Assembly: GCF_000275865.1 (NCBI RefSeq)
Contig: NZ_CM001555.1
Coordinates: 742,827 to 806,826 of the forward strand
Length of the DNA stretch: 64,000 nt
Reading direction: 5' to 3'
Origin: Methanofollis liminatans DSM 4140
GTDB taxonomy: Archaea; Halobacteriota; Methanomicrobia; Methanomicrobiales; Methanofollaceae
Shown here: positions 1 through 64,000 of the stretch, piece after piece
How positions within the stretch are numbered: the first letter of the stretch is position 1
How the letters are laid out: every line of letters begins with the position of its first letter
Notes under the pieces: model-generated
Told to the model about the DNA's origin: nothing
The model's database searches: none
The model's input: the letters and a program-made list of their open reading frames with translations, nothing else
Made by a program: the position numbers and the translations under genes

Positions 1-7
1 CTGAGGC

Positions 8-1075
8 ATGTATACTCAAATTGCGCGAACTTGGGAGAGTCGCATGAGTGAGCAGGAACTTGAATATTGTATTCATGATCTTCTCTCCTTCCGTGTACAG
101 AAGAAATCACAGCCCTGGATTCACTCCTCGATTCGCGAAGAATACCAAAATTTTCTCTCAAATGCGAGTTCAGATCCCGCCCTCACTGTAACTATCGGTG
201 ATTTTCATCCTGACTGCACTGGTTGTACTATCCTTGACAATATTTTCCATATCAAAAAGGACTACATCTATTGTGAGGACTCATATAAACGAGCACAATG
301 GAAATTTGAGTTGACTGGTCTTGAAAGGGGGCATACGCAGTTAAAAATTTCTGGGAACTACTTTGCTAAATACATAATTCCCGGATTCCTCATCGATCCC
401 ATAATAACATATAAACTAAATGAGTTGGGCTGTTCATTGGTTCATGGTTCTGCTGTGTGTAACAACCATGGGACTCATCTTTTCACCGCTCAAGGCGGTG
501 GGGGCAAAACGTCTACAGCGCTCTATGCCACTGAGCGTGGTTGTCAGTTTATGGGTGATAACTTTATTATTGTGCGTAAGGGACACGCTATGCCGTACTT
601 ATCGCCTCTGAATATCTTCTCATTTAACATGCTTCCCTATCTGGAGCGAAATATACCTTGGCAAATAAGGTTAGGTTATCACATGAGGAATATGCTCTTC
701 CCATTAACTGGTCTACAAATGGTGACTAAGATCAATCCAACTGATATCGATATTTATTCTCCTTCTATACCGTCTCCTTTGCGTACAATTTGTATGCTTG
801 TACCGCATGAGAGGTTTAGTTCTTCAAAAATCGATATTAATGAGTTGGTTCGACGAATGGCTTTTAATCTAAGAGTTGATTTTTCTTTTTTCACCAAATA
901 TATCATGCAATATTCATTTATCTATCCCCAAAGTTCTCTTGCAAAGTATTGGGATACATACGAAGAAAACCTAATGTGCAACCTGCAGAATATCTCTGAC
1001 AGTAGTTACAGGATTGAAGTTCCTCAAAAATATGATCTGAACGTATTCGAAAAGATTTGGGAACTGATCGAATGA
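8..1075 (+). CDS. HPr-kinase-like P-loop protein, glycan-operon paralogue 1
   Basis: 355 aa. A Walker A-like motif AQGGGGKTS lies at residues 161-169, followed by FMGDN at 181-185. This spacing of P-loop and acidic strand resembles the C-terminal domain of HPr kinase/phosphorylase. The N-terminal third carries a Gly-x-Phe-x-Pro-x-Cys-x-x-Cys motif (residues 64-73) that is shared with the next gene, so the two are tandem paralogues. It is first in a run of five co-directional genes (8-6254) that includes glycosyltransferases, so a role in glycan assembly or its control is inferred; the substrate is unknown. The DNA is AT-rich compared with the centre of the window. The start lies 8 bases from the window edge, so an upstream start cannot be excluded. 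Confidence 0.6.
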   Translation: MYTQIARTWESRMSEQELEYCIHDLLSFRVQKKSQPWIHSSIREEYQNFLSNASSDPALTVTIGDFHPDCTGCTILDNIFHIKKDYIYCEDSYKRAQWKFELTGLERGHTQLKISGNYFAKYIIPGFLIDPIITYKLNELGCSLVHGSAVCNNHGTHLFTAQGGGGKTSTALYATERGCQFMGDNFIIVRKGHAMPYLSPLNIFSFNMLPYLERNIPWQIRLGYHMRNMLFPLTGLQMVTKINPTDIDIYSPSIPSPLRTICMLVPHERFSSSKIDINELVRRMAFNLRVDFSFFTKYIMQYSFIYPQSSLAKYWDTYEENLMCNLQNISDSSYRIEVPQKYDLNVFEKIWELIE

Positions 1076-1136
1076 AAATTCCATTCTCTTGTTGTTTTGG
1101 TTCAAAGATAGTTTATGAAAATGGAGATGTTAGAAG

Positions 1137-2219
1137 ATGAAACAGATACTATCTTACAACATTCACAACATCCTTAAATTCCAGATTATTCGGGATGCTA
1201 CATGTGGTTGGAGAGACCGTATCAACTTGAAATTTTCTTATTTTGAGGTTGATAAAGTCGAAGATCCAGATATTACTCTCAATATTGGAAAGTTTACGCC
1301 TTCATGTACATCCTGCTACTCGGTCGATCATAAGTATTATATAAAGCAAAATTACCTCTACAGCAAAGAGTCAGAGGGTGTAGCAGAGTGGGAGCTTCAG
1401 ATCAACGGGCTCGAAGATGGTCCTGCTATTCTCCACTATGATGGAAAAATCAGAGGAATATCTTCGCTACTGAACCGGGATTTCCTAGCTCAAAACTTTC
1501 TCTTAAAGATCATCGAATATAAACTATATCAGAAGGGATACTATTTAGCTCACGCTGGTGGTGTCAGTAAAAACGGTAAGGGGTATATCCTCGCTGGTAG
1601 AGGAGGCTCTTTTAAGACGACCCTTTGCATGGATCTGATCCGCAAGAAGGGCTGTAACCTGCTTGGGGATGATCGGGTCCTCATTGGGAATGGTTCAGCA
1701 TACAGTTTTCCGATGAGTTTACCAGTTTTCTCCTATATGCTCCAAAATCTTGATCATGAAAATGCTTGGGCGTTCTCGCATAAGTTGGATTTACTCAGGC
1801 AATTGAGAAATAACAGTCTATCCGTTGACACTAATGTCTGTGAGCACAAACCTGTAAATATCTCAGGACTTTCCTTTATTAGTCGGGTGAATATATCCGA
1901 ACCTAGAATGCAACAGGTGTCAGGGGAAGACACTTTTCAAAAGCTTATCATGAATAATAGACTAGAGGACTATATCGACATTTCATTTCTTCGGATTACA
2001 TCTGGCCCCTTTTTGAGGTACATGCTGGCATATTCGTATATTTTTCCGGATAGTAAACTTGCACGATTCCTTGATCGTAGTGGCGTAAATCACCCCGAAA
2101 TAGTCCAGTGTTTAGGGGATCTCGCAGTTTCAAATATGATGATTCCTAAAATCTACAATGAACAGGTTGTCGAACAATTATGTGACATAATTGGCCTGCA
2201 TGGCATAGGCATAGAGTAA
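1137..2219 (+). CDS. HPr-kinase-like P-loop protein, glycan-operon paralogue 2
   Basis: 360 aa. It has the same architecture as the preceding gene: a Cys-x-x-Cys motif at residues 57-60, a Trp at 85, then a P-loop AGRGGSFKT at 153-161 and LLGDDR at 175-180. The Gly normally preceding the P-loop Lys is replaced by Phe, while the Asp-Asp pair is intact. Paralogue 1 has the reverse pattern, with a more canonical P-loop but Asp-Asn. The two may therefore have split roles or act as a heteromer (inference). It starts 61 bp after the previous stop and ends 2 bp before the next gene. Family assignment to HPr-kinase-like folds rests on motif spacing only. Confidence 0.6.
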   Translation: MKQILSYNIHNILKFQIIRDATCGWRDRINLKFSYFEVDKVEDPDITLNIGKFTPSCTSCYSVDHKYYIKQNYLYSKESEGVAEWELQINGLEDGPAILHYDGKIRGISSLLNRDFLAQNFLLKIIEYKLYQKGYYLAHAGGVSKNGKGYILAGRGGSFKTTLCMDLIRKKGCNLLGDDRVLIGNGSAYSFPMSLPVFSYMLQNLDHENAWAFSHKLDLLRQLRNNSLSVDTNVCEHKPVNISGLSFISRVNISEPRMQQVSGEDTFQKLIMNNRLEDYIDISFLRITSGPFLRYMLAYSYIFPDSKLARFLDRSGVNHPEIVQCLGDLAVSNMMIPKIYNEQVVEQLCDIIGLHGIGIE

Positions 2220-2221
2220 GT

Positions 2222-3301
2222 ATGAAGAGCGTTGCAATTCTTGGGGGTGGCCTTGCGCCATATTTTAATGAAGCAATGGCAAACCAGATCAATCTGCTCT
2301 CTAAACATCTGAACCTACGGGTGATAACCTGTAATGATATCGGGTCACGGCCATTCATGAAGTACGACCAATATACTATATTTAATTCTAAATATCTTAT
2401 CCAGAGGACTCCTTTTCTCTCCTTAATTAATGGAGGTGTACTTTTTCTGGCTACAAAATATTATGAACAAATTTTTGACTGGATCATACTACCGGGGGGG
2501 ATCGAAAGTGAATTTCTGGAGTATTTAGATTCATGTAAGTGCATTCCCATGGTCCCTTCAATCTGCCAATTAGATGACAATGCTCTGGTAAAGATAAGGA
2601 ATAAAATCCCTCAATTTCCGCTTATTATTGCACAGAGTAGGAAAACCAGGAATCAACTTGTCGAATTTGGTGCGGATCCTAAGCGCATTTTCTTGATGTA
2701 TCCTCTGGTCGATTTAACCAAGTTCCGTTACAGCGATCCACCAAATCTAGATGAGTTTAGGATTGTCTTTGCTAGTTCTCCAAATATGGAGGTTCCAGGA
2801 GAAGACAACTTCGCTGATAAAGGTGTTCCTCTATTACTTGAGGCATTTAATGACTTCCTTAAGTATGAACCAAAATCGAAACTCTACTTGGTCTGGAGAG
2901 GTTACTATACCAGCGAACTCGATAAAAAACTGGATGAATTGGAATTAGGGAACTCGGTTGAAATACTACACGGTTTTGTTGATATGCCTGCAATTTATTC
3001 CCGTTCTCATGTTATAGTGATTCCATATCTGAATCTCAAGCGGAGCCCTGATATTCCTTTGTCTGCCCTCGAATCATTAGCCTGTGGCAGACCTGTTGTG
3101 GCAACCGATGTGGGGGAGATCGCCGATATTTTAACCTCACAGGGAGTAGGCGTAGCTTCCAAGACTAGGGTTGAGGATCTCTCACAGGCATTAAAAGAAT
3201 GTCGACAGAATTACAACAAATTACAGGGAAACTGTAAAAATCTGAACATCCCTACCGAGTTATCTTTACAAAGGTTTATGCAACAAAATATCAATGAATA
3301 A
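2222..3301 (+). CDS. GT4-type glycosyltransferase
   Basis: 359 aa, GT-B fold. The C-terminal half has the GT4 nucleotide-sugar binding signature: PLSALESLACGRPVVATDVG (about 278-297), with the catalytic-type Glu in the S-x-x-E-S-x-A-x-G pattern. A phosphate-contacting segment (DKGVPLLLEAF) precedes it. The donor and acceptor cannot be read from sequence. It starts 2 bp after the previous stop and ends 11 bp before the next GT gene, so it is almost certainly cotranscribed with its neighbours. Probably cytoplasmic or peripheral at the membrane, transferring a sugar onto a lipid-linked glycan. Confidence 0.8.
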   Translation: MKSVAILGGGLAPYFNEAMANQINLLSKHLNLRVITCNDIGSRPFMKYDQYTIFNSKYLIQRTPFLSLINGGVLFLATKYYEQIFDWIILPGGIESEFLEYLDSCKCIPMVPSICQLDDNALVKIRNKIPQFPLIIAQSRKTRNQLVEFGADPKRIFLMYPLVDLTKFRYSDPPNLDEFRIVFASSPNMEVPGEDNFADKGVPLLLEAFNDFLKYEPKSKLYLVWRGYYTSELDKKLDELELGNSVEILHGFVDMPAIYSRSHVIVIPYLNLKRSPDIPLSALESLACGRPVVATDVGEIADILTSQGVGVASKTRVEDLSQALKECRQNYNKLQGNCKNLNIPTELSLQRFMQQNINE

Positions 3302-3312
3302 AGAGGATTGCT

Positions 3313-4422
3313 GTGGACACGAAGATTACTACCATTCAGTTGATATCTGGTAGATGGGACAGAGATAACTTATCAATCGCGAGGACTGCTACAAAACTGT
3401 TGAACTCTCTCCTCCCTCTTACGCAGCATGTAGTCTCTATTACAACAAACCATCGCATTCCAACGAATTCAAATCAGGTCGAACAGACTATAATTCCTTA
3501 TAGTAGTGGCAAGAGATCTCTTATTCGCCTAACTTCGATCCTCCACCACGAGATTGCTGTGACAAAGAAAGTGATAAGTTGTAGTGATGCCCGAGTAGTC
3601 TTGTTTTGCTTTGGGGCTGATCTTTTTGTTCTCCCAATTTTAACTGCGAAAATACTTAATAAGAAAGTGTTCATCAGGGCTGATGGTCGTCCTTCCCATT
3701 ATTTACGTGCGATGCGATATTCTAAGATCAAGATTGCCTTTTTTACTCTCATTGAGAGACTAATCTATCCTCTTGTCGATCGAATTGTGCTTGAACATCC
3801 ATATATGCTCTATTATTTTAATTATAAACAATACCAAAAAAAGGTCGTTGCAATTCCACTGTATATAGATTCCACGTTATTCAAAAGATCAAAAGATCTC
3901 AAGAGCAGACATTTCGACTTCGCTTTTATAGGTCGCTTCTCCCCTGAGAAAGGGATTATCGAATTTATATCTGCTCTGCAGGGCTTACCCTCAGGAATAA
4001 ATATTCTCGTGATTGGGGATGGTCCACTAAAAAATGACATACCTTGGCCAAATCAATGTGCTCTGACTTATTTTCCATGGGTTGATCACGAGGCGATGCC
4101 CAACTTTTTAAATGATATAAAGATTTTAGTGATGCCCTCCTACAAAGAAGGGTTATCAAATCTTCTCCTAGAGTCCATGGCCTGTGGCACGCCGGTGCTC
4201 GCGACACCTGTCGGGGCGGCAATGGATATCGTAATAGATGAAAAAACTGGATTTATAATGGAGAATAACTCTCCGGAGTGCATCGCTAAGAACATGATCC
4301 GGGCGCTGAACTCTCCAGACCTGGAGCAAATTGCTGAGAGTGGGAGGCGATTTGTGGAGGGTAATTTTATGCTTGAAGGATCTGTAGAGAAATGGAGGCG
4401 GGTCTTACGGGATGTTGTATGA
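3313..4422 (+). CDS. GT4-type glycosyltransferase
   Basis: 369 aa, GTG start with an AGAGGA ribosome-binding-like sequence 7-12 nt upstream. The Rossmann-like C-terminal domain shows FIGRFSPEKGI (about 202-212), VIGDGP (about 233-238) and the GT4 block MPSYKEGLSNLLLESMACG (about 275-293), whose Glu residues contact the donor. Its stop overlaps the start of the following membrane gene in an ATGA arrangement, which implies translational coupling. Sugar specificity is unknown. It belongs to the AT-rich glycan operon. Confidence 0.82.
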   Translation: MDTKITTIQLISGRWDRDNLSIARTATKLLNSLLPLTQHVVSITTNHRIPTNSNQVEQTIIPYSSGKRSLIRLTSILHHEIAVTKKVISCSDARVVLFCFGADLFVLPILTAKILNKKVFIRADGRPSHYLRAMRYSKIKIAFFTLIERLIYPLVDRIVLEHPYMLYYFNYKQYQKKVVAIPLYIDSTLFKRSKDLKSRHFDFAFIGRFSPEKGIIEFISALQGLPSGINILVIGDGPLKNDIPWPNQCALTYFPWVDHEAMPNFLNDIKILVMPSYKEGLSNLLLESMACGTPVLATPVGAAMDIVIDEKTGFIMENNSPECIAKNMIRALNSPDLEQIAESGRRFVEGNFMLEGSVEKWRRVLRDVV

Positions 4423-6254
4423 ATCGTACATATGGCGGTTTTCATACCCATCCTCTGTACCTGGTCATATTGATTGTTGCATACTTCCTCCTTGCAGTAG
4501 CACTGCTTGTAACATCGAACTCCTCTGCAACGGGATATGAGGCTTCGATCTATCGTTCGACTCCCACAATTTTCTGGATAGCAGTGGCCTTTTCCACTGT
4601 CTGTGGGATAGTTTCTTTTATAGTCCATGTTTACAGTGGTGATAACAGAACTAGAAAGTTGTTACCCGCTTTTCTGTTAATCTTTCTGAGTTATGCGGTT
4701 TGCCTTTCGCTCTTTATTATTAGGGGTTACTATATGTGGTGCATGGGGGGTGACCCGGCTACCCATATTGGCTGGATAAAAGAAACCATCTGTACAGGAT
4801 ATGTTCCAGATTCGGTTATATATCCCATCACTCATATTTATTTCTCAGAGATTGTCCAGATTACTGGCCTTGACTTGGTTCTGTTGCATAAGGTGGTTCC
4901 CCTTATCTTTGCTTTATTGATGGTTCCATTCATGTACCTTTTTGCATGTATGGTTCTACCCCAAAAAGCGGAGATTCTCTTGGCAACACTGATCAGTTGT
5001 ACAATGATCTATGGGTGGTATACCGATTTAACTCCAAATGGATTAGCAAATCTTTTTCTTCCCCTCGTTCTCTATCTTCTATTTAAATCTTTAAATTCCT
5101 ACACGATCTCGTGGGGTTTTCTTCTGTGCATAGCACTCCTCTTTTATCCTGTTTTTCATCCAATTCCAACTATATTTTTAGGTTTAGTTCTCTTAATTCT
5201 GTTAATTCTCTATATAACTTTTCAATTTTTTAAGAAAAAACATTCCACTATTTTAACAGGTTACATGGGAGAAATAAAATCATATCTCCTCCCTTTGCTG
5301 GTTTTGGGAATTTGGTTCATCTTCTGGATCTCGTCATTTCGTGCATGGGATGTGACCATACAGAATATACTTGGCGATGGGGCTAGTCCTACTAGTTTGT
5401 CTAAATTGACAGCACAGATTGAATTAGCACAAGGATATGGCTACAATATACTTGAGCAGATCGTGAGACAAATGGGGGGGCAAATTGTTCTCGTATTTCT
5501 GGCTCTGGTTAGCCTACCCCTGCTCTGGCAACAAATCCAGAAAAATAACAGATATAGATATGTCTTTTCCCTTTATGGACCTATTTTTGTATTAGGGACA
5601 CTCATAGCAATATTATATGTGTTCTATCTGCCCTTTGGCCCACTAAGGCTGATGTTTTATGTGTTAGTTTTGAGTACAGTCCCTGCAAGTTTTCTTTTGT
5701 GCTGGGCCTTGAAAAAATCTTGGGTCTGTAAAGGTGCACTAACTGCCGGGTCTATTTTGTTTTTAACAGGGATTGTATTAGTGGGTTTGTTTCTGGGGGG
5801 TATAACCAGTCTTTATCCATCTCCTTACGTTGCAACTGCAAATTATCATACGACCCAGGCTGAGGTGGAGGGGATGGATCATCTATTTGTACACATGTCA
5901 ATTGATGTTCCTATTTTAAGAATCTCCATTCCCTTGAGTCGTTATGGGGAACTCTTACTAACTTCTGAAGAGATTAAGATAAAAAAAATACCTCCATTAT
6001 ATTTAGATAGCCCGAATGCTCCATATCACTTTGGTTATGATAATGTTTCGACAATAAGCATACTTTATTCTACAGAATACTATCTTATAATCTCTGAAAA
6101 GGATAGAAATATGTATGTTGATACCTTTCCAGATATGGCGCCATACCGATGGTGGCCTCAGGATTTTGAGCGACTGAACCATGATCCTGGTTTGAATCTA
6201 CTCTATGTGAATGGTGGATTTGGCTTATGGATGTTAAGAGACGAGAGCACATGA
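4419..6254 (+). CDS. polytopic membrane protein, probable GT-C-type glycosyltransferase
   Basis: 611 aa from the ATG that overlaps the previous stop (ATGA); an alternative start at 4392 adds nine residues. About a dozen hydrophobic segments fill residues 10-480, followed by a hydrophilic C-terminal domain of about 130 aa rich in Tyr and Ser. An acidic motif GGDPATHIGW (about 110-119) sits just after the third membrane segment, where GT-C enzymes carry their catalytic acidic residues. This suggests a dolichyl-phosphate-sugar dependent transferase or a glycan polymerase, but the assignment is tentative. It is the last intact gene of the operon. Confidence 0.6.
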   Translation: MNRTYGGFHTHPLYLVILIVAYFLLAVALLVTSNSSATGYEASIYRSTPTIFWIAVAFSTVCGIVSFIVHVYSGDNRTRKLLPAFLLIFLSYAVCLSLFIIRGYYMWCMGGDPATHIGWIKETICTGYVPDSVIYPITHIYFSEIVQITGLDLVLLHKVVPLIFALLMVPFMYLFACMVLPQKAEILLATLISCTMIYGWYTDLTPNGLANLFLPLVLYLLFKSLNSYTISWGFLLCIALLFYPVFHPIPTIFLGLVLLILLILYITFQFFKKKHSTILTGYMGEIKSYLLPLLVLGIWFIFWISSFRAWDVTIQNILGDGASPTSLSKLTAQIELAQGYGYNILEQIVRQMGGQIVLVFLALVSLPLLWQQIQKNNRYRYVFSLYGPIFVLGTLIAILYVFYLPFGPLRLMFYVLVLSTVPASFLLCWALKKSWVCKGALTAGSILFLTGIVLVGLFLGGITSLYPSPYVATANYHTTQAEVEGMDHLFVHMSIDVPILRISIPLSRYGELLLTSEEIKIKKIPPLYLDSPNAPYHFGYDNVSTISILYSTEYYLIISEKDRNMYVDTFPDMAPYRWWPQDFERLNHDPGLNLLYVNGGFGLWMLRDEST

Positions 6255-6590
6255 TGGTGCGATATTGTTACCGACGGTGTCACCGGCAGAAAATATCTAT
6301 CTATGGAGATAGAATGGTCCTAGGAGAAGATTGGGATCAACAAAATTATAGAAATGGTGAGATATTACCTTAGAACAAAATCAATAAATAAATTTGATGA
6401 TAATACTTTAAATCAAGTGCTTGCACATTAGACAGGTATTGGGTCGGTGAGAACAGTGATATACTCAGTGGAAAACATCCTGCTGGAGATTATGCTGCCT
6501 CTCTATATTAATAACGCGACAATATCCTAGAGTCTTGAGGGATGTTTTTACAGAGTCAATCATTATTTTAAGTTATAGGAGATTGTAATA
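6255..6590 (+). other. AT-rich spacer with coding-like remnants
   Basis: No intact gene. Short stretches in different frames look protein-like: a frame of about 40 codons beginning in ATGA overlap with the membrane gene, and a second stretch around 6430-6510 that is interrupted by stops. This may be a decayed gene of the glycan operon, but I could not name it. The last 40 bp contain TTAAGTTATAGGAGATTG, which supplies an AGGAG site for the next gene. Confidence 0.35.
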
Positions 6591-7910
6591 ATGGTCAAAA
6601 GACTTTTACTTGCAGAAAATGTTCCCTGTTTAAATAAAGGAGAAGAAACGATATTGCAAGGAATGCTTGAAAGTTTCAATTCTCTTGGGGATTTTCAGTT
6701 ATCAATGTTATCAACGAATCCCCAATTGGATAAAAGTCGATATGGATCTAAGATTAAAATTCTTGATATAAGACAATATCTTCTATTTTTTGGTGACCGT
6801 GGATTCAAGTCGAGACTTTCAAAAATTATTTCTTCAATGATATTTTTACTGAATCATATTGGATTTCTCTGTCTGTTCAAGTTAATGGGGTCAAAGGTTT
6901 TTAGTCTTTATCGCTCCCCCATTTGGAAGGAGTATATAATTTCGGATGTAATTATTATAGGGCACAATGGAGCTTTCGGCATTGGTGGCGGGCCGAGCAT
7001 CCCTGTCATTGGATATCCTATATTTATGTCATTCTTTGCGAAAAAGATGAATAAAGTATCGATTCTGTATGCTGGAAGTATAAAAGATCCGAAAACACTG
7101 GGCATTCTTACGAGAATGGCCTATAGGTTTGCACTTGAACATCTAGATCTAATTACTTTACGGGAGAATATTTCCTATGAACGCTGTATCGACCTTGGGG
7201 TTAAGAATGAAAGCATTTACGTGACATCTGATCTCGCCTTCCTTATGAAACCTGAAACTGATGACCGGGTATATGAAATAATGGCAAAAGAGGGGCTCCA
7301 AGAGAGTAATATGCCATTAATTGGGATGACAGTCACGAGGGAGAAAGCAAACATCGCATACCCCTATTTGGATCCAGATCAGAGTTATAATGAACATATA
7401 AGGGTACTTGTGAATATAATTGACGAGATCATCTCAAATACAAATGCATTATTTGTATTTTTGCCCCATTGTATTGGCCCAGATCCTTTTAGAGATGATC
7501 GACTGGCTGCAAAAGATATTTACTCCCGTAGCAGTATGAAAGATCATATCATTTTAATCGAAACAGAATATAATGCTGCTGAATTAAAAGGTTTGATCGG
7601 AAAATTTGATCTGTTCATCGGGGAACGAATCCATTCGGTTATTAATGCAATGTCAATGGGTGTTCCGGTCATCGCCCTTTCAAACGGAGCGGATGAAAGA
7701 TTAGAGATAATTAGGATGTTTGGTCAAAAAAATGCAATTTATCCTATAGAAGATCTCCAATCGCAACCATTTGTAAATAAAATATGTGATATCCTTGTGG
7801 ATTCGATGGATCTCCGGGAAATTATGGTAGCGCAATTAACTGAGACCATTCACAAATCAATGTTAAATGGTTCACTATTAAATCACCTGGTTACATCGCA
7901 AAGTGAATAG
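6591..7910 (+). CDS. polysaccharide pyruvyl transferase family protein
   Basis: 439 aa. The N-terminus (VPCLNKGEETILQGMLES) resembles the NxGDxxI opening of the WcaK/AmsJ pyruvyl transferase family. The C-terminal signature GERIHSVINAMSMGVPVIAL (about 343-362) matches the family R-x-H-S-x-I-x-A-x-x-x-G-x-P block. Family members move a pyruvate ketal from phosphoenolpyruvate onto a sugar of an exopolysaccharide. An AGGAG site lies about 8 nt before the ATG. The 3' end overlaps the converging FrhB-like gene by 28 bp. FrhB-like and WcaK-like genes often sit together in archaeal and bacterial glycan loci. Confidence 0.8.
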   Translation: MVKRLLLAENVPCLNKGEETILQGMLESFNSLGDFQLSMLSTNPQLDKSRYGSKIKILDIRQYLLFFGDRGFKSRLSKIISSMIFLLNHIGFLCLFKLMGSKVFSLYRSPIWKEYIISDVIIIGHNGAFGIGGGPSIPVIGYPIFMSFFAKKMNKVSILYAGSIKDPKTLGILTRMAYRFALEHLDLITLRENISYERCIDLGVKNESIYVTSDLAFLMKPETDDRVYEIMAKEGLQESNMPLIGMTVTREKANIAYPYLDPDQSYNEHIRVLVNIIDEIISNTNALFVFLPHCIGPDPFRDDRLAAKDIYSRSSMKDHIILIETEYNAAELKGLIGKFDLFIGERIHSVINAMSMGVPVIALSNGADERLEIIRMFGQKNAIYPIEDLQSQPFVNKICDILVDSMDLREIMVAQLTETIHKSMLNGSLLNHLVTSQSE

Positions 7911-9202
7911 GCAGATATCTTAATTTTTCGGATAAATTTGCCGACATATTTTATTATGGATAAGAATATATTTAAGAGTTGGATGGTTTGACGATTCGCT
8001 GCTAAAACTGTGCGTGGACAGAGAATAAAAAGATCGAGTACCCAATCAATCTTTGATGGTTTGGGCAGATCGTTACATATAAGATATTTTGGGGTGCTTT
8101 TCCCTAAAAGCTTTGACAGATTAACACGAATCACATGGCGACGCTTTCTTTCAATTCCTCCTTGCGATCGAACGACATCAACAGTACTTATTTCCTTAAT
8201 TCTGATGAGACTTTTTTTAGTCATATCATCAATAATATCCTTGCCAATTATACTCCTAGGCAATACAATGGAAGAACCAAGATTGTCATCCTCTGTAATC
8301 TCTTTTAGCCATGCATCTCCACATGATATGTCCGCTAACTCCGCTGTATGATCGATGCATAAAATACACCTCCATGGGGTGAAGGAACTAAAATAGGGGC
8401 TGTAATAATCAGATAAGGGTATAATAATAGCAGCATCATTAACTGATGTTGAAATTGACATGGATCCGGGCCATCCTCTACCCCGGTATTCTATTTTGGT
8501 AACTGTTAATGGATTAATATTCATCTTATGGAGTAATAACTCTGTGGCGAGGAAAGTCTTTGTACCTGCGCAAAATAAACCGAGATGTAACACTATTCTA
8601 TGCTGCAGTTTTTTATTCATTGCCTCCGCTTTTCTAATTCCTTGGATGTGACACGGCAGCCCAACAACTGCATACTTTCCTTCGTTCTCCAAAATGTACT
8701 TTATTGCAACATTGGTGGGAACTGGACAATATTTTGATCCTGCAGCTTCAAGAATTTCTTCACGCGTTTTTGCTATGAATGGCTCTGGCTCTAGGGGTTT
8801 ATTACAATTCATCCTTGTTACTAGCGCCCCATCGATTAGTCCCTCTTCGAGTGCATAAATGAGTATTTCTGTAATTATGCCCCCTGAAGATGAATTGTAT
8901 CTTCGCTCTTGATTTATGGCATATGCAACACAGCAATCTCTTACGTTACCTAGAAGAGGGTGACTTGGTATTGCACCAAAGGAGAACTCGTTCAGATATG
9001 CGTAATTAACACTATGGCCAGGACAGCAGTTATAGCATATCCCACAGTTATTACACTTTATATGCTCTACCGTTGGGAGGTAGATTCCTCGTTGGTCATT
9101 TTTTTCTAGCGAGATTGCATTCCTCGGACAAAGACTTACACACGTACCGCAACCGGTGCAGAGGTCGTGTTTGACGACGGCGGTAATAACAGATGGTTTC
9201 AT
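7883..9202 (-). CDS. FrhB/FdhB-like F420 hydrogenase/dehydrogenase beta-subunit family protein with 2x[4Fe-4S]
   Basis: 439 aa. The N-terminus has two ferredoxin-type clusters: CTGCGTCVSLCP (about 15-26) and CNNCGICYNCCP (about 50-61). The rest matches FrhB-type flavin/F420 binding halves, including SSSGGIITEI (about 104-113) and GLPCHIQGIRKA. Glycan-locus members of this family are thought to be reductases acting on pyruvylated or other modified sugars; that link is inference here. Its ATG overlaps the stop of the upstream flippase by 4 bp, so the two are coupled. The gene is AT-rich while the flippase is GC-rich, which marks a junction. Confidence 0.8.
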   Translation of the reverse strand: MKPSVITAVVKHDLCTGCGTCVSLCPRNAISLEKNDQRGIYLPTVEHIKCNNCGICYNCCPGHSVNYAYLNEFSFGAIPSHPLLGNVRDCCVAYAINQERRYNSSSGGIITEILIYALEEGLIDGALVTRMNCNKPLEPEPFIAKTREEILEAAGSKYCPVPTNVAIKYILENEGKYAVVGLPCHIQGIRKAEAMNKKLQHRIVLHLGLFCAGTKTFLATELLLHKMNINPLTVTKIEYRGRGWPGSMSISTSVNDAAIIIPLSDYYSPYFSSFTPWRCILCIDHTAELADISCGDAWLKEITEDDNLGSSIVLPRSIIGKDIIDDMTKKSLIRIKEISTVDVVRSQGGIERKRRHVIRVNLSKLLGKSTPKYLICNDLPKPSKIDWVLDLFILCPRTVLAANRQTIQLLNIFLSIIKYVGKFIRKIKISAYSLCDVTR

Positions 9203-10752
9203 ACGATAATTCTCCTGAGCGTTGGGGGCAGGTAGGACACAAAGAGTTCTCGTTCAAATCCACTGAGGCCGAGTTCCCAGACTGCCACAAGGTAGACCAG
9301 GGTGATGGCCGCACCAACAACGGTGAGCGTAACCTGGGCAGGAAGCTGGAGGACCGCACCCAAGGTTGCTGCCGCGATCCCAATGAGGACGGTCGCCACG
9401 ATCCCAGGGAGCATCGACCGAGTGAAGGTGTGGGTTCCAACCCCGAGCACCTTCGTCGCATACCAGGGGGTGAAGAGGGCGTTCTTCAGGGTGAGAACGA
9501 TCGCCCCCGCGGCTGCAACTCCGTAGTAGCCCCAGCCGGTCAGGAGTGGGAGGGCGATCGCAAGGCCGAAGTTTGCGATGCCCATGAAAAACGTCACGAT
9601 CCCTGGTACCCGCACTCTGTTGTAGGCGATGTTGATGGTGAACAGAGGAGAGATTGAGAATGTGGTAATGCGTGGCCCAATAATGAGAATAACTAATGGA
9701 GCGAGGAAGGCGAGATCTGAACCGACCCAAAATTTTAGAATTTGGGGGGCAAGCCCACAGACCAAACCTAGTGGAATGGCCATGATAAGTCCTATCAACT
9801 TAATCGTACTCTTTGTGACTTTGATGAGAGTTTTCGTTTGTTTATTGGCGTAGTAACTAAGGATCGTAGGCGTCAGCACCCCCCCAATTGTCCCTGATAT
9901 TGCTTGGAGCAGTACCGACAATTGTAGAGCAATTGCGTACTCCCCAGCTGATGTCGCCCCGAAGAGGAGGTTTACGACAATGAGGTCAATCTGGAGGAAG
10001 AGGAGAACACCGATCTGGTTGACAACAGACCACCATCCCATCCCACAGAGATCTTTCACCTTGCTACGGTCGAAGGAGTGGATTGAAACCCGCAAGTAAG
10101 GACAGACCTGTTGGGCAAGGGCAATCGAGACTCCTGAAGCCACGACAGCCCCTGCCAGGTATGCCCCTCCGATAAGGCCGAGGTCAGGACCGAGAAGGGT
10201 GAAGAGGAGGACGATCAGCCCGGTTTGAATTACGATATTTGTGATGTTAACGAGGTTTTGGAGGTCAAGCCGGTTGTAGGCGAATAATTGGACCGTGAAG
10301 TTTCCGCTCCAGGAGCGGATCATAAAGGCGGCAGAAACCCCGAGGAAGAGGAGGACTGCGCCGCTCTCCTGCCCTTCAGGTATACTGAAGATTGCCGGGA
10401 TAAAATACGCGACCGTGAGGATGATCGGAGCCATCAGGAGGATGACCGCAGAGAGCCCGAAGAAGGCGGTGTTGAAGGTTCGGTTTGCGGCTGCATAGTC
10501 CTCTCGCTGGAGGTCGACGGTGAGGAATCGGGAGACGGAGGTGTTAAGGGACTGGACGACGATCGCAACGTAGCCAGTGATCGAGGTCGCCAGCGGGATG
10601 AGGCCGTAGGCAGCGACCCCGAGGGTGTCGATGAAGTAGGGAACCAGGAGGACGCCGATGACGACGTTCACCAGGAAGTAGGCGATGTTTGCCGCGAGGT
10701 TGCGGGGGAGTTGCGCCGCAAAATGTTGATTGGTATTGGTTTCTGTCTGCAC
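9199..10752 (-). CDS. MOP-superfamily polysaccharide flippase
   Basis: 517 aa with about 12-14 hydrophobic segments spread over residues 18-500, starting NIAYFLVNVVIGVLLVPYFI as in Wzx/PST flippases. Predicted to flip lipid-linked glycan units across the membrane. Base composition is mosaic: the 3' (9200-9640) and 5' parts are GC-rich, while 9640-9900 is AT-rich, suggesting recombination inside the gene. It is translationally coupled to the FrhB-like gene. The promoter is presumably in 10753-10830 (TTTATTTAG), next to a truncated manC. Confidence 0.85.
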   Translation of the reverse strand: MQTETNTNQHFAAQLPRNLAANIAYFLVNVVIGVLLVPYFIDTLGVAAYGLIPLATSITGYVAIVVQSLNTSVSRFLTVDLQREDYAAANRTFNTAFFGLSAVILLMAPIILTVAYFIPAIFSIPEGQESGAVLLFLGVSAAFMIRSWSGNFTVQLFAYNRLDLQNLVNITNIVIQTGLIVLLFTLLGPDLGLIGGAYLAGAVVASGVSIALAQQVCPYLRVSIHSFDRSKVKDLCGMGWWSVVNQIGVLLFLQIDLIVVNLLFGATSAGEYAIALQLSVLLQAISGTIGGVLTPTILSYYANKQTKTLIKVTKSTIKLIGLIMAIPLGLVCGLAPQILKFWVGSDLAFLAPLVILIIGPRITTFSISPLFTINIAYNRVRVPGIVTFFMGIANFGLAIALPLLTGWGYYGVAAAGAIVLTLKNALFTPWYATKVLGVGTHTFTRSMLPGIVATVLIGIAAATLGAVLQLPAQVTLTVVGAAITLVYLVAVWELGLSGFERELFVSYLPPTLRRIIV

Positions 10753-10827
10753 GTTGGATCCTCGGGGGTGGGGAAGAGAATATTATTCTCAATGGATGAA
10801 TTACTAAATAAATAGAGTTTTATTCTT

Positions 10828-11025
10828 TTAATGTGTGTTTCCCCTATTATCCGATTTGTAAATCTTACTTCTGTTTTCAGAGCAGGAGAAGAGGAGCGCC
10901 CGCCGTACGGTACGCTGGAAGAGCGACTCTTTTCCGAGGAGGGGGATGAACTGCTTCGGGTAGCAGGTCCGGCTGAGGGGAAAGAGGCGGGTGCCCGAAC
11001 CGCCTGCAAGGATGATAGTCTTCAT
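10828..11025 (-). pseudogene. truncated mannose-1-phosphate guanylyltransferase start (manC remnant)
   Basis: The first 45 or so codons are a textbook ManC/CpsB N-terminus: MKTIILAGGSGTRLFPLSR with the nucleotide-binding GGSGTRL motif, then YPKQFIPLLGKESLFQRTVR. After ALLFS the match ends, followed by about 19 unrelated codons and a stop. Full-length enzymes are about 450 aa, so the catalytic body is missing. The remaining 5' end and its leader are repeated at 11933-12075, and the first codons also at about 19476. It is therefore a deletion or recombination remnant rather than a functional GDP-mannose synthase. Confidence 0.75.
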
Positions 11026-11150
11026 GGTGGGGGTACTCCGGATGAATGTGCGAAAACTCATATTTTATTTTGCGGCAATCGTTTAAGTGGATTTCTCTTT
11101 GTCGCTCCTGCCGATCTCCGGGAAGGGTGGTTATTTCCAGGCAACTCCGC
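11010..11150 (-). repeat. manC leader/promoter duplication, copy 1
   Basis: About 130 bp is nearly identical to 11933-12075. It covers the ATG of the manC remnant and its upstream region, with the shared segment AAAACTCATRTTTTATTTTGC and then GGATTTCTCTTTG. Read on the minus strand it contains the AT-rich promoter-like stretch GCAAAATAAAA about 40 nt before the ATG. Copy 1 drives the truncated manC. Confidence 0.75.
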
Positions 11151-11178
11151 AAGAGGTGGCTGTATCCGGGGTTTCTGG

Positions 11179-11877
11179 CTACGCAACAACCATTCTTTCA
11201 GGCTCGTTCAGGAACGAGAGATCCGCCGGCCCGGCGACCAGGTCATAGATCCCCCTCCCATGCCTGATCCCGAACTCCGGTACTTCCTGTGCCCGAATTT
11301 CCCGGATCTCCGGCACCGCACCATACCGCGCATTCCGCACCCACGCGCCCCCCTCCATCTCATAGTACGCCGCCCCCCTCCGCTCTTCGTACACCCCGTA
11401 CTCACTCGAAAACCGCGTCGAGACCAGGTTCGCCATCACCAGCACCTCCTTCCCCGGGTTGACCGTTACATGCCCATATCCTGGCGGGATAAATACGAAC
11501 TCTCCCGATCGCGCCGTGACCGCCACCACATCTGAAAGATCCTTTCTCTGCAGGAGATAGTGCGCCTCCCCGGCGAGCACCTGGTACACCTCCGGGTAGC
11601 CGACGCCGGCCGGGTTCTCCGGGTGGTAGTGCCCCTTCGTCTTGACGTACTCGCCGCCGATGACGGCCGGCGGGATGACGGTGAGGTCGAACCTGACGCC
11701 CTGCCCGCCGAGCCAGGCGCTGTCCTCCGGGGTGAGGGCGCAGTCGCGGTACATGAAATAGAGGGGGCCGTCGCAGGGGGCCGCGGGGTCGGCGAGCACG
11801 CACCTCATCTCGTCGGCGGTCCGCACCGCGGGGGCGGGGAGGGGGCCGGGCCAGAGGTCTGCCAGGGGGGTGGTCAT
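11179..11877 (-). CDS. pgiA: archaeal cupin-type glucose-6-phosphate isomerase
   Basis: 232 aa. It contains the cupin metal-binding motifs of archaeal PGI: TKGHYHPE (about 78-85), EVYQVLAGEAHYLLQ (about 94-108) and GYGHVTVN (about 132-139), giving His, His, Glu and His ligands. It interconverts glucose-6-phosphate and fructose-6-phosphate, feeding gluconeogenesis and nucleotide-sugar supply. The chosen ATG begins MTTPLADLW. The open frame continues upstream, but that part is repeat DNA and is not protein-like. Its start overlaps the stop of a 24-codon frame that begins with a manC-like start (MKTII, 11949), so the gene may be expressed from the duplicated manC promoter. Confidence 0.88.
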   Translation of the reverse strand: MTTPLADLWPGPLPAPAVRTADEMRCVLADPAAPCDGPLYFMYRDCALTPEDSAWLGGQGVRFDLTVIPPAVIGGEYVKTKGHYHPENPAGVGYPEVYQVLAGEAHYLLQRKDLSDVVAVTARSGEFVFIPPGYGHVTVNPGKEVLVMANLVSTRFSSEYGVYEERRGAAYYEMEGGAWVRNARYGAVPEIREIRAQEVPEFGIRHGRGIYDLVAGPADLSFLNEPERMVVA

Positions 11878-11932
11878 GGGCCTGCCCTCGCTGATCGGTC
11901 TTCCCGGTGGTGTGGTGCTGAACCGCCTGCAC

Positions 11933-12075
11933 GGATGATCGTCTTCATGGTGGGGGTGCTCCGGATGAATGTGCGAAAACTCATGTTTTATTTTGCGGCA
12001 ATGGTTTAAGTGGATTTCTCTTTGCCCCTCCTGCCGATCTCCATGAAGGATAGTTATTTCCGGGCACACCCGCTG
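11933..12075 (-). repeat. manC leader/promoter duplication, copy 2
   Basis: Second copy of the 11010-11150 leader. Here the manC-type start (ATG at 11949) runs only 24 codons before ending inside the start of pgiA in ATGA overlap. The duplication therefore places an intact manC-type promoter directly upstream of pgiA. A similar first-codon fragment recurs at 19400-19480. Confidence 0.7.
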
Positions 12076-12102
12076 AAAAAGCCCTGAATCTCTGGTACCT
12101 CT

Positions 12103-12410
12103 GGAATGGGGCGCATGGCCTCTCTCCAGGGGACCCCCCTCCACCACCGACAAAATACGGCCGTATCGTCCCCGGATCCGGGGATCGCCCGGCCAATCCC
12201 TGCCCATGCCGCCGAGATCCGGAGATCCGGCCCCTGCGGGCGGCATCGGAGAAACACGGGAAATTCCGCCCCCTCTCCTGGCCCCCTGGCGGGCTGTATG
12301 ATTAGCAGTAATGAAATGCCCTTCACACCCCCGCATACGGCCGGGGATGGAGCCGGACTCCGGGCGGAAATTGGTTTGATTCTTGGTCTGATTGGAAATT
12401 AATGCGTTTT
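12103..12410. repeat. dispersed structured repeat, copy A
   Basis: GC-rich repeat of about 200-300 bp, related to 13205-13480, 14262-14520 and 23108-23480. The core begins AAAATACGGCCGTATCGTC and includes the palindrome CCCCGGATCCGGGG (12170-12183), a second stem ATGCCGCC/GGCGGCAT, and ends near CATACGGCCGGGGATGG. Copies A and D share a longer right flank reaching the 3' end of a PIN-toxin gene. No terminal inverted repeats or target duplications were recognised. Reading frames through it differ between copies, so it is not coding. Confidence 0.75.
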
Positions 12411-12442
12411 TTATGGTGTTCTCCTGGTTCGATGAGGACGAT

Positions 12443-12940
12443 TCACTCTTCCCCTGTCACTGTGAGAATGCGCCTGTACAGCGCATCATGGATCCAGAAT
12501 CCCCCCTCTCCTCGCAGCCGGTCCATCTCCTCGCGCATCGAAACAACCTGGCCTTCAGCCTTCGCCTGCAACAAAAGGCCGATAATCCCGGTGACCGGGA
12601 GATCGTAGAGTCCGGCGATACGGCGGGCTTCGGTCTCGTCGAGAAGGAGAATATCCGGCTTCAACTCTACGGCCAGGGCAATACTTTCCGCCTCGCCCGG
12701 GTGCAGGTCCTGTTCGAGCAGGTGCACCAGAGCGGTATTCCCGGGCTCGACCACCGAGAGCCAGCCCTCCTCGCGGGCCCTCCTGACCTCGCCTGTCCCC
12801 GGGCGGTTGCCGCCCTCTTCTACGACCTCGCGCCAGACAGCAGGCGGAATACACACTGATGAAAACTGTTGGAGCAGGTGTAAGCGACCAATCGCTGAGA
12901 GGTGGATGAGTGGGGAGGAGTTACTGACCGCCCGCGGCAT
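12443..12940 (-). CDS. DUF3368-type PIN-domain toxin
   Basis: 165 aa, starting MPRAVSNSSPLIHLSAIG. DUF3368 PIN-like proteins begin with this V-x-N-x-S-P-L-I segment, followed by an acidic GEAESIALA helix (about 101-109) and ILLLDETEARR (about 115-125), which here supply acidic nuclease residues. Predicted RNase toxin of a VapBC-like pair. Its start overlaps the 3' end of the UPF0175 antitoxin gene by 20 bp. It is the only complete copy of this toxin in the window; two further copies are decayed. Confidence 0.75.
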   Translation of the reverse strand: MPRAVSNSSPLIHLSAIGRLHLLQQFSSVCIPPAVWREVVEEGGNRPGTGEVRRAREEGWLSVVEPGNTALVHLLEQDLHPGEAESIALAVELKPDILLLDETEARRIAGLYDLPVTGIIGLLLQAKAEGQVVSMREEMDRLRGEGGFWIHDALYRRILTVTGEE

Positions 12941-13181
12941 AAGCAATGTCCTGATCGAGGTCCTCGTCGGCATAGTGCCGCGGGATCTTCCGTGCGCCAA
13001 GCAATATCTCCCACTCCCACCGTTTCACCCCTGCAAGAGTACATGCCTTCCCCGACGAAAGAATGCCGCGCTGGTAGAGTGCCAGGGCAAGCTCCTGCTG
13101 CAGTGCAGCCTGGATGGCATCGGGAGGGAGACGGAGCGCCCGGACGATATCGTGAGGCACCATGATCGTGACGTCTGACAT
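12921..13181 (-). CDS. UPF0175-family antitoxin, copy 1
   Basis: 86 aa, opening MSDVTIMVPHDIVRALRLPP and containing LALALYQRGILSSGKACTLAG with a predicted helix-turn-helix in the middle, typical of UPF0175 antitoxins paired with DUF3368 PIN toxins. On the minus strand a ribosome site AGGTGA lies 7 nt before the ATG, and a TATA-like CTATTATATGATC lies about 35-47 nt before it. It likely represses its own operon. Near-identical copies lie at 20398-20658 and 22860-23105. Confidence 0.8.
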   Translation of the reverse strand: MSDVTIMVPHDIVRALRLPPDAIQAALQQELALALYQRGILSSGKACTLAGVKRWEWEILLGARKIPRHYADEDLDQDIAYAAGGQ

Positions 13182-13204
13182 ACTGCTTCACCTGATAAAT
13201 AGGG

Positions 13205-13480
13205 ATGGGACGGAGATCATATAATAGTGGTGCTGATGCTGATGCCCCTCTCTGGTGAGGGGGAGAGAGTGGGTTGAATACGCCCGTATCGCCCCCGGAT
13301 CCGGGGTTCGCCCGGCAAATCCCTGCCCATACCGTCGAGATCCCCCGATCCCGGCCCGGCAGGCGGCATTGGAGAAAACCCCGAAATGCCGCCGCCTCTC
13401 CTGCCCCCCTGGTGGCCCGTATGATTGCTAGTAATGAACGCCCCTTCAACCCCCCGCATGCGGCCAGGGAGAGGGAGGGA
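13205..13480. repeat. dispersed structured repeat, copy B
   Basis: Copy of the GC-rich repeat upstream of the UPF0175 operon. It begins with a flank shared with copies D and E (AATAGTGGTGCTGATGCTGATG, then CCCTCTCTGGTGAGGGGG). The core holds the palindrome CCCCGGATCCGGGG at 13293-13306. The second stem is weaker than in copy A. It lies between the divergent antitoxin gene and the MntA/HepT pair. Confidence 0.75.
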
Positions 13481-13615
13481 ATCCGGGTGGAAATCGGCAT
13501 AAATCTGGCGAAAAATCTAAAATTGCACGTTTAAATTCGTTGTTGTAGACCGAGGGCGCAGGGCCGGCCGCGGGAGGAAACCCTTATCCTGATCAGTGCG
13601 TACCAGAGGTATAGC

Positions 13616-13918
13616 ATGCTGACGGCGGAGGGCATCATCGGTGCGCTGGCAGATCACCGGGCGCGGATCAGGAGCCTCGGCGTCCGGCGGATCGGGATCT
13701 TCGGGTCCTTCGTTCGGGGCGAAGCACGCGAAGACAGCGATATCGATATCCTGATCGAGTTCGAAGAGGGGAGACGCTCCTTTGACACCTATATGGATCT
13801 CAAGTTTTTTCTCGAAGACCTCTTCGGGAGGAGCGTCGACCTCGTCGACCGGGACACCTTAAAACCGGGTCTTGCACCCCACATCCTCCGGAGCGTCAGG
13901 TATGTCCAGGGAATATAA
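13616..13918 (+). CDS. MntA-type nucleotidyltransferase antitoxin
   Basis: 100 aa. The minimal nucleotidyltransferase motif [19 protein letters not shown] (about 27-45) has the Gly-Ser and Asp-x-Asp needed for metal and NTP binding. In the characterised MntA-HepT system this component AMPylates and silences the HEPN RNase toxin. An AGAGGT site precedes the ATG. The 3' end overlaps the HEPN gene by 17 bp. Intact pair. Confidence 0.85.
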
Positions 13919-14240
13919 TCTCTATCTAAGAGACATTCTTGAGGCGATCGAGAGGATTCAGCGATATACCCGGGGAATGGACTACGAGGCGTTCATAAAG
14001 AACGATCTTGTGCAGGATGGGGTGATCCGGAACCTCATGGTGATCGGCGAGGCCGTCAAACTCATTCCCGAACCGCTCACGTCCGGGCATCCCGGTGTTC
14101 CCTGGAGAAAGATTGCAGGCATGCGGGACATTCTCATTCACGCCTACTTCGGGGTGCATGATGAGATCGTGTGGGATGTCGTCCTGAACAAAATTCCTGA
14201 TCTGCAGGCTGCGGTCAGGGAGATGCTTGATCTCGCCTGA
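13902..14240 (+). CDS. HepT-like HEPN toxin (DUF86)
   Basis: 112 aa, all helical in appearance. The HEPN RNase motif R-x4-H is present as RDILIHAY (Arg75-His80), with the preceding [10 protein letters not shown] block typical of DUF86. Start chosen as MSREYN in overlap with the nucleotidyltransferase. Forms an apparently complete MntA-HepT module with 13616-13918. Confidence 0.85.
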
Positions 14241-14261
14241 TGATTTTTCCCGCTTCAGAAT

Positions 14262-14520
14262 GGCGAGGGCGATGGGGAACACTCCATTGGCCCCCCTTCA
14301 CCATAGACAAAATACGCCCGTATCGTCCCTGGATCAGGGGATCGCCCGGCCAATCCCCGCCCATACCGGCGGGATCCCCCGATTCCGGCCCGGCAGGCGG
14401 CGTTCGAGAAACCCACGAAATACCGGGCGCTCTCCTGCGCCCCTGGCGGCCCGTATGATTGCCAGTAATGAAACGCCCTTCAAACCCCCGCATGCGGCCG
14501 GGGAGGGGGAGGCATTCTGG
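14262..14520. repeat. dispersed structured repeat, copy C
   Basis: Fourth-most similar copy of the repeat. At the first hairpin the sequence differs from copies A and B but pairing is kept: CCCTG (14327-14331), loop GAT, CAGGG (14335-14339). The left flank (CCATAGACAAAATACGCCCG) is shared with copy A. The remaining DNA to 14688 shows no gene. Confidence 0.7.
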
Positions 14521-14688
14521 CCGAAAAACGGCTAAATTCAGGTCATTATCGGGAAATGGCCGTGTTATATTCGTGGGCCGGCAGGCGCCGATCCGTGCAG
14601 CCGTGAGATGATCTCTCCATCAGGAATGCCGAACGCGCCTTTGAAATCAGTTCGAAAGAGCAGGATTCCCACCTCGGCCGCGTGATCC

Positions 14689-15119
14689 TCACGTTTGAAC
14701 AACCGTCCTGATCTGATCGAGCATAACCCCTGCCGATCTCACCACGTCCCGGGCATCGCTTTCTGAGTACACGCACCCATAATCCGCGCCCTCACGCGTG
14801 CGCATCGCAAAGGTGAAATCTTCAAGTATGGATGGGGGCAGAATTTTTTCATCGATATAAAGCGCTTCGACGGCATACCGAAGACAGGTGTGGCTCTTTT
14901 CGCGCTTAACCCCTGGCAAAGACCAGCGCACGAAGGGCATGGAACGGTGCATAGTAGCCCTGGATGATCGCCCACTTCATATTCGCCTCCGCAAGAGAGT
15001 GGTGCGAGAGCATCGAAATCATCTCCTGCCTCCTGCAGTTCTTTTGCAACCAGCGCCTCATCGACCGGTATGCGCACGATCTTCCCCCGCTTCAGGCACT
15101 GCTCAAACTGATACTTCAT
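14689..15119 (-). pseudogene. frameshifted HEPN-domain gene
   Basis: Three protein-like segments in two reading frames reconstruct one HEPN protein. The first starts MKYQFEQCLKRGKI and runs to about DDFDALA (near 15005). The second continues as HSLAEANMKWAIIQGYYA up to ALRALVFARG. The third resumes as KREKSHTCLRYAVEALY to VVQT. Breaks lie near 14998-15006 and 14905-14915; the second falls just before the His-containing part of the presumed R-x(n)-H site. The start overlaps the upstream nucleotidyltransferase stop by 17 bp, as in intact pairs. The toxin half is therefore dead unless two frameshifts are bypassed. Confidence 0.75.
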
Positions 15120-15660
15120 CGTGCTCCTCGATCAACACCGTTCCTCCGAGAATACGCTCATACAGGGCTTGATCTCGTGCTTTCAACGAACGGAATTCGC
15201 CAGGCGTGAGGATGATCGGCGAGATCTCGCGGTCGAGAACGGCCTGAACCGCTGCAACGCTCTCCACCACGCCTGACATATCCACCGTCTCGATAAAGAG
15301 ATCGATATCGCTCTCATCGGTGTCTTCGCCGGTTGCCGCGCTCCCGAAAAGTATCGCCCTCTTCGCATCTCTCCGCAACCGGAGGATCAGCGGGTTTATT
15401 TCAATGAGCGTGGCACAGATCTTCATCTCCCGCAGGAGCGGACTCTCCATCGCTGCCCGGTACACCACAAGACGTCCTCTCTCCTCGCGGTGGAGGAGAC
15501 CGGCCTCTGAAAGACGTGCAAGCGTTTCACTGACCGTTCCCAGCCCCAGATCCAGGGCCCGGGCGATCTCACGAACATAAAATCCTTCATGATAATTCCT
15601 TCCCAGAAATCGGAGAAGCAAAAACGAAGTTCTGGAGATGATGTTCGTGTCACTGAACAT
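15103..15660 (-). CDS. winged-helix nucleotidyltransferase (HEPN partner)
   Basis: 185 aa. The N-terminal winged helix (about 12-75; FYVREIARALDLGLGTVSET as recognition part) is fused to a nucleotidyltransferase with LFGSAATGEDTDESDIDLFI (about 102-121) carrying Gly-Ser and Asp-x-Asp. It resembles MNT antitoxins that also bind DNA, so it is a likely autoregulator. A cluster of GAACAT/GTTCG palindromes overlaps the start. Its HEPN partner downstream is frameshifted, yet this frame is fully open. Confidence 0.82.
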   Translation of the reverse strand: MFSDTNIISRTSFLLLRFLGRNYHEGFYVREIARALDLGLGTVSETLARLSEAGLLHREERGRLVVYRAAMESPLLREMKICATLIEINPLILRLRRDAKRAILFGSAATGEDTDESDIDLFIETVDMSGVVESVAAVQAVLDREISPIILTPGEFRSLKARDQALYERILGGTVLIEEHDEVSV

Positions 15661-15678
15661 ATGTTCGTATATGCGAAC
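15641..15678 (-). promoter_or_regulatory. palindromic operator cluster over the nucleotidyltransferase start
   Basis: Three overlapping inverted repeats: ATGTTC (15641-15646) with GAACAT (15655-15660); the perfect 12-bp palindrome GAACATATGTTC (15655-15666); and GTTCG (15663-15667) with CGAAC (15674-15678). They straddle the start codon of the winged-helix protein, which is the natural candidate to bind them. Confidence 0.6.
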
Positions 15679-15688
15679 GTATTCTCTG

Positions 15689-15886
15689 TCAACCTGTCGG
15701 TCTGGATATATGTTGATCGGGGGTTTGGATTTGCTTTTTCATCTCCTTGAGCGTGATGGCCGGTTCGTTTCGTCGCTCTGCCGCCACAACTAGATCATGG
15801 AGGTCCTCCTCCTCGTGGAGGGGAAGAATCACTGCAACGCCCTCTCCATGCTCATCGGTGATAGAGTGCTCTTTTAACGCGCTCAA
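15689..15886 (-). CDS. possible small antitoxin-like protein
   Basis: 65 aa with a TTG start. The segment VAVILPLHEEEDLHDLVVAAERRNEPAI resembles the C-terminal portion of Phd/YefM-like or related archaeal antitoxins (the P-L-H-E-x-E-D-L and A-E-R-R-x-E-P pattern). No toxin partner is adjacent. The open frame continues upstream of the TTG without a better start, so it may be the tail of a longer decayed gene. Confidence 0.35.
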   Translation of the reverse strand: MSALKEHSITDEHGEGVAVILPLHEEEDLHDLVVAAERRNEPAITLKEMKKQIQTPDQHISRPTG

Positions 15887-16235
15887 TTCGTTCTGCCCCC
15901 TGTATACTCCATGGAGGGTGTGTCATATATAATTCATCTCATTCTGCAGGGTTTCATCAGCAGAATCGAAGATCCTGAACTGGATGCACCGTCCAGAAAG
16001 ACCTGTGAACCGTACCCTGTTCGTTCCGACAATGATCTCCCCGGCACGCTCCTGCACCCTCTGCCGGTGCTCGCATTGCACACCCATCCAGGAGGTACGG
16101 GATTATTATCCTCTGACATGTGCCGGGCAACGAGGTATTTACGTGAAAAACAGGCAAAAACCCCGGCCACTTCCTGCACCTCCCGTCATATTTATTGGTG
16201 GCATACATCCTATGCACTACAAGGAGGCACCGGTC
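15887..16235. other. spacer without a recognisable gene
   Basis: About 350 bp. Short frames exist on the minus strand, but none has a ribosome site or a recognisable motif. Near its right end CGTCATATTTATTGG (16190-16204) is a TATA-like element suitably placed for the HicB-like gene at 16236. Confidence 0.4.
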
Positions 16236-16460
16236 ATGCTGGTTACATTTGATAGCTATTTTGACGGTGCGTTCTGGTGTGCCCGCGGCATGGGTGTGGA
16301 CATCTTCACGCAGGGCACGACGCTTGACGAACTCATGCATAATGTCAAAGATGCCGTAGAACTCCACTTTGAAGAAACTATCGATGCAGGAGAGCAGATC
16401 ACGGTTGTATCCCTGACAGAACTTCAGGTCGGTTCAATTGCCAGAATCTCCGGTTGTTAG
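16236..16460 (+). CDS. HicB-like protein, copy 1 (no HicA partner)
   Basis: 74 aa. Fold elements of HicB-type antitoxins are visible: an N-terminal strand MLVTFDSYFDGAFWCARG, then GVDIFTQGTTLDELMHNVKDA with the strand-helix typical of the family. AAGGAGGC lies 7 nt before the chosen ATG. No HicA is adjacent on either side. A nearly identical duplicate at 21171-21375 carries a one-base insertion. Confidence 0.7.
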   Translation: MLVTFDSYFDGAFWCARGMGVDIFTQGTTLDELMHNVKDAVELHFEETIDAGEQITVVSLTELQVGSIARISGC

Positions 16461-16656
16461 TGGATCTCTTCTGGTGAAGGTGCTCGGCTCGCCTGGATAT
16501 ACCGTTCTGCGGCAGCCATGTTCAAAAATCCCTGCACCAACATGCTCCTTTGTCTTGTGGGGGCGGAGCGGGAAGACCCGGGTGAGGGGATGAACGCTCT
16601 GCTGTCCCTCTCCCACAATTCCGGCCTGACAAAGGCAGAACGCTCATGGGGCGCCA

Positions 16657-16899
16657 TCACGCCGAACCGGTACCGTCCACTACTCCCGTTCGGCGTTGCC
16701 TCGCCAGAGCCCGGTGCAGATCGAGGTACCGGGCACGGGAGAGGGCATAATTTCCGGCATTCTCCAGGAACGAATCGATCAGGTCGGCCTGCTCGCGGCT
16801 CCACACTTCATTCGGGGCCTCTCTGACCCATAGGGCCTGCTTCCGCACAAAGGCGAGCCTCTCCTGCCGGTTACGCTCGCGGTCAAACTTTAATTCCAT
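16657..16899 (-). CDS. small protein downstream of nucleotidyltransferase-like gene
   Basis: 80 aa, rich in Arg and Glu (MELKFDRERNRQERLAFVRK, then EQADLIDSFLENA). Not recognised. Its start overlaps the previous gene by 17 bp, the coupling style typical of two-component TA or regulator/effector pairs. It is the third gene of a minus-strand unit 17746-16657 (HicB-like, nucleotidyltransferase-like, this). The helical, charged sequence would suit a partner-binding protein. Confidence 0.55.
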   Translation of the reverse strand: MELKFDRERNRQERLAFVRKQALWVREAPNEVWSREQADLIDSFLENAGNYALSRARYLDLHRALARQRRTGVVDGTGSA

Positions 16900-17485
16900 A
16901 CGGCTCCCCCTGCACATGCAGCCTCTCCATAAACGTTCGCAGCAGATCGCCGTCCAGCATCTCCTCAAACAACACCCAGAGATAGACCGCATCCTCAATA
17001 TCCTTGTCGCTCCCGAGATAGAGTTTGTACGCAATCTGCAGCTCGATGGGAGATATAGAGAACTGGATATCCTCGAAGGTCACCACTTTCGCCATATTCA
17101 TGGCGTAACGATCGAAGTCGTCTTTTTTGAATTTCATCTCAATGTTTGGGATGATCTTCTCCTTCTCGGCAATCCTTACGGCAAGCCCGTCCCGGAGCAT
17201 CGAATATATCTCCCCGACATCATCTGAATTTAAAAAGTAGAACCCCCGTGCCAGAATCTCTTCAAAAAAAGACCGGAACATATCCTTATCCATATAGTCG
17301 ATGAAGAGATCGATGTCTTCGGTACCTCTGGCCCTTCCAAAAAGGATCGCCACGTAGCCGCTGACGATCACGTAGTCGGTATACCGCTTGATGATCTCTG
17401 TCACCGAAGCCACAAAACGATCGAGTGCGGTTACAACCTTACCATTGATGAGAATGGTCCCGTCAGGAGCACTCGTGATCTGCAT
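16883..17485 (-). CDS. nucleotidyltransferase-fold protein (DUF6036/AbiEii-like)
   Basis: 200 aa. The segment YVIVSGYVAILFGRARGTED (about 38-57), then IDLFIDYM, shows the nucleotidyltransferase pattern G-x(n)-T-x-D-I-D with one Asp-x-Asp-like pair. This resembles DUF6036/AbiEii-type toxins rather than MntA. A GGAGAGG ribosome site precedes the ATG. It lies 21 bp after the HicB-like gene and overlaps the next small gene, forming a compact three-gene unit. The proposed role in a TA or abortive-infection system is inference. Confidence 0.6.
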   Translation of the reverse strand: MQITSAPDGTILINGKVVTALDRFVASVTEIIKRYTDYVIVSGYVAILFGRARGTEDIDLFIDYMDKDMFRSFFEEILARGFYFLNSDDVGEIYSMLRDGLAVRIAEKEKIIPNIEMKFKKDDFDRYAMNMAKVVTFEDIQFSISPIELQIAYKLYLGSDKDIEDAVYLWVLFEEMLDGDLLRTFMERLHVQGEPYGIKV

Positions 17486-17506
17486 AACCTCTCCTCTGGT
17501 AGATTC

Positions 17507-17746
17507 TTACGGGGCACTATATAATTGCACATGCTCGGCCACCTCAAACGTCGTGATGATGGGCCGCCCCCCTTCTTCCATCGGGAATCCGGCAAGGTAC
17601 AACTCTGTTGCCTCCTTGAGGTTTGCCACTGCCTCTTCCACCGTCCCGCCCTGGCTGACGGTGCCCACCTCCGGGCATTCGGCGATGTACATATCCTCTT
17701 CCCTGGAGAGCACGGCCGTCAATATCAGGGTATCATCTCCCTTCAT
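17507..17746 (-). CDS. HicB-family antitoxin-like protein (no HicA)
   Basis: 79 aa: LILTAVLSREEDMYIAECPE, then VGTVSQGGTVEEAVANLKEA with the E-C-P-E-x-G-T and G-x-T-x-E-E-A-x-x-N-L-x-E-A hallmarks of HicB. The open frame extends upstream of the chosen ATG but enters the converging ATPase gene and is not protein-like. Its partner may be the nucleotidyltransferase-like gene 21 bp downstream, rather than a HicA, which is absent. Confidence 0.75.
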   Translation of the reverse strand: MKGDDTLILTAVLSREEDMYIAECPEVGTVSQGGTVEEAVANLKEATELYLAGFPMEEGGRPIITTFEVAEHVQLYSAP

Positions 17747-17792
17747 AGATAAGATATGCCGCTCCCGGACCGTATGGCAGAATCTTCGCACC

Positions 17793-19181
17793 TCATCCCT
17801 GTGCCGCTCTCCGCACCAGCGCCGCAAGATCCTCGAGATCGAAACAGGCGCAATCGCCCCTGCGCGAGAACGACCGTGCAACGACGCAGAAGTGCTCGCT
17901 CCGCCGGTCGTTGTGCCAGGAGACGAGTGACGCCTTTCGCTGCAACTCAGAAAAAATCTCTGCGGCATCGACATCGTCCTGCCATTTGCACTCGCAGAAG
18001 AGGATATGATGCGGGTCCTCGGCGAGGCAGACGATATCGATCTCCTCTCCCCGGTGCCACCAGCTCCCGATTCTGGTGAACACGAACGGCAGGAGAGCGC
18101 GGCGGTTGAAGTGATCGAAGAGGTCCATCACCATGTCCTCAAAATGTTTGCCGACATACCGGGCAAAGTGCGGCCGCACGTAATGGTCCGCGATCAGCCG
18201 GGCATTGCCGCGCTCAAGTGCATCAAGGTGGGGGTTGACGAAAGAGAACCAGAAGTCGAAAAGGTTGTCCGAGAGAAAGTAGAGCCCTTTTCTGCTCTTG
18301 TAGCCCTCGGTCACCGGGATGCGCCGGTACACCAGCTTCAGGTCGATGAGGATCGAGAGGTACTTGTTGACGATGCTCTTCGAAAGGCCGGTGTCGTTGC
18401 AGACGAGGCCGATGCTGTGGTTCCCCTGCGCAAGGGAGAAGAGGATGGAGAAGTAATACCTCGGTTCGACGAGTTCGGTCCTGAGGACGAACTCCACATC
18501 CCTGAAGAGAAACGAATCCTCCCTCATCACCTTCTCCTCGATATTCTCCTGAATATCCCGGTCGGGATCGGCGGCCATGAGGTATGCCGGTGTCCCTCCA
18601 AAGACCGCGTAAAACTCGACTGCCTTCTTCATCTCCCCCAGGTAATCGAGGACATGGACGAACCTGAGGGGTTGCAGCAGGATCTGCCCGGTCCTCCTCC
18701 CGAAGAGAGGACTCCCGTACTCCATCGTCGCCGATTCCATCATCGATATGCTCGACCCGGAGAGGATGAGAAATATCCGGGTATTTTTCAGGCGTGTATC
18801 CCAGTATTCCTGGAGCATGGAGGGAAGGGAGGGATCCTCCTTGATCAGGTAGGGAAACTCGTCGATGGCGATCACGATACGGGAGCCGGCGTGCTGGATG
18901 AGGTACTCAAAAAAACTGTCCCAATCAGAAAAACCATTCTTTTGAAGGAATGGGTCCTGGAAGTATGCGCCCAGATCTCTGGAAAATTTTCGGAGCTGCA
19001 GATTTTTCGACTCTTCCCGGGCGATCAGGTGTATTCCTGCGGTGGTATGGAGGAATTGATCGATAAGTTCGCTTTTCCCGATCCGCCGTCTGCCGTAGAG
19101 CACGATGAACTCTGCACTCTCGCTCCTGTAGCGCTCATGGAGATGGGTGAGCTCACGCTCCCGGCCAAGGAAGGCACTCAT
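17793..19181 (-). CDS. archaeal AAA ATPase with DUF234 nuclease-like C-terminus
   Basis: 462 aa. N-terminal STAND/ATPase_2 domain with Walker A YGRRRIGKSELI (about 29-40) and Walker B IVIAIDEFPY (about 98-107). A winged-helix region spans about 255-300. The C-terminal DUF234 region contains EDMVMDLF, GEEIDIV and LFCECKW, which together look like a PD-(D/E)xK nuclease core. These ATPases are common in archaeal mobile and defence-rich regions; their function is undefined. A TA unit begins 46 bp downstream and may be cotranscribed. Confidence 0.8.
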   Translation of the reverse strand: MSAFLGRERELTHLHERYRSESAEFIVLYGRRRIGKSELIDQFLHTTAGIHLIAREESKNLQLRKFSRDLGAYFQDPFLQKNGFSDWDSFFEYLIQHAGSRIVIAIDEFPYLIKEDPSLPSMLQEYWDTRLKNTRIFLILSGSSISMMESATMEYGSPLFGRRTGQILLQPLRFVHVLDYLGEMKKAVEFYAVFGGTPAYLMAADPDRDIQENIEEKVMREDSFLFRDVEFVLRTELVEPRYYFSILFSLAQGNHSIGLVCNDTGLSKSIVNKYLSILIDLKLVYRRIPVTEGYKSRKGLYFLSDNLFDFWFSFVNPHLDALERGNARLIADHYVRPHFARYVGKHFEDMVMDLFDHFNRRALLPFVFTRIGSWWHRGEEIDIVCLAEDPHHILFCECKWQDDVDAAEIFSELQRKASLVSWHNDRRSEHFCVVARSFSRRGDCACFDLEDLAALVRRAAQG

Positions 19182-19289
19182 AAGTAATATACTATCAAGT
19201 GTACTATTTCAGGATTGTGGGAGGAGATACATGGGTTACGCCCCTGCCCCTGTCAGGGGTCTGGAGGTGGAGCTGGTGGTCGGGGGAAG

Positions 19290-19490
19290 ACGGCGCCCAT
19301 ATCTGAGGGCGGGGTAGCGACCCATCGAAGACGGTGCGTCACCGGGATCGGTGAGCACGCGCAAAAGCCGGGGGGCCGGGCAAGAGGCTCTTCAGGGGGT
19401 GCTCATGCGCTCGCCCTCGCTGATCGGTCTTCCCGGTGGTGTGGTGCTGAACTGCCTGCACGGATGATCGTCTTCATGGCGGGGCGACTC
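19290..19490 (-). pseudogene. decayed duplicate of the pgiA 5' end and manC start
   Basis: The stretch 19400-19480 is almost identical to 11885-11955 (CTGATCGGTCTTCCCGGTGG, then the complement of a manC-type MKTII start at about 19476). The stretch 19320-19400 is a degenerate copy of the pgiA N-terminal coding region. It contains no usable frame and marks a recombination scar inside the TA island. The rest of 19187-19290 shows no gene. Confidence 0.65.
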
Positions 19491-19500
19491 CACCCGGGGA

Positions 19501-19836
19501 TTATCCCGCCTGAAGGATCTCGATGAGCCTGGTGACGACCGATAGTATCGCCTGATCATTGAGGTGGCCGGCCCGATACAGGACAAGACTGGCATCTGCG
19601 GAAAAAAGTCGGTTTGGCCGGATATTGCTTGCTTTTTGGAGCGTGCCCTCGGTGAAATCGGTATCGCTGATGCTGATGGCATAGCGGTCCCTGACCTGCT
19701 GGCTCGTGATCTGGCAGAGGATGATGTCGTCGCCACCCGGGGTGGCAACGACGAGGGCCGGACGCCGTTTCACCGTTGTAAGATCAGAGAAGGGAAACGG
19801 CACGACAACAACATCGCCTTTTACAAGTCGCTCCAT
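19501..19836 (-). CDS. MazF/PemK-family endoribonuclease toxin
   Basis: 111 aa. The opening KGDVVVVPFPFSDLTTVKRR-P-A-L-V-V is the MazF/PemK signature, with the Arg-Pro pair that contributes to the active site. Other family features include CQITSQQ (about 42-48) and the conserved downstream I-R-P-N-R strand. Predicted sequence-specific mRNA interferase. Its start overlaps the antitoxin gene by 16 bp. Confidence 0.85.
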   Translation of the reverse strand: MERLVKGDVVVVPFPFSDLTTVKRRPALVVATPGGDDIILCQITSQQVRDRYAISISDTDFTEGTLQKASNIRPNRLFSADASLVLYRAGHLNDQAILSVVTRLIEILQAG

Positions 19837-20018
19837 GCCTCCTCCTCCTCGGGAAGAAGCCAGTCTTTCCTGAGCACGGGCTCGCTCGCGAGGGCGGTGT
19901 CGGGTTCGGCCTTCTGGCGCGTATGTTTCAGGAACCTGATGAAACTGAGAACTTCTCTGGACGCCCCGGGCGAGAGATTGTTCAACTCGCTGATGATCTC
20001 CTCTTTCACGCGGCTCAT
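19821..20018 (-). CDS. DUF2281-like antitoxin of the MazF pair
   Basis: 65 aa: MSRVKEEIISELNNLSPGAS, followed by REVLSFIRFLKHTRQ, an acidic Pro-containing tail and a final EEEEAWSDL. The helix E-V-x-x-F-I-x-F-L-K followed by a tail ending in an acidic A-W-x-x-L segment is typical of DUF2281-type small antitoxins. It precedes and overlaps mazF, the usual antitoxin-first order. Confidence 0.7.
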   Translation of the reverse strand: MSRVKEEIISELNNLSPGASREVLSFIRFLKHTRQKAEPDTALASEPVLRKDWLLPEEEEAWSDL

Positions 20019-20199
20019 GGCAGCATCAACCTGATCTGGTGTGGGAGCCCCTGTCCGGCAGGTACGGCGAGGGGGTTATCTTATCACTGATTTATTTTTC
20101 TGCAATTATGTATCTTTTGTGGATGCCGTCATCTGATCCGCACCGGTGATCCCGCTCATGATACTCTTTCATCTCCATGGCCGGGGCGAGTGCTCTCCG

Positions 20200-20417
20200 T
20201 TTTGTGCAGGTTCTGTTCGAGCAGGTGCACCCGGGCTCGACCACCGAGAGCCAGCCCCCCTGACCTCCCCTGTTCCCGGGCGGTTGCCGCCCTCATCCAC
20301 GACCTCGCGCCAGACAGCAGGCGGAATACACACTGATGAAAAGCGTTGGAGCAGGTGTAAGCGACCAATCGCTGAGAGGTGGATCAGCGGCGAGGAATTA
20401 CTGACCGCCCGCGGCAT
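20200..20417 (-). pseudogene. decayed DUF3368 PIN toxin, copy 2
   Basis: From the UPF0175 overlap the frame reads MPRAVSNSSPLIHLSAIGRL through the region VCIPPAVWREVVDEGGNRPG, essentially as in the intact toxin. It is then disrupted by deletions near 20250 and loses the acidic nuclease core and the whole C-terminal half. The toxin cannot be functional, while the upstream antitoxin frame remains intact. Confidence 0.75.
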
Positions 20418-20658
20418 AGGCAATGTCCTGATCGAGGTCCTCATCGGCATAGTGCCGCAGGATCCTCCGTGCGCCAGGCAATGCCTCCCATTCCCACCGT
20501 TTCACCCCTGCAAGAGCACATGCCTTCCCCGACGAAAGAATGCAGCGCTGGTAGAGCGCCAGGGCAAGCTCCTGCTGCAGTGCAGCCTGGATGGCATCGG
20601 GAGGAAGGCGAAGCGCCGGACGCTTATCGTGAGGCACCATGATCGTGACGTCTGACAT
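20398..20658 (-). CDS. UPF0175-family antitoxin, copy 2
   Basis: 86 aa, nearly identical to the protein at 12921-13181 (same start, DNA-binding-like core and C-terminal DEDLDQDIAYAAGG). The upstream region has lost the AGGTGA ribosome site and changed the TATA-like CTATTATATG to CTATTCTATG. Expression may therefore be weaker. The partner PIN toxin is truncated. Confidence 0.72.
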   Translation of the reverse strand: MSDVTIMVPHDKRPALRLPPDAIQAALQQELALALYQRCILSSGKACALAGVKRWEWEALPGARRILRHYADEDLDQDIAYAAGGQ

Positions 20659-20664
20659 ACCGTA

Positions 20665-20752
20665 CGAAAAGGGATGGAACGGAGATCATAGAATAGTGGT
20701 GCTGGTGCTGAATGACCCTCTCTGGTGAGGGGGATAGAGTGGGTTGAATACG
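20665..20752. repeat. truncated flank of the dispersed repeat, copy E
   Basis: Matches the left flank of copies B and D (GATCATAGAATAGTGGTGCT, then CCCTCTCTGGTGAGGGGGAT, to GTTGAATACGC) and then stops matching before the hairpin core. It sits immediately upstream of UPF0175 copy 2, as copies B and D do for their antitoxins. Confidence 0.65.
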
Positions 20753-20972
20753 CTTAATGGTGAGGTCCCATCCTGGTGGGCGGTGCTCCGGGATCCCACA
20801 AAATGCCGCTCACTCTCCAGACCGGTACGGCTGCCGGTCATTCCCTCTTCTTCGGGATCGTAAATGTGCGTACGGGGATAATCCGGATCTGCCGGGAGGA
20901 ATGTGTCTGATATGGCCGATATATGTCCAATAAATGTTCAGGAATTAGAGGGGGGGGTTGCTGTGATAGAAC

Positions 20973-21116
20973 CTACTTCCTTCCCCTTTTCTGACCGGTT
21001 GGATCAAGAAAACCATTTTCCACGCGTTCGATCAGGTCACGGCAAAGCGTTTTCTTCGATGCTTCCGGAATAATCATGGTATATTCTGCAAGAGTGATTG
21101 CACGGTGCTGTTTCAC
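20973..21116 (-). CDS. possible 47-aa small protein
   Basis: GTG-started frame of 47 codons, VKQHRAITLAEYTMIIPEAS then KKTLCRDLIERVENGFLDPT, with a well-formed amphipathic helix. No family recognised; size and location suit an antitoxin or remnant. An in-frame stop lies just upstream of the GTG, and there is no clear ribosome site. The rest of 20753-21170 shows no gene. Confidence 0.35.
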   Translation of the reverse strand: MKQHRAITLAEYTMIIPEASKKTLCRDLIERVENGFLDPTGQKRGRK

Positions 21117-21170
21117 CCCCGGTCATATGTATGATTGCGACATCCCATGCACTATCTGGAGGCACCGGTC

Positions 21171-21375
21171 ATGCTGGTTACATTTGATAGCTATTTTGAC
21201 GGTGCGTTCTGGTGCGCCCGCGGCAATGGGTGTGGACATCTTCACGCAGGGCACGACGCTTGACGAACTCATGCATAATGTCAAAGATGCCGTCGAACTC
21301 CACTTTGAAGAGACTATCGATGCCGGAGAGCAGATCACGGTTGTATCCCTGACAGAACTTCAGGTTGGTTCAAAG
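21171..21375 (+). pseudogene. frameshifted duplicate of the HicB-like gene
   Basis: Nucleotide-level duplicate of 16236-16440, including the GGAGGCACCGGTC leader. At about 21226 an extra A (GCGGCAATGGG against GCGGCATGGG) shifts the frame after CARG. Beyond it the original frame continues as MGVDIFTQGTTLDELMHNVK. The 3' end diverges after LQVGS. Probably nonfunctional unless re-initiated at the internal ATG. Confidence 0.75.
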
Positions 21376-21400
21376 AGCTCTGGCAAAGGATCGTCAGGTG

Positions 21401-21649
21401 TTACTGCTCATCCTTGTGATAGAGATCCAGAAAGACCAGCAGATCCCTCTGCTGATCATAGCAGTATGATAACCGGAATGGGGGGATATATACCTCCCTC
21501 GTCTGCTTTCTGCCGTACCTCATCGGCTTTCCGATCGCCGGATCATTGACGATCCTGATGATCTGCTGCTTCACCCGGTTCTTCGTCGTGCGATCACGGA
21601 TCTTTTTGATCGTTTTCTTGAAGGACGCATCGTAGGCAACGGTTACCAT
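21401..21649 (-). CDS. RelE/ParE-family toxin
   Basis: 82 aa. SFKKTIKKIRDRTTKNRVKQ, then IGKPMRYGRKQTREVYIPPF, LSYCYD and FLDLYHKDEQ follow the RelE fold (helical hairpin, then strands with a basic/aromatic surface and a final Y-H-K-D-E). Predicted ribosome-dependent or free mRNA endonuclease. It overlaps the upstream AbrB-like antitoxin by 7 bp. Confidence 0.82.
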   Translation of the reverse strand: MVTVAYDASFKKTIKKIRDRTTKNRVKQQIIRIVNDPAIGKPMRYGRKQTREVYIPPFRLSYCYDQQRDLLVFLDLYHKDEQ

Positions 21650-21909
21650 GATTCAAGATCGTTGATAAAATCGACATCGCTCTTTCTGGTGAATGTACCC
21701 TTTTTAAACTCCTTAAATGCCTTTTCTGTTCTCTCTGCGAAGATAATGTCTTCTTTTAGCTCCGGCTCCAGTTCATCAAGGGGTTTTACGATAAAACGGC
21801 CGCCCTCCCTGATGATGAGCAGGTGTGTCCCCTCGACAAGATCTTTCCTCATAGATGCCGGAATGACGATCTGCCCCTTCGAACTCAGTCTGGTGATGCC
21901 AATGTCCAT
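21643..21909 (-). CDS. AbrB/SpoVT-type antitoxin
   Basis: 88 aa. The N-terminal swapped-hairpin AbrB motif is clear: GITRLSSKGQIVIPASMRKD (about 4-23), followed by LLIIREGGRFIVKPLDE. The C-terminal half (EKAFKEFKKGTFTRKSDVDF) is the toxin-binding tail. It likely binds its own promoter. First gene of an AbrB-RelE module. Confidence 0.85.
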   Translation of the reverse strand: MDIGITRLSSKGQIVIPASMRKDLVEGTHLLIIREGGRFIVKPLDELEPELKEDIIFAERTEKAFKEFKKGTFTRKSDVDFINDLESW

Positions 21910-21995
21910 GGGTGTCCTGTAAGATGTATCTTACCTGATCCCATATGGCTCTTTGCATGGTGCCGACCGAACGCCCCCGCCCCTCGGCCCTTCCC

Positions 21996-22337
21996 TCAGG
22001 CATCGCAGATGTCGAGCAACGCATGGATCAGGGGTTTTTGTGCCGGGATCTCGTGGGTGATGACGTCCCACACGATTTCCCAGTCTACACTGAAATAGGC
22101 ATGGATCAGGCGGTCCCTCATCCCTGCCATTGCTTTCCAGGGAACCTCGGGGTGCGCCTCCCTGAAAGGCGGGGGGAGGTTCTTTGCCGCCTCGCCGATC
22201 ACTTCGATGCTCCGGAGAACCGATCGTTTGAGCACCTCGTCGTGGACGAGGTCATCGAAGGTGATAGCGCCGCATTGCTCCTCCAGAAAAGCCATCTCCT
22301 CTGCAATATGGCGGAGGAAGACCTCTTCACGCCTCAC
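21996..22337 (-). CDS. HepT-like HEPN toxin (DUF86)
   Basis: 113 aa. DUF86 hallmarks: RSIEVIGEAAKNLPPPF (about 42-58), VPWKAMAGMRDRLIHAYF with the R-x4-H site at Arg74-His79. Its start overlaps the nucleotidyltransferase gene by 11 bp. Apparently complete RNase toxin of a MntA-HepT pair. Confidence 0.85.
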   Translation of the reverse strand: MRREEVFLRHIAEEMAFLEEQCGAITFDDLVHDEVLKRSVLRSIEVIGEAAKNLPPPFREAHPEVPWKAMAGMRDRLIHAYFSVDWEIVWDVITHEIPAQKPLIHALLDICDA

Positions 22338-22635
22338 ACCAGATCACCTCGCCTTCGATTGTCGGGCGGAGGTAGGGATCGATCCCGCCTGTGGTGACCA
22401 GGTCGACCCTCCGGCCGAAGAGGTCTTCCAGGTACGCTATCAGGGCCATGAAGTTCTGAAATGTCGCCTTCCCAATCGCGAATTCGACGAGGATGTCGAT
22501 ATCGCTCGCCGGGGTATTCTCCCCCCGGGCGACGGAGCCGAAGATCCCGATCCGCTCCACGCCGAAGTGCTCCCTGATCCAGGCCGTTCGCTCCTGCAAT
22601 CGCCTGAGGTCATCGGTCTGGAGGTGAGCGGTCAT
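22327..22635 (-). CDS. MntA-type nucleotidyltransferase antitoxin
   Basis: 102 aa with GIFGSVARGENTPASDIDIL (about 33-52): Gly-Ser, Arg-Gly-Glu and Asp-x-Asp all present. Downstream FGRRVDLVTTGGIDPYLRP is the usual MNT C-terminal block. Pairs with the HEPN gene downstream. The promoter probably lies in 22636-22700; the short gap to 22757 holds no gene. Confidence 0.85.
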   Translation of the reverse strand: MTAHLQTDDLRRLQERTAWIREHFGVERIGIFGSVARGENTPASDIDILVEFAIGKATFQNFMALIAYLEDLFGRRVDLVTTGGIDPYLRPTIEGEVIWCEA

Positions 22636-22756
22636 ATTGAATCGAGTGGATCTGGGGTAAGGGCGTATTTATAGGTACCCGTGCTTTGTGTACCTCCGGT
22701 CCGGGGGCGGTGCGCAAAACCCGTCACCAGGCCTGGATGAACCAGCATCCCTGCCA

Positions 22757-22880
22757 GGGCGGTTGCCGCCGGCAGACCGCAGGCGGAATGTTGGAGTGGG
22801 CTCAGGCGACCAATCGCCGAGAGGTGGATCAGTGGGGAGGAGTTACTGACCGCCTGCGGCTATAAGCGATTGTCCTGATC
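22757..22880 (-). pseudogene. remnant of DUF3368 PIN toxin, copy 3 (5' scraps)
   Basis: Short matches to the toxin coding region remain (GAGAGGTGGATCAGTGGGGA, the complement of the S-P-L-I-H-L segment, and GGCGGTTGCCGCC), but most of the gene is deleted. A separate 3' scrap of the same gene survives beyond the antitoxin at about 23480-23560. Confidence 0.55.
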
Positions 22881-23105
22881 GAGGTCCTCGTCGGCATAGT
22901 GCCGCGGGATCTTCCGTGCGCCAGGCAATAGCTCCCATTCCCACCGTTTCACCCCTGCAAGAGCACATGCCTTCCCTGACGAAAGAATGCCGCGCTGGTA
23001 GAGCGCCAGGGCAAGCTCCTGCTGCAGTGCAGCCTGGATGGCATCGGGAGGAAGACGGAGCGCCTGACGCTTATCGTGAGGCACCATGATCGTGACGTCT
23101 GACAT
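22860..23105 (-). CDS. UPF0175-family antitoxin, copy 3 (altered C-terminus)
   Basis: 81 aa. It matches the other two copies up to YADEDLDQD. An inserted base then replaces the usual IAYAAGGQ with NRL and a stop. The antitoxin core is intact, while the cognate PIN gene is almost entirely gone. The upstream region is near-identical to copy 2 and leads into repeat copy D. Confidence 0.65.
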   Translation of the reverse strand: MSDVTIMVPHDKRQALRLPPDAIQAALQQELALALYQRGILSSGKACALAGVKRWEWELLPGARKIPRHYADEDLDQDNRL

Positions 23106-23107
23106 AC

Positions 23108-23480
23108 CGTACGAAAAGGGATGGAACGGAGATCATAGAATAGTGGTGCTGATGCTGATGATCCCTCTCTGGTGAGGGGGATAGAGTGGGTTGAATACGC
23201 CCGTATCGTCCCGGGATCCGGGGGTCGCCCGGCCAATCCCTGCCCATGCCGCCGAGATCCGGAGATCCGGCCCCTGCGGACGGCATCGGAGAAACACGGG
23301 AAATGCCGCCCCCTCTCCTGCCCCCCTGGCAGGCCGTATGATTGGTAGTAATGAAATGCCTTCAAACCCTCGCATACGGCTGGGGGTGGAGCCGGAATCC
23401 GGGCGGAAATTGGTTTTATTCTTGGCCTGATTGGAGATTACTGCGTTTTTTATGGTGTTTTCCTGGTTCAGTGGGGACGA
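23108..23480. repeat. dispersed structured repeat, copy D
   Basis: Full-length copy joining the left flank of B and E to the long right flank of A. The first hairpin is CCCGG (23210-23214), loop GAT, CCGGG (23218-23222), again different in sequence but fully paired. The right flank (GGTTTTATTCTTGGCCTGAT to GACGATTCACTCTTCCCC) continues into the PIN toxin 3' scrap. Confidence 0.75.
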
Positions 23481-23570
23481 TTCACTCTTCCCCTATCTCT
23501 AGAATACGCCTGTACAGACTGTCCTGAATCCATCGTCAATCCGTTCCGCGAGGAGAACTGCCCCGGGAGT
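23455..23570 (-). pseudogene. C-terminal scrap of a DUF3368 PIN toxin
   Basis: Minus-strand reading gives IDDGF, then after a frame change QDSLYRRILEIGEE and a stop. This matches the end of the intact toxin (GFWIHDALYRRILTVTGEE). Everything upstream of it to 23767 has no recognisable gene. The scrap and the antitoxin at 22860 bracket repeat copy D, suggesting the toxin was split or replaced by the repeat. Confidence 0.6.
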
Positions 23571-23767
23571 ACAGACGAGATCGGGTGACCCGTACTTCAT
23601 GCCCAAAATGGACGAGATCGTGCTCTGCGCTTTTTTCCAGAGACCTTCCGTAGCCCCGCCGCTCGTTATCAGGTGAACGCCATGCAAGGGGACGGCAGTA
23701 GATCGCGGAGACGGGAGCGGCCCCATGGCAACCCTTATGATCCCCTATTCAGATAGGAGAGGATCAG

Positions 23768-24058
23768 ATGAGCCTGTATGCAGATGTGCTCGAAAAACGG
23801 GATGATATCCTGCGGATCGCAGCAGGTCACGGCGCCCGTACAGTCCGGCTCTTCGGCTCCGTCGTCAGGGGCGAGGAGACCCCGGAGAGCGATATCGATC
23901 TCCTCGTCGAATTTGAACCGGGACGAAATCTCCTCGACCATGTCGCTCTCGTCCAGGACCTGGAGAACCTGCTCGGCCGCACGGTCGATGTGGTGACCGA
24001 GGGGGGGCTGCACTGGTATATCAGGGACCGCATCCACCGGGAGGCCGTCCCCCTGTGA
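23768..24058 (+). CDS. MntA-type nucleotidyltransferase (partner HEPN broken)
   Basis: 96 aa with RLFGSVVRGEETPESDIDLL (about 27-46), all catalytic features intact. LLGRTVDVVTEGGLHWYIRD follows the family pattern. The downstream HEPN frame is riddled with shifts, so this is an intact antitoxin without a working toxin. Confidence 0.8.
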   Translation: MSLYADVLEKRDDILRIAAGHGARTVRLFGSVVRGEETPESDIDLLVEFEPGRNLLDHVALVQDLENLLGRTVDVVTEGGLHWYIRDRIHREAVPL

Positions 24059-24393
24059 AAGACGCTCTGGCCGTACCTCATCCATATCCTCGAATGTACC
24101 GACAGGATCGAGTCCTACACGCAAGGGAGGGCGGGACGCGTTCATGACATCTCCGATGGTGCAGGATGCGTATGATCCGGAACCTCGAGATCATCGGCGA
24201 GGCGGTGAAGCAGGTCTCCGAATCGGTGAGAGAGAAACGCTCCGAAGTACCCTGGCGGGCGGTTGCCGGCCTTCGTGATATCCTGGTATATGGGTGTGGA
24301 TCTGACCGCTGTCTGGGACGTCGTCGAAGAGGGTCTCCCTGCGCTGAAGCGGGCAGTTGCAGAAGATCCTTGCCACACTGCAGCAGGACTCCT
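24055..24393 (+). pseudogene. decayed HepT-like HEPN toxin
   Basis: A GTG start (VKDALA) overlaps the nucleotidyltransferase end. DUF86 segments are scattered over frames: YLIHILECTDRIESYTQG, GRDAFMTSPMVQDA, then MIRNLEIIGEAVKQVSESVR, VPWRAVAGLRDILV, then YMGVDLTAVWDVVEEGL. At least three indels separate them. The last, near 24290, deletes the bases that should encode His in the R-x4-H active site. The toxin is clearly inactivated. Confidence 0.75.
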
Positions 24394-24522
24394 GACCTGG
24401 CGCTCTCTCCCGGGGGAGAATGGGGCCTTGCCCGGCCGGAAGAAGACGGGGGCCATATCTTGAGGTCACGGCCCAATCGTAGAGGGTACACTGCTGGCCC
24501 CCTCTTCGTGCCCCGCTCTCCC

Positions 24523-25689
24523 TCACTCCAGATACGAAAAGATCGGTTCCAGGTCCCGGTAGCCGACCAGCTGCCCCCCGATCCGACGCTGGGACTGATC
24601 GCCCCCATAGACCACGAACGATCGATCGGGCGTGTTGCCGGAGAGCCCATTCCAGTACGCGATCTCTTTGAAGAAGTCGGAACTTGCCGTCCTGCCCGAT
24701 TTGATCTCGACCGGGACAAGGTCCAGTCCTCCATATTCGATGACGCAGTCGATCTCGTGCCCGAGTTTATCCCGCCAGAAGAAGAGATTGGACTCTTTGC
24801 CCCGGTTGAATCTAAACTTCAGGAACTCTGTTATAATGAGCGATTCAAAGAGCCCTCCTTTGAGAGGATGATAACAGAGATCGTCGGCATGCTGTATCCC
24901 GGCCAGGTGTGCGGCAAGACCCGGGTCGGTGAAGTAGAGTTTTGGCATCTTCACCAGCCGCTTGTTGAAGTTTTTGTGGTGGGGCCTGATCAGGACGATC
25001 AACGACGATGTCTCAAGAAGGGACAACCACTCTTTCGCCGTGTTATGGGTGATGCCGCAGTCATTGGCAAGGGACGAGTAGTTGACCACCTGGCCTGACC
25101 GGTGGGCGCACATCTTCATAAATGCCTGGAATGTCGAGAGGTTCTGCACCTGCTTGAGAAGACGGAGATCACGCTCAAGGTACGTCTGAATATATGACGA
25201 ATAAAAATCTGCCGGGTGAATGGCGCTGGCGTACGGGCGGGGGAAGAGACCGGCATAGAGGAGGTCCTCGTACCGTCCGGCCTCAATCCCGGCCCGGGCA
25301 AGTTCCCTCATCGAGAGGGGGAGCAGTTTGATGATCCCGACCCGGCCGGCAAGCGACCGGGATACCCGCTCCATCATCAGGAAGTTCCGGGACCCGGTGA
25401 GAATGAACTGCCCCGGCCTCTGATGCCTGTCCAGAACGCCCTGGAGATACGAAAATATCTCAGGGACCCGCTGCACCTCATCAAAGACTGCCCCGCTCTT
25501 CTCGTACTGCGTAAGAAAACTGCGTGGATCCTCCTCTGCAAAGGCGCGGGTGTCAGGATCTTCCAGTAATACATCAGGCAGATCCGGGAAGACCGATCGG
25601 ACGAGGGTCGTCTTTCCTGACTGGCGGGGGCCGATCGCCGATACTGCTGGAAATCCCCGGGCGAGCGATCGGACCTTCCTCCTCTGCAT
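24523..25689 (-). CDS. AAA ATPase with DUF4143 nuclease-like domain
   Basis: 388 aa. Walker A GPRQSGKTTLVRS (about 20-32), Walker B-like GAVFDEVQRVPE, then LFILTGS-type sensor (QFILTGSRNFLMM), and a C-terminal DUF4143 block with GGLFESLIITEFLKFRF, GHEIDCVIE and LVPVEIKSG, a PD-(D/E)xK-like arrangement. The canonical N-terminus (IQRDAEEEVRSLARGF) seems split by one extra base just before the chosen ATG, so the first 10 or so residues are lost. A perfect palindrome lies 32 bp upstream. Confidence 0.78.
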   Translation of the reverse strand: MQRRKVRSLARGFPAVSAIGPRQSGKTTLVRSVFPDLPDVLLEDPDTRAFAEEDPRSFLTQYEKSGAVFDEVQRVPEIFSYLQGVLDRHQRPGQFILTGSRNFLMMERVSRSLAGRVGIIKLLPLSMRELARAGIEAGRYEDLLYAGLFPRPYASAIHPADFYSSYIQTYLERDLRLLKQVQNLSTFQAFMKMCAHRSGQVVNYSSLANDCGITHNTAKEWLSLLETSSLIVLIRPHHKNFNKRLVKMPKLYFTDPGLAAHLAGIQHADDLCYHPLKGGLFESLIITEFLKFRFNRGKESNLFFWRDKLGHEIDCVIEYGGLDLVPVEIKSGRTASSDFFKEIAYWNGLSGNTPDRSFVVYGGDQSQRRIGGQLVGYRDLEPIFSYLE

Positions 25690-25720
25690 CCCGCTGGATG
25701 ATGGAGGCCCTGCTGGACAG

Positions 25721-25741
25721 ATTGTAAATCGTATTTACAAT
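25721..25741 (-). promoter_or_regulatory. perfect palindrome upstream of the DUF4143 ATPase
   Basis: Arms ATTGTAAAT (25721-25729) and ATTTACAAT (25733-25741) separated by CGT. The site lies 32-52 nt before the ATG, over the AT-rich presumed promoter. A dimeric repressor site is the simplest reading. Confidence 0.6.
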
Positions 25742-25845
25742 TTGTCCATATGTGTCTGCCTCTCTCCAGAGATTAGAGTGGAATACTATCTGAGGATGTC
25801 AATGGACGCAAAGAAAAAAAGGCCCTGTTCAAATCCCCCATATCT

Positions 25846-26088
25846 TTGTGGAAATTTGCGTCTATACGTCTGCCAGAGGCTGATGAACAGCGGATCAAAG
25901 ACGAACTGATGGCTCTCGCAGACGAAACATATCCTCATGTGCACATCAAAAAACTGAATGGCCATCCTGATGCCCCGGTTTATGCTCTTCGTGCAGGGCA
26001 GTACCGGGCGATTCTCACCATCGATGGTGATATCATGGTTATTTTCGTGATCGAGGTCGAAAATCGGAGCACCGTCTACCGGAAGTAA
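25846..26088 (+). CDS. RelE-like toxin, start uncertain
   Basis: 80 aa from a TTG. FASIRLPEADEQRIKDELMALA, then IKKLNGHPDAPVYALRAGQY-R-A-I-L-T and FVIEVENRSTVYRK are typical RelE elements: helical hairpin, L-x-G-x-P, L-R-x-G-x-Y-R, and a final H/R-x-x-V-Y. Upstream, a second frame starting ATGTCAATGGACGCAAAG would read into this one if one A of the seven-A run at 25812-25819 were absent. So either the N-terminus is frameshifted or the TTG is used. No antitoxin is adjacent. Confidence 0.6.
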   Translation: MWKFASIRLPEADEQRIKDELMALADETYPHVHIKKLNGHPDAPVYALRAGQYRAILTIDGDIMVIFVIEVENRSTVYRK

Positions 26089-26099
26089 GGATCCCGTGT

Positions 26100-26598
26100 T
26101 CATGGGCTCTCCAACCTCTTTTTCCATCAGACATGCCGACCCGGGCTCCAGGATCAGCAGCACTAAATTTTCATTTTCTCTCTGCGTGTACCCTCTCCGA
26201 TTTTCATTTTTGTGTAAAAAAGAAAATCATCTGCGCAGAAATCACCCTCTTTTTTTTCATTTTTATCCTCGAAAATTTTCAGCATATGGCAGAAAAGATC
26301 TCTCTACACACGCACAACCGATCGGTCTTGAGATCCGATCTGCGTGCAGCAGCACGCAGTTTGGATCCTGGACCTTCCGGAAATACACGCAGGATCAGGG
26401 GGCGGCACTTCCTGCCGGAGAACCCGGCCAGTGCACGTCGCCTCCTTTCGCGCGGGCTCCCCCCTCCGGCCCTCTCTCCCGGGTCAGCTCCGCCTGTTTC
26501 GGGTTCCTCGATCAGGGCGGCGCCGCACTTCCTGACGACGTTTTGGCGGTGACGCCGACCGGCACCTCTTTTGCCCTCCAGAAAGAGAGATCCTGGCG
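26100..26598. other. noncoding spacer with T-rich terminator-like cluster
   Basis: About 500 bp without a supportable gene. T-rich clusters on the + strand (ATTTTCATTTTC near 26170, ATTTTCATTTTTG near 26205, an eight-T run at 26250-26257) follow the RelE-like gene and match archaeal oligo-T terminators. An open frame from 26285 runs about 89 codons but is Ser/Pro/Arg-rich and has no recognisable domain. Confidence 0.45.
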
Positions 26599-27633
26599 AT
26601 GGCAGACCGGTACCGTGTCGAATACCGCGCCGGGATCCGGCGGATAGAGGTCCTCAGCGGGGACGGCGAGATCGTCGTCCAGGCGCCCCGCGGCACGCCT
26701 GAAGAGCAGATCCGCGCTGCCGTGGGAGAGCACAACCACCCTGCCGGCCTCTTCAGGATCGGCTGGCGCCTCATCCCTTATTCCGTGGAATTTCGCCCCC
26801 GCTGCCGGACCGTGACCGTCGGGGTCGGGGACGGCGCACTCGTGGTGCGGGCGCCGCCGGGAACGAACCGGCACGAGATCGACGCCGCCCTCCGCACCCA
26901 TGAAGCGAGAATCCTGCGGGCGCTGGCACCCCGGCGGGGCGAAGAATCTGCCGCCCTTCTCGTCGGTGGAATGACAATCCCGTACGTGATCGCCTACCGG
27001 TCGCGGGCGGTCAACCTCACCCTCAGGGTCCTGCCCGACAACACGGTCCGCGTCACCGCCCCCCCGGGCATATCGACAGACCGCGTTCGCTCATTCGTCG
27101 AATCGCACGCCGCGTACATCCATCAGCGTATCGCCGCCCCGGAAAGAACACCGGCGCTGCCGGTCGAGTACGCCGATGGGGGCGTGCTCCTCCTCTCCGG
27201 AAAAACGGTGACGATCAGGGCAGAGGAAAGGAGTGGGCCCTCCCTCGAGGGAGACCTCCTCCTCGTCCCTGACGACCGCCCGGTCGAAAAAACGGTATCC
27301 GCATATCTCCGGGCGGCCACACTCGCCCGGGCGAACCGCTCCCTCCCGCAGTATGCCGGCGCATTCGGCGTCGCTGTTCCCCCCGTGGAGGTCCGCTTCA
27401 TGAAGACCTTCTGGGGCCGCTGCCACCCGGACCCGAAGATCGTCTTCAACGAGCGCTGTGCGATGCTCCCCCCCGACCTCATCGACTACGTCGTCGCCCA
27501 CGAACTCTGCCACATCCTCCACCCCCACCACCAGCGGCCCTTCTACGACGCCCTCAGGGCGGTCATGCCCGACGCCGACGCACGAAAGGAGCGGTTGAAA
27601 AACTATCACCCGTGCTGGGCGAAGGGCACCTGA
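26599..27633 (+). CDS. YgjP-like zinc metallopeptidase with repeated N-terminal units
   Basis: 344 aa. The C-terminus carries VVAHELCHILHPHHQRPFYD (about 296-315), the H-E-L-C-H zinc site plus a later His, and WGRC/NYHPCW segments typical of the YgjP/WLM family. Family members are usually about 230 aa. Here the short beta unit preceding the protease domain appears three times (about 4-50, 57-104, 113-161), each with a V-x-A-P-x-G-T/I turn followed by a helix. Substrate unknown. It lies 60 bp before ruvC on the same strand. Confidence 0.75.
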   Translation: MADRYRVEYRAGIRRIEVLSGDGEIVVQAPRGTPEEQIRAAVGEHNHPAGLFRIGWRLIPYSVEFRPRCRTVTVGVGDGALVVRAPPGTNRHEIDAALRTHEARILRALAPRRGEESAALLVGGMTIPYVIAYRSRAVNLTLRVLPDNTVRVTAPPGISTDRVRSFVESHAAYIHQRIAAPERTPALPVEYADGGVLLLSGKTVTIRAEERSGPSLEGDLLLVPDDRPVEKTVSAYLRAATLARANRSLPQYAGAFGVAVPPVEVRFMKTFWGRCHPDPKIVFNERCAMLPPDLIDYVVAHELCHILHPHHQRPFYDALRAVMPDADARKERLKNYHPCWAKGT

Positions 27634-27692
27634 CCGTTCAACAAAAGGTATCAACCAGGAGCACCGAATACTCAAGTAAACGGCATATCACC

Positions 27693-28163
27693 ATGATCGT
27701 CATCGGCATCGATCCCGGGCTGGCAAGAGTCGGCTACGGCGTCCTCAGAAAAGGCGAGCGGTTTCCGGCGCCGCTGGCCTTCGGCTGCATCGAGACCGGC
27801 GGGGACCGGAGCCCCCCGGAGCGGCTGCTCGAGATCCACGAGCGGGTCTCGGCCCTCCTCGACGAATACGACCCCGCATGGGTCGTCCTGGAAAAGTTGT
27901 TCTTCTCCAGGAACGTCACCTCGGCGATGCATGTCAGCGAGGCCAGGGGCGTCATCCTCCTCGCCGCCGAGCAGCACGGGGTCGGGATCGCCGAGTACAC
28001 CCCGAACCAGATCAAACAGGCCGTCACCGGATCCGGGCGTGCCGACAAACACCAGGTGCAGGAGATGATGCGGCGGCTCCTCCGCCTGGACGAGATCCCC
28101 CGTCCGGACGACGCCGCCGACGGCCTCGCCATCGCCCTCTGCCACATCAATATGGTACGATAA
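27693..28163 (+). CDS. ruvC: Holliday junction resolvase RuvC
   Basis: 156 aa. RNase H-like fold with GIDPGLARVGYG (about 4-15; first catalytic Asp), VVLEKLFFSRN (about 65-75; Glu), GVGIAEYTPNQIKQAVTGSG, and the final DDAADGLAIA (about 139-148; two Asp). It cleaves four-way junctions as a dimer. ATG chosen at MIVIGIDPG. It is 1 bp from ruvA. RuvC is a bacterial enzyme; most archaea use Hjc, so this operon is noteworthy in an archaeon. Confidence 0.92.
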   Translation: MIVIGIDPGLARVGYGVLRKGERFPAPLAFGCIETGGDRSPPERLLEIHERVSALLDEYDPAWVVLEKLFFSRNVTSAMHVSEARGVILLAAEQHGVGIAEYTPNQIKQAVTGSGRADKHQVQEMMRRLLRLDEIPRPDDAADGLAIALCHINMVR

Positions 28164-28164
28164 G

Positions 28165-28761
28165 ATGATCGCTCATCTCTCTGGAGAACTGGCATCCACC
28201 GGCGACCGGTGGGTGGTGATCGATATCGGCGGCGTCGGCTACCTGGTGCAGGTGACCAGGCCGACGCTGGAGAGCCTCAGGCAGACCGAGGGCCGCGTCA
28301 TGGTGCACACCCATATGGTGGTCCGCGACGACGACCTCCAGGTCTATGGCTTTCTCCACCCGGGCGAGCGCGACCTCTTCACGATCCTGATCGGCGTCAC
28401 CGGGATCGGCCCCCAGACCGCCATGAACATCCTCTCCGGCCTCTCCTTCGAGGAATTTGCGATCGCCGTCATCGACGAGGACGAGCGGGCGCTCACCCGG
28501 ATCCCCGGGATCGGGCAGAAGGGTGCAAAACGCCTGATCCTGGAGCTCAAGGAGAAGATGAAGAAGCGCGCCGATACCCTGGCCGTCAGCAGGCGCCCGG
28601 CCGCGGCTTCCGACGCCGCGAGCGCCCTCATCTCCCTCGGGTTCTCGCCGCAGGAGGCAGAGGCGGCAGTCGACGCCGTCCTCCCCGGCCTCGCCGACCC
28701 GACGGTGCAGGCGCTGATCAGGGCCGCGCTTGCCCGTCTCAGGGAGCGTCGATCCCCATGA
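28165..28761 (+). CDS. ruvA: Holliday junction helicase subunit RuvA
   Basis: 198 aa. N-terminal OB-fold ([20 protein letters not shown] with G-V-G-Y-L-V), two helix-hairpin-helix motifs ([40 protein letters not shown]) and a C-terminal three-helix RuvB-contact domain with [13 protein letters not shown]. It forms tetramers on the junction and recruits RuvB. Length is normal for the family. Overlaps ruvB by 4 bp (ATGA). Confidence 0.92.
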
Positions 28762-29744
28762 ACGAACGCATCCCCTCGCCTGCCGTCCTTCAGGACGAGC
28801 CCGACGACGCCGCCATCAGGCCGGCGCGCTTCGACGAGTTCGTGGGCCAGCCGCAGGTAAAAGAGACTCTCGCCATCGCCATCGCCGCCGCGAAAAAGCG
28901 CGGCGAGTCCCTCGACCACATCCTCTTCTCCGGGCCTCCGGGCCTGGGCAAGACGACCCTCGCCCAGATCATCGCACGGGAGATGGGGGTCGGGATCAGG
29001 AGCACCTCAGGGCCGGTGCTCGAGCGGCCCGGCGACCTGGCCGCCCAGCTCACCGCCCTCTCCCGCGGCGACATCCTCTTCATCGACGAGATCCACCGGT
29101 TAAACCCGGTGGTCGAGGAGATCCTCTACCCGGCGATGGAGGACTCCTGCATCGATGTGATGATCGGCGAGGGGCCGGGCGCCCGCTCGGTCCAGCTCCC
29201 CCTCGAGCCCTTCACCCTGGTCGGGGCGACGACGAAGGTCGGGCTGCTCGGCTCTCCCCTCCGCGATAGGTTCGGCTTCATCTTCCGCCTCAACCTCTAC
29301 GAGGCCGCCGACCTGGTCAGGATCGTGGAGCGGAGCGCCGCGATCATGCAGACCCCGATCACCCCCGAAGGGGCGGACGAGATCGCACGGCGGAGCCGGG
29401 GCACGCCCAGGATCGCCAACCGTCTCCTCAGGCGGGTGCGGGACTTCGCCCTCGTCCGGGGCGACGGCCGCATCGACGGGGCGACCGCCGACGCCGCCCT
29501 CACCATGCTCGGCATCGACCGCCTGGGCCTCGACGACCTCGACCGCCGGATCCTCTCGGTGATCGCAGAGGACTTCGGCGGCGGGCCGGTCGGGGTCAGG
29601 ACGATCGCCATCTCGGTCGGGGAGGAGGTTCGGACCGTCGAAGAGGTCTACGAGCCCTACCTGATCCAGATCGGGTTTATCAAGCGCACGCCCCAGGGCC
29701 GGGAGACGACCGCCGCCGCCCGGCGGCACCTCGATGCCGCCTGA
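28758..29744 (+). CDS. ruvB: Holliday junction branch-migration ATPase RuvB
   Basis: 328 aa. AAA+ motor with Walker [14 protein letters not shown] (about 57-69), Walker [12 protein letters not shown] (about 104-114), the arginine-finger region [11 protein letters not shown], sensor 2 [20 protein letters not shown], and a C-terminal winged helix ([13 protein letters not shown]...[17 protein letters not shown]). It drives branch migration with RuvA. The N-terminal [11 protein letters not shown] is diagnostic. No terminator-like T run directly follows; the downstream region is a repeat array. Confidence 0.93.
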
Positions 29745-29849
29745 GGCTTGTTCAACCGAAGAAACGCCGATGCTCAATGCGTTCGATGCTCCGGGGGCAC
29801 GTGGCACCTGGAGAGCGATGGTAGAGGGGATCACCCTGTGGATCGGTCT

Positions 29850-30540
29850 CCCCGGGGCAGGGGCGGCGTTGTGTCAGCGTACGAGAAATCGGATTCTGCC
29901 GGTGTCGGGGGGCTGGCCGGCCCGCAAAACTGCGATAGGGGCAGGGACGGGCAAGCCTCGCCGGCATGTCCATCCATCATTTTTCATCGAGAGAGGCTCC
30001 GATCTCCCGTTCCCGCAGATCCAGGGCAATCGTATGCGGGGATCCGGGGGTAAGAGCCCCCGGGCAGAGGCGGACTTCGCTATTCGTTCTATCGTCTCTT
30101 CGTACCTGGAGAGTAAGAGTTCTGGAAAACCGAGCAGCCTCCCCCGGGAGGCTAGCCGCCCCCCGATCCCCCTGCACATGCGATTGGGGCAGGGGTGGGC
30201 ACACCACGCCAGCCGGACCATCAAGATTTTTTTCATCGATAGATGCTCCGCCTGGCCCTTCCCCGCATTTCAGGAGCAATCCTCGCGCGGGGGTCTGGGG
30301 GTGCAACCCCCAGCGCGGGGCGGGATTTGTGTGACCGTATGGGAAATCAGGTTCGGCCCCTGCCGGGGGGCTAGCCGCCCCCGACCCCCCCGCACATGCG
30401 ATTGGTGCGGGGATGGGCAAACCTCGCCGGCATGTCCATCCCGCTTTTTTTACCGATAGATTCTCCACCTCGCCTCTCCCCGCATATCCGGGGCAATTCG
30501 CTTTGCGGGGGTCCGGGGCAGAAACCCCGGCGCGAATCTT
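29850..30540. repeat. array of three degenerate GC-rich repeats with conserved hairpins
   Basis: Three diverged units of roughly 220-250 bp. Each contains a segment like GGGCAAACCTCGCCGGCATGTCCATCC, a T-rich TTTTTCATCGATAGA stretch, a pyrimidine-rich block with CCCCGCA, and a terminal hairpin. The hairpins are CCGGGGG/CCCCCGG (30044-30063), CTGGGGG/CCCCCAG (30295-30313) and CCGGGG/CCCCGG (30513-30530). Stems are preserved while sequence and loop change. Open frames across it are not protein-like. It lies between the converging ruvB and epimerase genes. Confidence 0.7.
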
Positions 30541-30583
30541 GGGGAAGGCGAATGAATCACGCGTGCATCCGGAAAAGTGAGGG

Positions 30584-30700
30584 TTTATATAAAGCTGTTC
30601 TCCGGGAGTATCTCACCCGAAGATTCGCGCCTGGAGCGAGAGGCTCTAAATCGCCCCCGGTGCTGAAAACTCATGCTCCGGGCGCGAAGCGAAGTCGATG
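30584..30700 (+). ncRNA. candidate structured noncoding RNA with its own promoter
   Basis: A TATA box TTTATATAAAG lies at 30584-30594 with no open frame downstream. Starting about 25 nt later, a stem forms between TTCGCGCCTGGAGC (30624-30637) and GCTCCGGGCGCGAA (30675-30688): 14 pairs with a single G-U. The loop has 37 nt and contains smaller inverted repeats. It ends before the tail of the converging epimerase gene. It could be a small RNA or an unusual bidirectional terminator. Confidence 0.45.
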
Positions 30701-30731
30701 GTCTGACCTCCTGAAGATAGTCTCAAACATT

Positions 30732-31667
30732 TTAGCGAAGTAATGTGGCCGAAAACCACCGGATCGTCTCCTCCAGCCCCTCCTCCAGGGAGTAGACGGG
30801 ATCGTAGCCGAACGCCTCGCGTGCCCGGGTGATGTCGGCGAGCGAGTCCCGCACGTCCCCGGCCCGCCGTTCCCGGTGGATTGGTTCGATATCAGTCCCG
30901 GTCAGGTCCATGATCGTCCGGGCGAGGGCGTTGATGCTTGTGCGCTCCCCGCAGGCGATGTTGAACGCTCCCTGCGCATCGCTCTGCATCGATTTTATGT
31001 TCGCCTGCACCACGTTTTTCACGTAGGTGAAGTCCCGCGTCTGTTCGCCGTCGCCGTCGATCACCGGCGGCTGACGGTTCAGGATCCACGCCAGAAAGTG
31101 CGGGATCACCGCCGCGTACTGCGAGTTCGGGTCCTGCCGCGGGCCAAAGACGTTGAAATACCGGAGGCAGACGGTCGAAAGCCCGTAGAGGTCGGAAAAA
31201 ACCCGGCAGTAGTGCTCGTCTGCGAGTTTCGAGACGGCGTACGGGGAGAGCGGGGCCGGGACCATATCCTCGCGCTTCGGGAGGACCGGCGTGTTCCCGT
31301 AGACCGACGAGGAAGAGGCCATCACGACCTTTCGCACCCCGCAGTCCCTGGCGGCGATCAGGACATTCAGGGTGCCGGTGACGTTCGCCTCGTGCGTCGC
31401 CATCGGGTTCTCCACCGAGCGCTGGACACTCGGGAGTGCGGCCTGATGGAAGACGCCGTCCGCCCCTGCAAAGACCCTCTGGAGGAGGGGGAGATCGGTC
31501 ACGCTCCCCTGAACGAACGATATCCGTCCCTCATTGAGGAGCGGCTCGATGTTCTCGATGTGCCCGGTCGAAAGGTTGTCGAGCACGATCAGGTCGTGCG
31601 CATCTGCAAGTTCTTCGGTGAGGTTCGAGCCGATAAACCCTGCTCCTCCTGTAATGATATACTTCAG
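30732..31667 (-). CDS. NAD-dependent nucleotide-sugar 4-epimerase (GalE/WbpP-like)
   Basis: 311 aa if started at a CTG codon (31665-31667). The protein reads LKYIITGGAGFIGSNLTEEL, with the Rossmann motif TGGAGFIG, then MASSSSVYG and YAVSK (catalytic Ser, Tyr, Lys). No ATG, GTG or TTG precedes this motif in frame; the next GTG would remove the NAD-binding loop. A GAGG element sits 8-11 nt before the CTG. It is closely similar to the epimerase at 62586-63512, which has ATG at the same position. Predicted UDP-GlcNAc or UDP-Glc 4-epimerase. Confidence 0.82.
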   Translation of the reverse strand: MKYIITGGAGFIGSNLTEELADAHDLIVLDNLSTGHIENIEPLLNEGRISFVQGSVTDLPLLQRVFAGADGVFHQAALPSVQRSVENPMATHEANVTGTLNVLIAARDCGVRKVVMASSSSVYGNTPVLPKREDMVPAPLSPYAVSKLADEHYCRVFSDLYGLSTVCLRYFNVFGPRQDPNSQYAAVIPHFLAWILNRQPPVIDGDGEQTRDFTYVKNVVQANIKSMQSDAQGAFNIACGERTSINALARTIMDLTGTDIEPIHRERRAGDVRDSLADITRAREAFGYDPVYSLEEGLEETIRWFSATLLR

Positions 31668-31729
31668 ATCATCGCCTCGTCTGAGTAACGACAGAATTAC
31701 TATATAAATATTTGTATATTGTGCTCGCC

Positions 31730-33532
31730 TTATTTCTGCCTTCCTCTCCCCGAGGAGGCGATGAAGCGGGTGTGCGCCAGCATCAGGTCTGTCCTGGTCA
31801 AAAACCCGGTCAGGCGGTCGGGGTCGCCGTCCCCGACGACCGGGAGGTGGTGGATATCGTGCTCGATCATCACCCGCAACGCTTCTTCGAGGGTGCGCCC
31901 CTCGTGGATCGTCAGCGGGGAGCGTGTCATCCTCTCCCCGACCGGCCTGGAGAGATCGCCGCCGGCCAGGAGCTCGCGCACGTCCCGCGTCGTGATGATC
32001 CCGACGAGGCGGTCCCCTTCGAGGACCGGATAGCCGGTGTGGGTCGTGGTCGAGATCAGGGAGAAGACCTTTGTGCAGGGGTCTTCGGGGGAGAGGGAGA
32101 TGACCGAGGGGGCCGGGACCATCACCCCGCCCACCCGGATCGCCTCCAGGACGTCCACCTCGAACTCGCCCCGGTGAGCGCCCGACTCTGCCTTGCTCTG
32201 CACCTGCTCGAGAAAGATCGTCTCCTCGCGGGCGAGCACATAGGCCACCGCCACCGCTCCCATCGCCGGCACGAAGAGGGAGAAGTTCCCGGTCATCTCG
32301 ACGACCATGATCAGCACGGCGATCGGTGCATTGGAGATGGCGCCAAAGAGGGCGATCATCCCGACGACCACGAAGCCCGGCACCAGGTCGAGCGGGACCA
32401 TGCCCGGGAGAACCGTGTGGAAGGCCATGCCGACCGCCCCGCCGGCCACCGCGCCGATCATCATCCCCGGGGCGAAGACGCCGCCGCTCCCGCCCGAACC
32501 GATGGTTAAGGAGGTGGTGAGGATCTTGACGAAGGGGATGACGAGGAGGACAGAGAGCGGGAGCATCGAGTAGAGGGCGAGCTGGACAAAGCCGTAGCCG
32601 GTCCCGAGACCGGCCAACCCGATCACCGCCGTTTCCGGAGAGAAATAACAGAGCCCGACCGCAACGGCGCCGGTGAGGAAGGCGCCGGCGAGGGGCTTGA
32701 CATGGTTCGGGATACCGTATCGCTCAAAAAATGCGGAAAACACCTTCTTCGTCCCGTAAAATGTCCTGATATAGAGGATGCCGAAGCCGGCGCAGATCAC
32801 GCCGAGGACGAGGAAGAAGGGGAGCTGGGGGATGGTCCACGACACCGCCACCGGCGAAAAGATCGGATCGAAGCCTTCGAAGGTCCCGAAGATCGCATAC
32901 CCGATCACCGAGGCGAGAAAGCCCGGGACGATCGCGTCCGACTCGAAATCGCGCCGGTAGAGCACCTCGGCCGCAAGGATCGCCCCGCCGAGGGGCGCCT
33001 TGAAGATCGTGCCGATCCCGGCCCCGATGCCGGTGGCGATCGCGATGCGCCGCTCCTTCTCGGAAAGCCCGAGATAGTCGGCGACGATCGATCCGAAGCC
33101 GGCCGAGATCTGGGCGGTCGGCCCCTCCCTGCCCGCGCTTCCGCCGGTGGAGATGGTGATGATCGCCGTGATCGCCTTGAGCAGGGGTATGCGGCGCCGG
33201 ATCCGCCCGTCGCCGTGAAACGCCCTGATCGCCGCATCGGTCCCGTGCCCCTCGGCCTCAGGGGCGAAGGTATAGACCAGGAGGCCGGAGAGGAGGCCGC
33301 CGAAACAGATCACCGGCAGAATGAGCCAGGGCGTTTCCGGGGGCGACCAGAGGGAGATATCGGCGATGCTCTGCCCCTCCTCGGGGAGGTTGAACCCGAC
33401 GATCGTCTCCATGAAGAAGTGTGTCCCGATCTCGAGCCCCTCAAAGAAGAGAAGGGCGCCGACTCCGGAGATCACGCCGACTACGATGGCGATGAGGAGA
33501 ATCCGCTGCGAAGGTGTGGCGCCGCCGGTCAT
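31730..33532 (-). CDS. ClC-family chloride channel/antiporter with CBS pair
   Basis: 600 aa. The ClC membrane domain has HGTDAAIRAFHG (about 93-104), GGSAGREGPTAQ (about 131-142; includes the gating Glu, suggesting an H+/Cl- exchanger rather than a pure channel), and GSGGSGGVFAPGMM (about 344-357). The C-terminal third is cytosolic with two CBS domains (VISLSPEDPCTKVFSLISTT; PLTIHEGRTLEEALRVMIEH) that usually bind adenine nucleotides. Divergently placed from fdhC. Confidence 0.9.
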   Translation of the reverse strand: MTGGATPSQRILLIAIVVGVISGVGALLFFEGLEIGTHFFMETIVGFNLPEEGQSIADISLWSPPETPWLILPVICFGGLLSGLLVYTFAPEAEGHGTDAAIRAFHGDGRIRRRIPLLKAITAIITISTGGSAGREGPTAQISAGFGSIVADYLGLSEKERRIAIATGIGAGIGTIFKAPLGGAILAAEVLYRRDFESDAIVPGFLASVIGYAIFGTFEGFDPIFSPVAVSWTIPQLPFFLVLGVICAGFGILYIRTFYGTKKVFSAFFERYGIPNHVKPLAGAFLTGAVAVGLCYFSPETAVIGLAGLGTGYGFVQLALYSMLPLSVLLVIPFVKILTTSLTIGSGGSGGVFAPGMMIGAVAGGAVGMAFHTVLPGMVPLDLVPGFVVVGMIALFGAISNAPIAVLIMVVEMTGNFSLFVPAMGAVAVAYVLAREETIFLEQVQSKAESGAHRGEFEVDVLEAIRVGGVMVPAPSVISLSPEDPCTKVFSLISTTTHTGYPVLEGDRLVGIITTRDVRELLAGGDLSRPVGERMTRSPLTIHEGRTLEEALRVMIEHDIHHLPVVGDGDPDRLTGFLTRTDLMLAHTRFIASSGRGRQK

Positions 33533-33921
33533 GGTTTTTCAGCATGAACATTGTGGGGCAAACGGGATAAAACGTATCTCGTCATCCCTGAATTGCCATC
33601 GGACAGGATATGGCCGGCCTTGCGGGGCGCAGCAAAAACTCTGCGCGCTCATCGAGCAATCGGGGGATTTCGGCGCGTATAATGGCGCGATGGGATCGGG
33701 AGGGGGATTCTCCGTGAAGTATTAGATTAACTATCTATAAAAGTTAATTAAAAATTGTGTACCTGCCTGGAAGACCGGTTCGGGTACGGCGCCGCGAAGA
33801 TCCGGTTTTGCACTATCGTTTAGAAAGTCTTTAATAAGATTTCAAGAGAGTTAAGTTTGACCTATACGAGAAAGACTTTATAGTGCTGTATAGGTAGGAC
33901 GTTTAAGAGGTGTAAAGAAAA
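33533..33921 (+). promoter_or_regulatory. fdhC promoter region with inverted repeat around TATA
   Basis: About 390 bp between divergent clc and fdhC, no gene seen. The TATA-like ACTTTATAGT (33875-33884) is bracketed by an 8-bp inverted repeat, ACCTATAC (33860-33867) and GTATAGGT (33888-33895). A GAGGTG ribosome site lies 9 nt before the fdhC ATG. A regulator bound to the repeat would cover the TATA box, so repression is the natural reading. Confidence 0.6.
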
Positions 33922-34791
33922 ATGGTGTTCCATCCTCCAGTAGCAATTGTCGCAAAGGCGGGTGACGTCGGCAAGTACAAGGTCGGCCTGCCCGCATGGA
34001 ACATGATCCTGAGAGGGTTCATGTCAGGAGCCTACATCGCCATGGGTGCCGGTCTGGCAACCGTCTGTGCCACGGGTGCAGCCGGCTTCCTCGGTGCCGG
34101 TATGGCAAAGGTGATCCTGGGTTCCGTCTTCCCCGTTGGGCTTATCATCACCGTCCTTACCGGTGCAGAACTCTTCACCGGCGACGCGATGCTCGCCCCG
34201 ATGGCCGCGTTTATCCACAAGATCTCCTGGGCCAGCGTGATCAACCTCTGGATCTGGGTCTATATCGGCAACCTGATCGGCTCGCTCATCTACGCCTACA
34301 TCATGTCAATGGGCCCCCTGACCAGCTGGAACGCTGCAGGTGTCGGTGTTGCAAACGCCTTTGGCGTGAACGCCGTGGCCATTGCAGTGGGCAAGATATC
34401 GTACTTCAGTGCTCCAGCCGTATGGTCGCTCTTCCTTAAGGCGATCGGCTGTAACTGGCTCGTCAACCTGGCTATCCTCCTCGGCATCTGCGCCGACGAC
34501 GCGGTAGGCAAGTTCTTCGGCATCTGGTTCCCGATCATGGCCTTCGTTTCGACCGGGTTCGAGCACTGTGTCGCAAACATGTACTTCATCCCGGCAGGCA
34601 TCATGACCGCACCATACCTCACCGCCGAACAGGCCGCAGGCATCGGTGCAAACCTCCAGAGCCTCAGCTGGGCAACCTTTGTGACCAACAACCTGATCGT
34701 CGTTACCATCGGCAACATCGTTGGTGGCCTGCTCTTCGTCGGCGTCATTTACTGGGTCGCCTTCAAGAAAGAGATCGCGGCACTCAAGTAA
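33922..34791 (+). CDS. fdhC: formate/nitrite transporter family channel FdhC
   Basis: 289 aa with six membrane segments in FNT order. Family motifs include FMSGAYIAMGAGLATVCATG near TM1 (about 33-52), LTGAELFTGDAMLAPMAAFI (about 79-98), NLIGSLIYAYI, ILLGICADDAVGKFFGIWFP (about 191-210) and FEHCVANMYFIPAG (about 218-231). In methanogens FdhC supplies formate for methanogenesis or biosynthesis. Formate dehydrogenase genes are not adjacent. It is followed 12 bp later by a membrane/OB-fold protein, probably in the same operon. Confidence 0.9.
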   Translation: MVFHPPVAIVAKAGDVGKYKVGLPAWNMILRGFMSGAYIAMGAGLATVCATGAAGFLGAGMAKVILGSVFPVGLIITVLTGAELFTGDAMLAPMAAFIHKISWASVINLWIWVYIGNLIGSLIYAYIMSMGPLTSWNAAGVGVANAFGVNAVAIAVGKISYFSAPAVWSLFLKAIGCNWLVNLAILLGICADDAVGKFFGIWFPIMAFVSTGFEHCVANMYFIPAGIMTAPYLTAEQAAGIGANLQSLSWATFVTNNLIVVTIGNIVGGLLFVGVIYWVAFKKEIAALK

Positions 34792-34803
34792 CCAGCGTGT
34801 ACA

Positions 34804-35310
34804 ATGGAAATCAGAAACATCAACGTGCGGATGTCGGCCGTTTCCCTGGCCGTCGCCGCATTTTTTATCGTTCTCGTCCTGGTGACGTTCACGCTCACCG
34901 GCGACCGCAGTATTCTCATCTGGGGCATCCCGACGATCATCCTGCTCTTCGTCATCCCGCTGGCGCTCAACTACATGAGCCAGAGCCAGTATGCCGAACT
35001 GGTCCCTGTCTATGAACAGGAGGCAAAGGACGTCAGGATCAAGGCGATCAACGAGAGTATGCTGGGCAAACCAGTCAGGATCCGCGGTGTCGTCGAACGA
35101 TCGATGTTCCGTTTCCTGAACCGTCCGCAGTACCTCGTCGCCGATAAGAGCGGCGAGATCTCGGTGAAGATGTTCACGTCGCCGCAGGAAGACGTCAAAA
35201 AAGGCGACGTCGTCGAAGTGCTCGGTATTATCATCCGTCGGTACGTGGCGGCCGGAGAACCGGTGGTCAACTGCGTCTCGATCAGGAAGATAAAGCCGCA
35301 AGAAAAGTAA
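34804..35310 (+). CDS. two-TM protein with OB-fold-like domain, fdhC operon
   Basis: 168 aa. Two N-terminal hydrophobic helices (about 11-32 and 39-57), then a soluble domain beginning LVPVYEQEAKD. The stretch GKPVRIRGVVERSMFRFLN, YLVADKSGEISVKMFTSP, KKGDVVEVLGIIIRR reads as a beta-barrel OB-fold like that of nucleic-acid or small-ligand binding membrane proteins (NfeD/BOF-like). Function unknown. Close spacing after fdhC suggests cotranscription and perhaps a role in channel assembly or regulation (inference). Confidence 0.65.
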   Translation: MEIRNINVRMSAVSLAVAAFFIVLVLVTFTLTGDRSILIWGIPTIILLFVIPLALNYMSQSQYAELVPVYEQEAKDVRIKAINESMLGKPVRIRGVVERSMFRFLNRPQYLVADKSGEISVKMFTSPQEDVKKGDVVEVLGIIIRRYVAAGEPVVNCVSIRKIKPQEK

Positions 35311-35336
35311 CTCTTTTGCATGAAGGAGCAGGGGGC

Positions 35337-36938
35337 CTAGGAAAAGCCCCGGTGCAGTCCTTCATCGAGGGAAGAACGTCTCTCCCTGTTCAGTCTTGCG
35401 ATATACTCGTCGAAGAGATGGATCCTGGTGCTCACCGGGAAAGGTATCTTCAGCGTGGAGATCACCGCCTCGCCGGTATCGAGGGTCTGGATCTCGGTGT
35501 CCATGCGGGAGAGGTCCTGTTTTGCGCTGCTCGCGACGATATCGCGGTCGCCGCGGTCCCCGAGCCCCATCACCACGAAGGTGTTGAGCTGGGCGAGCAC
35601 GCGGGGGTCGATGTTCTTTGGCTGCTGGGTGACGACGCAGAGCCCGACGCCGAACTTCCGCCCCTCCATCGCCGCCTCGCGGAAGATCTGCGTCCGCCGT
35701 CCGCCTGCTCCGAGCACCCGCTGCGCCTCCTCGATGGCGATGAGCACCTGCGGGGGCTCCTCTTCGCGTGCGACGCCCCACTCGCGGTGGCGCTGCATGA
35801 TCCGCCGGGCGATCACCGAGAGGGCGAAGAGTTCGCTGCGCTCGCCCATCTTCGGGATGTCGATGAGCACCACCCGGTTCTCCTCCAGGGCGGAGATGAT
35901 CTCCTCGATCGCCGAGCCCGAGGGTTTTAAGAAGGCGGCGTTCGTCCGGGTGAGGATCTGGACGTGGCGGGCGATCACCTTCAGGGTGCCCGGGTGGAAA
36001 CCGCAAAGTTGTTTGGCAGTCGCTTTATGATTTTCCGGATACGTCGCCTCTTTTGCCGGATCGAAGGTCTCGAAGTCGGTGTCCTGGAAGAAGCCGATCA
36101 GTTCTGCGCCGTTCACGTCCTCCAGGAGTTCGAGGACATCGCGCTGGGCGTCCGAGTGGTCGAAGAGGAGGTTGAGGTCGGAGGCCCGCACGTCGTCGTA
36201 CTCGAGCCTGAGCCTGGAGAACGAGTATTTCTTCACGCTCTCCTCGTCGATCGTGAAGACGGCGAGACCGTCCCTCCCGGCCGTGTAGTGGATGAGCCCT
36301 TTCGTCGATTCCCCGGTCGATGAGCGCCCGCCGGTGGCGTACTCCCCGTGCGGGTCGACGATCAGGAGCCCGAACTGCTTCTCCCTCATGCACGAGGCAG
36401 AGAAGATCTTCATGAAGTTGCTCTTTCCCATCCCGGTCGTCGCAAACACGCCCATGTGCTGGGCCATCACCCGCGCGTGGAGGGCGACCCTGACGCCTTC
36501 CAGGACGCCCTGCCCGGTCTTCATCACCCCGACCTCGATCTCGCCCATCAGGCCGCGCAGGAAGTCGAGGTCGTCTGCGGTGGCGACCGAGACCAAAGAG
36601 AACTTTGCCGGGATCGTGTTTGGCCGCCTGAACTTCTTCTCCTGGTCGAGGTAGCCGAGGGGGACGGCGTCGACGCCCAGGAAGACGTCCTCGCCCATCT
36701 GGTAGAAGTGCCTCGTATAGGACCGCGTGTCCCACTTCGGGTCGGCGAAGTTGCAGTCGTGGAGGATGTCGGTGACCTTCCCGAAAAAGGCGAGTCCTTT
36801 GACCGTGTCCTGGATTTTCAGGAGGTCGCCGACGCAGAGGAGTTCGTCGTGGGGGACGATGAAGCGGTACGAGAGGACGCTGGTGCCGATCAGCCTGAAG
36901 GCGGCGCCTTCGGTTTCAATAGCGTGCAAATTCATCAT
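35337..36938 (-). CDS. herA: DNA-end-processing hexameric translocase HerA
   Basis: 533 aa. N-terminal HAS-barrel region, then Walker A FATTGMGKSNFMKIF (about 166-180), LLIVDPHGEYATGG (about 191-204; Walker B-like for the fold), and RVVLIDIPKMG (about 352-362), followed by IAIEEAQRVLGAGGRRTQIF and a C-terminal VMGLGDRGDRD typical of HerA. It works with NurA and Mre11-Rad50 to resect DNA ends. Start overlaps the nurA stop by 23 bp; last gene of the operon. Confidence 0.92.
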   Translation of the reverse strand: MMNLHAIETEGAAFRLIGTSVLSYRFIVPHDELLCVGDLLKIQDTVKGLAFFGKVTDILHDCNFADPKWDTRSYTRHFYQMGEDVFLGVDAVPLGYLDQEKKFRRPNTIPAKFSLVSVATADDLDFLRGLMGEIEVGVMKTGQGVLEGVRVALHARVMAQHMGVFATTGMGKSNFMKIFSASCMREKQFGLLIVDPHGEYATGGRSSTGESTKGLIHYTAGRDGLAVFTIDEESVKKYSFSRLRLEYDDVRASDLNLLFDHSDAQRDVLELLEDVNGAELIGFFQDTDFETFDPAKEATYPENHKATAKQLCGFHPGTLKVIARHVQILTRTNAAFLKPSGSAIEEIISALEENRVVLIDIPKMGERSELFALSVIARRIMQRHREWGVAREEEPPQVLIAIEEAQRVLGAGGRRTQIFREAAMEGRKFGVGLCVVTQQPKNIDPRVLAQLNTFVVMGLGDRGDRDIVASSAKQDLSRMDTEIQTLDTGEAVISTLKIPFPVSTRIHLFDEYIARLNRERRSSLDEGLHRGFS

Positions 36939-37941
36939 GCATATCTCCGAACAATTCCTGGTATTCGCGCTCTGTCATGCCCCGTCCTGAAAGCGCCCCG
37001 ATCACCTGCTGCTTCACGAACTCCGTCTGATCGGCGGTGATTGCGGCCATGCGGTGGGCGTCGAAGAGGGGGAAGGGGTAGCCGGTGACCCGGCCGTCGT
37101 CGGCATAGGCGGCAAGGGCCGAGAACGTCCTGGCCGCCTCGTCAGGCGAGGTGCCGACCGGCAGGTCCACCTTGAAGGGGTGCGGCGATCCGGGGTGGAG
37201 GCAGGCGACATAGGTGGCGCCAAAGTCCCACTCCAGGTGGCGCACGGCGTCGCCCAGGGTGGCCGGGATCTCGAGGTACCATGGGCCCGCGACGCCGAGC
37301 CGGCGAGCCAGCGCCGCGGCGGCCGGGACGAGGGGGATGCCGTTCCCCCAGGTCGCCGCCGCCGCCTTGGTCACCGCCGCCACCAGGACGCCGCGCCCGG
37401 CAGCCTTCCTGAGGATATCCATCAAGACCGGGCGGTGGCTCTCGTGGCCCACCCTGAGGGCGCCGTCCAGGAGGAGGACGTCGCCGGCGTCCAGGCTCTC
37501 CGCGAGGCGGCGTGCGACCCAGTACTCCAGGGTGTCGCGCAGGGTGGCGGCGGCCTCTGAACGGTCCTCATTCTCGAGGGATCGTGCCGGGAGGGCGCCG
37601 TCGAAGCATTCTGCATAGAGATCGGCATACGCCAAATTTTCCCGTTCAGGCCCGATCCGAAAGGCCCTGAGCGGGCTCTCCCCGGCATGCGCCCTTTTTC
37701 CCCCGAGATAGGTGACCTCGACCGCCCGCACGACCGCCACCGAGAAACTCCCCGAGGCCAGCACCTCGGCATTGCTCCCGTCCACCGCGGCGATGTGCCC
37801 GGGGCATGCAGGAGGGCAGGGGAGATAGGACGAGGCGTCAAAGCCTCCGCAGGCGGCGAAGCGTTCGGCAAGGTCAGAGGGACGGATGTGCGCCATCCAT
37901 GCAAGGACGGCGGCGACGTCGCCGGGATCGACCGGGATCAC
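36916..37941 (-). CDS. nurA: 5'-3' DNA end nuclease NurA
   Basis: 341 aa, GTG start in GTGA overlap with the rad50 stop. NurA domain motifs include GHIAAVDGSNAEVLASGSFS (about 48-67; the first metal-binding Asp), VLLLDGALRVGHE (about 153-165; second Asp-containing strand) and a C-terminal Y-P-F-P-L-F-D-A-H-R segment carrying the conserved His. It forms a dimer capping the HerA hexamer and degrades the 5' strand. Confidence 0.9.
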   Translation of the reverse strand: MIPVDPGDVAAVLAWMAHIRPSDLAERFAACGGFDASSYLPCPPACPGHIAAVDGSNAEVLASGSFSVAVVRAVEVTYLGGKRAHAGESPLRAFRIGPERENLAYADLYAECFDGALPARSLENEDRSEAAATLRDTLEYWVARRLAESLDAGDVLLLDGALRVGHESHRPVLMDILRKAAGRGVLVAAVTKAAAATWGNGIPLVPAAAALARRLGVAGPWYLEIPATLGDAVRHLEWDFGATYVACLHPGSPHPFKVDLPVGTSPDEAARTFSALAAYADDGRVTGYPFPLFDAHRMAAITADQTEFVKQQVIGALSGRGMTEREYQELFGDMHDEFARY

Positions 37942-40900
37942 TCAAGGGCCTCCACGTGGCTCTCAGGGCCAGGCCCGGCCTCGACGCGCAGCGTCGTCTC
38001 GAACTCCTCCTGCACCTCGCCGACATGGGAGATCAGGAAGATCTGCGGGAAGTGGGCCTCCTGGGTCCGCAGCGCCCGTATCAGGTTGGCCCGCCGCTCC
38101 TCGTCCTGGCTCCCGAAGATCTCGTCGAAGATGAGGACGGTGGCGTCCTGGACGCCGCGCACCTCGGCCAGGTAGCGGGAGAGGGCGATGCGCAGGGCGA
38201 TGGCGATGTCGTCCTGTTCGCCGCCCGAGAAGCGCTCGGCCGGGTAGTCCTCGCCCATATCGTTGATCAGGGGCGTGAAGTCCTCGTCGATGAAGACGGT
38301 GTCGTAGCGGCCGTCGGTGATCTCGCCGAGCACCTCGCCGACGACGCCTTCGAGCCGGCCCCGCACCACGCCGAGGAGGTAGGCGGCATATTCGGAGATG
38401 AGGGAGCGGGCGAGTTTCAGGTGCTCGCGCTCCGTGTGCAGGGCGGCCGCCTGCCCCCTCAGGGCGCGGGCCCGCTCCAGCCTGGCGGCGAGATCGACCC
38501 GCACCTCTTCACGGTGGGCGAGGTCGCGCCGCTTTCCGGCAAGGTCCTCCCTGAGAGCGGCGCACCGCTCGGCGGCCCGCCGTCCCTCCTCCTGCACCGC
38601 CTGCAGGACGGCGGGATCGAAGCCGAGGGCCTGGATCTTCGCCACAATCTCCTGGAGCCGCTCCTCTGCCTCATGAAGCGCACCCTTTACCGCCGCCAGC
38701 TCCTCCTCCCGTGCCGGCAGGTGCCCGGTGGCGATCTTCACCTCGACATGGCGATCACGCCGCGCCCTGGCGGCCCCGGCCTCCTTCCTGAGGAGGGAGT
38801 GCCGCTCCTCGTCGTGGCCGATCTCCTCCATTGCGGTGCTGCACGCCTGCATGGCACGGCGCTGCTCCTCGAAGCGGGAAAGTGCAGCGGCTCTCTCCTC
38901 CTCGATCGCCGCTCGCCCGGCAAGGCGCGTCTCGGCCGCCAGGTACTCCTTCCACACCGCCTGGAGCCTGTCTTCCTCCTCCTGGAGAGCGTGCAGATTC
39001 CCGGCCTGAAAACCGAGGGCTGCACGCATGGCCAGGGCGCGCTCGATCGCGGCGCGGGCCGCCTCTGCCTCCTGGACGAGCCCTTCGCGCTCCCTGATCT
39101 TCTCCGGCAGGGCGGCGCACTCGCCAGAGAGACGGTCAAAGCGCCCCTTCATCGCTTCAAGGTCGGCGCACCGCTCCTTCACCAGCCGGTGCCGTTCAGT
39201 GTCATAGCCCGGTGACCCGAGGGCGGCGAGCCCCTCCTCCTCTGCGTCGACGGCCTGCTTGAGGGCCCTGATCCGCTCGCCCCTGGCTCGTACGCCCTCT
39301 TCGAGGACGGCGATCTCCCTGGCGCGCTCCCCTGCGGCCCGGGCCGCCGCGGCGAGGACCTTCTGGCGGGCCGCGAGGCGATCGCGCTCCCCTGTCAGGT
39401 CCCGGGCCCGCGCATCCAGGGCCCTGATCTCGGCGAGGGTCTCCCCGGCCTTCCCGTTAAGGTCGGCGAGGAGGCGGTCGTAGTGGTCGTGGAGTGGGCG
39501 GTGGCAGGTGGGGCAGGGCGAGTCGGGACCGATCGCCCTGAGGGCTTTGATCTCCCTGGCCAGGTCCTCGTGCGCCGCGTTGAGCCTCTCACTCTCGGCC
39601 ACCGCCCTGGCCATTTCTTCGGAGACGGTGCCGAGGGCAGCCTGCACTCCCTCGATCGCCGCCTCGATCTCGCCGGGTGCCTCTCCCTCCCCCTGCAGCC
39701 TGCCGAGGTCCTCCCTGAGCCTTGCGATCGCCTGCTCCTCGGCCCCGATCTCGGGCAAGAGCCTGGCGATCTCCTGCATATGCGCCGCTACGGCGGAAAG
39801 ATCCTCGTAGTCCGCAATCTGGGGGATCAACCGTTCGAGTTCGGTCTGCTTCCCGGCAAGGGCCGCGATACCGGCCTCGAGCGCGGCAAGGGAGTGCTCG
39901 ATCCTGCGCACCCGCTCTTCTGCGGCACCGATTCCGGCCTGGAGATCGCGGTCCTGCGCCTCTCTCCCCCGCTCCTCCTCAAGGCACCGCCGCACCTCGC
40001 CCAGCCGCTCCACCGCGGGGCGCAGCCTCTCGAACCTCTCCCTCTCGACATCGAGCCGCGCCAGGGCGGCATCGAGCCCCTCGAGCCGCTGCTTCGTCTC
40101 CCCGGCCGCGGCGAGGAGGTTCTGGAACCGTTCGGCACAGCGCTCGTAGACCTGCCGCCGCTCTTCGGCGGCGTCGAACGCCTCCAGGATCTCATGGTCC
40201 CTCTCTTCCGCGGCGGCGAGCGTCTCGCACTCGGCAAGGAGTGCTGAACAGGCGCTGATCTCTGCCGAACGCCGCTCCTCATCACCCTTAAACCTCGCCA
40301 CGTCGCGCTCTGCCGCCTGCCGCCCCTCACTGAGGCGGAGGTGGAGGCGCTCCTCTTCTTCGAGGGTGCGGAGGCGCTCGACGAGCACCCTCGCCTCCTC
40401 CTCCGCGCGGGAGAGGGCGGCGTCTGTCTCTGCAATGGCGACGACGGCCTCGCGCACCTGAACGCCGGTCTCCTCCAGCCGCACGGCCGTCGCCTCCTCG
40501 TCGACTTCGGCCAGCCGCCCGCCGATTCCGTCGAGGTCGCGCTCGACCAGATCGAGGCGCTCCTTCAGGGCAGCAAGCCCCTCGTCCCTGAGGTGGTCGA
40601 TCCCGAGCACGCGCATGAACCATTCCTTCCGCTTGCCCGGCTGCCGGTCCAGGAGGGAGAGGAGGTCTTTCTGGGCGGCGAAGACCGTGTGCCTGAAGTC
40701 CTCCGGCCCCATCCCCAGGATCCGCCTCACCTGGAGGGCGACGTCGCTCACCCCCTCGGCGAGGTGCGCCCCCTCCATGAAAAGGGCGGCGTCGTGCTGG
40801 ACCGAGGTCTCGGTCCGCCGGTAGGTCCGCGTCACCGCATACTCCACGCCGCCGACCGAGAAGTCCAGGCGGACCTCGCAGCGCTCCTTTTTGCCGGCGA

Positions 40901-41087
40901 ACGAGGAGACGATATAGGCCCCCCCGCTCCCGCCCTGGAGGCCGTACAGGGCGAAAACGACCGCCTCCACGATCGTGCTCTTACCAGCCCCGTTGTTCCC
41001 GACGATCCCGGTGATCCCGTCGGCAAACCTGAGTTCCTCCTCGCGGTAGCGCTTGAAGTTGCGCATGACCAGCCTATGCAGGAGCAT
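37938..41087 (-). CDS. rad50: DNA double-strand break repair ATPase Rad50
   Basis: 1049 aa, SMC-like. Walker A GIVGNNGAGKSTIVEAVVFA (about 27-46), long heptad coiled coils on both sides of a zinc hook CPTC near residue 520 (SPCPTCHRPLHDHY), a signature FSGGEQDDIAIALRIALSRY (about 955-974) and Walker B ATVLIFDEIFGSQDE with the D-loop. It clamps DNA with Mre11. Overlaps mre11 by 14 bp and nurA by 4 bp. Length is in the upper archaeal range. Confidence 0.93.
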   Translation of the reverse strand: MLLHRLVMRNFKRYREEELRFADGITGIVGNNGAGKSTIVEAVVFALYGLQGGSGGAYIVSSFAGKKERCEVRLDFSVGGVEYAVTRTYRRTETSVQHDAALFMEGAHLAEGVSDVALQVRRILGMGPEDFRHTVFAAQKDLLSLLDRQPGKRKEWFMRVLGIDHLRDEGLAALKERLDLVERDLDGIGGRLAEVDEEATAVRLEETGVQVREAVVAIAETDAALSRAEEEARVLVERLRTLEEEERLHLRLSEGRQAAERDVARFKGDEERRSAEISACSALLAECETLAAAEERDHEILEAFDAAEERRQVYERCAERFQNLLAAAGETKQRLEGLDAALARLDVERERFERLRPAVERLGEVRRCLEEERGREAQDRDLQAGIGAAEERVRRIEHSLAALEAGIAALAGKQTELERLIPQIADYEDLSAVAAHMQEIARLLPEIGAEEQAIARLREDLGRLQGEGEAPGEIEAAIEGVQAALGTVSEEMARAVAESERLNAAHEDLAREIKALRAIGPDSPCPTCHRPLHDHYDRLLADLNGKAGETLAEIRALDARARDLTGERDRLAARQKVLAAAARAAGERAREIAVLEEGVRARGERIRALKQAVDAEEEGLAALGSPGYDTERHRLVKERCADLEAMKGRFDRLSGECAALPEKIREREGLVQEAEAARAAIERALAMRAALGFQAGNLHALQEEEDRLQAVWKEYLAAETRLAGRAAIEEERAAALSRFEEQRRAMQACSTAMEEIGHDEERHSLLRKEAGAARARRDRHVEVKIATGHLPAREEELAAVKGALHEAEERLQEIVAKIQALGFDPAVLQAVQEEGRRAAERCAALREDLAGKRRDLAHREEVRVDLAARLERARALRGQAAALHTEREHLKLARSLISEYAAYLLGVVRGRLEGVVGEVLGEITDGRYDTVFIDEDFTPLINDMGEDYPAERFSGGEQDDIAIALRIALSRYLAEVRGVQDATVLIFDEIFGSQDEERRANLIRALRTQEAHFPQIFLISHVGEVQEEFETTLRVEAGPGPESHVEALE

Positions 41088-42219
41088 CGTCGCCCTCCGC
41101 GTGCCTGAGGATCGCCCGTCTCAGCGCCTCCCCGCCGGCCTTCAGGACGTAGTCCTCGGCCTCCTTCGGGAGGCCCTTTTCCCGCACGAACCGCCCGAAC
41201 TCGCCCACATAATCGACCCCGATCAGGTCGTCCCCGGCGAACCGCCGGCGGTCCTCCTCCTGGGCGACCACCCGCAGCCTCAGGTCGAGGAGGCGGCCCG
41301 CGCACCCGGCCCGCGCCCGGCGGCCCAGCTGCCGCTGGCTCTCGCGCCGCATGCCGTCCAGGGTGAGTTCGCACATCGCATGCTCCTCCCTGACGCCCTC
41401 GACCCGTCCGGCGACGGCGTCGGCGATCTCTTCGGGCGAGAGATCGGCGCAGGCGATCGTACCGAGGTCGAGCATCGACGTCTTCTGCAGGTCGAGGTGC
41501 TCCACGCCCCCGGTGGCGGTGTCCACGATCAGAGCGCCTTTCACGTCCTTTCGTTCGCCGTAGGTGCAGTGCTCGATGGAGCCGCTGTACCAGGCGTTGT
41601 CGGCGATCTGCACCTGGCCGTGGTAATGGCCCAGGGCGATGTAGTCGAACTCGTCAGAGATCATCGCCGCGTCGATCTCGTGCTCGGCGACGGTGTGGAG
41701 GCGGTGCTCCTTCAGCATCGAGGCGAGGCCGTGGGTGACCAGGACATTCGCCGTTCTGGGGCGGCGCTCGATCCCGTCGAACGCCCGCCGGTAGTCGGAC
41801 GTCTCCAGCATATTCGGGATGAGGTGGAAGGTCGCATCCCCGACCTCGACCGTCTCGTAGCGGTAGCGGTATGCGGCATGGACCTCGGCGCCGTGGTACT
41901 CCAGGACCGCGAACGGCGACTCGGTGTAGCGGGTCTTTGCCATCGAATGGTTGCCGGCAATGACGATGAGGGGAACTCCGGCATCCTGCAGGAGATCGAG
42001 GGCCGCAAGCACCGTCGTATAGGCGCGGGTCTTCGGCTTGACCGTATGAAAGAGGTCGCCGGCATGGACGACGGCGTCGGGCCGCTCCTGTATGATCCGC
42101 TCGATCCCCGCAAGAAAATTCTCATATATCAGCCGCTCCCTGAGGTTCATCCCGGTGGCGTCCAGTTTATTGAAGGCCGCAAGGCCCAGGTGCGTATCGG
42201 CGATATGGATGAATTTCAT
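41074..42219 (-). CDS. mre11: DNA double-strand break repair nuclease Mre11
   Basis: 381 aa. Calcineurin-like phosphoesterase motifs in order: HIADTHLG (4-11), VVHAGDLFHT (about 49-58), VIAGNHSMAK (about 86-95), VLVTHGLASML and ALGHYHGQVQI (about 195-205). These supply the di-manganese ligands. First gene of the mre11-rad50-nurA-herA operon. The ATG lies about 25 nt from a TATA box at 42240-42250, so the message is probably leaderless. Confidence 0.93.
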   Translation of the reverse strand: MKFIHIADTHLGLAAFNKLDATGMNLRERLIYENFLAGIERIIQERPDAVVHAGDLFHTVKPKTRAYTTVLAALDLLQDAGVPLIVIAGNHSMAKTRYTESPFAVLEYHGAEVHAAYRYRYETVEVGDATFHLIPNMLETSDYRRAFDGIERRPRTANVLVTHGLASMLKEHRLHTVAEHEIDAAMISDEFDYIALGHYHGQVQIADNAWYSGSIEHCTYGERKDVKGALIVDTATGGVEHLDLQKTSMLDLGTIACADLSPEEIADAVAGRVEGVREEHAMCELTLDGMRRESQRQLGRRARAGCAGRLLDLRLRVVAQEEDRRRFAGDDLIGVDYVGEFGRFVREKGLPKEAEDYVLKAGGEALRRAILRHAEGDDAPA

Positions 42220-42237
42220 CTGATCGATCTCTCATCA

Positions 42238-42267
42238 GGCCTTATATAAAGGGCGCTCCGTGCGCCC
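42238..42267. promoter_or_regulatory. shared near-palindromic TATA region between mre11 and the SepCysS operon
   Basis: GCCTTATATAAAGGG (42239-42253) is almost symmetric and reads as a TATA box on both strands. On the minus strand it is about 25 nt from the mre11 ATG. On the plus strand it precedes the small gene + SepCysS operon. The plus transcript would begin near a hairpin, GGGCGC (42251-42256) with GCGCCC (42262-42267). Confidence 0.6.
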
Positions 42268-42326
42268 CGAAAGTGAAGCGTCACCACTATCTATGGTTGG
42301 TGCGCACTATGAGGGTGGTGATTCTC

Positions 42327-42509
42327 ATGACACAGCGGTCCGTGGATGCAATCTTCCAGGCCCTGTTCCTCCTGACCGATCTCCGGGCGCTGATGCGGGA
42401 GACGGCGCCCCTTCACGATCTCAACGAGGAACAGCGGGCTAAAGCCGCAAAGGCGGTAGAGAAACTGAAAAAGCAGATCGGGATCCTGGAGCAGGAGCTG
42501 GCCCGATGA
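42327..42509 (+). CDS. small coiled-coil protein in the SepCysS operon
   Basis: 60 aa: MTQRSVDAIFQALFLLTDLR, then EEQRAKAAKAVEKLKKQIGI-L-E-Q-E-L. A hydrophobic N-terminal helix is followed by a charged heptad helix. A strong GAGGGTGGTGA ribosome site lies 6 nt before the ATG. Its stop overlaps the SepCysS start (ATGA), so co-production is expected. Tethering or assembly of the tRNA-dependent cysteine complex, as SepCysE does in some methanogens, is a possibility, but I cannot show homology. Confidence 0.6.
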   Translation: MTQRSVDAIFQALFLLTDLRALMRETAPLHDLNEEQRAKAAKAVEKLKKQIGILEQELAR

Positions 42510-43690
42510 AGTGCACGCCAGATATCGATCTCCGCGACGTCGAGGAGATGAACATCAATATCGACCCGATCCAGGCGGCCGGCCGCCTGACCGCCGACGC
42601 GATGAAGGCGGTGATCGCCTACGGCGACGGCTACTCGGTCTGCGACAACTGCCGGAAACCCTTCCGCCTCGACTATATCGAAAAACCGCCGATCGCAACC
42701 TTTCACGACGATCTCGCCGCCTTCGTCGGGATGGACGAGGCGCGGGTGGTCCCGGGGGCGCGCCGGGGGTTCCAGGCGGTCGCCGGTACCTATGTGCAGA
42801 AGGGCGACCCGGTGATCCTCACCGCCCTCTCGCACTACACCGAGTTCATCGCCGTCGAGAACGCCGGCGGGATCCCGCACGAGATCCCGAAGGACACAAA
42901 CAACATCATCAGGGCCGATGCCGCCGCGGAGCGGATCGAGGAGGTGACCCGCGCCTCAGGACGGCCGCCGGTCCTGCTCTTCATCGACCACGTCGACTAC
43001 CAGTTCGGCAACCTCCATGAGGTGCAGGAGATCGCGCGGGTGGCGCACGGCTACGACATCCCGGTCCTCCTCAACGGCGCCTACACCGTCGGGACGATGC
43101 CGGTGGACGGCAAAGCCCTTGGCGTGGACTTCGTTGTCGGCTCCGGGCACAAGAGCATGGCAGCGCCCGCCCCTTCGGGCGTGCTGGCGACGACCGCCGA
43201 ACGGGCGGAGGAGGTCTTCAGGACGACGCAGATCAAGGGCGATCTCACCGGTCGGACCTTCGGGATCAAGGAGGTGGAGATGATGGGCTGCACCCTGATG
43301 GGCGTGACCCTCATGGGCATGATGGCCTCCTTCCCGCACGTGCGGGCGCGGGTGGGCCGCTGGGACGAGGAACTGGCGAACGCCCGGATCGTCCTCGACG
43401 CCCTGCGGTCGATCGAGGGCACGGTCGTGAAGTCCGAGATGCCCCGCCGCCACACCTTAACCCGCGTCGATACCTCGGCGTCGTTTGATCGGATCGCCGA
43501 GACGCACAAAAAGCGCGGCTTTTTCCTCTCCTCGGCCCTGAACAAGAAGGGGATTGTCGGCGTGATCCCGGGGGCGACGAAGGTATGGAAGTTCAACACC
43601 TACGGGATCTCCCGGGCGCAGGCGGAGTACGTGGCCGCCGCCTATATCGAGATCGCAGAGGAGAACGGGCTTCCGGTCGTCTCCCCCTGA
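42506..43690 (+). CDS. pscS: O-phosphoseryl-tRNA:cysteinyl-tRNA synthase
   Basis: 394 aa, PLP-dependent fold-type I. Conserved features of SepCysS are present: the Cys pair in VCDNCRKPF (about 47-55), a third Cys in MMGCTLMGV (about 257-265), VDYQFGNLHEV and the PLP-lysine motif VGSGHKSMAAPAPSG (about 211-225). It converts Sep-tRNA(Cys) to Cys-tRNA(Cys) using persulfide sulfur, the methanogen route of cysteine formation after SepRS. It is coupled to the small upstream protein, and sulfur-transfer genes follow. Confidence 0.93.
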   Translation: MKCTPDIDLRDVEEMNINIDPIQAAGRLTADAMKAVIAYGDGYSVCDNCRKPFRLDYIEKPPIATFHDDLAAFVGMDEARVVPGARRGFQAVAGTYVQKGDPVILTALSHYTEFIAVENAGGIPHEIPKDTNNIIRADAAAERIEEVTRASGRPPVLLFIDHVDYQFGNLHEVQEIARVAHGYDIPVLLNGAYTVGTMPVDGKALGVDFVVGSGHKSMAAPAPSGVLATTAERAEEVFRTTQIKGDLTGRTFGIKEVEMMGCTLMGVTLMGMMASFPHVRARVGRWDEELANARIVLDALRSIEGTVVKSEMPRRHTLTRVDTSASFDRIAETHKKRGFFLSSALNKKGIVGVIPGATKVWKFNTYGISRAQAEYVAAAYIEIAEENGLPVVSP

Positions 43691-43779
43691 AGGGGGTCTC
43701 TTTTTTGGGCGCCCCGCCGTGCCCGCGGCAGGGCCAACGATAATATACCGGTATGCCGTCCCATCATGCCATGGGAATT

Positions 43780-44418
43780 ATGACCGTTCCGGCTGATTCC
43801 GGCGACCTCCTCCGGCTCAAAAAGGAGCAGATCGGCCCTGCCGCCGAGATGCTCGCCCGGGCATTCGGGCAGGACCCGAAGATGGGCTATTTCGTTCCGG
43901 ACGAAGGGAAACGCCTGGAGATCACACGCCATCACTTCGAGTTCCTGCTCAGGTACGGCCTGATCTACGGGGAGGTCTATGCGACATCGCCGCGGCTGGA
44001 GGGTGTCGCGGTCTGGCTCCCGGCAAAAAAGGTGGAGATCACCCTCTGGAGGGCCCTTCGGGCCGGGCTCTTCCAGTTCAGGAAGGGCGTCGGAAAAGAG
44101 GCCCTGGAACGCATCCTCTCCTTCTCAGACTACCTCGACACCCTCCACCGCCGGCATATGCCCGGCCCCCACCACTACCTCTTCTTCATCGGCGTCGACC
44201 CGGCCTGCCAGGGAAAAGGATATGCGAGCCGGCTGATCCGCCCGGTGCTCGCCCGCCTGGACGGGAAGGGGCTCCCCTGCTATCTCGTCACCCAGAACGA
44301 GCAGAACGTGGCGCTGTACGAGCACTACGGCTTCCGGGTGATCGAAAAGAGTCTCGTCCCCGGAACAGAGGTGGAGAGCTGGGCGATGGTGCGGGAGGCA
44401 GGACTCAGCCGGTCCTGA
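43780..44418 (+). CDS. GNAT-family N-acetyltransferase
   Basis: 212 aa from the ATG at MTVPADSGD; an ATG at 43753 is possible but lies only a few nt after the TATA-like GATAATATACC (43739-43749). The acetyl-CoA binding block is clear: LFFIGVDPACQGKGYASRLI (about 134-153) with Q-x-x-G-x-G/A, then LVTQNEQNVALYEHYGFRVI (about 170-189). The substrate is unknown. Its 3' end overlaps the converging thiI by 14 bp. Confidence 0.85.
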   Translation: MTVPADSGDLLRLKKEQIGPAAEMLARAFGQDPKMGYFVPDEGKRLEITRHHFEFLLRYGLIYGEVYATSPRLEGVAVWLPAKKVEITLWRALRAGLFQFRKGVGKEALERILSFSDYLDTLHRRHMPGPHHYLFFIGVDPACQGKGYASRLIRPVLARLDGKGLPCYLVTQNEQNVALYEHYGFRVIEKSLVPGTEVESWAMVREAGLSRS

Positions 44419-45583
44419 TGATCTCCCCGTTGATCGCCCTGACGAAGCGCAGCGATCCAAGGGCTCCGGCGACGAGGCCGTCGAGATCGATTTTTGCCTC
44501 GTTCTCTTCGATCGCCGCGATATCGGCCTGTGTCGCCGGGCGTTTCGGCACGGCACGGCAGGAGAGGTCGCCCGCGGCCTCGTCGAAGGTGCCGATCCGC
44601 CGGGCAATCTCGACCGCCTCGGCCTTCTCGTAGGTGATCAGGGGGCGCAGCACCGGCATGGTGGCGGCCGACTCGATCACGCCGAGGTTCACCAGGGTCT
44701 GGGAGGCGACCTGCCCCAGGTTGTCGCCGGTGACGATGGCGAACGCTCCTTCACGCCGGGCGACGGCGTCGGCGACCCTGAACATGAAGCGCTTGCAGAG
44801 GAGACAGCGGTACCTGGGCTCGGCCACCGCGGTCATGGCGTCGAAGAACGGCTCCATGTCGGCGACGATCAGGTCGAGGGGGTGGCCCATGCACCAGGTC
44901 GAGAGGGTGGCGTGGTGCCTGAGCACGGCGTCTCTCACCTCCTCGCCCTGCCATCGCCCGGCGTCGAGGGTGAGGTGGGTGAGGGTGCAGCCCCGGCGCA
45001 TCACCAGCCAGCCGGCCACCGGCGAGTCGATCCCCGCGGAGAGGAGGGAGAGCACTCGCTCCTGCGTCCCGAAGGGAAGGCCGCGCGGCGCCGGGATCCG
45101 CTCGTCGTAGACCAGGCCGCCGTACGGCCTGGCCTCGACAAAGACCTCGTAGTCCGGGTGCGTGAGGTCGACGGAAAGCCCGGGGATCGCCTCGTAGATC
45201 ACGCTCCCGACCTCGGCCCCGATCTGCTGGCTCGTATACCCCTCCACACCCTCGCGCCGGGCCCGGACCGCGAAGGTCATCCCCGCCCGCAGGTGCCGGC
45301 GCGCCCGTTCGAGGGCCGCCTCTCCCATCTCCTCGATGCTCGTCCCGGTCCGGGTGCAGACGGCGACATCGACGATCCCGAAGGTCCTGGCGGCGACGCC
45401 GGCGATCCCCTCGGGGTCCGGGCCATGGACCAGGACCCGGTCCCGGCGCACCTCGACCTCGTGTACAATATCTGACGCCGCCAGCGCCTTTTCCAGGTTC
45501 CTCCTCAGCGTCTCCATGAAGATCCGCCTGACGCTCTCGCTCTTTAAGAACAACTCCCCGAACCGCAGCAGCACTGTGCCCAT
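44405..45583 (-). CDS. thiI: tRNA 4-thiouridine synthase ThiI
   Basis: 392 aa. N-terminal ferredoxin-like and THUMP domains (about 1-165; GVEGYTSQQIGAEVG), then the PP-loop LLSAGIDSPVAGWLVMRRG (about 179-197) and IVTGDNLGQVASQTL (about 281-295). A Cys in LLCKRFMF is at the expected catalytic position. There is no rhodanese domain, as usual in archaea. It thiolates U8 of tRNA. The stop/start spacing to the next gene upstream is 0 bp, so it is cotranscribed with the LarE-like gene. Confidence 0.9.
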   Translation of the reverse strand: MGTVLLRFGELFLKSESVRRIFMETLRRNLEKALAASDIVHEVEVRRDRVLVHGPDPEGIAGVAARTFGIVDVAVCTRTGTSIEEMGEAALERARRHLRAGMTFAVRARREGVEGYTSQQIGAEVGSVIYEAIPGLSVDLTHPDYEVFVEARPYGGLVYDERIPAPRGLPFGTQERVLSLLSAGIDSPVAGWLVMRRGCTLTHLTLDAGRWQGEEVRDAVLRHHATLSTWCMGHPLDLIVADMEPFFDAMTAVAEPRYRCLLCKRFMFRVADAVARREGAFAIVTGDNLGQVASQTLVNLGVIESAATMPVLRPLITYEKAEAVEIARRIGTFDEAAGDLSCRAVPKRPATQADIAAIEENEAKIDLDGLVAGALGSLRFVRAINGEIIRTG

Positions 45584-46327
45584 CTATCCACCTCCAATTG
45601 TTATGTCGTCAAAGCCGAGCGCCTGGATCCGTGGAACCAGCGCCCTCGCCCGCTCCTCGAAGCCCGCCGGCACCTCGACCCGCGCCGTTCGCCCCACGAC
45701 CCTGACCCGCACCCGCCCGGGCACCTCCTCCCTGAGGATCGCCTCGGCAAGGGCGACCTGCCGCAGCGCCGCCGGCGTCACCTCGACGCCTTCGGGCAGG
45801 CGGGTCGCAAGACAGGACGATGAGGGGCGGACCGGAATCTCCCATGCCCGGGCGAGGGCGACGATCTCCTCCTTTCCCATCCCGCAGGCGGCAAACGGGC
45901 TGACGACGCCGAGTTCCCGTAGCGCCCGGACGCCGGGCCGCTCGCCGGGATCGTCGCCGGCATGCGTCCCGTCGGCGACGAAGGCATAGCCGTGCGCGCG
46001 CGCCCACCCGGCGACCTCCTCCATCATCCGCCGCTTGCAGACATAACAGCGGTCAGGGGCGTTGAACCGCACCGCCGCTGTGGCGAGCATATCGACGTGC
46101 AGGAGAGTGTGCGAAACGCCGAGCGCCGCCGCAATCTCCGCGGCCTGCACCGCCTCCTCTGGCGGCGCAAGCCCGGTCTCCACGGTCACCGCCGCCACCC
46201 TCGCCCCGGCCCTCGTCGCCGCCGCCAGCAGGACGGCGCTGTCCGTCCCTCCCGAGAGGGCGACGACGATCGGAGCGTGTGCGACGAGATAGGCCCGGAG
46301 GCATTCGGGCATCTGACCTGGGATCAT
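45584..46327 (-). CDS. LarE-like ATP-dependent sulfur transferase (PP-loop)
   Basis: 247 aa. PP-loop VALSGGTDSAVLLAA (about 17-31), then RCYVCKRRMMEEVA (about 86-99) and RPSSSCLATRLPEG (about 162-175). The three Cys positions (C-x-x-C plus the later Cys) correspond to LarE versions that hold a [4Fe-4S] cluster, instead of the single sacrificial Cys type; that comparison is from memory of the family. Likely moves sulfur to a small cofactor. Overlaps nifX-like by 4 bp. Confidence 0.82.
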   Translation of the reverse strand: MIPGQMPECLRAYLVAHAPIVVALSGGTDSAVLLAAATRAGARVAAVTVETGLAPPEEAVQAAEIAAALGVSHTLLHVDMLATAAVRFNAPDRCYVCKRRMMEEVAGWARAHGYAFVADGTHAGDDPGERPGVRALRELGVVSPFAACGMGKEEIVALARAWEIPVRPSSSCLATRLPEGVEVTPAALRQVALAEAILREEVPGRVRVRVVGRTARVEVPAGFEERARALVPRIQALGFDDITIGGG

Positions 46328-46662
46328 GCACCTTTCAGATGTGCGAGATACCGCTCCACCGCCTCTCTCGCCGTCACCTTCGGGATATAGACGAGGTCGA
46401 TCCCCTCCTCTCTGAAGATCTCCTCTCCATGGGGGCCGAAGTGGCCGCCGGCGACGGCGTCCACTCCCTCCTCCAGCACCTGATCGGCGGCGGCGATCCC
46501 CGCGCCCTGTGCCATACGCCTCCCCTCGTTTGCGACGACCCGCACGGCGGCGATCGCCTCTCCCTCGACCTCGACCAGGGTGAAGGTCTCGCCCCGCCCG
46601 AAGTCCGTGGCCACAATCGCATCAAGCCCCCCCTCCCCGTCGGTGGCGACTGCAATCTTCAT
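46324..46662 (-). CDS. NifX/NifB-C-terminal-like iron-molybdenum cofactor domain protein
   Basis: 112 aa. The fold signature of dinitrogenase iron-molybdenum cofactor proteins is visible: MKIAVATDGEGGLDA, FGRGETFTLVEVEG, then AQGAGIAAADQVLEEGVDAV-A-G-G-H-F-G. Such small proteins carry metal-sulfur clusters. ATG chosen because GAGGT lies 5 nt upstream. First gene of a three-gene minus-strand unit with LarE-like and ThiI, which fits a sulfur-trafficking role. Confidence 0.82.
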   Translation of the reverse strand: MKIAVATDGEGGLDAIVATDFGRGETFTLVEVEGEAIAAVRVVANEGRRMAQGAGIAAADQVLEEGVDAVAGGHFGPHGEEIFREEGIDLVYIPKVTAREAVERYLAHLKGA

Positions 46663-46778
46663 GCGTACCTCATTTCTGTCCATCGGATAAAGGGGTTGTG
46701 CCGCCCAAAGCCCGGGAAAACCATCTGTGCTCGCCGATCCTGTATAGAAAATTCTTTAATTCGAGGTATTCAACCTCT

Positions 46779-47408
46779 ATGTCAATGGCGAAGAAGAGCG
46801 CGAAAGCAGAAGAGCCGATGAAGCTATTCTATATTTTTTACAGCGAAGAACGCTGGAATAACTGGCTTTCCTCCCTCAGGGAGGCGGACTTCGAGGGCGA
46901 TCCGGACGCAGAAGAGATGCCGCCGGGCTTCCAGACCCTCCAGAGTTTTGCCGAGGACATCACCATCTCGGTGCTGAAGATCGTCAAACTCTACCAGAAC
47001 GAGCGGTTCTCAAAGGAGGAGGCCCTCGAAAAGCTCGGCGTGGTCGAGGGGATCGTGATGCGGGAGCTCCCCGAGGACGACGACCTTGCCGAGTTCGTAG
47101 GTGGGGTGCAGATCTCCCTGCTCGCGCTCTTTGCCTCGTGCCGCTCCTATCTCGAGGGCGGTTATGAGGGCGATCCAAAGGCCCTGGTGAAGGAAGGAAG
47201 AAAAGTCGCCGAGGACGATCCCGAGGCGGCGCTCGAGGCGGCGGCAAAACTCGGCGCCCAGATGATCGCCGGCGGCAAGTGGAGCGCCACCTTCCTCAAG
47301 AGCAAGGACGACCCGACGATCTTCGACGAGTGGCTCGCCGAGATCGAGACGATCTCTGAGGCGGTCGCCTCCCTGAAGAACTTCGACGAAGAGCCCGGTG
47401 AAGTATAG
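46779..47408 (+). CDS. DUF2150-family methanogen protein
   Basis: 209 aa, acidic. Recognised by eye as DUF2150, a conserved protein of methanogenic Euryarchaeota (FYSEERWNNWLSSLREADFE; GGVQISLLALFASCRSYLEG). Function unknown. GAGGT lies about 9 nt before the ATG. It shares one base with the next gene's GTG start, so the two are coupled. Confidence 0.7.
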   Translation: MSMAKKSAKAEEPMKLFYIFYSEERWNNWLSSLREADFEGDPDAEEMPPGFQTLQSFAEDITISVLKIVKLYQNERFSKEEALEKLGVVEGIVMRELPEDDDLAEFVGGVQISLLALFASCRSYLEGGYEGDPKALVKEGRKVAEDDPEAALEAAAKLGAQMIAGGKWSATFLKSKDDPTIFDEWLAEIETISEAVASLKNFDEEPGEV

Positions 47409-47860
47409 TGATCGCCGATCGGGCCAGGTTCAGATCCTCCCGCAAGATCGAGAGGGTCACCGGCCTTCGCCTCCCTGACCGGGTCTTCAATACCGCCTTT
47501 CTCGAAGCCGTCGCCCCGGCGATGGGCAACCGCTCCCTCGACGCCCACGTGCGGGAGCAGCTCCTCAATATCCATCGCGATTTTCTCGCCTGCGCATGCC
47601 GGGACAACCCCAACTGCGGCTGTCCCGAGCGGAAATTTGCAAAGACGATCGTCGAGTACCGGGAGACCGGGCTCGACCACCGTCAGATCTCTGAGACGAT
47701 CCTGGAGGAGTACGGGATCGAGGTCTTCCCCGCCGATATCCTCTCTTTCCTCGAAGAGTCGGTCCACGTGCTCGAGGTGATCAGGGAGGTGGCCAGGATC
47801 GAGGGCCGCACCGACCTGATGAAGGAGACCGACCGGCACATCAAGAACGTGGAGCGGTGA
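47408..47860 (+). CDS. conserved archaeal protein with a Cys-rich motif
   Basis: 150 aa. A compact motif CACRDNPNCGCPERKFAK (about 60-77) contains four Cys, suggesting a zinc or iron-sulfur site. The flanks are helical (VREQLLNIHRDFLA; FLEESVHVLEVIREVARIEG). It resembles a domain also found attached to archaeal superfamily II helicases, but I am not certain. Translationally coupled to the DUF2150 gene. Confidence 0.6.
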   Translation: MIADRARFRSSRKIERVTGLRLPDRVFNTAFLEAVAPAMGNRSLDAHVREQLLNIHRDFLACACRDNPNCGCPERKFAKTIVEYRETGLDHRQISETILEEYGIEVFPADILSFLEESVHVLEVIREVARIEGRTDLMKETDRHIKNVER

Positions 47861-47871
47861 TCTGCCCGCGG

Positions 47872-48252
47872 TCACTCCCCCAGCACCCGCTCAGAGCAGC
47901 GTCTGAGAATGTGAGAAAAATCCAGATATCTGCTGATGGTCCTTCCCTTCATCCTCTGCAATTGCATCTCGTCACGGCAGAAGAGCACCTTCCCGTCCCT
48001 GAACACGCGGTACTGGATGACGAGGGGCAGGTCCTGGAAGAGGGAGAGGTCGAACCCCGGCGCACTGTTGCTGAAGAGATCCTCTTTCTCCTCTCTCTGG
48101 AGGGGGCGGGAGGCGATGATGCAGAGATCGATGTCGGAGAACGGTCGCCGGTTCCCGGTTGCCGTGGAGCCGAAGAGGACGATGGCAAGGACCGCGGGAT
48201 GATCTGCAAGCGGCCCGACCACGTGGGGCCATGCCTCTGCTGCTGTTTCCAT
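47872..48252 (-). CDS. nucleotidyltransferase-domain protein
   Basis: 126 aa. IVLFGSTATGNRRPFSDIDL (about 24-43) is a canonical minimal nucleotidyltransferase motif. The C-terminal half (LVIQYRVFRDGKVLFCRDEM) matches the family of stand-alone NTases related to the one at 52363. No HEPN partner is adjacent: the next gene downstream on this strand is absent, and a converging gene ends 12 bp away. Confidence 0.75.
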   Translation of the reverse strand: METAAEAWPHVVGPLADHPAVLAIVLFGSTATGNRRPFSDIDLCIIASRPLQREEKEDLFSNSAPGFDLSLFQDLPLVIQYRVFRDGKVLFCRDEMQLQRMKGRTISRYLDFSHILRRCSERVLGE

Positions 48253-48309
48253 GCTCTTCTCACTCCCTTTGCGTTGAGATGGGGATCATATGCACATATA
48301 CCTTCTGCG

Positions 48310-49701
48310 TTATCCTCTCACCGGGCAGATCCCGAGGTCGGCAAGGTCCCAGACGGAGAAGCCCTCCGCCCTCAGTTTCTCCTTCCCCTGGACCGTGCGG
48401 CCGGCAATCCCCGTCCTCACCGGCCCCGAGAGTCCCTTCACCAGAGTGATCTTCTTTTCGAGGGCGGAAAGGATGCCCCGCGCCTCCGAGAAGGTCAGGT
48501 CACGGTTCTTGATCTCCACCGCAAGGTCTCCCTGCTGGCCCAGGGCAAGGAGGTCGATCTCGTCTCCGCGCCTGTTCCACCAGGCGCCGGCCCGTTCATA
48601 CTGTGCGGTCGTCTCCCGCACGAGGAGGGCCCGCACCATCTCTTCGAAGGCCCGGCCTGAAAAGCCCTTCCACTCAGAGAGGATCCTGCCCTTCAGGAGG
48701 TCATAGCGCCCTCCCTCGTACAGGCTCATATTCCGGTAGATATAGCGGGCATAAAACCGGAAGAAGTTGTCGGAAAAGACGTACCGCCCCATCTTCGACC
48801 GGTGCCTATCCTCGGTGACCGGGACGCGATACTCGAGGATCCCGAGGAGGTCGACGAGGTCCCGCAGGTACGGCGGGAGGGAGGTCGGTGCACGACCGGT
48901 GAAATCGGCGATCTCCTTCTGGGCCATCTTCCCCTCTGCGATGGCGGCGAGGATCTCGTAATACGTCGCATGTTCCCTCCCGAACTCCTCGATCATCACC
49001 TCGCTCATCTCCCGCCTGAGGGGGGCGAGGTCGTTGAGGACGAGGCGGTCAAGAGCGCTGGACAGGTCGGTGCAGCCGTACTTCTCCAGGAAGGTATAGT
49101 AGTAGATCGTCCCGCCAAAGAGGAGATAGAGGTCGAGCTGCGCCGCCGGCTCCTCCACCCCGAGGTCTTTGAGAATGGCGAGACAGTCTCGCGGCTCGAA
49201 GGGGCGGAGCGTGAGGATATTGTCGGCCCGCCTGAAGAGGGGTGCATCGCCGTCAAGGAAGATCTTCCGGATCATCCCGACCGACGATCCCGAGACGATG
49301 AGAAAGAGGTTTGACTCCCGGCCTTTGAGGTCCCAGAACCGCTGCATCTGCGAGATGAACGAGGGGTGGACCTTCTGGAAGCGCTGGAACTCGTCGAAGA
49401 CGACAACCAGGGGGCGTTCGTAGGAGAAGAGAAATTCGAGGAAGGCCTCCGGGGTATCGGTCCTGATGTAGCCGGGCAGGTCGAGGGTTTTCGTCATCAG
49501 TTGTCCGAATTCCTCGATCAGGGATTTGATGCTCTTGTTCGCGTCCACGTAGAAATAGAGGGCCTGCTTGTCCCTGCAGAACTCCCTGATCAGTTCGGTC
49601 TTCCCGACCCGCCGTCTGCCGGTGACGACCAGGAAAGAGGGCGCGGCGGCATAGAGGTGTTCCATCAGTCCGAGTTCTGCCGTCCTGCCGTAGAAGCGCA
49701 T
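48310..49701 (-). CDS. archaeal AAA ATPase with DUF234 nuclease-like C-terminus
   Basis: 463 aa. Same architecture as 17793-19181: RFYGRTAELGLMEHLY start, Walker A TGRRRVGKTELIREF (about 28-42), VVVFDEFQRFQ, winged helix about 270-310, and a C-terminal FEEMVRALL, WWNRRGDEIDLLAL, LAVEIKNRDL with PD-(D/E)xK-like residues. The ATG is preceded by an AT-rich promoter (TATAACAATAATCACT). The upstream open frame consists of that AT-rich DNA and is not coding. Confidence 0.8.
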   Translation of the reverse strand: MRFYGRTAELGLMEHLYAAAPSFLVVTGRRRVGKTELIREFCRDKQALYFYVDANKSIKSLIEEFGQLMTKTLDLPGYIRTDTPEAFLEFLFSYERPLVVVFDEFQRFQKVHPSFISQMQRFWDLKGRESNLFLIVSGSSVGMIRKIFLDGDAPLFRRADNILTLRPFEPRDCLAILKDLGVEEPAAQLDLYLLFGGTIYYYTFLEKYGCTDLSSALDRLVLNDLAPLRREMSEVMIEEFGREHATYYEILAAIAEGKMAQKEIADFTGRAPTSLPPYLRDLVDLLGILEYRVPVTEDRHRSKMGRYVFSDNFFRFYARYIYRNMSLYEGGRYDLLKGRILSEWKGFSGRAFEEMVRALLVRETTAQYERAGAWWNRRGDEIDLLALGQQGDLAVEIKNRDLTFSEARGILSALEKKITLVKGLSGPVRTGIAGRTVQGKEKLRAEGFSVWDLADLGICPVRG

Positions 49702-49810
49702 AGTGATTATTGTTATAATTATTATGGATATAATCATTATCCCTGGGAGGGTTCTGTACGGATGCCATCCGGGGTGGGGAAGGATTATACGGCGGCCGCG
49801 ATCCGTGACA

Positions 49811-50038
49811 TTATTGCAGAAGGGTGGAGAACTCTTCAGGGCTGATATCAGCATCTCTCAGAAGTTTTCGGAGCAGCCCTTTTCCGAGAACTTCATGCCG
49901 GGGAATTGTCAATGGTTTCTTGCTCTGGTCTGGATGGACCAGACGGACATGGCTGCCTCTCTGCCTCACAACCTGATATCCGAGTTTTTCAAAAGATCGT
50001 ATCGCACTATCCCCTGAAATAACAGGCAATCCTGTCAT
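49811..50038 (-). CDS. hicA: HicA-family mRNA interferase toxin
   Basis: 75 aa. AIRSFEKLGYQVVRQRGSHV, then RLVHPD and TIPRH with GLLRKLLRDADIS are the HicA double-stranded-RNA-binding-like fold. The catalytic His is in GSHVRL. It follows and overlaps hicB by 4 bp, so this is the antitoxin-first arrangement. The only intact HicA in the window. Confidence 0.85.
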   Translation of the reverse strand: MTGLPVISGDSAIRSFEKLGYQVVRQRGSHVRLVHPDQSKKPLTIPRHEVLGKGLLRKLLRDADISPEEFSTLLQ

Positions 50039-50274
50039 ATCTCTACCGAAACGATATGATAACTGAGATCCTGAATCGATTTCAGATGTCTGATGGCCTC
50101 TTCTGTCTGTTCTTCGAGACAGAGTTCGAGGACTTCGTGGATGTTCTTCAACGCTTCATCCAGTGTCTTCCCCTGCGTATAACACCCCGGAAGAAGAGGG
50201 CATTCTACCACATAGAAGCCATCTTCGTCTTTCTGGACAAGAACCGGAAGGTTAATCGGATCTGTTCTGGTCAT
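50035..50274 (-). CDS. hicB: HicB-family antitoxin
   Basis: 79 aa. LPVLVQKDEDGFYVVECPLL-P-G-C, then YTQGKTLDEALKNIHEVLEL are the HicB degraded-RNase-H hallmarks. Partner of the overlapping hicA. Its ATG lies near the AT-rich 50280-50320 promoter stretch. Confidence 0.87.
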   Translation of the reverse strand: MTRTDPINLPVLVQKDEDGFYVVECPLLPGCYTQGKTLDEALKNIHEVLELCLEEQTEEAIRHLKSIQDLSYHIVSVEI

Positions 50275-50362
50275 TCTACCCCATCCTGTTAGTTTTTATC
50301 TATTCTCCCTGTCATCAAAAACTTATCTCTCACCTAACTGACAGTCCACGCAAAACCACCCT

Positions 50363-51418
50363 TCAATCCTCCATCTGCCCGATGACCGCCGCGATCGCCC
50401 TTGCCGCCTCGCCCTTCCCGAAGACGTCCGACCGCTCCCTCTCGGGCGCGAATGTGCGGGCGGCCCGCACGATCGCGTCGTAATCACTCCCCACGAGCAC
50501 GTTCCAGCCGTCCTCGACGGTCTCGACCCACTCGGTCGTCTCCCGCATCGTGATGCAGGGGACGCCGAGGACGTAGGCCTCCTTCTGGACGCCGCCCGAA
50601 TCGGTGAGGATCGTTTTTGCACCACTCTCCAGGGCGAGCATCTCCAGGTAGCCGACCGGCGGGATGAGCCCGATCCTCCTCTTCGCCTCTTCGTACAGCC
50701 CGGCGTTTTTGAGCATCTTCTCTGTCCTCGGGTGGCAGGGGAGGACGACGTCGCCGAGGTCGCCGAGCGCTCGCATGATCGCGGCGAGTCGTGCCGGGTC
50801 GTCGGTGTTCTCGGCGCGGTGGACGGTGGCCAGGCGGTATTGGTCAAGCCCGAGGTCGGCGAGGACGGAGGACGCCCGCGCCACCCCGGCGTGCTGGAGG
50901 AGGGCGTCGACCATCACGTCGCCGGTGAGGTGGACGCCCGCGGTGATCCCCTCTCTCTGCAGGTTCTCGACCGCCGTTTCTGTCGGGCAGAGGAGGAGGT
51001 CTGAGATATGATCGGTGAGCACCCGGTTGATCTCCTCGGGCATCTGCCGGTCGAAGCTCCGCAGGCCGGCCTCGACGTGTGCCACCGGCACATGGACCTT
51101 CGCCGCCGCCAGGGCGCCTGCCAGGGTGGAGTTCGTGTCGCCGTAGACGAGGACGAGGTCGGGCTCCTCGGCCAGGATCACCTCCTCGATCCCGGCGAGC
51201 ATCGCCCCGGTCTGTCGGCCGTGGGGGCCCGATCCGATCCCGAGGTTGTAGTCGGGCCGCGGGATCTTGAGCTCCTCGAAGAAGAGGTCTGACATCTCCC
51301 GGTCATAGTGCTGGCCGGTGTGGACGAGGACCTCCTCGTGCTCTTTTCTGAGTTCCCTAGAGACGGGTGCGCACTTGATGAACTGCGGGCGGGCGCCGAC
51401 GACGGTGAGGATCTTCAT
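50363..51418 (-). CDS. wecB: UDP-N-acetylglucosamine 2-epimerase (non-hydrolysing)
   Basis: 351 aa. Diagnostic motifs: VVGARPQFIKCAPVSREL (about 6-23), LVHTGQHYDREMSDLFFEEL (about 31-50), VYGDTNSTLAGALAA (about 90-104), HVEAGLRSFDRQMPEEINRV (about 114-133) and TDSGGVQKEA (about 271-280). It makes UDP-ManNAc from UDP-GlcNAc for surface glycans. It stands alone between TA genes, separated from the UDP-sugar dehydrogenase at 61354. Confidence 0.92.
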   Translation of the reverse strand: MKILTVVGARPQFIKCAPVSRELRKEHEEVLVHTGQHYDREMSDLFFEELKIPRPDYNLGIGSGPHGRQTGAMLAGIEEVILAEEPDLVLVYGDTNSTLAGALAAAKVHVPVAHVEAGLRSFDRQMPEEINRVLTDHISDLLLCPTETAVENLQREGITAGVHLTGDVMVDALLQHAGVARASSVLADLGLDQYRLATVHRAENTDDPARLAAIMRALGDLGDVVLPCHPRTEKMLKNAGLYEEAKRRIGLIPPVGYLEMLALESGAKTILTDSGGVQKEAYVLGVPCITMRETTEWVETVEDGWNVLVGSDYDAIVRAARTFAPERERSDVFGKGEAARAIAAVIGQMED

Positions 51419-51534
51419 GCTGGGAGTGGTGGGAAGGGGGAGGAGATGAGGGTTTGCGATGGGGGGATGAGAGGGTCGGGTGGAGGGTCATCCTGATAAC
51501 AGGAATTCGGAGAGGTATCAGTAACCCCGGAATA

Positions 51535-51879
51535 TTACTCACATTCTGAAGGCTTCAGAGTGCGACGCATCTTCTCAATCTGCTCTCTCAGTTTAGGGAG
51601 TTGCCTGGTGATGATGAACCAGACCGTTTCAGGGTCGACACCGAAGTAATGATGAATGACAACATTCCTGAGGCCGACAATCTTTCGCCAGGGGATCTGG
51701 GCGTACTGCTCCCTGAGAGTGTCGGGGATATTGCTGCAGGCCTCGCCGATCACCTCAAGGTTCCGGATCACCGCATCAAAGGTCTTTCGATCGCTCTCGA
51801 ACTCCTCTTCAGAGAGACCATAGATATAGCCCTCAATGGCACCGATACCTTCCAGAATATCGTCGAGAAAGAAGGTAAT
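51535..51879 (-). CDS. HepT-like HEPN toxin (DUF86), no canonical start
   Basis: The HEPN reading frame is open for about 114 codons: ITFFLDDILEGIGAIEGYIY, then RKTFDAVIRNLEVIGEACSN, IPWRKIVGLRNVVIHHYFGV with an R-x4-H site. No ATG, GTG or TTG exists before GTG at 51771, which would delete 36 residues of the conserved N-terminus. The coordinate given uses an ATT at 51877-51879. A TCTAGGTCTAGG direct repeat lies just upstream, so the start may have been damaged. Overlaps or abuts the MNT gene. Confidence 0.6.
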   Translation of the reverse strand: MTFFLDDILEGIGAIEGYIYGLSEEEFESDRKTFDAVIRNLEVIGEACSNIPDTLREQYAQIPWRKIVGLRNVVIHHYFGVDPETVWFIITRQLPKLREQIEKMRRTLKPSECE

Positions 51880-51892
51880 TTCACGCCTAGAC

Positions 51893-52222
51893 CTAGACGA
51901 GGTCCCGGGAAATGGATCTCCTCAGATTTTTGCGCCGGTCGATTCCACCTTTCAAGACGAGGTCGACCCTGAGACCAAGAAGATGTTCCAGGTCGTCCCG
52001 AAGGTCCACGACATCCCATCCAATAGGATGTGCGAGATCGACCAGGATGTCCACATCACTCCCTTCAACCTGCTCATTTCTGGAATAGGACCCAAAGACC
52101 CCGATCTCTCTGACGCCATATTTTTTCAGGAGATCAGGCTTTGCCTGCCTGAGAATCTCAAGGACCCGTTGCACCTCCCAGGTTTCAGGGATCGTCTCGA
52201 CCGTTCCAGCCATGCACTCCAT
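51893..52222 (-). CDS. MntA-type nucleotidyltransferase antitoxin
   Basis: 109 aa. GVFGSYSRNEQVEGSDVDIL (about 42-61) has Gly-Ser and Asp-x-Asp, though the usual Arg-Gly-Glu is Arg-Asn-Glu. LEHLLGLRVDLVLKGGIDRR follows the MNT pattern. An internal ATG at 52213 is an alternative start. Pairs with the HEPN frame at 51535. Confidence 0.8.
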   Translation of the reverse strand: MECMAGTVETIPETWEVQRVLEILRQAKPDLLKKYGVREIGVFGSYSRNEQVEGSDVDILVDLAHPIGWDVVDLRDDLEHLLGLRVDLVLKGGIDRRKNLRRSISRDLV

Positions 52223-52362
52223 TCAGTTCCTGGAATATTAACGATGCCGGTTGTGTCGGGGATTGTTCCACAGTTTTTTCGAACCGCTCTGGAGAGAATA
52301 GCCTCCTCTCGCCGTCCGCCGACAGCCGCGAAGGTTATATGGTGGCAGACGAGAGAGGTGCT

Positions 52363-52776
52363 ATGATGCCGTCTGAGGAGAATGTTCTGTCAATGCAGGA
52401 GCGCGACCAGATCCTCTCGCGGCTCTCCGCGATCGAGGGGTTTGAGCGTGTCCGGTTTATCGTCCTCTACGGTTCGTATGCAGAGAGGCGGGCGACTGCT
52501 GACTCGGATGTCGATCTGTGTATCTCCTATGATGCTTCCCCTGAGGATTCCTCCGCGTTCAGGTTCAGAGCGCTCTCAGAACTCTGCAACGATCGCTATG
52601 ACATTCAGATCTTTGAGCAACTGCCCCTGTACATCAGGATGGACGTCCTGAAAGGGTGCGTGCTCTATTGCCCTGATGAGCGTTTTCTCTATGACATTGC
52701 CCTGGAGACGATCCGGGAGTTTGACGACTTCAAACACCGGTTGTACGATTATATCGGCGAGAGGGTGATGAGTTGA
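52363..52776 (+). CDS. nucleotidyltransferase-domain protein
   Basis: 137 aa, ATG with GAGGTG 3-8 nt upstream. VRFIVLYGSYAERRATADSD-V-D-L (about 32-54) is the NTase motif; the C-terminal half (IQIFEQLPLYIRMDVLKGCV-L-Y) parallels the solo NTase at 47872. It has no HEPN gene beside it, though it is divergent from the MNT/HEPN pair at 51535-52222. Confidence 0.75.
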   Translation: MMPSEENVLSMQERDQILSRLSAIEGFERVRFIVLYGSYAERRATADSDVDLCISYDASPEDSSAFRFRALSELCNDRYDIQIFEQLPLYIRMDVLKGCVLYCPDERFLYDIALETIREFDDFKHRLYDYIGERVMS

Positions 52777-52863
52777 CCGCGTTCTTCAGGAGGGGCGCCA
52801 TAGTGATCAGATGGACCGGAGTGTTGCCCTGATCACGATTCTGCTGCTGGCACGAGGAGAGGA

Positions 52864-53124
52864 ATGTCATATAAATACACAATCGAGATCTTCTACAGCG
52901 ACGAGGATGGGGGTTTTATTGCCGTTGTTCCTGAACTTCCCGGGTGCTCAGCCTTTGGTGTGACCGAAGAAGGTGCACTGGAGGAGGTGAAGGTCGCTAT
53001 CGAACTCTGGGTGACGGTCGCTCGCAAGGAGGGAAGAGATATTCCTGAGCCCTTGGGTCGGGAGCGGCTGAGAGATCTTCTTCTGGATAAAAGCGCTCCA
53101 TGCGAGCCGCGTGAAATGGCCTGA
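52864..53124 (+). CDS. HicB-family antitoxin (no adjacent complete HicA)
   Basis: 86 aa. YTIEIFYSDEDGGFIAVVPE-L-P-G-C-S, then GVTEEGALEEVKVAIELWVT is a textbook HicB. GAGAGGAATGTC precedes the ATG. The following DNA (53125-53192) is degenerate, and the next TA piece is a truncated hicA. Confidence 0.8.
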   Translation: MSYKYTIEIFYSDEDGGFIAVVPELPGCSAFGVTEEGALEEVKVAIELWVTVARKEGRDIPEPLGRERLRDLLLDKSAPCEPREMA

Positions 53125-53192
53125 ATATTTGCCTGCTCTTCCCCTCTTCTGTGCAGGTTGCATAACGCCCCCGCCATCTCTGTTCGATCGTG

Positions 53193-53306
53193 ATGGGGCC
53201 GGGAAACAGCGAAGAGCCAGGGATCACGATTGCCGGCGATAATCTTGCGCCGGGAACATTGAACAGCATCCTGAAACAGGTTGGAATGGAGGAGAGGAGA
53301 AGTTAA
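53193..53306 (+). pseudogene. truncated hicA remnant
   Basis: 37 codons ending EPGITIAGDNLAPGTLNSIL then KQVGM, which match the HicA C-terminal strand-helix (T-I-x(4-5)-L-x-x-G-T-L-x-x-I-L-x-x-x-G). The N-terminal half with the G-S-H catalytic loop is missing. The stop overlaps the next hicB start (TAATG), showing the original hicAB coupling. Confidence 0.65.
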
Positions 53307-53518
53307 TGTATCGGTTTCTTGTCATTGTTGAAAAGGCGGACGGTAATTATTCGGCATATTCGCCCGATCTGCCCGGCTGTGTGGCCACGGGAAAGAGCCG
53401 CGAGGAGGCGGAGGAGCGAATGCACGAGGCGATCGGCCTTCACATCGCCGGCCTCCGGGAAGACGGCCTTCAGATACCGGAGTCCCGGTCTTCGGCCATC
53501 TATGTTGCGGTTCTGTAG
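53306..53518 (+). CDS. HicB-family antitoxin (toxin truncated)
   Basis: 70 aa. FLVIVEKADGNYSAYSPDLP-G-C-V-A, then EEAEERMHEAIGLHIAGLRE-D-G-L-Q-I-P-E is the standard HicB domain. It shares a base with the stop of the hicA remnant. A GGAGAGGAG ribosome site lies 8 nt upstream. Confidence 0.82.
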   Translation: MYRFLVIVEKADGNYSAYSPDLPGCVATGKSREEAEERMHEAIGLHIAGLREDGLQIPESRSSAIYVAVL

Positions 53519-53605
53519 GGGTTTCTTCTCCCCCACAATCTGCGTGGAGCAGGCCTCCTTGTGGGAATGTTCCTCTTACTTATGATATCCTGGGCTAATC
53601 CTGGG

Positions 53606-53821
53606 CTAATCCTTCAGACCATCCCTGGCAAAAACCTGCAACGGGATCTCCACGAGCTCTTCCCCTTCCTGGAGCCGCCTGATATCCTCCACGAGGCGCA
53701 ACTTCTTTTCACGCTCGATCATCGTCTCGATCAGTTCGGAAAATGTCATGCCCGGCTCTTTCATCCCGGAGAGGTCGGCCCATACGGCTTCTGTGACAGT
53801 GATGCGCTTTGTGGAACTCAT
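53606..53821 (-). CDS. VapB-like (UPF0330-type) orphan antitoxin
   Basis: 71 aa. MSSTKRITVTEAVWADLSGM, then GMTFSELIETMIEREKKLRL is a ribbon-helix-helix-like antitoxin N-terminus as seen in archaeal VapB/UPF0330 proteins, which precede PIN toxins. Here the downstream neighbour is a HicB gene converging on it; no PIN gene is present. Confidence 0.65.
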   Translation of the reverse strand: MSSTKRITVTEAVWADLSGMKEPGMTFSELIETMIEREKKLRLVEDIRRLQEGEELVEIPLQVFARDGLKD

Positions 53822-53969
53822 GGCATTCCTGCCATAGGGGGCGGCCATACAATTGTGTTTCGAGAATGACCACTCACTGACCATGGACCCCTGAAAAATG
53901 GGTTATCTGGCGGCCGTCTCCGATCGCCCACGGATTATGTGCTGCTCCTTATCCCGACAGATCCCACCA

Positions 53970-55451
53970 TCACAGCCACCGCGGCCACGGCGCCCCGAGC
54001 TGCGCCACAAGGTCCCTGATCTCGTCGTGGAGCCCTCTATCCACTCTCAGGAGCACGAGCCCGTAGACGATCCCCCCGAGACCGACGGCGCCCAGGACGA
54101 CGAAGACGTTTGAAAGCGGGATCGTGAGGCGATAGAGGAGGATCACCAGGGCCATCGCCCCCGCGGCGAGGAGGATATGGAGGACCGGCCCGCGCTCGAT
54201 CTCTACCGGGATCTGTCGTGCGAGGTAGTGGCGGGCGATCGCCACGTTGACGAGCATCGTTGCGAGGGTCGCCACCGCCGCCCCGACGATCCCGAGGAGG
54301 GGGATGAGGGCGAGGTCGAGGAGGATGTTCACGACCGCCGCCGTCCCGGTGGCATAGAAGGATTCGCGTGGCCGGTCGATCGCGTTGAGGCACATCGTCT
54401 GGAGGTACATGAAGACGTTGACCACCTGCACCAGGAGAAGGACGGCGAGGGCCGGGGCGCCCGCGGCAAAACCCGCGCCGTAGAAGAAGTAGAGGAGGCG
54501 GTCGCCCAGGATCCAGCCGCCGACGGCGACCGGGACGGCGAGGAGGAGGGAGTAGGTGACGGCGCGGGCGAGGGAGAGGGTGACGCGGTCGAGGGCGCCG
54601 TCGGCGTGCCAGCGGCTGATCTTGGGGTAGAGGGTGGTTTGGAGGGCGACCGTGGTGAAGGTGGCAGCTGTGGTGAACTGGAAGGCGATCCGGTAGACGC
54701 CGACGTCGGCTGAGGTCATGTAATAGCCGAGGAGGATCGTGTCGGCGTACGAGAAGACGATGGCGCCGCTGGTGGAAAGGAAGATCCAGACGGAGAAGGT
54801 GAAGAGATTTTTGAGGTGGGCGGTGGTGAAGCGGGCGAGGCGGAGGCGGAGATAGCGGAGGGAGAAGAGGCCGCCGCCGATCATTCCGGCGATGAATCCT
54901 CCTACCAGGCCGGCGGCGCCGTAGCCGAGGAAGACGGCGATGACCTGGATGAGGACTTTGGCGATGCTGTTGAGGAGGCCTGCAGTCTGGCTGACGCCGA
55001 CCATTCCCTCGCCGTAGGTACCGTTCATCGTGACGCCATAGAAGATGCCGACTACCAGGGCGAGAAGGAGCCAGGGGATCATGCTGGCGGTCCCTTCAGA
55101 GGTGAGGTATTCTCCAAGGGCGAGCACCGCCACCACCGAGGCGGCGAGGAGTGCGAACCTGAGGAAGAGAAACGCGGTGAAGTAGGCGTTCTGCTCTTTT
55201 CCCTCGGAGATCCGTTTGACTGCCGCCCCCCCAAAGCCGCCGTCGCCGATCAGGTTGAAGATCCCAAAGTAGGCGAGGAAGAGGGAGAAGACGCCGTAGG
55301 CGGCCGCCCCGACGGCATGGGCAAAGTACATCGTGGCGATGAAGCCGACGGCGGTGAGGATGAGGGTGGTGCCGAGGCTGATCAGGCTCTGCCGGCGGAC
55401 AGGGTCGATGTTCATGAGGCGGGTGAGGGGGATGGTCAACGGCACTGGCAT
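53970..55451 (-). CDS. MOP-superfamily polysaccharide flippase
   Basis: 493 aa from MPVPLTIPL; the frame is open for another 30 codons upstream, and a start at 55415 is also possible. About 14 hydrophobic segments begin at SLISLGTTLILTAVGFIATM. Typical of Wzx/RfbX flippases (YGVFSLFLAYFGIFNLIGDG; VNVFMYLQTMCLNAIDRPRE). Predicted to export a lipid-linked glycan. Immediately upstream lies the fossil asparagine synthase, so the two may once have formed an operon. Confidence 0.85.
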   Translation of the reverse strand: MPVPLTIPLTRLMNIDPVRRQSLISLGTTLILTAVGFIATMYFAHAVGAAAYGVFSLFLAYFGIFNLIGDGGFGGAAVKRISEGKEQNAYFTAFLFLRFALLAASVVAVLALGEYLTSEGTASMIPWLLLALVVGIFYGVTMNGTYGEGMVGVSQTAGLLNSIAKVLIQVIAVFLGYGAAGLVGGFIAGMIGGGLFSLRYLRLRLARFTTAHLKNLFTFSVWIFLSTSGAIVFSYADTILLGYYMTSADVGVYRIAFQFTTAATFTTVALQTTLYPKISRWHADGALDRVTLSLARAVTYSLLLAVPVAVGGWILGDRLLYFFYGAGFAAGAPALAVLLLVQVVNVFMYLQTMCLNAIDRPRESFYATGTAAVVNILLDLALIPLLGIVGAAVATLATMLVNVAIARHYLARQIPVEIERGPVLHILLAAGAMALVILLYRLTIPLSNVFVVLGAVGLGGIVYGLVLLRVDRGLHDEIRDLVAQLGAPWPRWL

Positions 55452-55534
55452 ACTTTGGGAGAGGAAGAGATTAAACCCTGTCGTCTCGTCTGTAGAAACA
55501 GTGTGACGGTCTGAATTCTCAGTTCTGTTCTGGT

Positions 55535-56885
55535 AACCCACAAGATCTTAAGGGAGTCTGCTCCTGCCCCTTAACATACGCGAAAATACGCGAGAGAAAT
55601 CTGGCAGCCTAGGTCAGCGTCCCAGTACGGCCGTGGCCAGAACCTGTCTGAGTTCATGATCTCCTCGATGAGGGCGTGGCGTCCATCTTTCATCCATATA
55701 TTTTCGAGTGTTACAAAACTCATCTTGCCCATCTGGCACCTGATGTTTTAAGGCATCAGACCATGGATCGCCTATATCAGGACGCGCTTTGTCACTCTAT
55801 GCCTGATCTTCTGGTCGAGTGGGAGGGAGGCGAGGTACTCCGCAACCGGGTAGTCGAGGAAGGGGGATATGTGCTTCGATACCGAAGGCTCTCGAGTTCC
55901 TTTCCTTCGTAGTGGAGGAGGGAAGGGAGGTTTGTGGATCTAATCTCCCAGTAGAACACTTCTGGAGGATGCTGCCATAATTGTTGATCACAATGGTATT
56001 CCCGCGGAGAAGGGACCAGGGCTCGGAATGCGCGGCGATTTGCTTCATTGCATTCAGAAAGAAACGGCGGTAACGGAGGCCACCATGCAATCTTTTACTG
56101 AGGGGGACGAAAGGATGGGTTTTTAGGATCCTGAAATAGGGAATGATATGCCAGGATCGCTGCCGCCGGGATGTTCGTCCTCACCCTGTACGGGGCATAG
56201 ATAGAGAGAGCAGAAGGGTCATCTTGGAGATAGACGAGTTTTTCCAGATTGTGTTTAAACTCCTCTGCCACCTGAGAGGCAGTTGCCGACCGGTACGTCG
56301 CTCCTGAGGCGGAGGTGGACGACGTCGAGAAGGAGAATATGGGGACGAGCAGTGCCCTTTTTATCGTCGGCTCAAGTCAGGGCGTCTGAAATCCTGAGAT
56401 CCCCGTAATGGGCCGGAGACCTCTGATACCTCCTTTTTGACGAACATCAAGGGGGCAGGAGGGATCTGAAAGACTTTCTCTCAATGATTGTTTTAGGCGT
56501 ATGGTCGAGCACACCCCATGCAAGATAGTCCATCAGCCGCGCATCATTGGGCTGTTTTTCGACACCCGACTGGGCGAACAGCGCTTTGATCTCTGAGATG
56601 AAGAGGAAGGCGCCGTCGAAGATTGTATAATAGAGGGGTTTGATCCCTAATCTATTTCACGAGCAGAAAAGGAGGTATTCTCTCTGGCCTTAGAGGGCAA
56701 AAGCCCACGTACTATTGAACCTTTCGACAAATGTCGGCTATCAATCTTCATAGACATGGAGGATCACCTCGCTATCTGTCTGCGAGTGGAAGATGTGGCT
56801 AGCGTGGAGCAGATCCTCCTTGATCTCATGGTAGTTTTAGATATCCCCGTTGAAAGCAAACCAGAGGGTTTGTCCTCATTGGCCA
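55535..56885 (-). pseudogene. fossil asparagine synthase (glutamine-hydrolysing), asnB-like
   Basis: Minus-strand fragments in correct order, broken by stops and frame changes, reconstruct AsnB. The glutaminase domain reads FAFNGDI(stop)NYHEIKED, SQTDSEVILHVYED, then RLGIKPLYYTIFDGAFLFIS and DYLAWGVLDHTPKTI (56860-56470). The synthetase domain retains RSDVPVGNCLSGG (near 56310) and KERNSRAFGIEAHIP (near 55890). The tail reads GKMSFVTLENIWMKDG and MNSDRFWPRPYWD (55730-55620). The N-terminal Cys is missing. Glycan-locus AsnB paralogues amidate uronic acids; this one is dead. The rest of 56886-57033 has no gene. Confidence 0.8.
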
Positions 56886-57033
56886 TTGTGTTAATTCCTA
56901 TTAACATACGTGAACATATGATGATATATACAATATCCGCTTTCTAATGTGATACATAATGCTCAAACGTAAAATTTCAAATATAAAACAACAGAATAAC
57001 TAAAGGATCCGATTCCCTGGAAAGTAGGTGCAT

Positions 57034-58383
57034 ATGATCATAGGATCTATAAATAAATACATTCAAGAAATCTTCTTGGAAGGAAAAAAAAACAGAATAA
57101 AAAAGGAATATGGTGCCATATCTAACATTTTTGAGATAGGCGAACAAAATACATTCATTGAACAAAGACTCAAAAATCTTTTGCTTCACGCTTACGAGCA
57201 TACCAGATATTATCACACGATATTTAATCAAATCGACTTAATTCAAGATGGCAATGTAGATTCATCGCGAATTTCAGATATACCCATTTTAACAAAAGAT
57301 ATTATTCGAGAGAACTATAATGATCTCCTCTCTGACGATTATCAAACAAGAAAATGGTATTACAATTCTTCCGGGGGATCGACTGGCGAACCTCTCCGAT
57401 TAGTACAAGATCATGTTTATTTAAAATGGGGAAATGCAACAAATTATTATTACTATAAGCATATTCTCGATATTGATGAACCGAATGTTAAAAAAATATT
57501 GCTGTGGGGTTCTGAAAGAGATATCTTCAAGGGAAGTATAGGATTTAAAGCAAAAACTATTAATCAACTCTCGAATACAAAATTTCTAAATAGTTTCAGA
57601 ATGACGGAACAAGATATCGAACGGTATATTCATACTATCAATTCATTTAAACCGGAGATCATAAGGGGTTATGCAGGATCACTTTATACGTTATGTAGGT
57701 ATGCAGAAAAGAAAAAATTGTCCCTATATGCCCCAAAAATTATCGTAAGCGCAGCAGAGACATTATCAGACAATATGCGGAGTACGATTGAATCCAATTT
57801 TGGGACAAGAGTATATAATTTCTATGGGTCGAGAGAAGTCAGTAACATAGCAGGTGAATGTAAAGAGGGGCTAATGCACCTATTTATGTTTTGGAATTAT
57901 TTAGAACTCTTAGATAGCCAAAATAGACCCGTTAGTTGCGGTGAAGAGGGAAAAGTTGTCATAACAAATCTTTTCAATTATTCAATGCCTTTAATTAGAT
58001 ATGAAATAGGCGATACTGCGATATTAGGTCCAGATGTGTGCTTTTGTGGAAATCTATTACCTACATTAAAAAAAATAGTGGGGAGAGTAACAGATCATTT
58101 TGTTTTAAAAGATGGTACCACTATCCATGGGGAATATTTTACACACTTATTTTATCTTAAAGATTGGATTGAAATGTTTCAAGTAATACAAGAAGATTAT
58201 AAAACAATACGTATCCTTATAGTAATCTCGTCCGAAAGAAACCAAAAAGATCAAAAGGACATCGAATCAAAAATTAAACTAGTCATGGGATCAGAGTGCA
58301 AGGTGATCTGGGATATAGTTGACGATATTCCCAAAACATCAAGTGGGAAATATCTGTATACAAAATCCTTGGTGTGGCGATAA
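57034..58383 (+). CDS. CapK/PaaK-like adenylate-forming enzyme
   Basis: 449 aa. The AMP/phosphate loop YYNSSGGSTGEPLRLVQD (about 110-127), the middle block IVSAAETLSDNMRSTIESNF, then NFYGSREV-S (adenine pocket) and the C-terminal TSSGKYLYTKSLV with the catalytic Lys. This is the phenylacetate-CoA-ligase-like family that includes CapK of capsule loci. It likely activates a carboxylic acid for transfer to a glycan. AT-rich DNA. TAGGTG precedes the ATG. The next gene starts 4 bp after its stop. Confidence 0.8.
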   Translation: MIIGSINKYIQEIFLEGKKNRIKKEYGAISNIFEIGEQNTFIEQRLKNLLLHAYEHTRYYHTIFNQIDLIQDGNVDSSRISDIPILTKDIIRENYNDLLSDDYQTRKWYYNSSGGSTGEPLRLVQDHVYLKWGNATNYYYYKHILDIDEPNVKKILLWGSERDIFKGSIGFKAKTINQLSNTKFLNSFRMTEQDIERYIHTINSFKPEIIRGYAGSLYTLCRYAEKKKLSLYAPKIIVSAAETLSDNMRSTIESNFGTRVYNFYGSREVSNIAGECKEGLMHLFMFWNYLELLDSQNRPVSCGEEGKVVITNLFNYSMPLIRYEIGDTAILGPDVCFCGNLLPTLKKIVGRVTDHFVLKDGTTIHGEYFTHLFYLKDWIEMFQVIQEDYKTIRILIVISSERNQKDQKDIESKIKLVMGSECKVIWDIVDDIPKTSSGKYLYTKSLVWR

Positions 58384-58387
58384 ATAA

Positions 58388-59845
58388 ATGGAAGACGTAG
58401 CAGTCGTACAGGATTCAGGTATAGACTATTGCCGAGAAGCACCCTTCCATCCTTCAGTTAAATACTCAGAATATCCCTTTCAAAATTATAGCAGGGTAAA
58501 TTTGGTATACAATGCAGTCCGAATGCTATTTCTCCGCTTGGGTCTAGATAGGGAGCATTACAACACTAAAGACTGGAATCCACTGGGTCAACTGATCTCA
58601 CCAGGAGATGCTGTAGTCATAAAACCCAACCTAGTCCGCCAATATAATCCCAAAGGCAGTATGGATGCACAGATCACCCATGGATCAGTTATCAGAGCGG
58701 TCCTCGACTACGTTTATCTGTCTCTCAAAGGGGAGGGATCCATCACTGTTGGCGACGCCCCTGTTCAAAGTTGTAACTTTGAAGACGTCGTAAAGATTGC
58801 CGGAGTTGATAAAATTGTTGAATATTATAATTTAAATGCAGAGGTGAAAGTTAGGTTAATCGATTTTCGGAAATATACGGGGTATCCTCAGATCTCTGGA
58901 ATGATGGCGCGAACCGAACTTCTTGGGGACCCAGAAGGCTATACACTCGTCGATTTAGGTAAGTTTTCTGAATTTTCAGGTAAGGATGATGACTGGAAGA
59001 AATTCCGAGTTACAAACTATGATAGTGAGGCAATGCAAAAATATCATAACGACAATAGCCATAGTTATCTTGTCGCAAATAGCGTCCTTCATGCCAATGT
59101 TATAATCAATCTTCCCAAGTTGAAAACACATCGGAAGGCTGGTATGACCTGCGCTCTGAAAAATATGGTAGGGATCATCGGGTCAAAGGACTGTCTACCG
59201 CACCATCGAATAGGGGCGCGAAACGATGGAGGGGACGAGTACTTACACAAAGATCCACGGAAAAGCGCACTCACCAGGTTACATGAAATTCAGGACACGA
59301 CGAAAAATTCAGTAGTTGGAGCACTCGGACGGGTAGGAGAATATGTCATTCGTGGAACACAGTGTATCATCCCCTCTTCTGATATTTATAATGAAGGAAG
59401 TTGGTACGGAAATGATACAATTCCTCGAACAATTGTGGATATAAATAAAATTCTATTATTTGCTAATAAAAATGGCTTATTAGAAGTGAATCGTCAGAGA
59501 AAGGTATTTACTATCGTTGATGCTATCGTCGCTGGTGAAAGAGAAGGCCCCTTGGAGCCTAGCCCAAAATCTATTGGAACATTGGTTGTCGGAGAAAATT
59601 CTGTTGCTGTTGACCTTGTGTGCAGTCAGATTATGGGCTTTGACTACCACATAATTCCAACTTTAAATTATGCACAGTCATCTCAAAAGCTCAAGATCTG
59701 CGGAGATCTGGCTGATACTATTCAGGTCCATGGGGATGAAGTCATTAAACTGAGCGAAGTATTTGAGCGCTATGGGCATCAATTCTGCCCAACATCAGGA
59801 TGGAGGGGGCATATAGAACATGAATCTATGGAGGACTTAGATTAA
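58388..59845 (+). CDS. DUF362-domain protein
   Basis: 485 aa. DUF362 signatures: AVVIKPNLVRQYNPKGSMDA, THGSVIRAVLDYVY, ITVGDAP (early domain, about 75-125) and IINLPKLKTHRKAGMTCALK-N-M-V-G-I (about 238-263), then VDAIVAGEREGPLEPSPKSI. Some DUF362 proteins end in a ferredoxin domain; this one does not. Function is unknown in general. It is coupled (4 bp) to the CapK-like gene, so both probably act in one modification step of a glycan. Confidence 0.8.
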   Translation: MEDVAVVQDSGIDYCREAPFHPSVKYSEYPFQNYSRVNLVYNAVRMLFLRLGLDREHYNTKDWNPLGQLISPGDAVVIKPNLVRQYNPKGSMDAQITHGSVIRAVLDYVYLSLKGEGSITVGDAPVQSCNFEDVVKIAGVDKIVEYYNLNAEVKVRLIDFRKYTGYPQISGMMARTELLGDPEGYTLVDLGKFSEFSGKDDDWKKFRVTNYDSEAMQKYHNDNSHSYLVANSVLHANVIINLPKLKTHRKAGMTCALKNMVGIIGSKDCLPHHRIGARNDGGDEYLHKDPRKSALTRLHEIQDTTKNSVVGALGRVGEYVIRGTQCIIPSSDIYNEGSWYGNDTIPRTIVDINKILLFANKNGLLEVNRQRKVFTIVDAIVAGEREGPLEPSPKSIGTLVVGENSVAVDLVCSQIMGFDYHIIPTLNYAQSSQKLKICGDLADTIQVHGDEVIKLSEVFERYGHQFCPTSGWRGHIEHESMEDLD

Positions 59846-60149
59846 CCTCCCATCTGAGATGCGCCATTTATAAACCATTTATATCTGGCTGGTATTGATC
59901 GAGTGGTTTTTTGAAGTCTTCTATGGAATATTGAGGATCCTATGCCGGAGATCTGGTTTCAGATGAGATTCTACGACAATCTAAAGGTTATATTGGAAAA
60001 AAATCCTATATACTGGCGCAGGCTCTGGAACTCTATTGGGGAGACTTCCCCGAGCGATAGCAGTATAACAAATTTAAATATTTTTGGATCATTCTTCAGA
60101 AAATGCATTATATAAAGTCGAATTACTTATTCATAACGTGTACAAAAAA
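59846..60149 (+). other. spacer with a 57-codon frame and the GT4 promoter
   Basis: A frame from ATG 59942 to 60115 (MPEIWFQMRFYDNLKVILEK, then NPIYWRRLWNSIGETS) looks mildly protein-like but is not recognised; it may be a gene remnant. TATA-like TTTATAAACC (59869-59878) and ATTATATAAAG (60107-60117) are present. The second is placed to drive the GT4 gene with a short leader. Confidence 0.35.
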
Positions 60150-61241
60150 ATGAGAATTGCACTTCTTGTAATGATGTTCCCTCCAAAAAACCTTGGAGGC
60201 ACAGAAATAGCATCATATAATATAGCGAAACATCTCGCTCGAAGAAATCATGAAGTCCATGTGATTACATCTTCTGATCCCGGAGTTCCTAATTATAAAT
60301 CTGAATCCGGTTTTTTTATTCATCGCACAGTTCTAAATCATACGAAATATATTGGAATAGTATTATTTGCTATTACTAGCATGATTCAAGTTACAAAGAT
60401 CCGTCCTGATATAATTCATGCACAGAACATAACCATGGGCATGATCGCATTTTTTGGAAAAAAATTTTTCAAAATACCATATGTTGTATGGGGAAGAGGA
60501 TCTGATGTCCACTTACAATGGAAGTTTAAAAAATATGTATCAAAAATAGTACTAAACAATGCAGATGTAAGTATCGCACTCTCTCAAAATATGAAGGACG
60601 AGATGCAAAAACTCTCAAAAAAGGACATATATGTTATACCAAATGGGATTGATCCAGCAATATTCAAAGAATCAAAAGTCAAAAAAGATTACACTGGAAC
60701 AAAAATAATCTATGTGGGTTCATTATTACCTATAAAAGGAGTTAAATATCTCATCAAAGCAATGCAGATTCTTCATCCAACAAATCCAGATATTCATCTT
60801 ACAATCGTTGGAGATGGTAGTGATCGTAGATCTCTCGAACAAATGGTACATGAATACGCCCTTGTGCAGAACATCAGTTTTGTGGGCAAATTACCTCACA
60901 AAGATATACCACAGTGGCTATGCAACAATAATATTCTTGTTTTACCAAGTAATTCTGAAGGTATGCCGAACGTCCTTCTTGAAGCTATGGCAGCAGGACT
61001 CCCCGTTGTTGCCACAAATGTAGGCGGTATACCGGATATCATCAAGAATAAAAGAAATGGATATCTTGTTGAACCTAAAAACCCACAAGAAATTGCAGAA
61101 AAAATCCAATATCTGATCAATAACTCTCAGATGCGCAAGATCATATCCGAACAAAATAAAATGGACAGTCAGAGATACAACTGGAACAATATCGTTCAAA
61201 ATTTGGATTCTCTCTATTCGAAAGTATTAAAAACAGATTAA
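60150..61241 (+). CDS. GT4-type glycosyltransferase
   Basis: 363 aa from MRIALLVMMFPPKNLGGTEI, the standard GT4 N-terminus with the GG-x-E acceptor loop. VWGRGSDVHLQWKFKKYV, then IPNGIDPAIFKE, IYVGSLLPIKGVKYLIKAM and LPSNSEGMPNVLLEAMAAGL-P-V-V-A-T (about 274-298) define the donor site. AT-rich. No ribosome site is seen; the TATA box at 60107-60117 suggests a very short leader. It converges with the dehydrogenase gene. Confidence 0.85.
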   Translation: MRIALLVMMFPPKNLGGTEIASYNIAKHLARRNHEVHVITSSDPGVPNYKSESGFFIHRTVLNHTKYIGIVLFAITSMIQVTKIRPDIIHAQNITMGMIAFFGKKFFKIPYVVWGRGSDVHLQWKFKKYVSKIVLNNADVSIALSQNMKDEMQKLSKKDIYVIPNGIDPAIFKESKVKKDYTGTKIIYVGSLLPIKGVKYLIKAMQILHPTNPDIHLTIVGDGSDRRSLEQMVHEYALVQNISFVGKLPHKDIPQWLCNNNILVLPSNSEGMPNVLLEAMAAGLPVVATNVGGIPDIIKNKRNGYLVEPKNPQEIAEKIQYLINNSQMRKIISEQNKMDSQRYNWNNIVQNLDSLYSKVLKTD

Positions 61242-61353
61242 GTCTATCCTATGCCAGATCGCCAACCTATATTCCGTTATCCTCCATCTCGACTACATTA
61301 CAGACGACTAAACTCCTAAACTCTGCAGTAACAACAGTGATGACATTCATCGT

Positions 61354-62604
61354 TCAGACTCTCTGATAATAATATCCAGCACGAACCGCTATCTCACCAT
61401 TGAATATCCCTCGGACATCAATAAGAACAGGGCTTTCATTCATGAAACTCCCTATATCATCCAGAGACATCTTCCTGAACCGGTCATGGGCGACGACCAC
61501 AATGACACAGTCCATTCTGATATTCAAATTGTCCACAGTCTTTACACCAAAGCCCTCAATCTGATCGTCTGACAGAAGTGGATCATAACCATAAACGTCC
61601 ACATCGAACTCCTTGAGTTCGTGGATCATCTCGCTGACCGGGCTCTCCCTGGTGTCCGGGACGTTCTCCTTGTAGGTGAGGCCCATGATCAGTACCTTCG
61701 AGTCCCTGATCACCTTGCCAGCCCGGTTCAACTCCTTGATCGCCATATCGGCGACATGCCCGGGCATGGAGTCGTTGATCGCACGCCCGGCCAGGATCAC
61801 TTGGGGGTGGTAGCCGAGTTCCTGCGCCTTGTAGACGAGGTAGTAGGGGTCGACCGGGATGCAGTGGCCGCCGACGAGGCCGGGGCGGTACTGGTGGAAG
61901 TTCCATTTGGTGCCGGCAGCCTTTATGACCTCCTGGGTGTCGATGCCCATCTTGTGGAAGATGAGAGAGAGTTCGTTCATAAGGGCGATGTTCAGGTCGC
62001 GCTGTATGTTTTCGATCACCTTCGCCGCCTCGGCAGTCCTGATGTCGGGGGCGCGGTAGACGGTGGTGATGAGGCCGTAGAGGTCGGCCAGGGTGTCGCC
62101 GGACTCGGTGTCCATGCCTGCGACGATCTTGGTGATCTTCGCGAGTTCGTGGGCTTCGTCTCCGGGGTTGATCCGCTCGGGGGAGTAGCCGACCTTGAAG
62201 TCCTTCCCGCAGACAAGGCCTGACTCCTGTTCGAGGATTGGCCTGACAATCTCGTCGGTGACACCGGGGTACACCGTCGACTCCAGGACGACGATCGCAC
62301 CGGGCTTGAGGTTATGGCCGACAGTGTGCGCCGCCGACTCGACAAAGTATAGGTCCGGCTCCTTGGTCTTCTTCACCGGCGTCGGGACGCAGATGGAGAC
62401 GAAGTCCGCCTTTTTGATCTCTTTTGGATCTGAGGTCACGTGCAGCGGTGCCTTGGTAGTCTCGGCGATGTGCCGCGCTTTTTCCTCGACGATCTCGTAG
62501 CCGATGGTGTTGATCTTCTGTGCAAATGCTTCTGCAAGGGGCAGGCCTACATAGCCGAGCCCGACGACGCAGACGGTCTTATCCTTCAGTGATTCCTGAA
62601 CCAT
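61354..62604 (-). CDS. UDP-N-acetylhexosamine 6-dehydrogenase (TviB/WbpA-like)
   Basis: 416 aa. Rossmann motif VVGLGYVGLPLAEAF (about 13-27), VPTPVKKTKEPDL, SPERINPGD (about 150-158), KVIENIQRDLNIALMNELSL (about 203-222) and the catalytic Cys in RPGLVGGHCIPVDPYYL (about 245-261). The K-V-I-E-N-x-Q-R-D-x-N-I-A-L-M-N-E and K-W-N-F-x-x-x-R-P-G-L blocks favour TviB/WbpA/WbpO-type enzymes making UDP-N-acetylhexosaminuronate over WecC. It overlaps the upstream epimerase by 19 bp, so the pair probably makes UDP-GalNAcA or its GlcNAcA epimer. Confidence 0.87.
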   Translation of the reverse strand: MVQESLKDKTVCVVGLGYVGLPLAEAFAQKINTIGYEIVEEKARHIAETTKAPLHVTSDPKEIKKADFVSICVPTPVKKTKEPDLYFVESAAHTVGHNLKPGAIVVLESTVYPGVTDEIVRPILEQESGLVCGKDFKVGYSPERINPGDEAHELAKITKIVAGMDTESGDTLADLYGLITTVYRAPDIRTAEAAKVIENIQRDLNIALMNELSLIFHKMGIDTQEVIKAAGTKWNFHQYRPGLVGGHCIPVDPYYLVYKAQELGYHPQVILAGRAINDSMPGHVADMAIKELNRAGKVIRDSKVLIMGLTYKENVPDTRESPVSEMIHELKEFDVDVYGYDPLLSDDQIEGFGVKTVDNLNIRMDCVIVVVAHDRFRKMSLDDIGSFMNESPVLIDVRGIFNGEIAVRAGYYYQRV

Positions 62605-63512
62605 GCGATTGTCTCCTTGAGTCCTGCTTTGAGGTCATACTGCGGTGCATACCCGAACGCTGCCTGTGCCCGGGAGATGTCGGCGAGGGAGTCCCGCACG
62701 TCGCCCGGTCGGGGCGCTTCGTGGACCGGTTCGACGTCTGTGCCCACGATCTCCATGATGGTGCGGGCGAGCGTCAGGAGGTCGATCCGCTCCCCGCAGG
62801 CGATGTTGAAGGCGCCCTGCGCATCGTTCTCCATCGATTTTATGTTGGCCTGGACGACGTTTTTGATATAGGTGAAGTCGCGGGTCTGTCCTCCGTCGCC
62901 GTAGATCACCGGCGGCCGGCCGGCCAGGATCTGCTTCACGAAGTTCGGGATGACCGCGGCGTACTGGGAGTTCGGGTCCTGGTGCGGGCCGAAGACATTG
63001 AAGTACCTGAGGCAGACGGTCTGGAGGCCGTAGAGGTCGGAGAAGACCGACGCATAGTACTCGTCGGCGATCTTCGAGACGGCGTACGGGGAGAGGGGGC
63101 TCGGGATCATGCCCTCGTGCTTCGGGAGGGTGGGTGTGTTGCCGTAGACCGACGAAGAGGAGGCCATCACGACCTTCCTGACGCCTGCGTCGCGGGCCGC
63201 GAGGAGGACGTTTAAGGTGCCGGTGACATTTGCCTCATGCGTTGCCATCGGGTTCTTTACGGAGCGCTGGACGCTCGGGAGGGCGGCCTGGTGGAAGACG
63301 CCGTCGGCGTCCGTGAAGAGATTCTCAAGGAGGGGTGTGTCGTTGATGTCGCCCCTGACGAATGCCACATCTCCCCTCTTGATGAGCCCTTGGAGATTCT
63401 CCATCCGCCCAGTGGAAATATTGTCAAGGATGATCACGTCATGGTGTTGCGCAAGTTCTTCAGAGAGGTTTGAACCTATAAACCCGGCGCCTCCGGTGAT
63501 TATATATTTCAT
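62586..63512 (-). CDS. UDP-N-acetylglucosamine 4-epimerase (TviC/WbpP-like)
   Basis: 308 aa. MKYIITGGAGFIGSNLSEEL Rossmann start, MASSSSVYG and YAVSKIADEY catalytic triad, and FNVFGPHQDPNSQYAAVIPN-F typical of WbpP/TviC 4-epimerases. ATG at 63510-63512 with GAGGTAC 3-9 nt upstream; an upstream frame extension is not coding. Its stop overlaps the dehydrogenase start. It is a close paralogue of 30732-31667. Confidence 0.88.
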   Translation of the reverse strand: MKYIITGGAGFIGSNLSEELAQHHDVIILDNISTGRMENLQGLIKRGDVAFVRGDINDTPLLENLFTDADGVFHQAALPSVQRSVKNPMATHEANVTGTLNVLLAARDAGVRKVVMASSSSVYGNTPTLPKHEGMIPSPLSPYAVSKIADEYYASVFSDLYGLQTVCLRYFNVFGPHQDPNSQYAAVIPNFVKQILAGRPPVIYGDGGQTRDFTYIKNVVQANIKSMENDAQGAFNIACGERIDLLTLARTIMEIVGTDVEPVHEAPRPGDVRDSLADISRAQAAFGYAPQYDLKAGLKETIAWFRNH

Positions 63513-63545
63513 ATGTACCTCATAATTCACGGAATTATTATACAT

Positions 63546-64000
63546 ACTATGCTAGTTACTCATTTAATATGCATTGCGAATTAGGCCAATCAAACGAAAT
63601 ATTGGCTGGTATGAAAATAATCCTATGAATATGTAGAGCATCCTCTAGAACAGCATGCTTCTCTTTGATCCCGGTCATCACTCGGCGTTCAACTTCCTGA
63701 TGATATATACTGCCTGAGTGAGGATTTGAATCTGATATTCCGCGGTTCTTTGATCACAAATAGTAATTTTCGTACTCCTTCCCAAGCAACCGGAGTATCT
63801 CCCACAACTCTGGAGTCATATTGGTAACAAGCACTGTCACGCCCTCCGCTGCCCGGAACCTCAGTTCCCTGACTCCCTGGAAGAGGAAGAACGTCCATTT
63901 CAGGGTCAGGTTCTAGGTCTACTTCTTCGTCTGTCCGATCACTTTTTCACTGGATTTATGCAGTTTTATCCTCAAACTGAACTCTTTAATCGAATAGATA
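63546..64000 (-). other. terminal region with decayed coding fragments
   Basis: No intact gene. On the minus strand two protein-like stretches remain: VRELRFRAAEGVTVLVTNMT then PELWEILRLLGKEYENYY (63890-63770, ends at a stop), and further frames interrupted by stops toward 63560. I could not assign a family. The last 150 bp are AT-rich without recognisable signals except CTATGCTAGTTACTC near the epimerase promoter. Confidence 0.35.

Follow-up and report, generated by a model that had tools for sequence, protein, structure and literature searches.

A tandem pair of divergent HprK-like paralogues encoded in a surface-glycan gene cluster of Methanofollis liminatans DSM 4140

The paralogue pair and its gene cluster

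The window (the whole 64,000-nucleotide stretch of Methanofollis liminatans DNA that was analyzed) carries at its left end two plus-strand open reading frames, listed at 8-1075 (355 aa, ORF1) and 1137-2219 (360 aa, ORF2); coordinates below are on the plus strand unless stated otherwise, the window's own genome is designated G000, and other genomes and loci are cited by G and L numbers. BLASTP aligned the two products end to end with 26% identity over 356 columns, and they were accepted as real paralogues because of the E value of this match (2e-38). The translation start of ORF1 is probably base 44 rather than the first ATG at position 8: the tetranucleotide ATGA at 44-47 overlaps the ORF1 start with the stop codon (45-47) of a GT4-type glycosyltransferase gene that begins outside the window, and the family alignment begins near the Met at 44. 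From this start ORF1 would occupy 44-1075, encode 343 aa and probably be translationally coupled to the upstream GT4. The gap between ORF2 and the next gene, a GT4, is only 2 nt, and 61 nt separate ORF1 from ORF2. The pair had been annotated as adjacent, coupled paralogues; adjacency and paralogy hold, but "coupled" is a loose term here, since the close junctions are those of each ORF with its neighbouring GT4. A peptide precursor gene was sought in this gap and at 6255-6590 and rejected at both places, the gap being just 61 nt and the second interval containing only ORFs of chance size.

Upstream of ORF1 lie four co-directional genes. The first two encode GT2 enzymes, of which the leading one is AglJ-like (TIGR04182, 130 bits); the third encodes a B12-binding radical-SAM protein of 480 aa that resembles HpnJ (TIGR03471, 452 bits, where the cut-off is 577.6), and the fourth is the overlapping GT4 gene. 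Downstream are two GT4-type glycosyltransferases at 2222-3301 (Pfam Glyco_trans_1_4, E=4e-18) and 3313-4422 (Pfam Glycos_transf_1, E=1.4e-26), then a 620-aa GT-C-like multi-pass membrane protein at 4392-6254, which had no Pfam match and shares 39% identity with a membrane protein encoded in a bacterial cluster (L045, below). The pair thus lies inside a surface-glycan cluster and not at the operon start. The initial annotation had placed it at the head of a glycan operon; the glycan context was borne out, but the head position was an artefact of the window edge, as the four same-strand upstream genes and the ATGA overlap demonstrate. GC content is 0.37-0.42 (about 0.40) from the GT4 and the pair onward, 0.49-0.53 in the GT2/radical-SAM core and 0.53-0.70 in the surroundings. 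Where the glycan island ends, a gene for an FrhB/FdhB-like ferredoxin-domain protein (7883-9202, minus strand) and, beside it, a polysaccharide pyruvyl transferase gene (6591-7910) overlap at their 3' ends. A 249-nt dispersed repeat occurs three times farther into the window, at 12134-12382, 13257-13505 and 14291-14539, with 74-80% identity and a spacing of about 1.0-1.1 kb.

Fold and family assignment

ORF2 matched three NCBIfam profiles, HprK_rel_B (E=9.5e-10), HprK_rel_A (E=2.9e-07) and ScmC (0.0018), all far below the curated cut-offs; the best match of ORF1 reached only 0.002. The bit scores of ORF2 against HprK-related kinases A and B (TIGR04352 and TIGR04355) were 29.9 and 38.1 against a cut-off of 200, and those against HPr(Ser) kinase/phosphorylase were 12.3 against 33.3 (PF07475) and 13.9 against 240 (TIGR00679). 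When a profile of the family was compared with the PDB, HprK (1knx, 4e-4) and PEPCK (1j3b, 8e-4) were the top matches, and HprK_rel_B was matched by 13 of 17 homologues. An AlphaFold model made from the two window proteins alone had a pLDDT of 33 and a pTM of 0.25, values too low for it to be used, so that fold and complex are predicted from sequence profiles. By their P-loop, the preceding His, the Asp motif and the profile similarity, ORF1 and ORF2 are assigned to the HprK/PEPCK P-loop superfamily, in agreement with the HprK-like P-loop domain of the initial annotation.

To sample the family, some 400 genomes from the phylum were searched with a profile, and the order and a second class were searched as well. 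Full-length homologues were found in scattered genomes, nearly all at or close to glycosyltransferases; in the glycan loci scanned, a glycosyltransferase gene adjoins the HprK-like gene or lies one or two genes away. The family appears to comprise archaeal proteins of roughly 340-360 aa, of which ORF1 and ORF2 are probably anciently diverged members. No third member of the close family was found in G000. A more distant HprK-like protein of 389-391 aa (G000:C1:1734922-1735080, minus strand; L103), with an intact P-loop (SGAGKTT) and Asp-Asp, is encoded between acyl-CoA-ligase-like and amidohydrolase-like genes, and many genomes in the order give weak matches of a similar kind. Pattern scans, a type of search that is weak for a family this divergent, returned no relatives from genome contigs (ORF2 pattern) or viral contigs (pattern from the pair alignment). 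A literature search of open-licence papers yielded none describing proteins of the ORF1/ORF2 type.

Motif conservation

In ORF1 the conserved His is at 443-445, the P-loop AQGGGGKT, with a canonical Gly-Lys, at 488-511 (in context TAQGGGGKTST) and an Asp-Asn (GDN) at 557-562. The corresponding features of ORF2 are His139 (1551-1553), the P-loop GRGGSFKT (1596-1619; AGRGGSFKTTL), in which Phe precedes Lys160, and Asp178-Asp179 (1668-1673; GDD), followed by Tyr299-Ser300 (2031-2036), a C-terminal family signature of the form Y[ST] or YA. The P-loop and Asp motifs are therefore present in the sequence as they had been described. The His-Lys-Asp-Asp motif is complete in ORF2, whose P-loop has Phe, and in the other proteins of the ORF1 type (copy1). 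Three positions alone are invariant in the 17 homologues: the His preceding the P-loop, the Lys within it and the C-terminal Tyr. The Asp pair varies across the family as DD, DN, DE, ED (G150), EE (G141) and NE (G272).

A shared Cys-x-x-Cys N-terminal domain had also been proposed. The motifs exist (CTGC at 215-226 in ORF1, CTSC at 1305-1316 in ORF2), but among family members CxxC is peculiar to the two window proteins: that of ORF1 is not conserved, and of that in ORF2 most pair members keep the second Cys and not the first. A zinc site was accordingly rejected.

The four copy1 P-loops are canonical (GGGGKT, GGAGKT, SGAGKT and GGSGKT). In the ORF2-type proteins (copy2) they read GGSFKT, SGSSKT, PSAFKS, SGASKR and, in three proteins, GGAFKT; the Gly before the Lys is replaced by Phe or Ser in all seven, with the Lys kept. 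Because all seven carry the change, loss of this Gly is a fixed trait of the clade and not decay. Among copy1 proteins Asp-Asn is confined to ORF1, the other three having Asp-Asp, and it is found again in haloarchaeal homologues that occur singly and whose P-loops are canonical (G517, G018). Copy1 is thus fully canonical in three of the four genomes that hold the pair (G297, G504 and G560).

These data bear on the earlier suggestion that the two proteins have degenerated in complementary fashion into an obligate heteromer, each subunit having lost what the other retains. Taken alone, the two window sequences do fit that description, but the pattern is confined to this genome. Complementary degeneration fails because [F/S]-K is a lineage trait of copy2, copy1 P-loops are canonical and ORF1 is the one copy1 protein with Asp-Asn; copy2 moreover occurs alone in three genomes (G601, G584, G582), and single homologues with intact motifs, which the initial annotation had itself named as grounds for refutation, were found in G123, G107 and G202. 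This explanation is considered very improbable.

A second reading is that both proteins are nucleotide-binding pseudokinases that gate or scaffold glycosyltransferases or sense the energy state. The constant replacement of the copy2 P-loop Gly, the variable Asp pair of the family and the Asp-Asn of ORF1 speak for it, whereas the His and the P-loop Lys are invariant in 17 of 17 homologues and copy1 is canonical in the other three pair genomes; a non-catalytic pair was judged rather unlikely.

Distribution and phylogeny of the pair

In a tree of 25 proteins, copy1 (ORF1, G297, G504, G560) formed a clade with support 97/94, separate from copy2 (ORF2 and the proteins of G297, G504, G560, G601, G584 and G582; support 100/98). 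The two occur adjacent, with copy1 first, in four genomes (G000, G297, G504, G560) from three families, and in all four a radical-SAM gene lies near the pair, the relatives' proteins being 53-91% identical to that of the window. Copy2 without copy1 was seen in the three genomes named above; copy1 without copy2 was seen in none of the genomes searched. Both subtrees separate the window protein and that of G504 from those of G297 and G560, although G000 and G297 belong to one genus, and from this common split against the genus it follows that the pair moves as a unit. With only four pair genomes found, the congruence rests on one shared split of four taxa, which has a chance of 1 in 3 of agreeing and is well supported on both sides.

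Between G000 and G297 the radical-SAM protein is 91% and the GT2s are 73-80% identical, versus 27% for ORF1 and 34% for ORF2, so that the pair and the GT4s form a cassette that can be exchanged while the core stays constant; the low GC content of the GT4/pair region agrees with this. As relatives keep or exchange the pair together, ORF1 and ORF2 probably work together, and the proposal that they act as a unit is backed, at the level of inheritance, by tree and synteny.

It could be argued instead that two genes of unrelated function have become neighbours by chance in a recombining glycan island and do not act together, given that the island is AT-rich and mobile, that copy2 lives without copy1 and that G539 carries three other family members side by side. 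The same gene order in three families, the shared split against the genus and the fact that copy1 was never seen without copy2 make this highly improbable. In the G539 array (L077, 8697-11762) three HprK-like genes stand in tandem, the third in another branch of the tree than the first two, and tandem arrays therefore arose more than once.

The same core was also observed on a contig of a bacterial (Desulfitobacteriaceae) metagenome-assembled genome (L045, 1603-12463), where identity to the archaeal proteins is 72% for the radical-SAM protein and 39% for the membrane protein; this is either a cross-domain transfer or a mis-binned contig.

Comparison with characterized systems

The alignment of the family profile with the kinases of archaeal lasso-peptide loci spans 225 columns and takes in the N-terminal domain (hhalign probability 98.9, E=3.4e-17). 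These loci (L030 of G021, 5158-9175 and 12268-14193; L032 of G172, 7987-11527) encode lasso cyclases scoring 724 and 754 bits, above the NCBI curated cut-off, and L030 has a second asparagine-synthetase/cyclase-like gene. By sequence, the lasso-peptide HprK-like kinase is the nearest characterized type over the full length: the two-part architecture and the His...P-loop Lys...Asp-Asp layout (with Asp-Asn in ORF1) are shared with PadeK, ThcoK, PsmK and the G021 and G172 kinases, and the His-Lys-Asp-Asp residues are essential in ThcoK (PMC9266682). ORF1 and ORF2 differ from these kinases in being tandem paralogues in glycosyltransferase operons, in the copy2 P-loop variant and in a C-terminal region, past the aligned part, that bears the Y[ST] signature. 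HprK-related kinases A and B are the most similar curated models, but the match covers the P-loop region only and their partner genes were not seen. To HPr(Ser) kinase/phosphorylase (PDB 1knx, 1jb1, 1ko7) the likeness is in the P-loop, His and Asp region; the N-terminal domain is another one, ORF1 and ORF2 fall below all cut-offs, and HPr is lacking.

HPr was rejected as a substrate, as previously anticipated, since the genome lacks PTS-HPr (PF00381), for which seven control genomes gave positive results. In a survey of 19 archaea, PTS proteins were absent from all except Haloarcula marismortui (PMC2405797).

The lasso relationship raises the possibility that the pair is a protein or peptide kinase acting on Ser/Thr of an S-layer or archaellin acceptor or of a glycosyltransferase. 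HprK and PadeK/ThcoK phosphorylate Ser (PMC9266682), and the closest full-length relatives of the pair sit in lasso clusters. The pair clusters, however, have no lasso cyclase, protease, PqqD-like or precursor-like gene and hold only glycosyltransferase, methyltransferase, radical-SAM and sugar-nucleotide genes, and a weak match of ORF1 to FomB, annotated as a phosphonate-monophosphate kinase, hints at use of a small molecule. A protein substrate was considered unlikely.

Other phosphate-chemistry genes occur at related loci. A thymidylate-kinase-like gene lies beside the lone copy2 in G601, G584 and G582, and a type I phosphodiesterase gene flanks the HprK-like gene in G123 and G517. Locus L102 of G323 (6440-14066) has the same GT2-GT2-radical-SAM core as the window with thymidylate-kinase-like and type I phosphodiesterase genes and no HprK-like gene; these two genes are a possible functional replacement of the pair. 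In L027 of G150 (6152-7876) the gene immediately after the HprK-like gene encodes a fusion of NTP_transf_5 and thymidylate-kinase-like domains, recalling the kinase and nucleotidyltransferase pair of pseudomycoidin. Such genes and the HprK-like genes may, we infer, be interchangeable modules for attaching or processing phosphate on the outer part of a lipid-linked glycan.

Kinase control of a lipid-linked glycan is known from the O-antigen chain-terminating kinase/methyltransferase WbdD, whose phosphorylation of the glycan controls assembly (PMC3482155). The parallel is one of function only: WbdD has a eukaryotic protein-kinase fold and unrelated sequence, and chain termination is a feature of WbdD. 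HpnJ converts a hopanoid glucosamine to a cyclitol ether (PMC12583986), and the core radical-SAM protein may therefore remodel a sugar; it resembles HpnJ by score, but it misses the equivalog cut-off and stands in an archaeal glycan context.

Proposed function

The explanation preferred here, tentatively and with slightly less than even confidence, is that ORF1 and ORF2 are an HprK/PEPCK-fold pair, inherited and acting together as an NTP-dependent phosphotransferase on a sugar or lipid-linked glycan. The invariant His139 and Lys160, the lasso-kinase architecture, the glycan context, the co-inheritance, the exchangeable cassette, the phosphate-chemistry genes of related loci and the lack of HPr count in its favour; against it count the unusable structure model, a congruence resting on one split in four genomes, an Asp-Asp that is not family-wide, the missing P-loop Gly of copy2, the three genomes with copy2 alone and the peptide rather than sugar substrates of the characterized relatives. 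The likeliest arrangement is joint action of copy1 and copy2, probably in a hetero-oligomer, with the putative phosphotransferase adding phosphate to a sugar or lipid-linked glycan intermediate. The pair would belong to the exchangeable part that builds the outer glycan, upon a stable core of AglJ-like GT2, GT2 and HpnJ-like radical-SAM protein. Catalysis is more likely to reside in copy1, whose P-loop is canonical; copy2, with its fixed [F/S]-K, may serve as a nucleotide-binding partner of non-canonical type or as a second kinase. More specifically, though this is doubtful, the genes could represent an undescribed two-component HprK-fold kinase of archaeal surface glycans, an ancient duplicate pair transferred as a unit, with one [F/S]-K and one canonical P-loop and, as substrate, a lipid-linked glycan also bearing a sugar remodelled by the radical-SAM protein.

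The known HprK-fold kinases act on a sugar-transport regulator or on lasso peptides, and to our knowledge no glycan phosphorylation step has been assigned in archaeal glycosylation. If the preferred explanation is true, this sister family would extend the HprK fold to the phosphorylation of glycans (or glycoproteins), and copy2, because its substitution is conserved across the whole clade, would offer a natural test of P-loop function without glycine.
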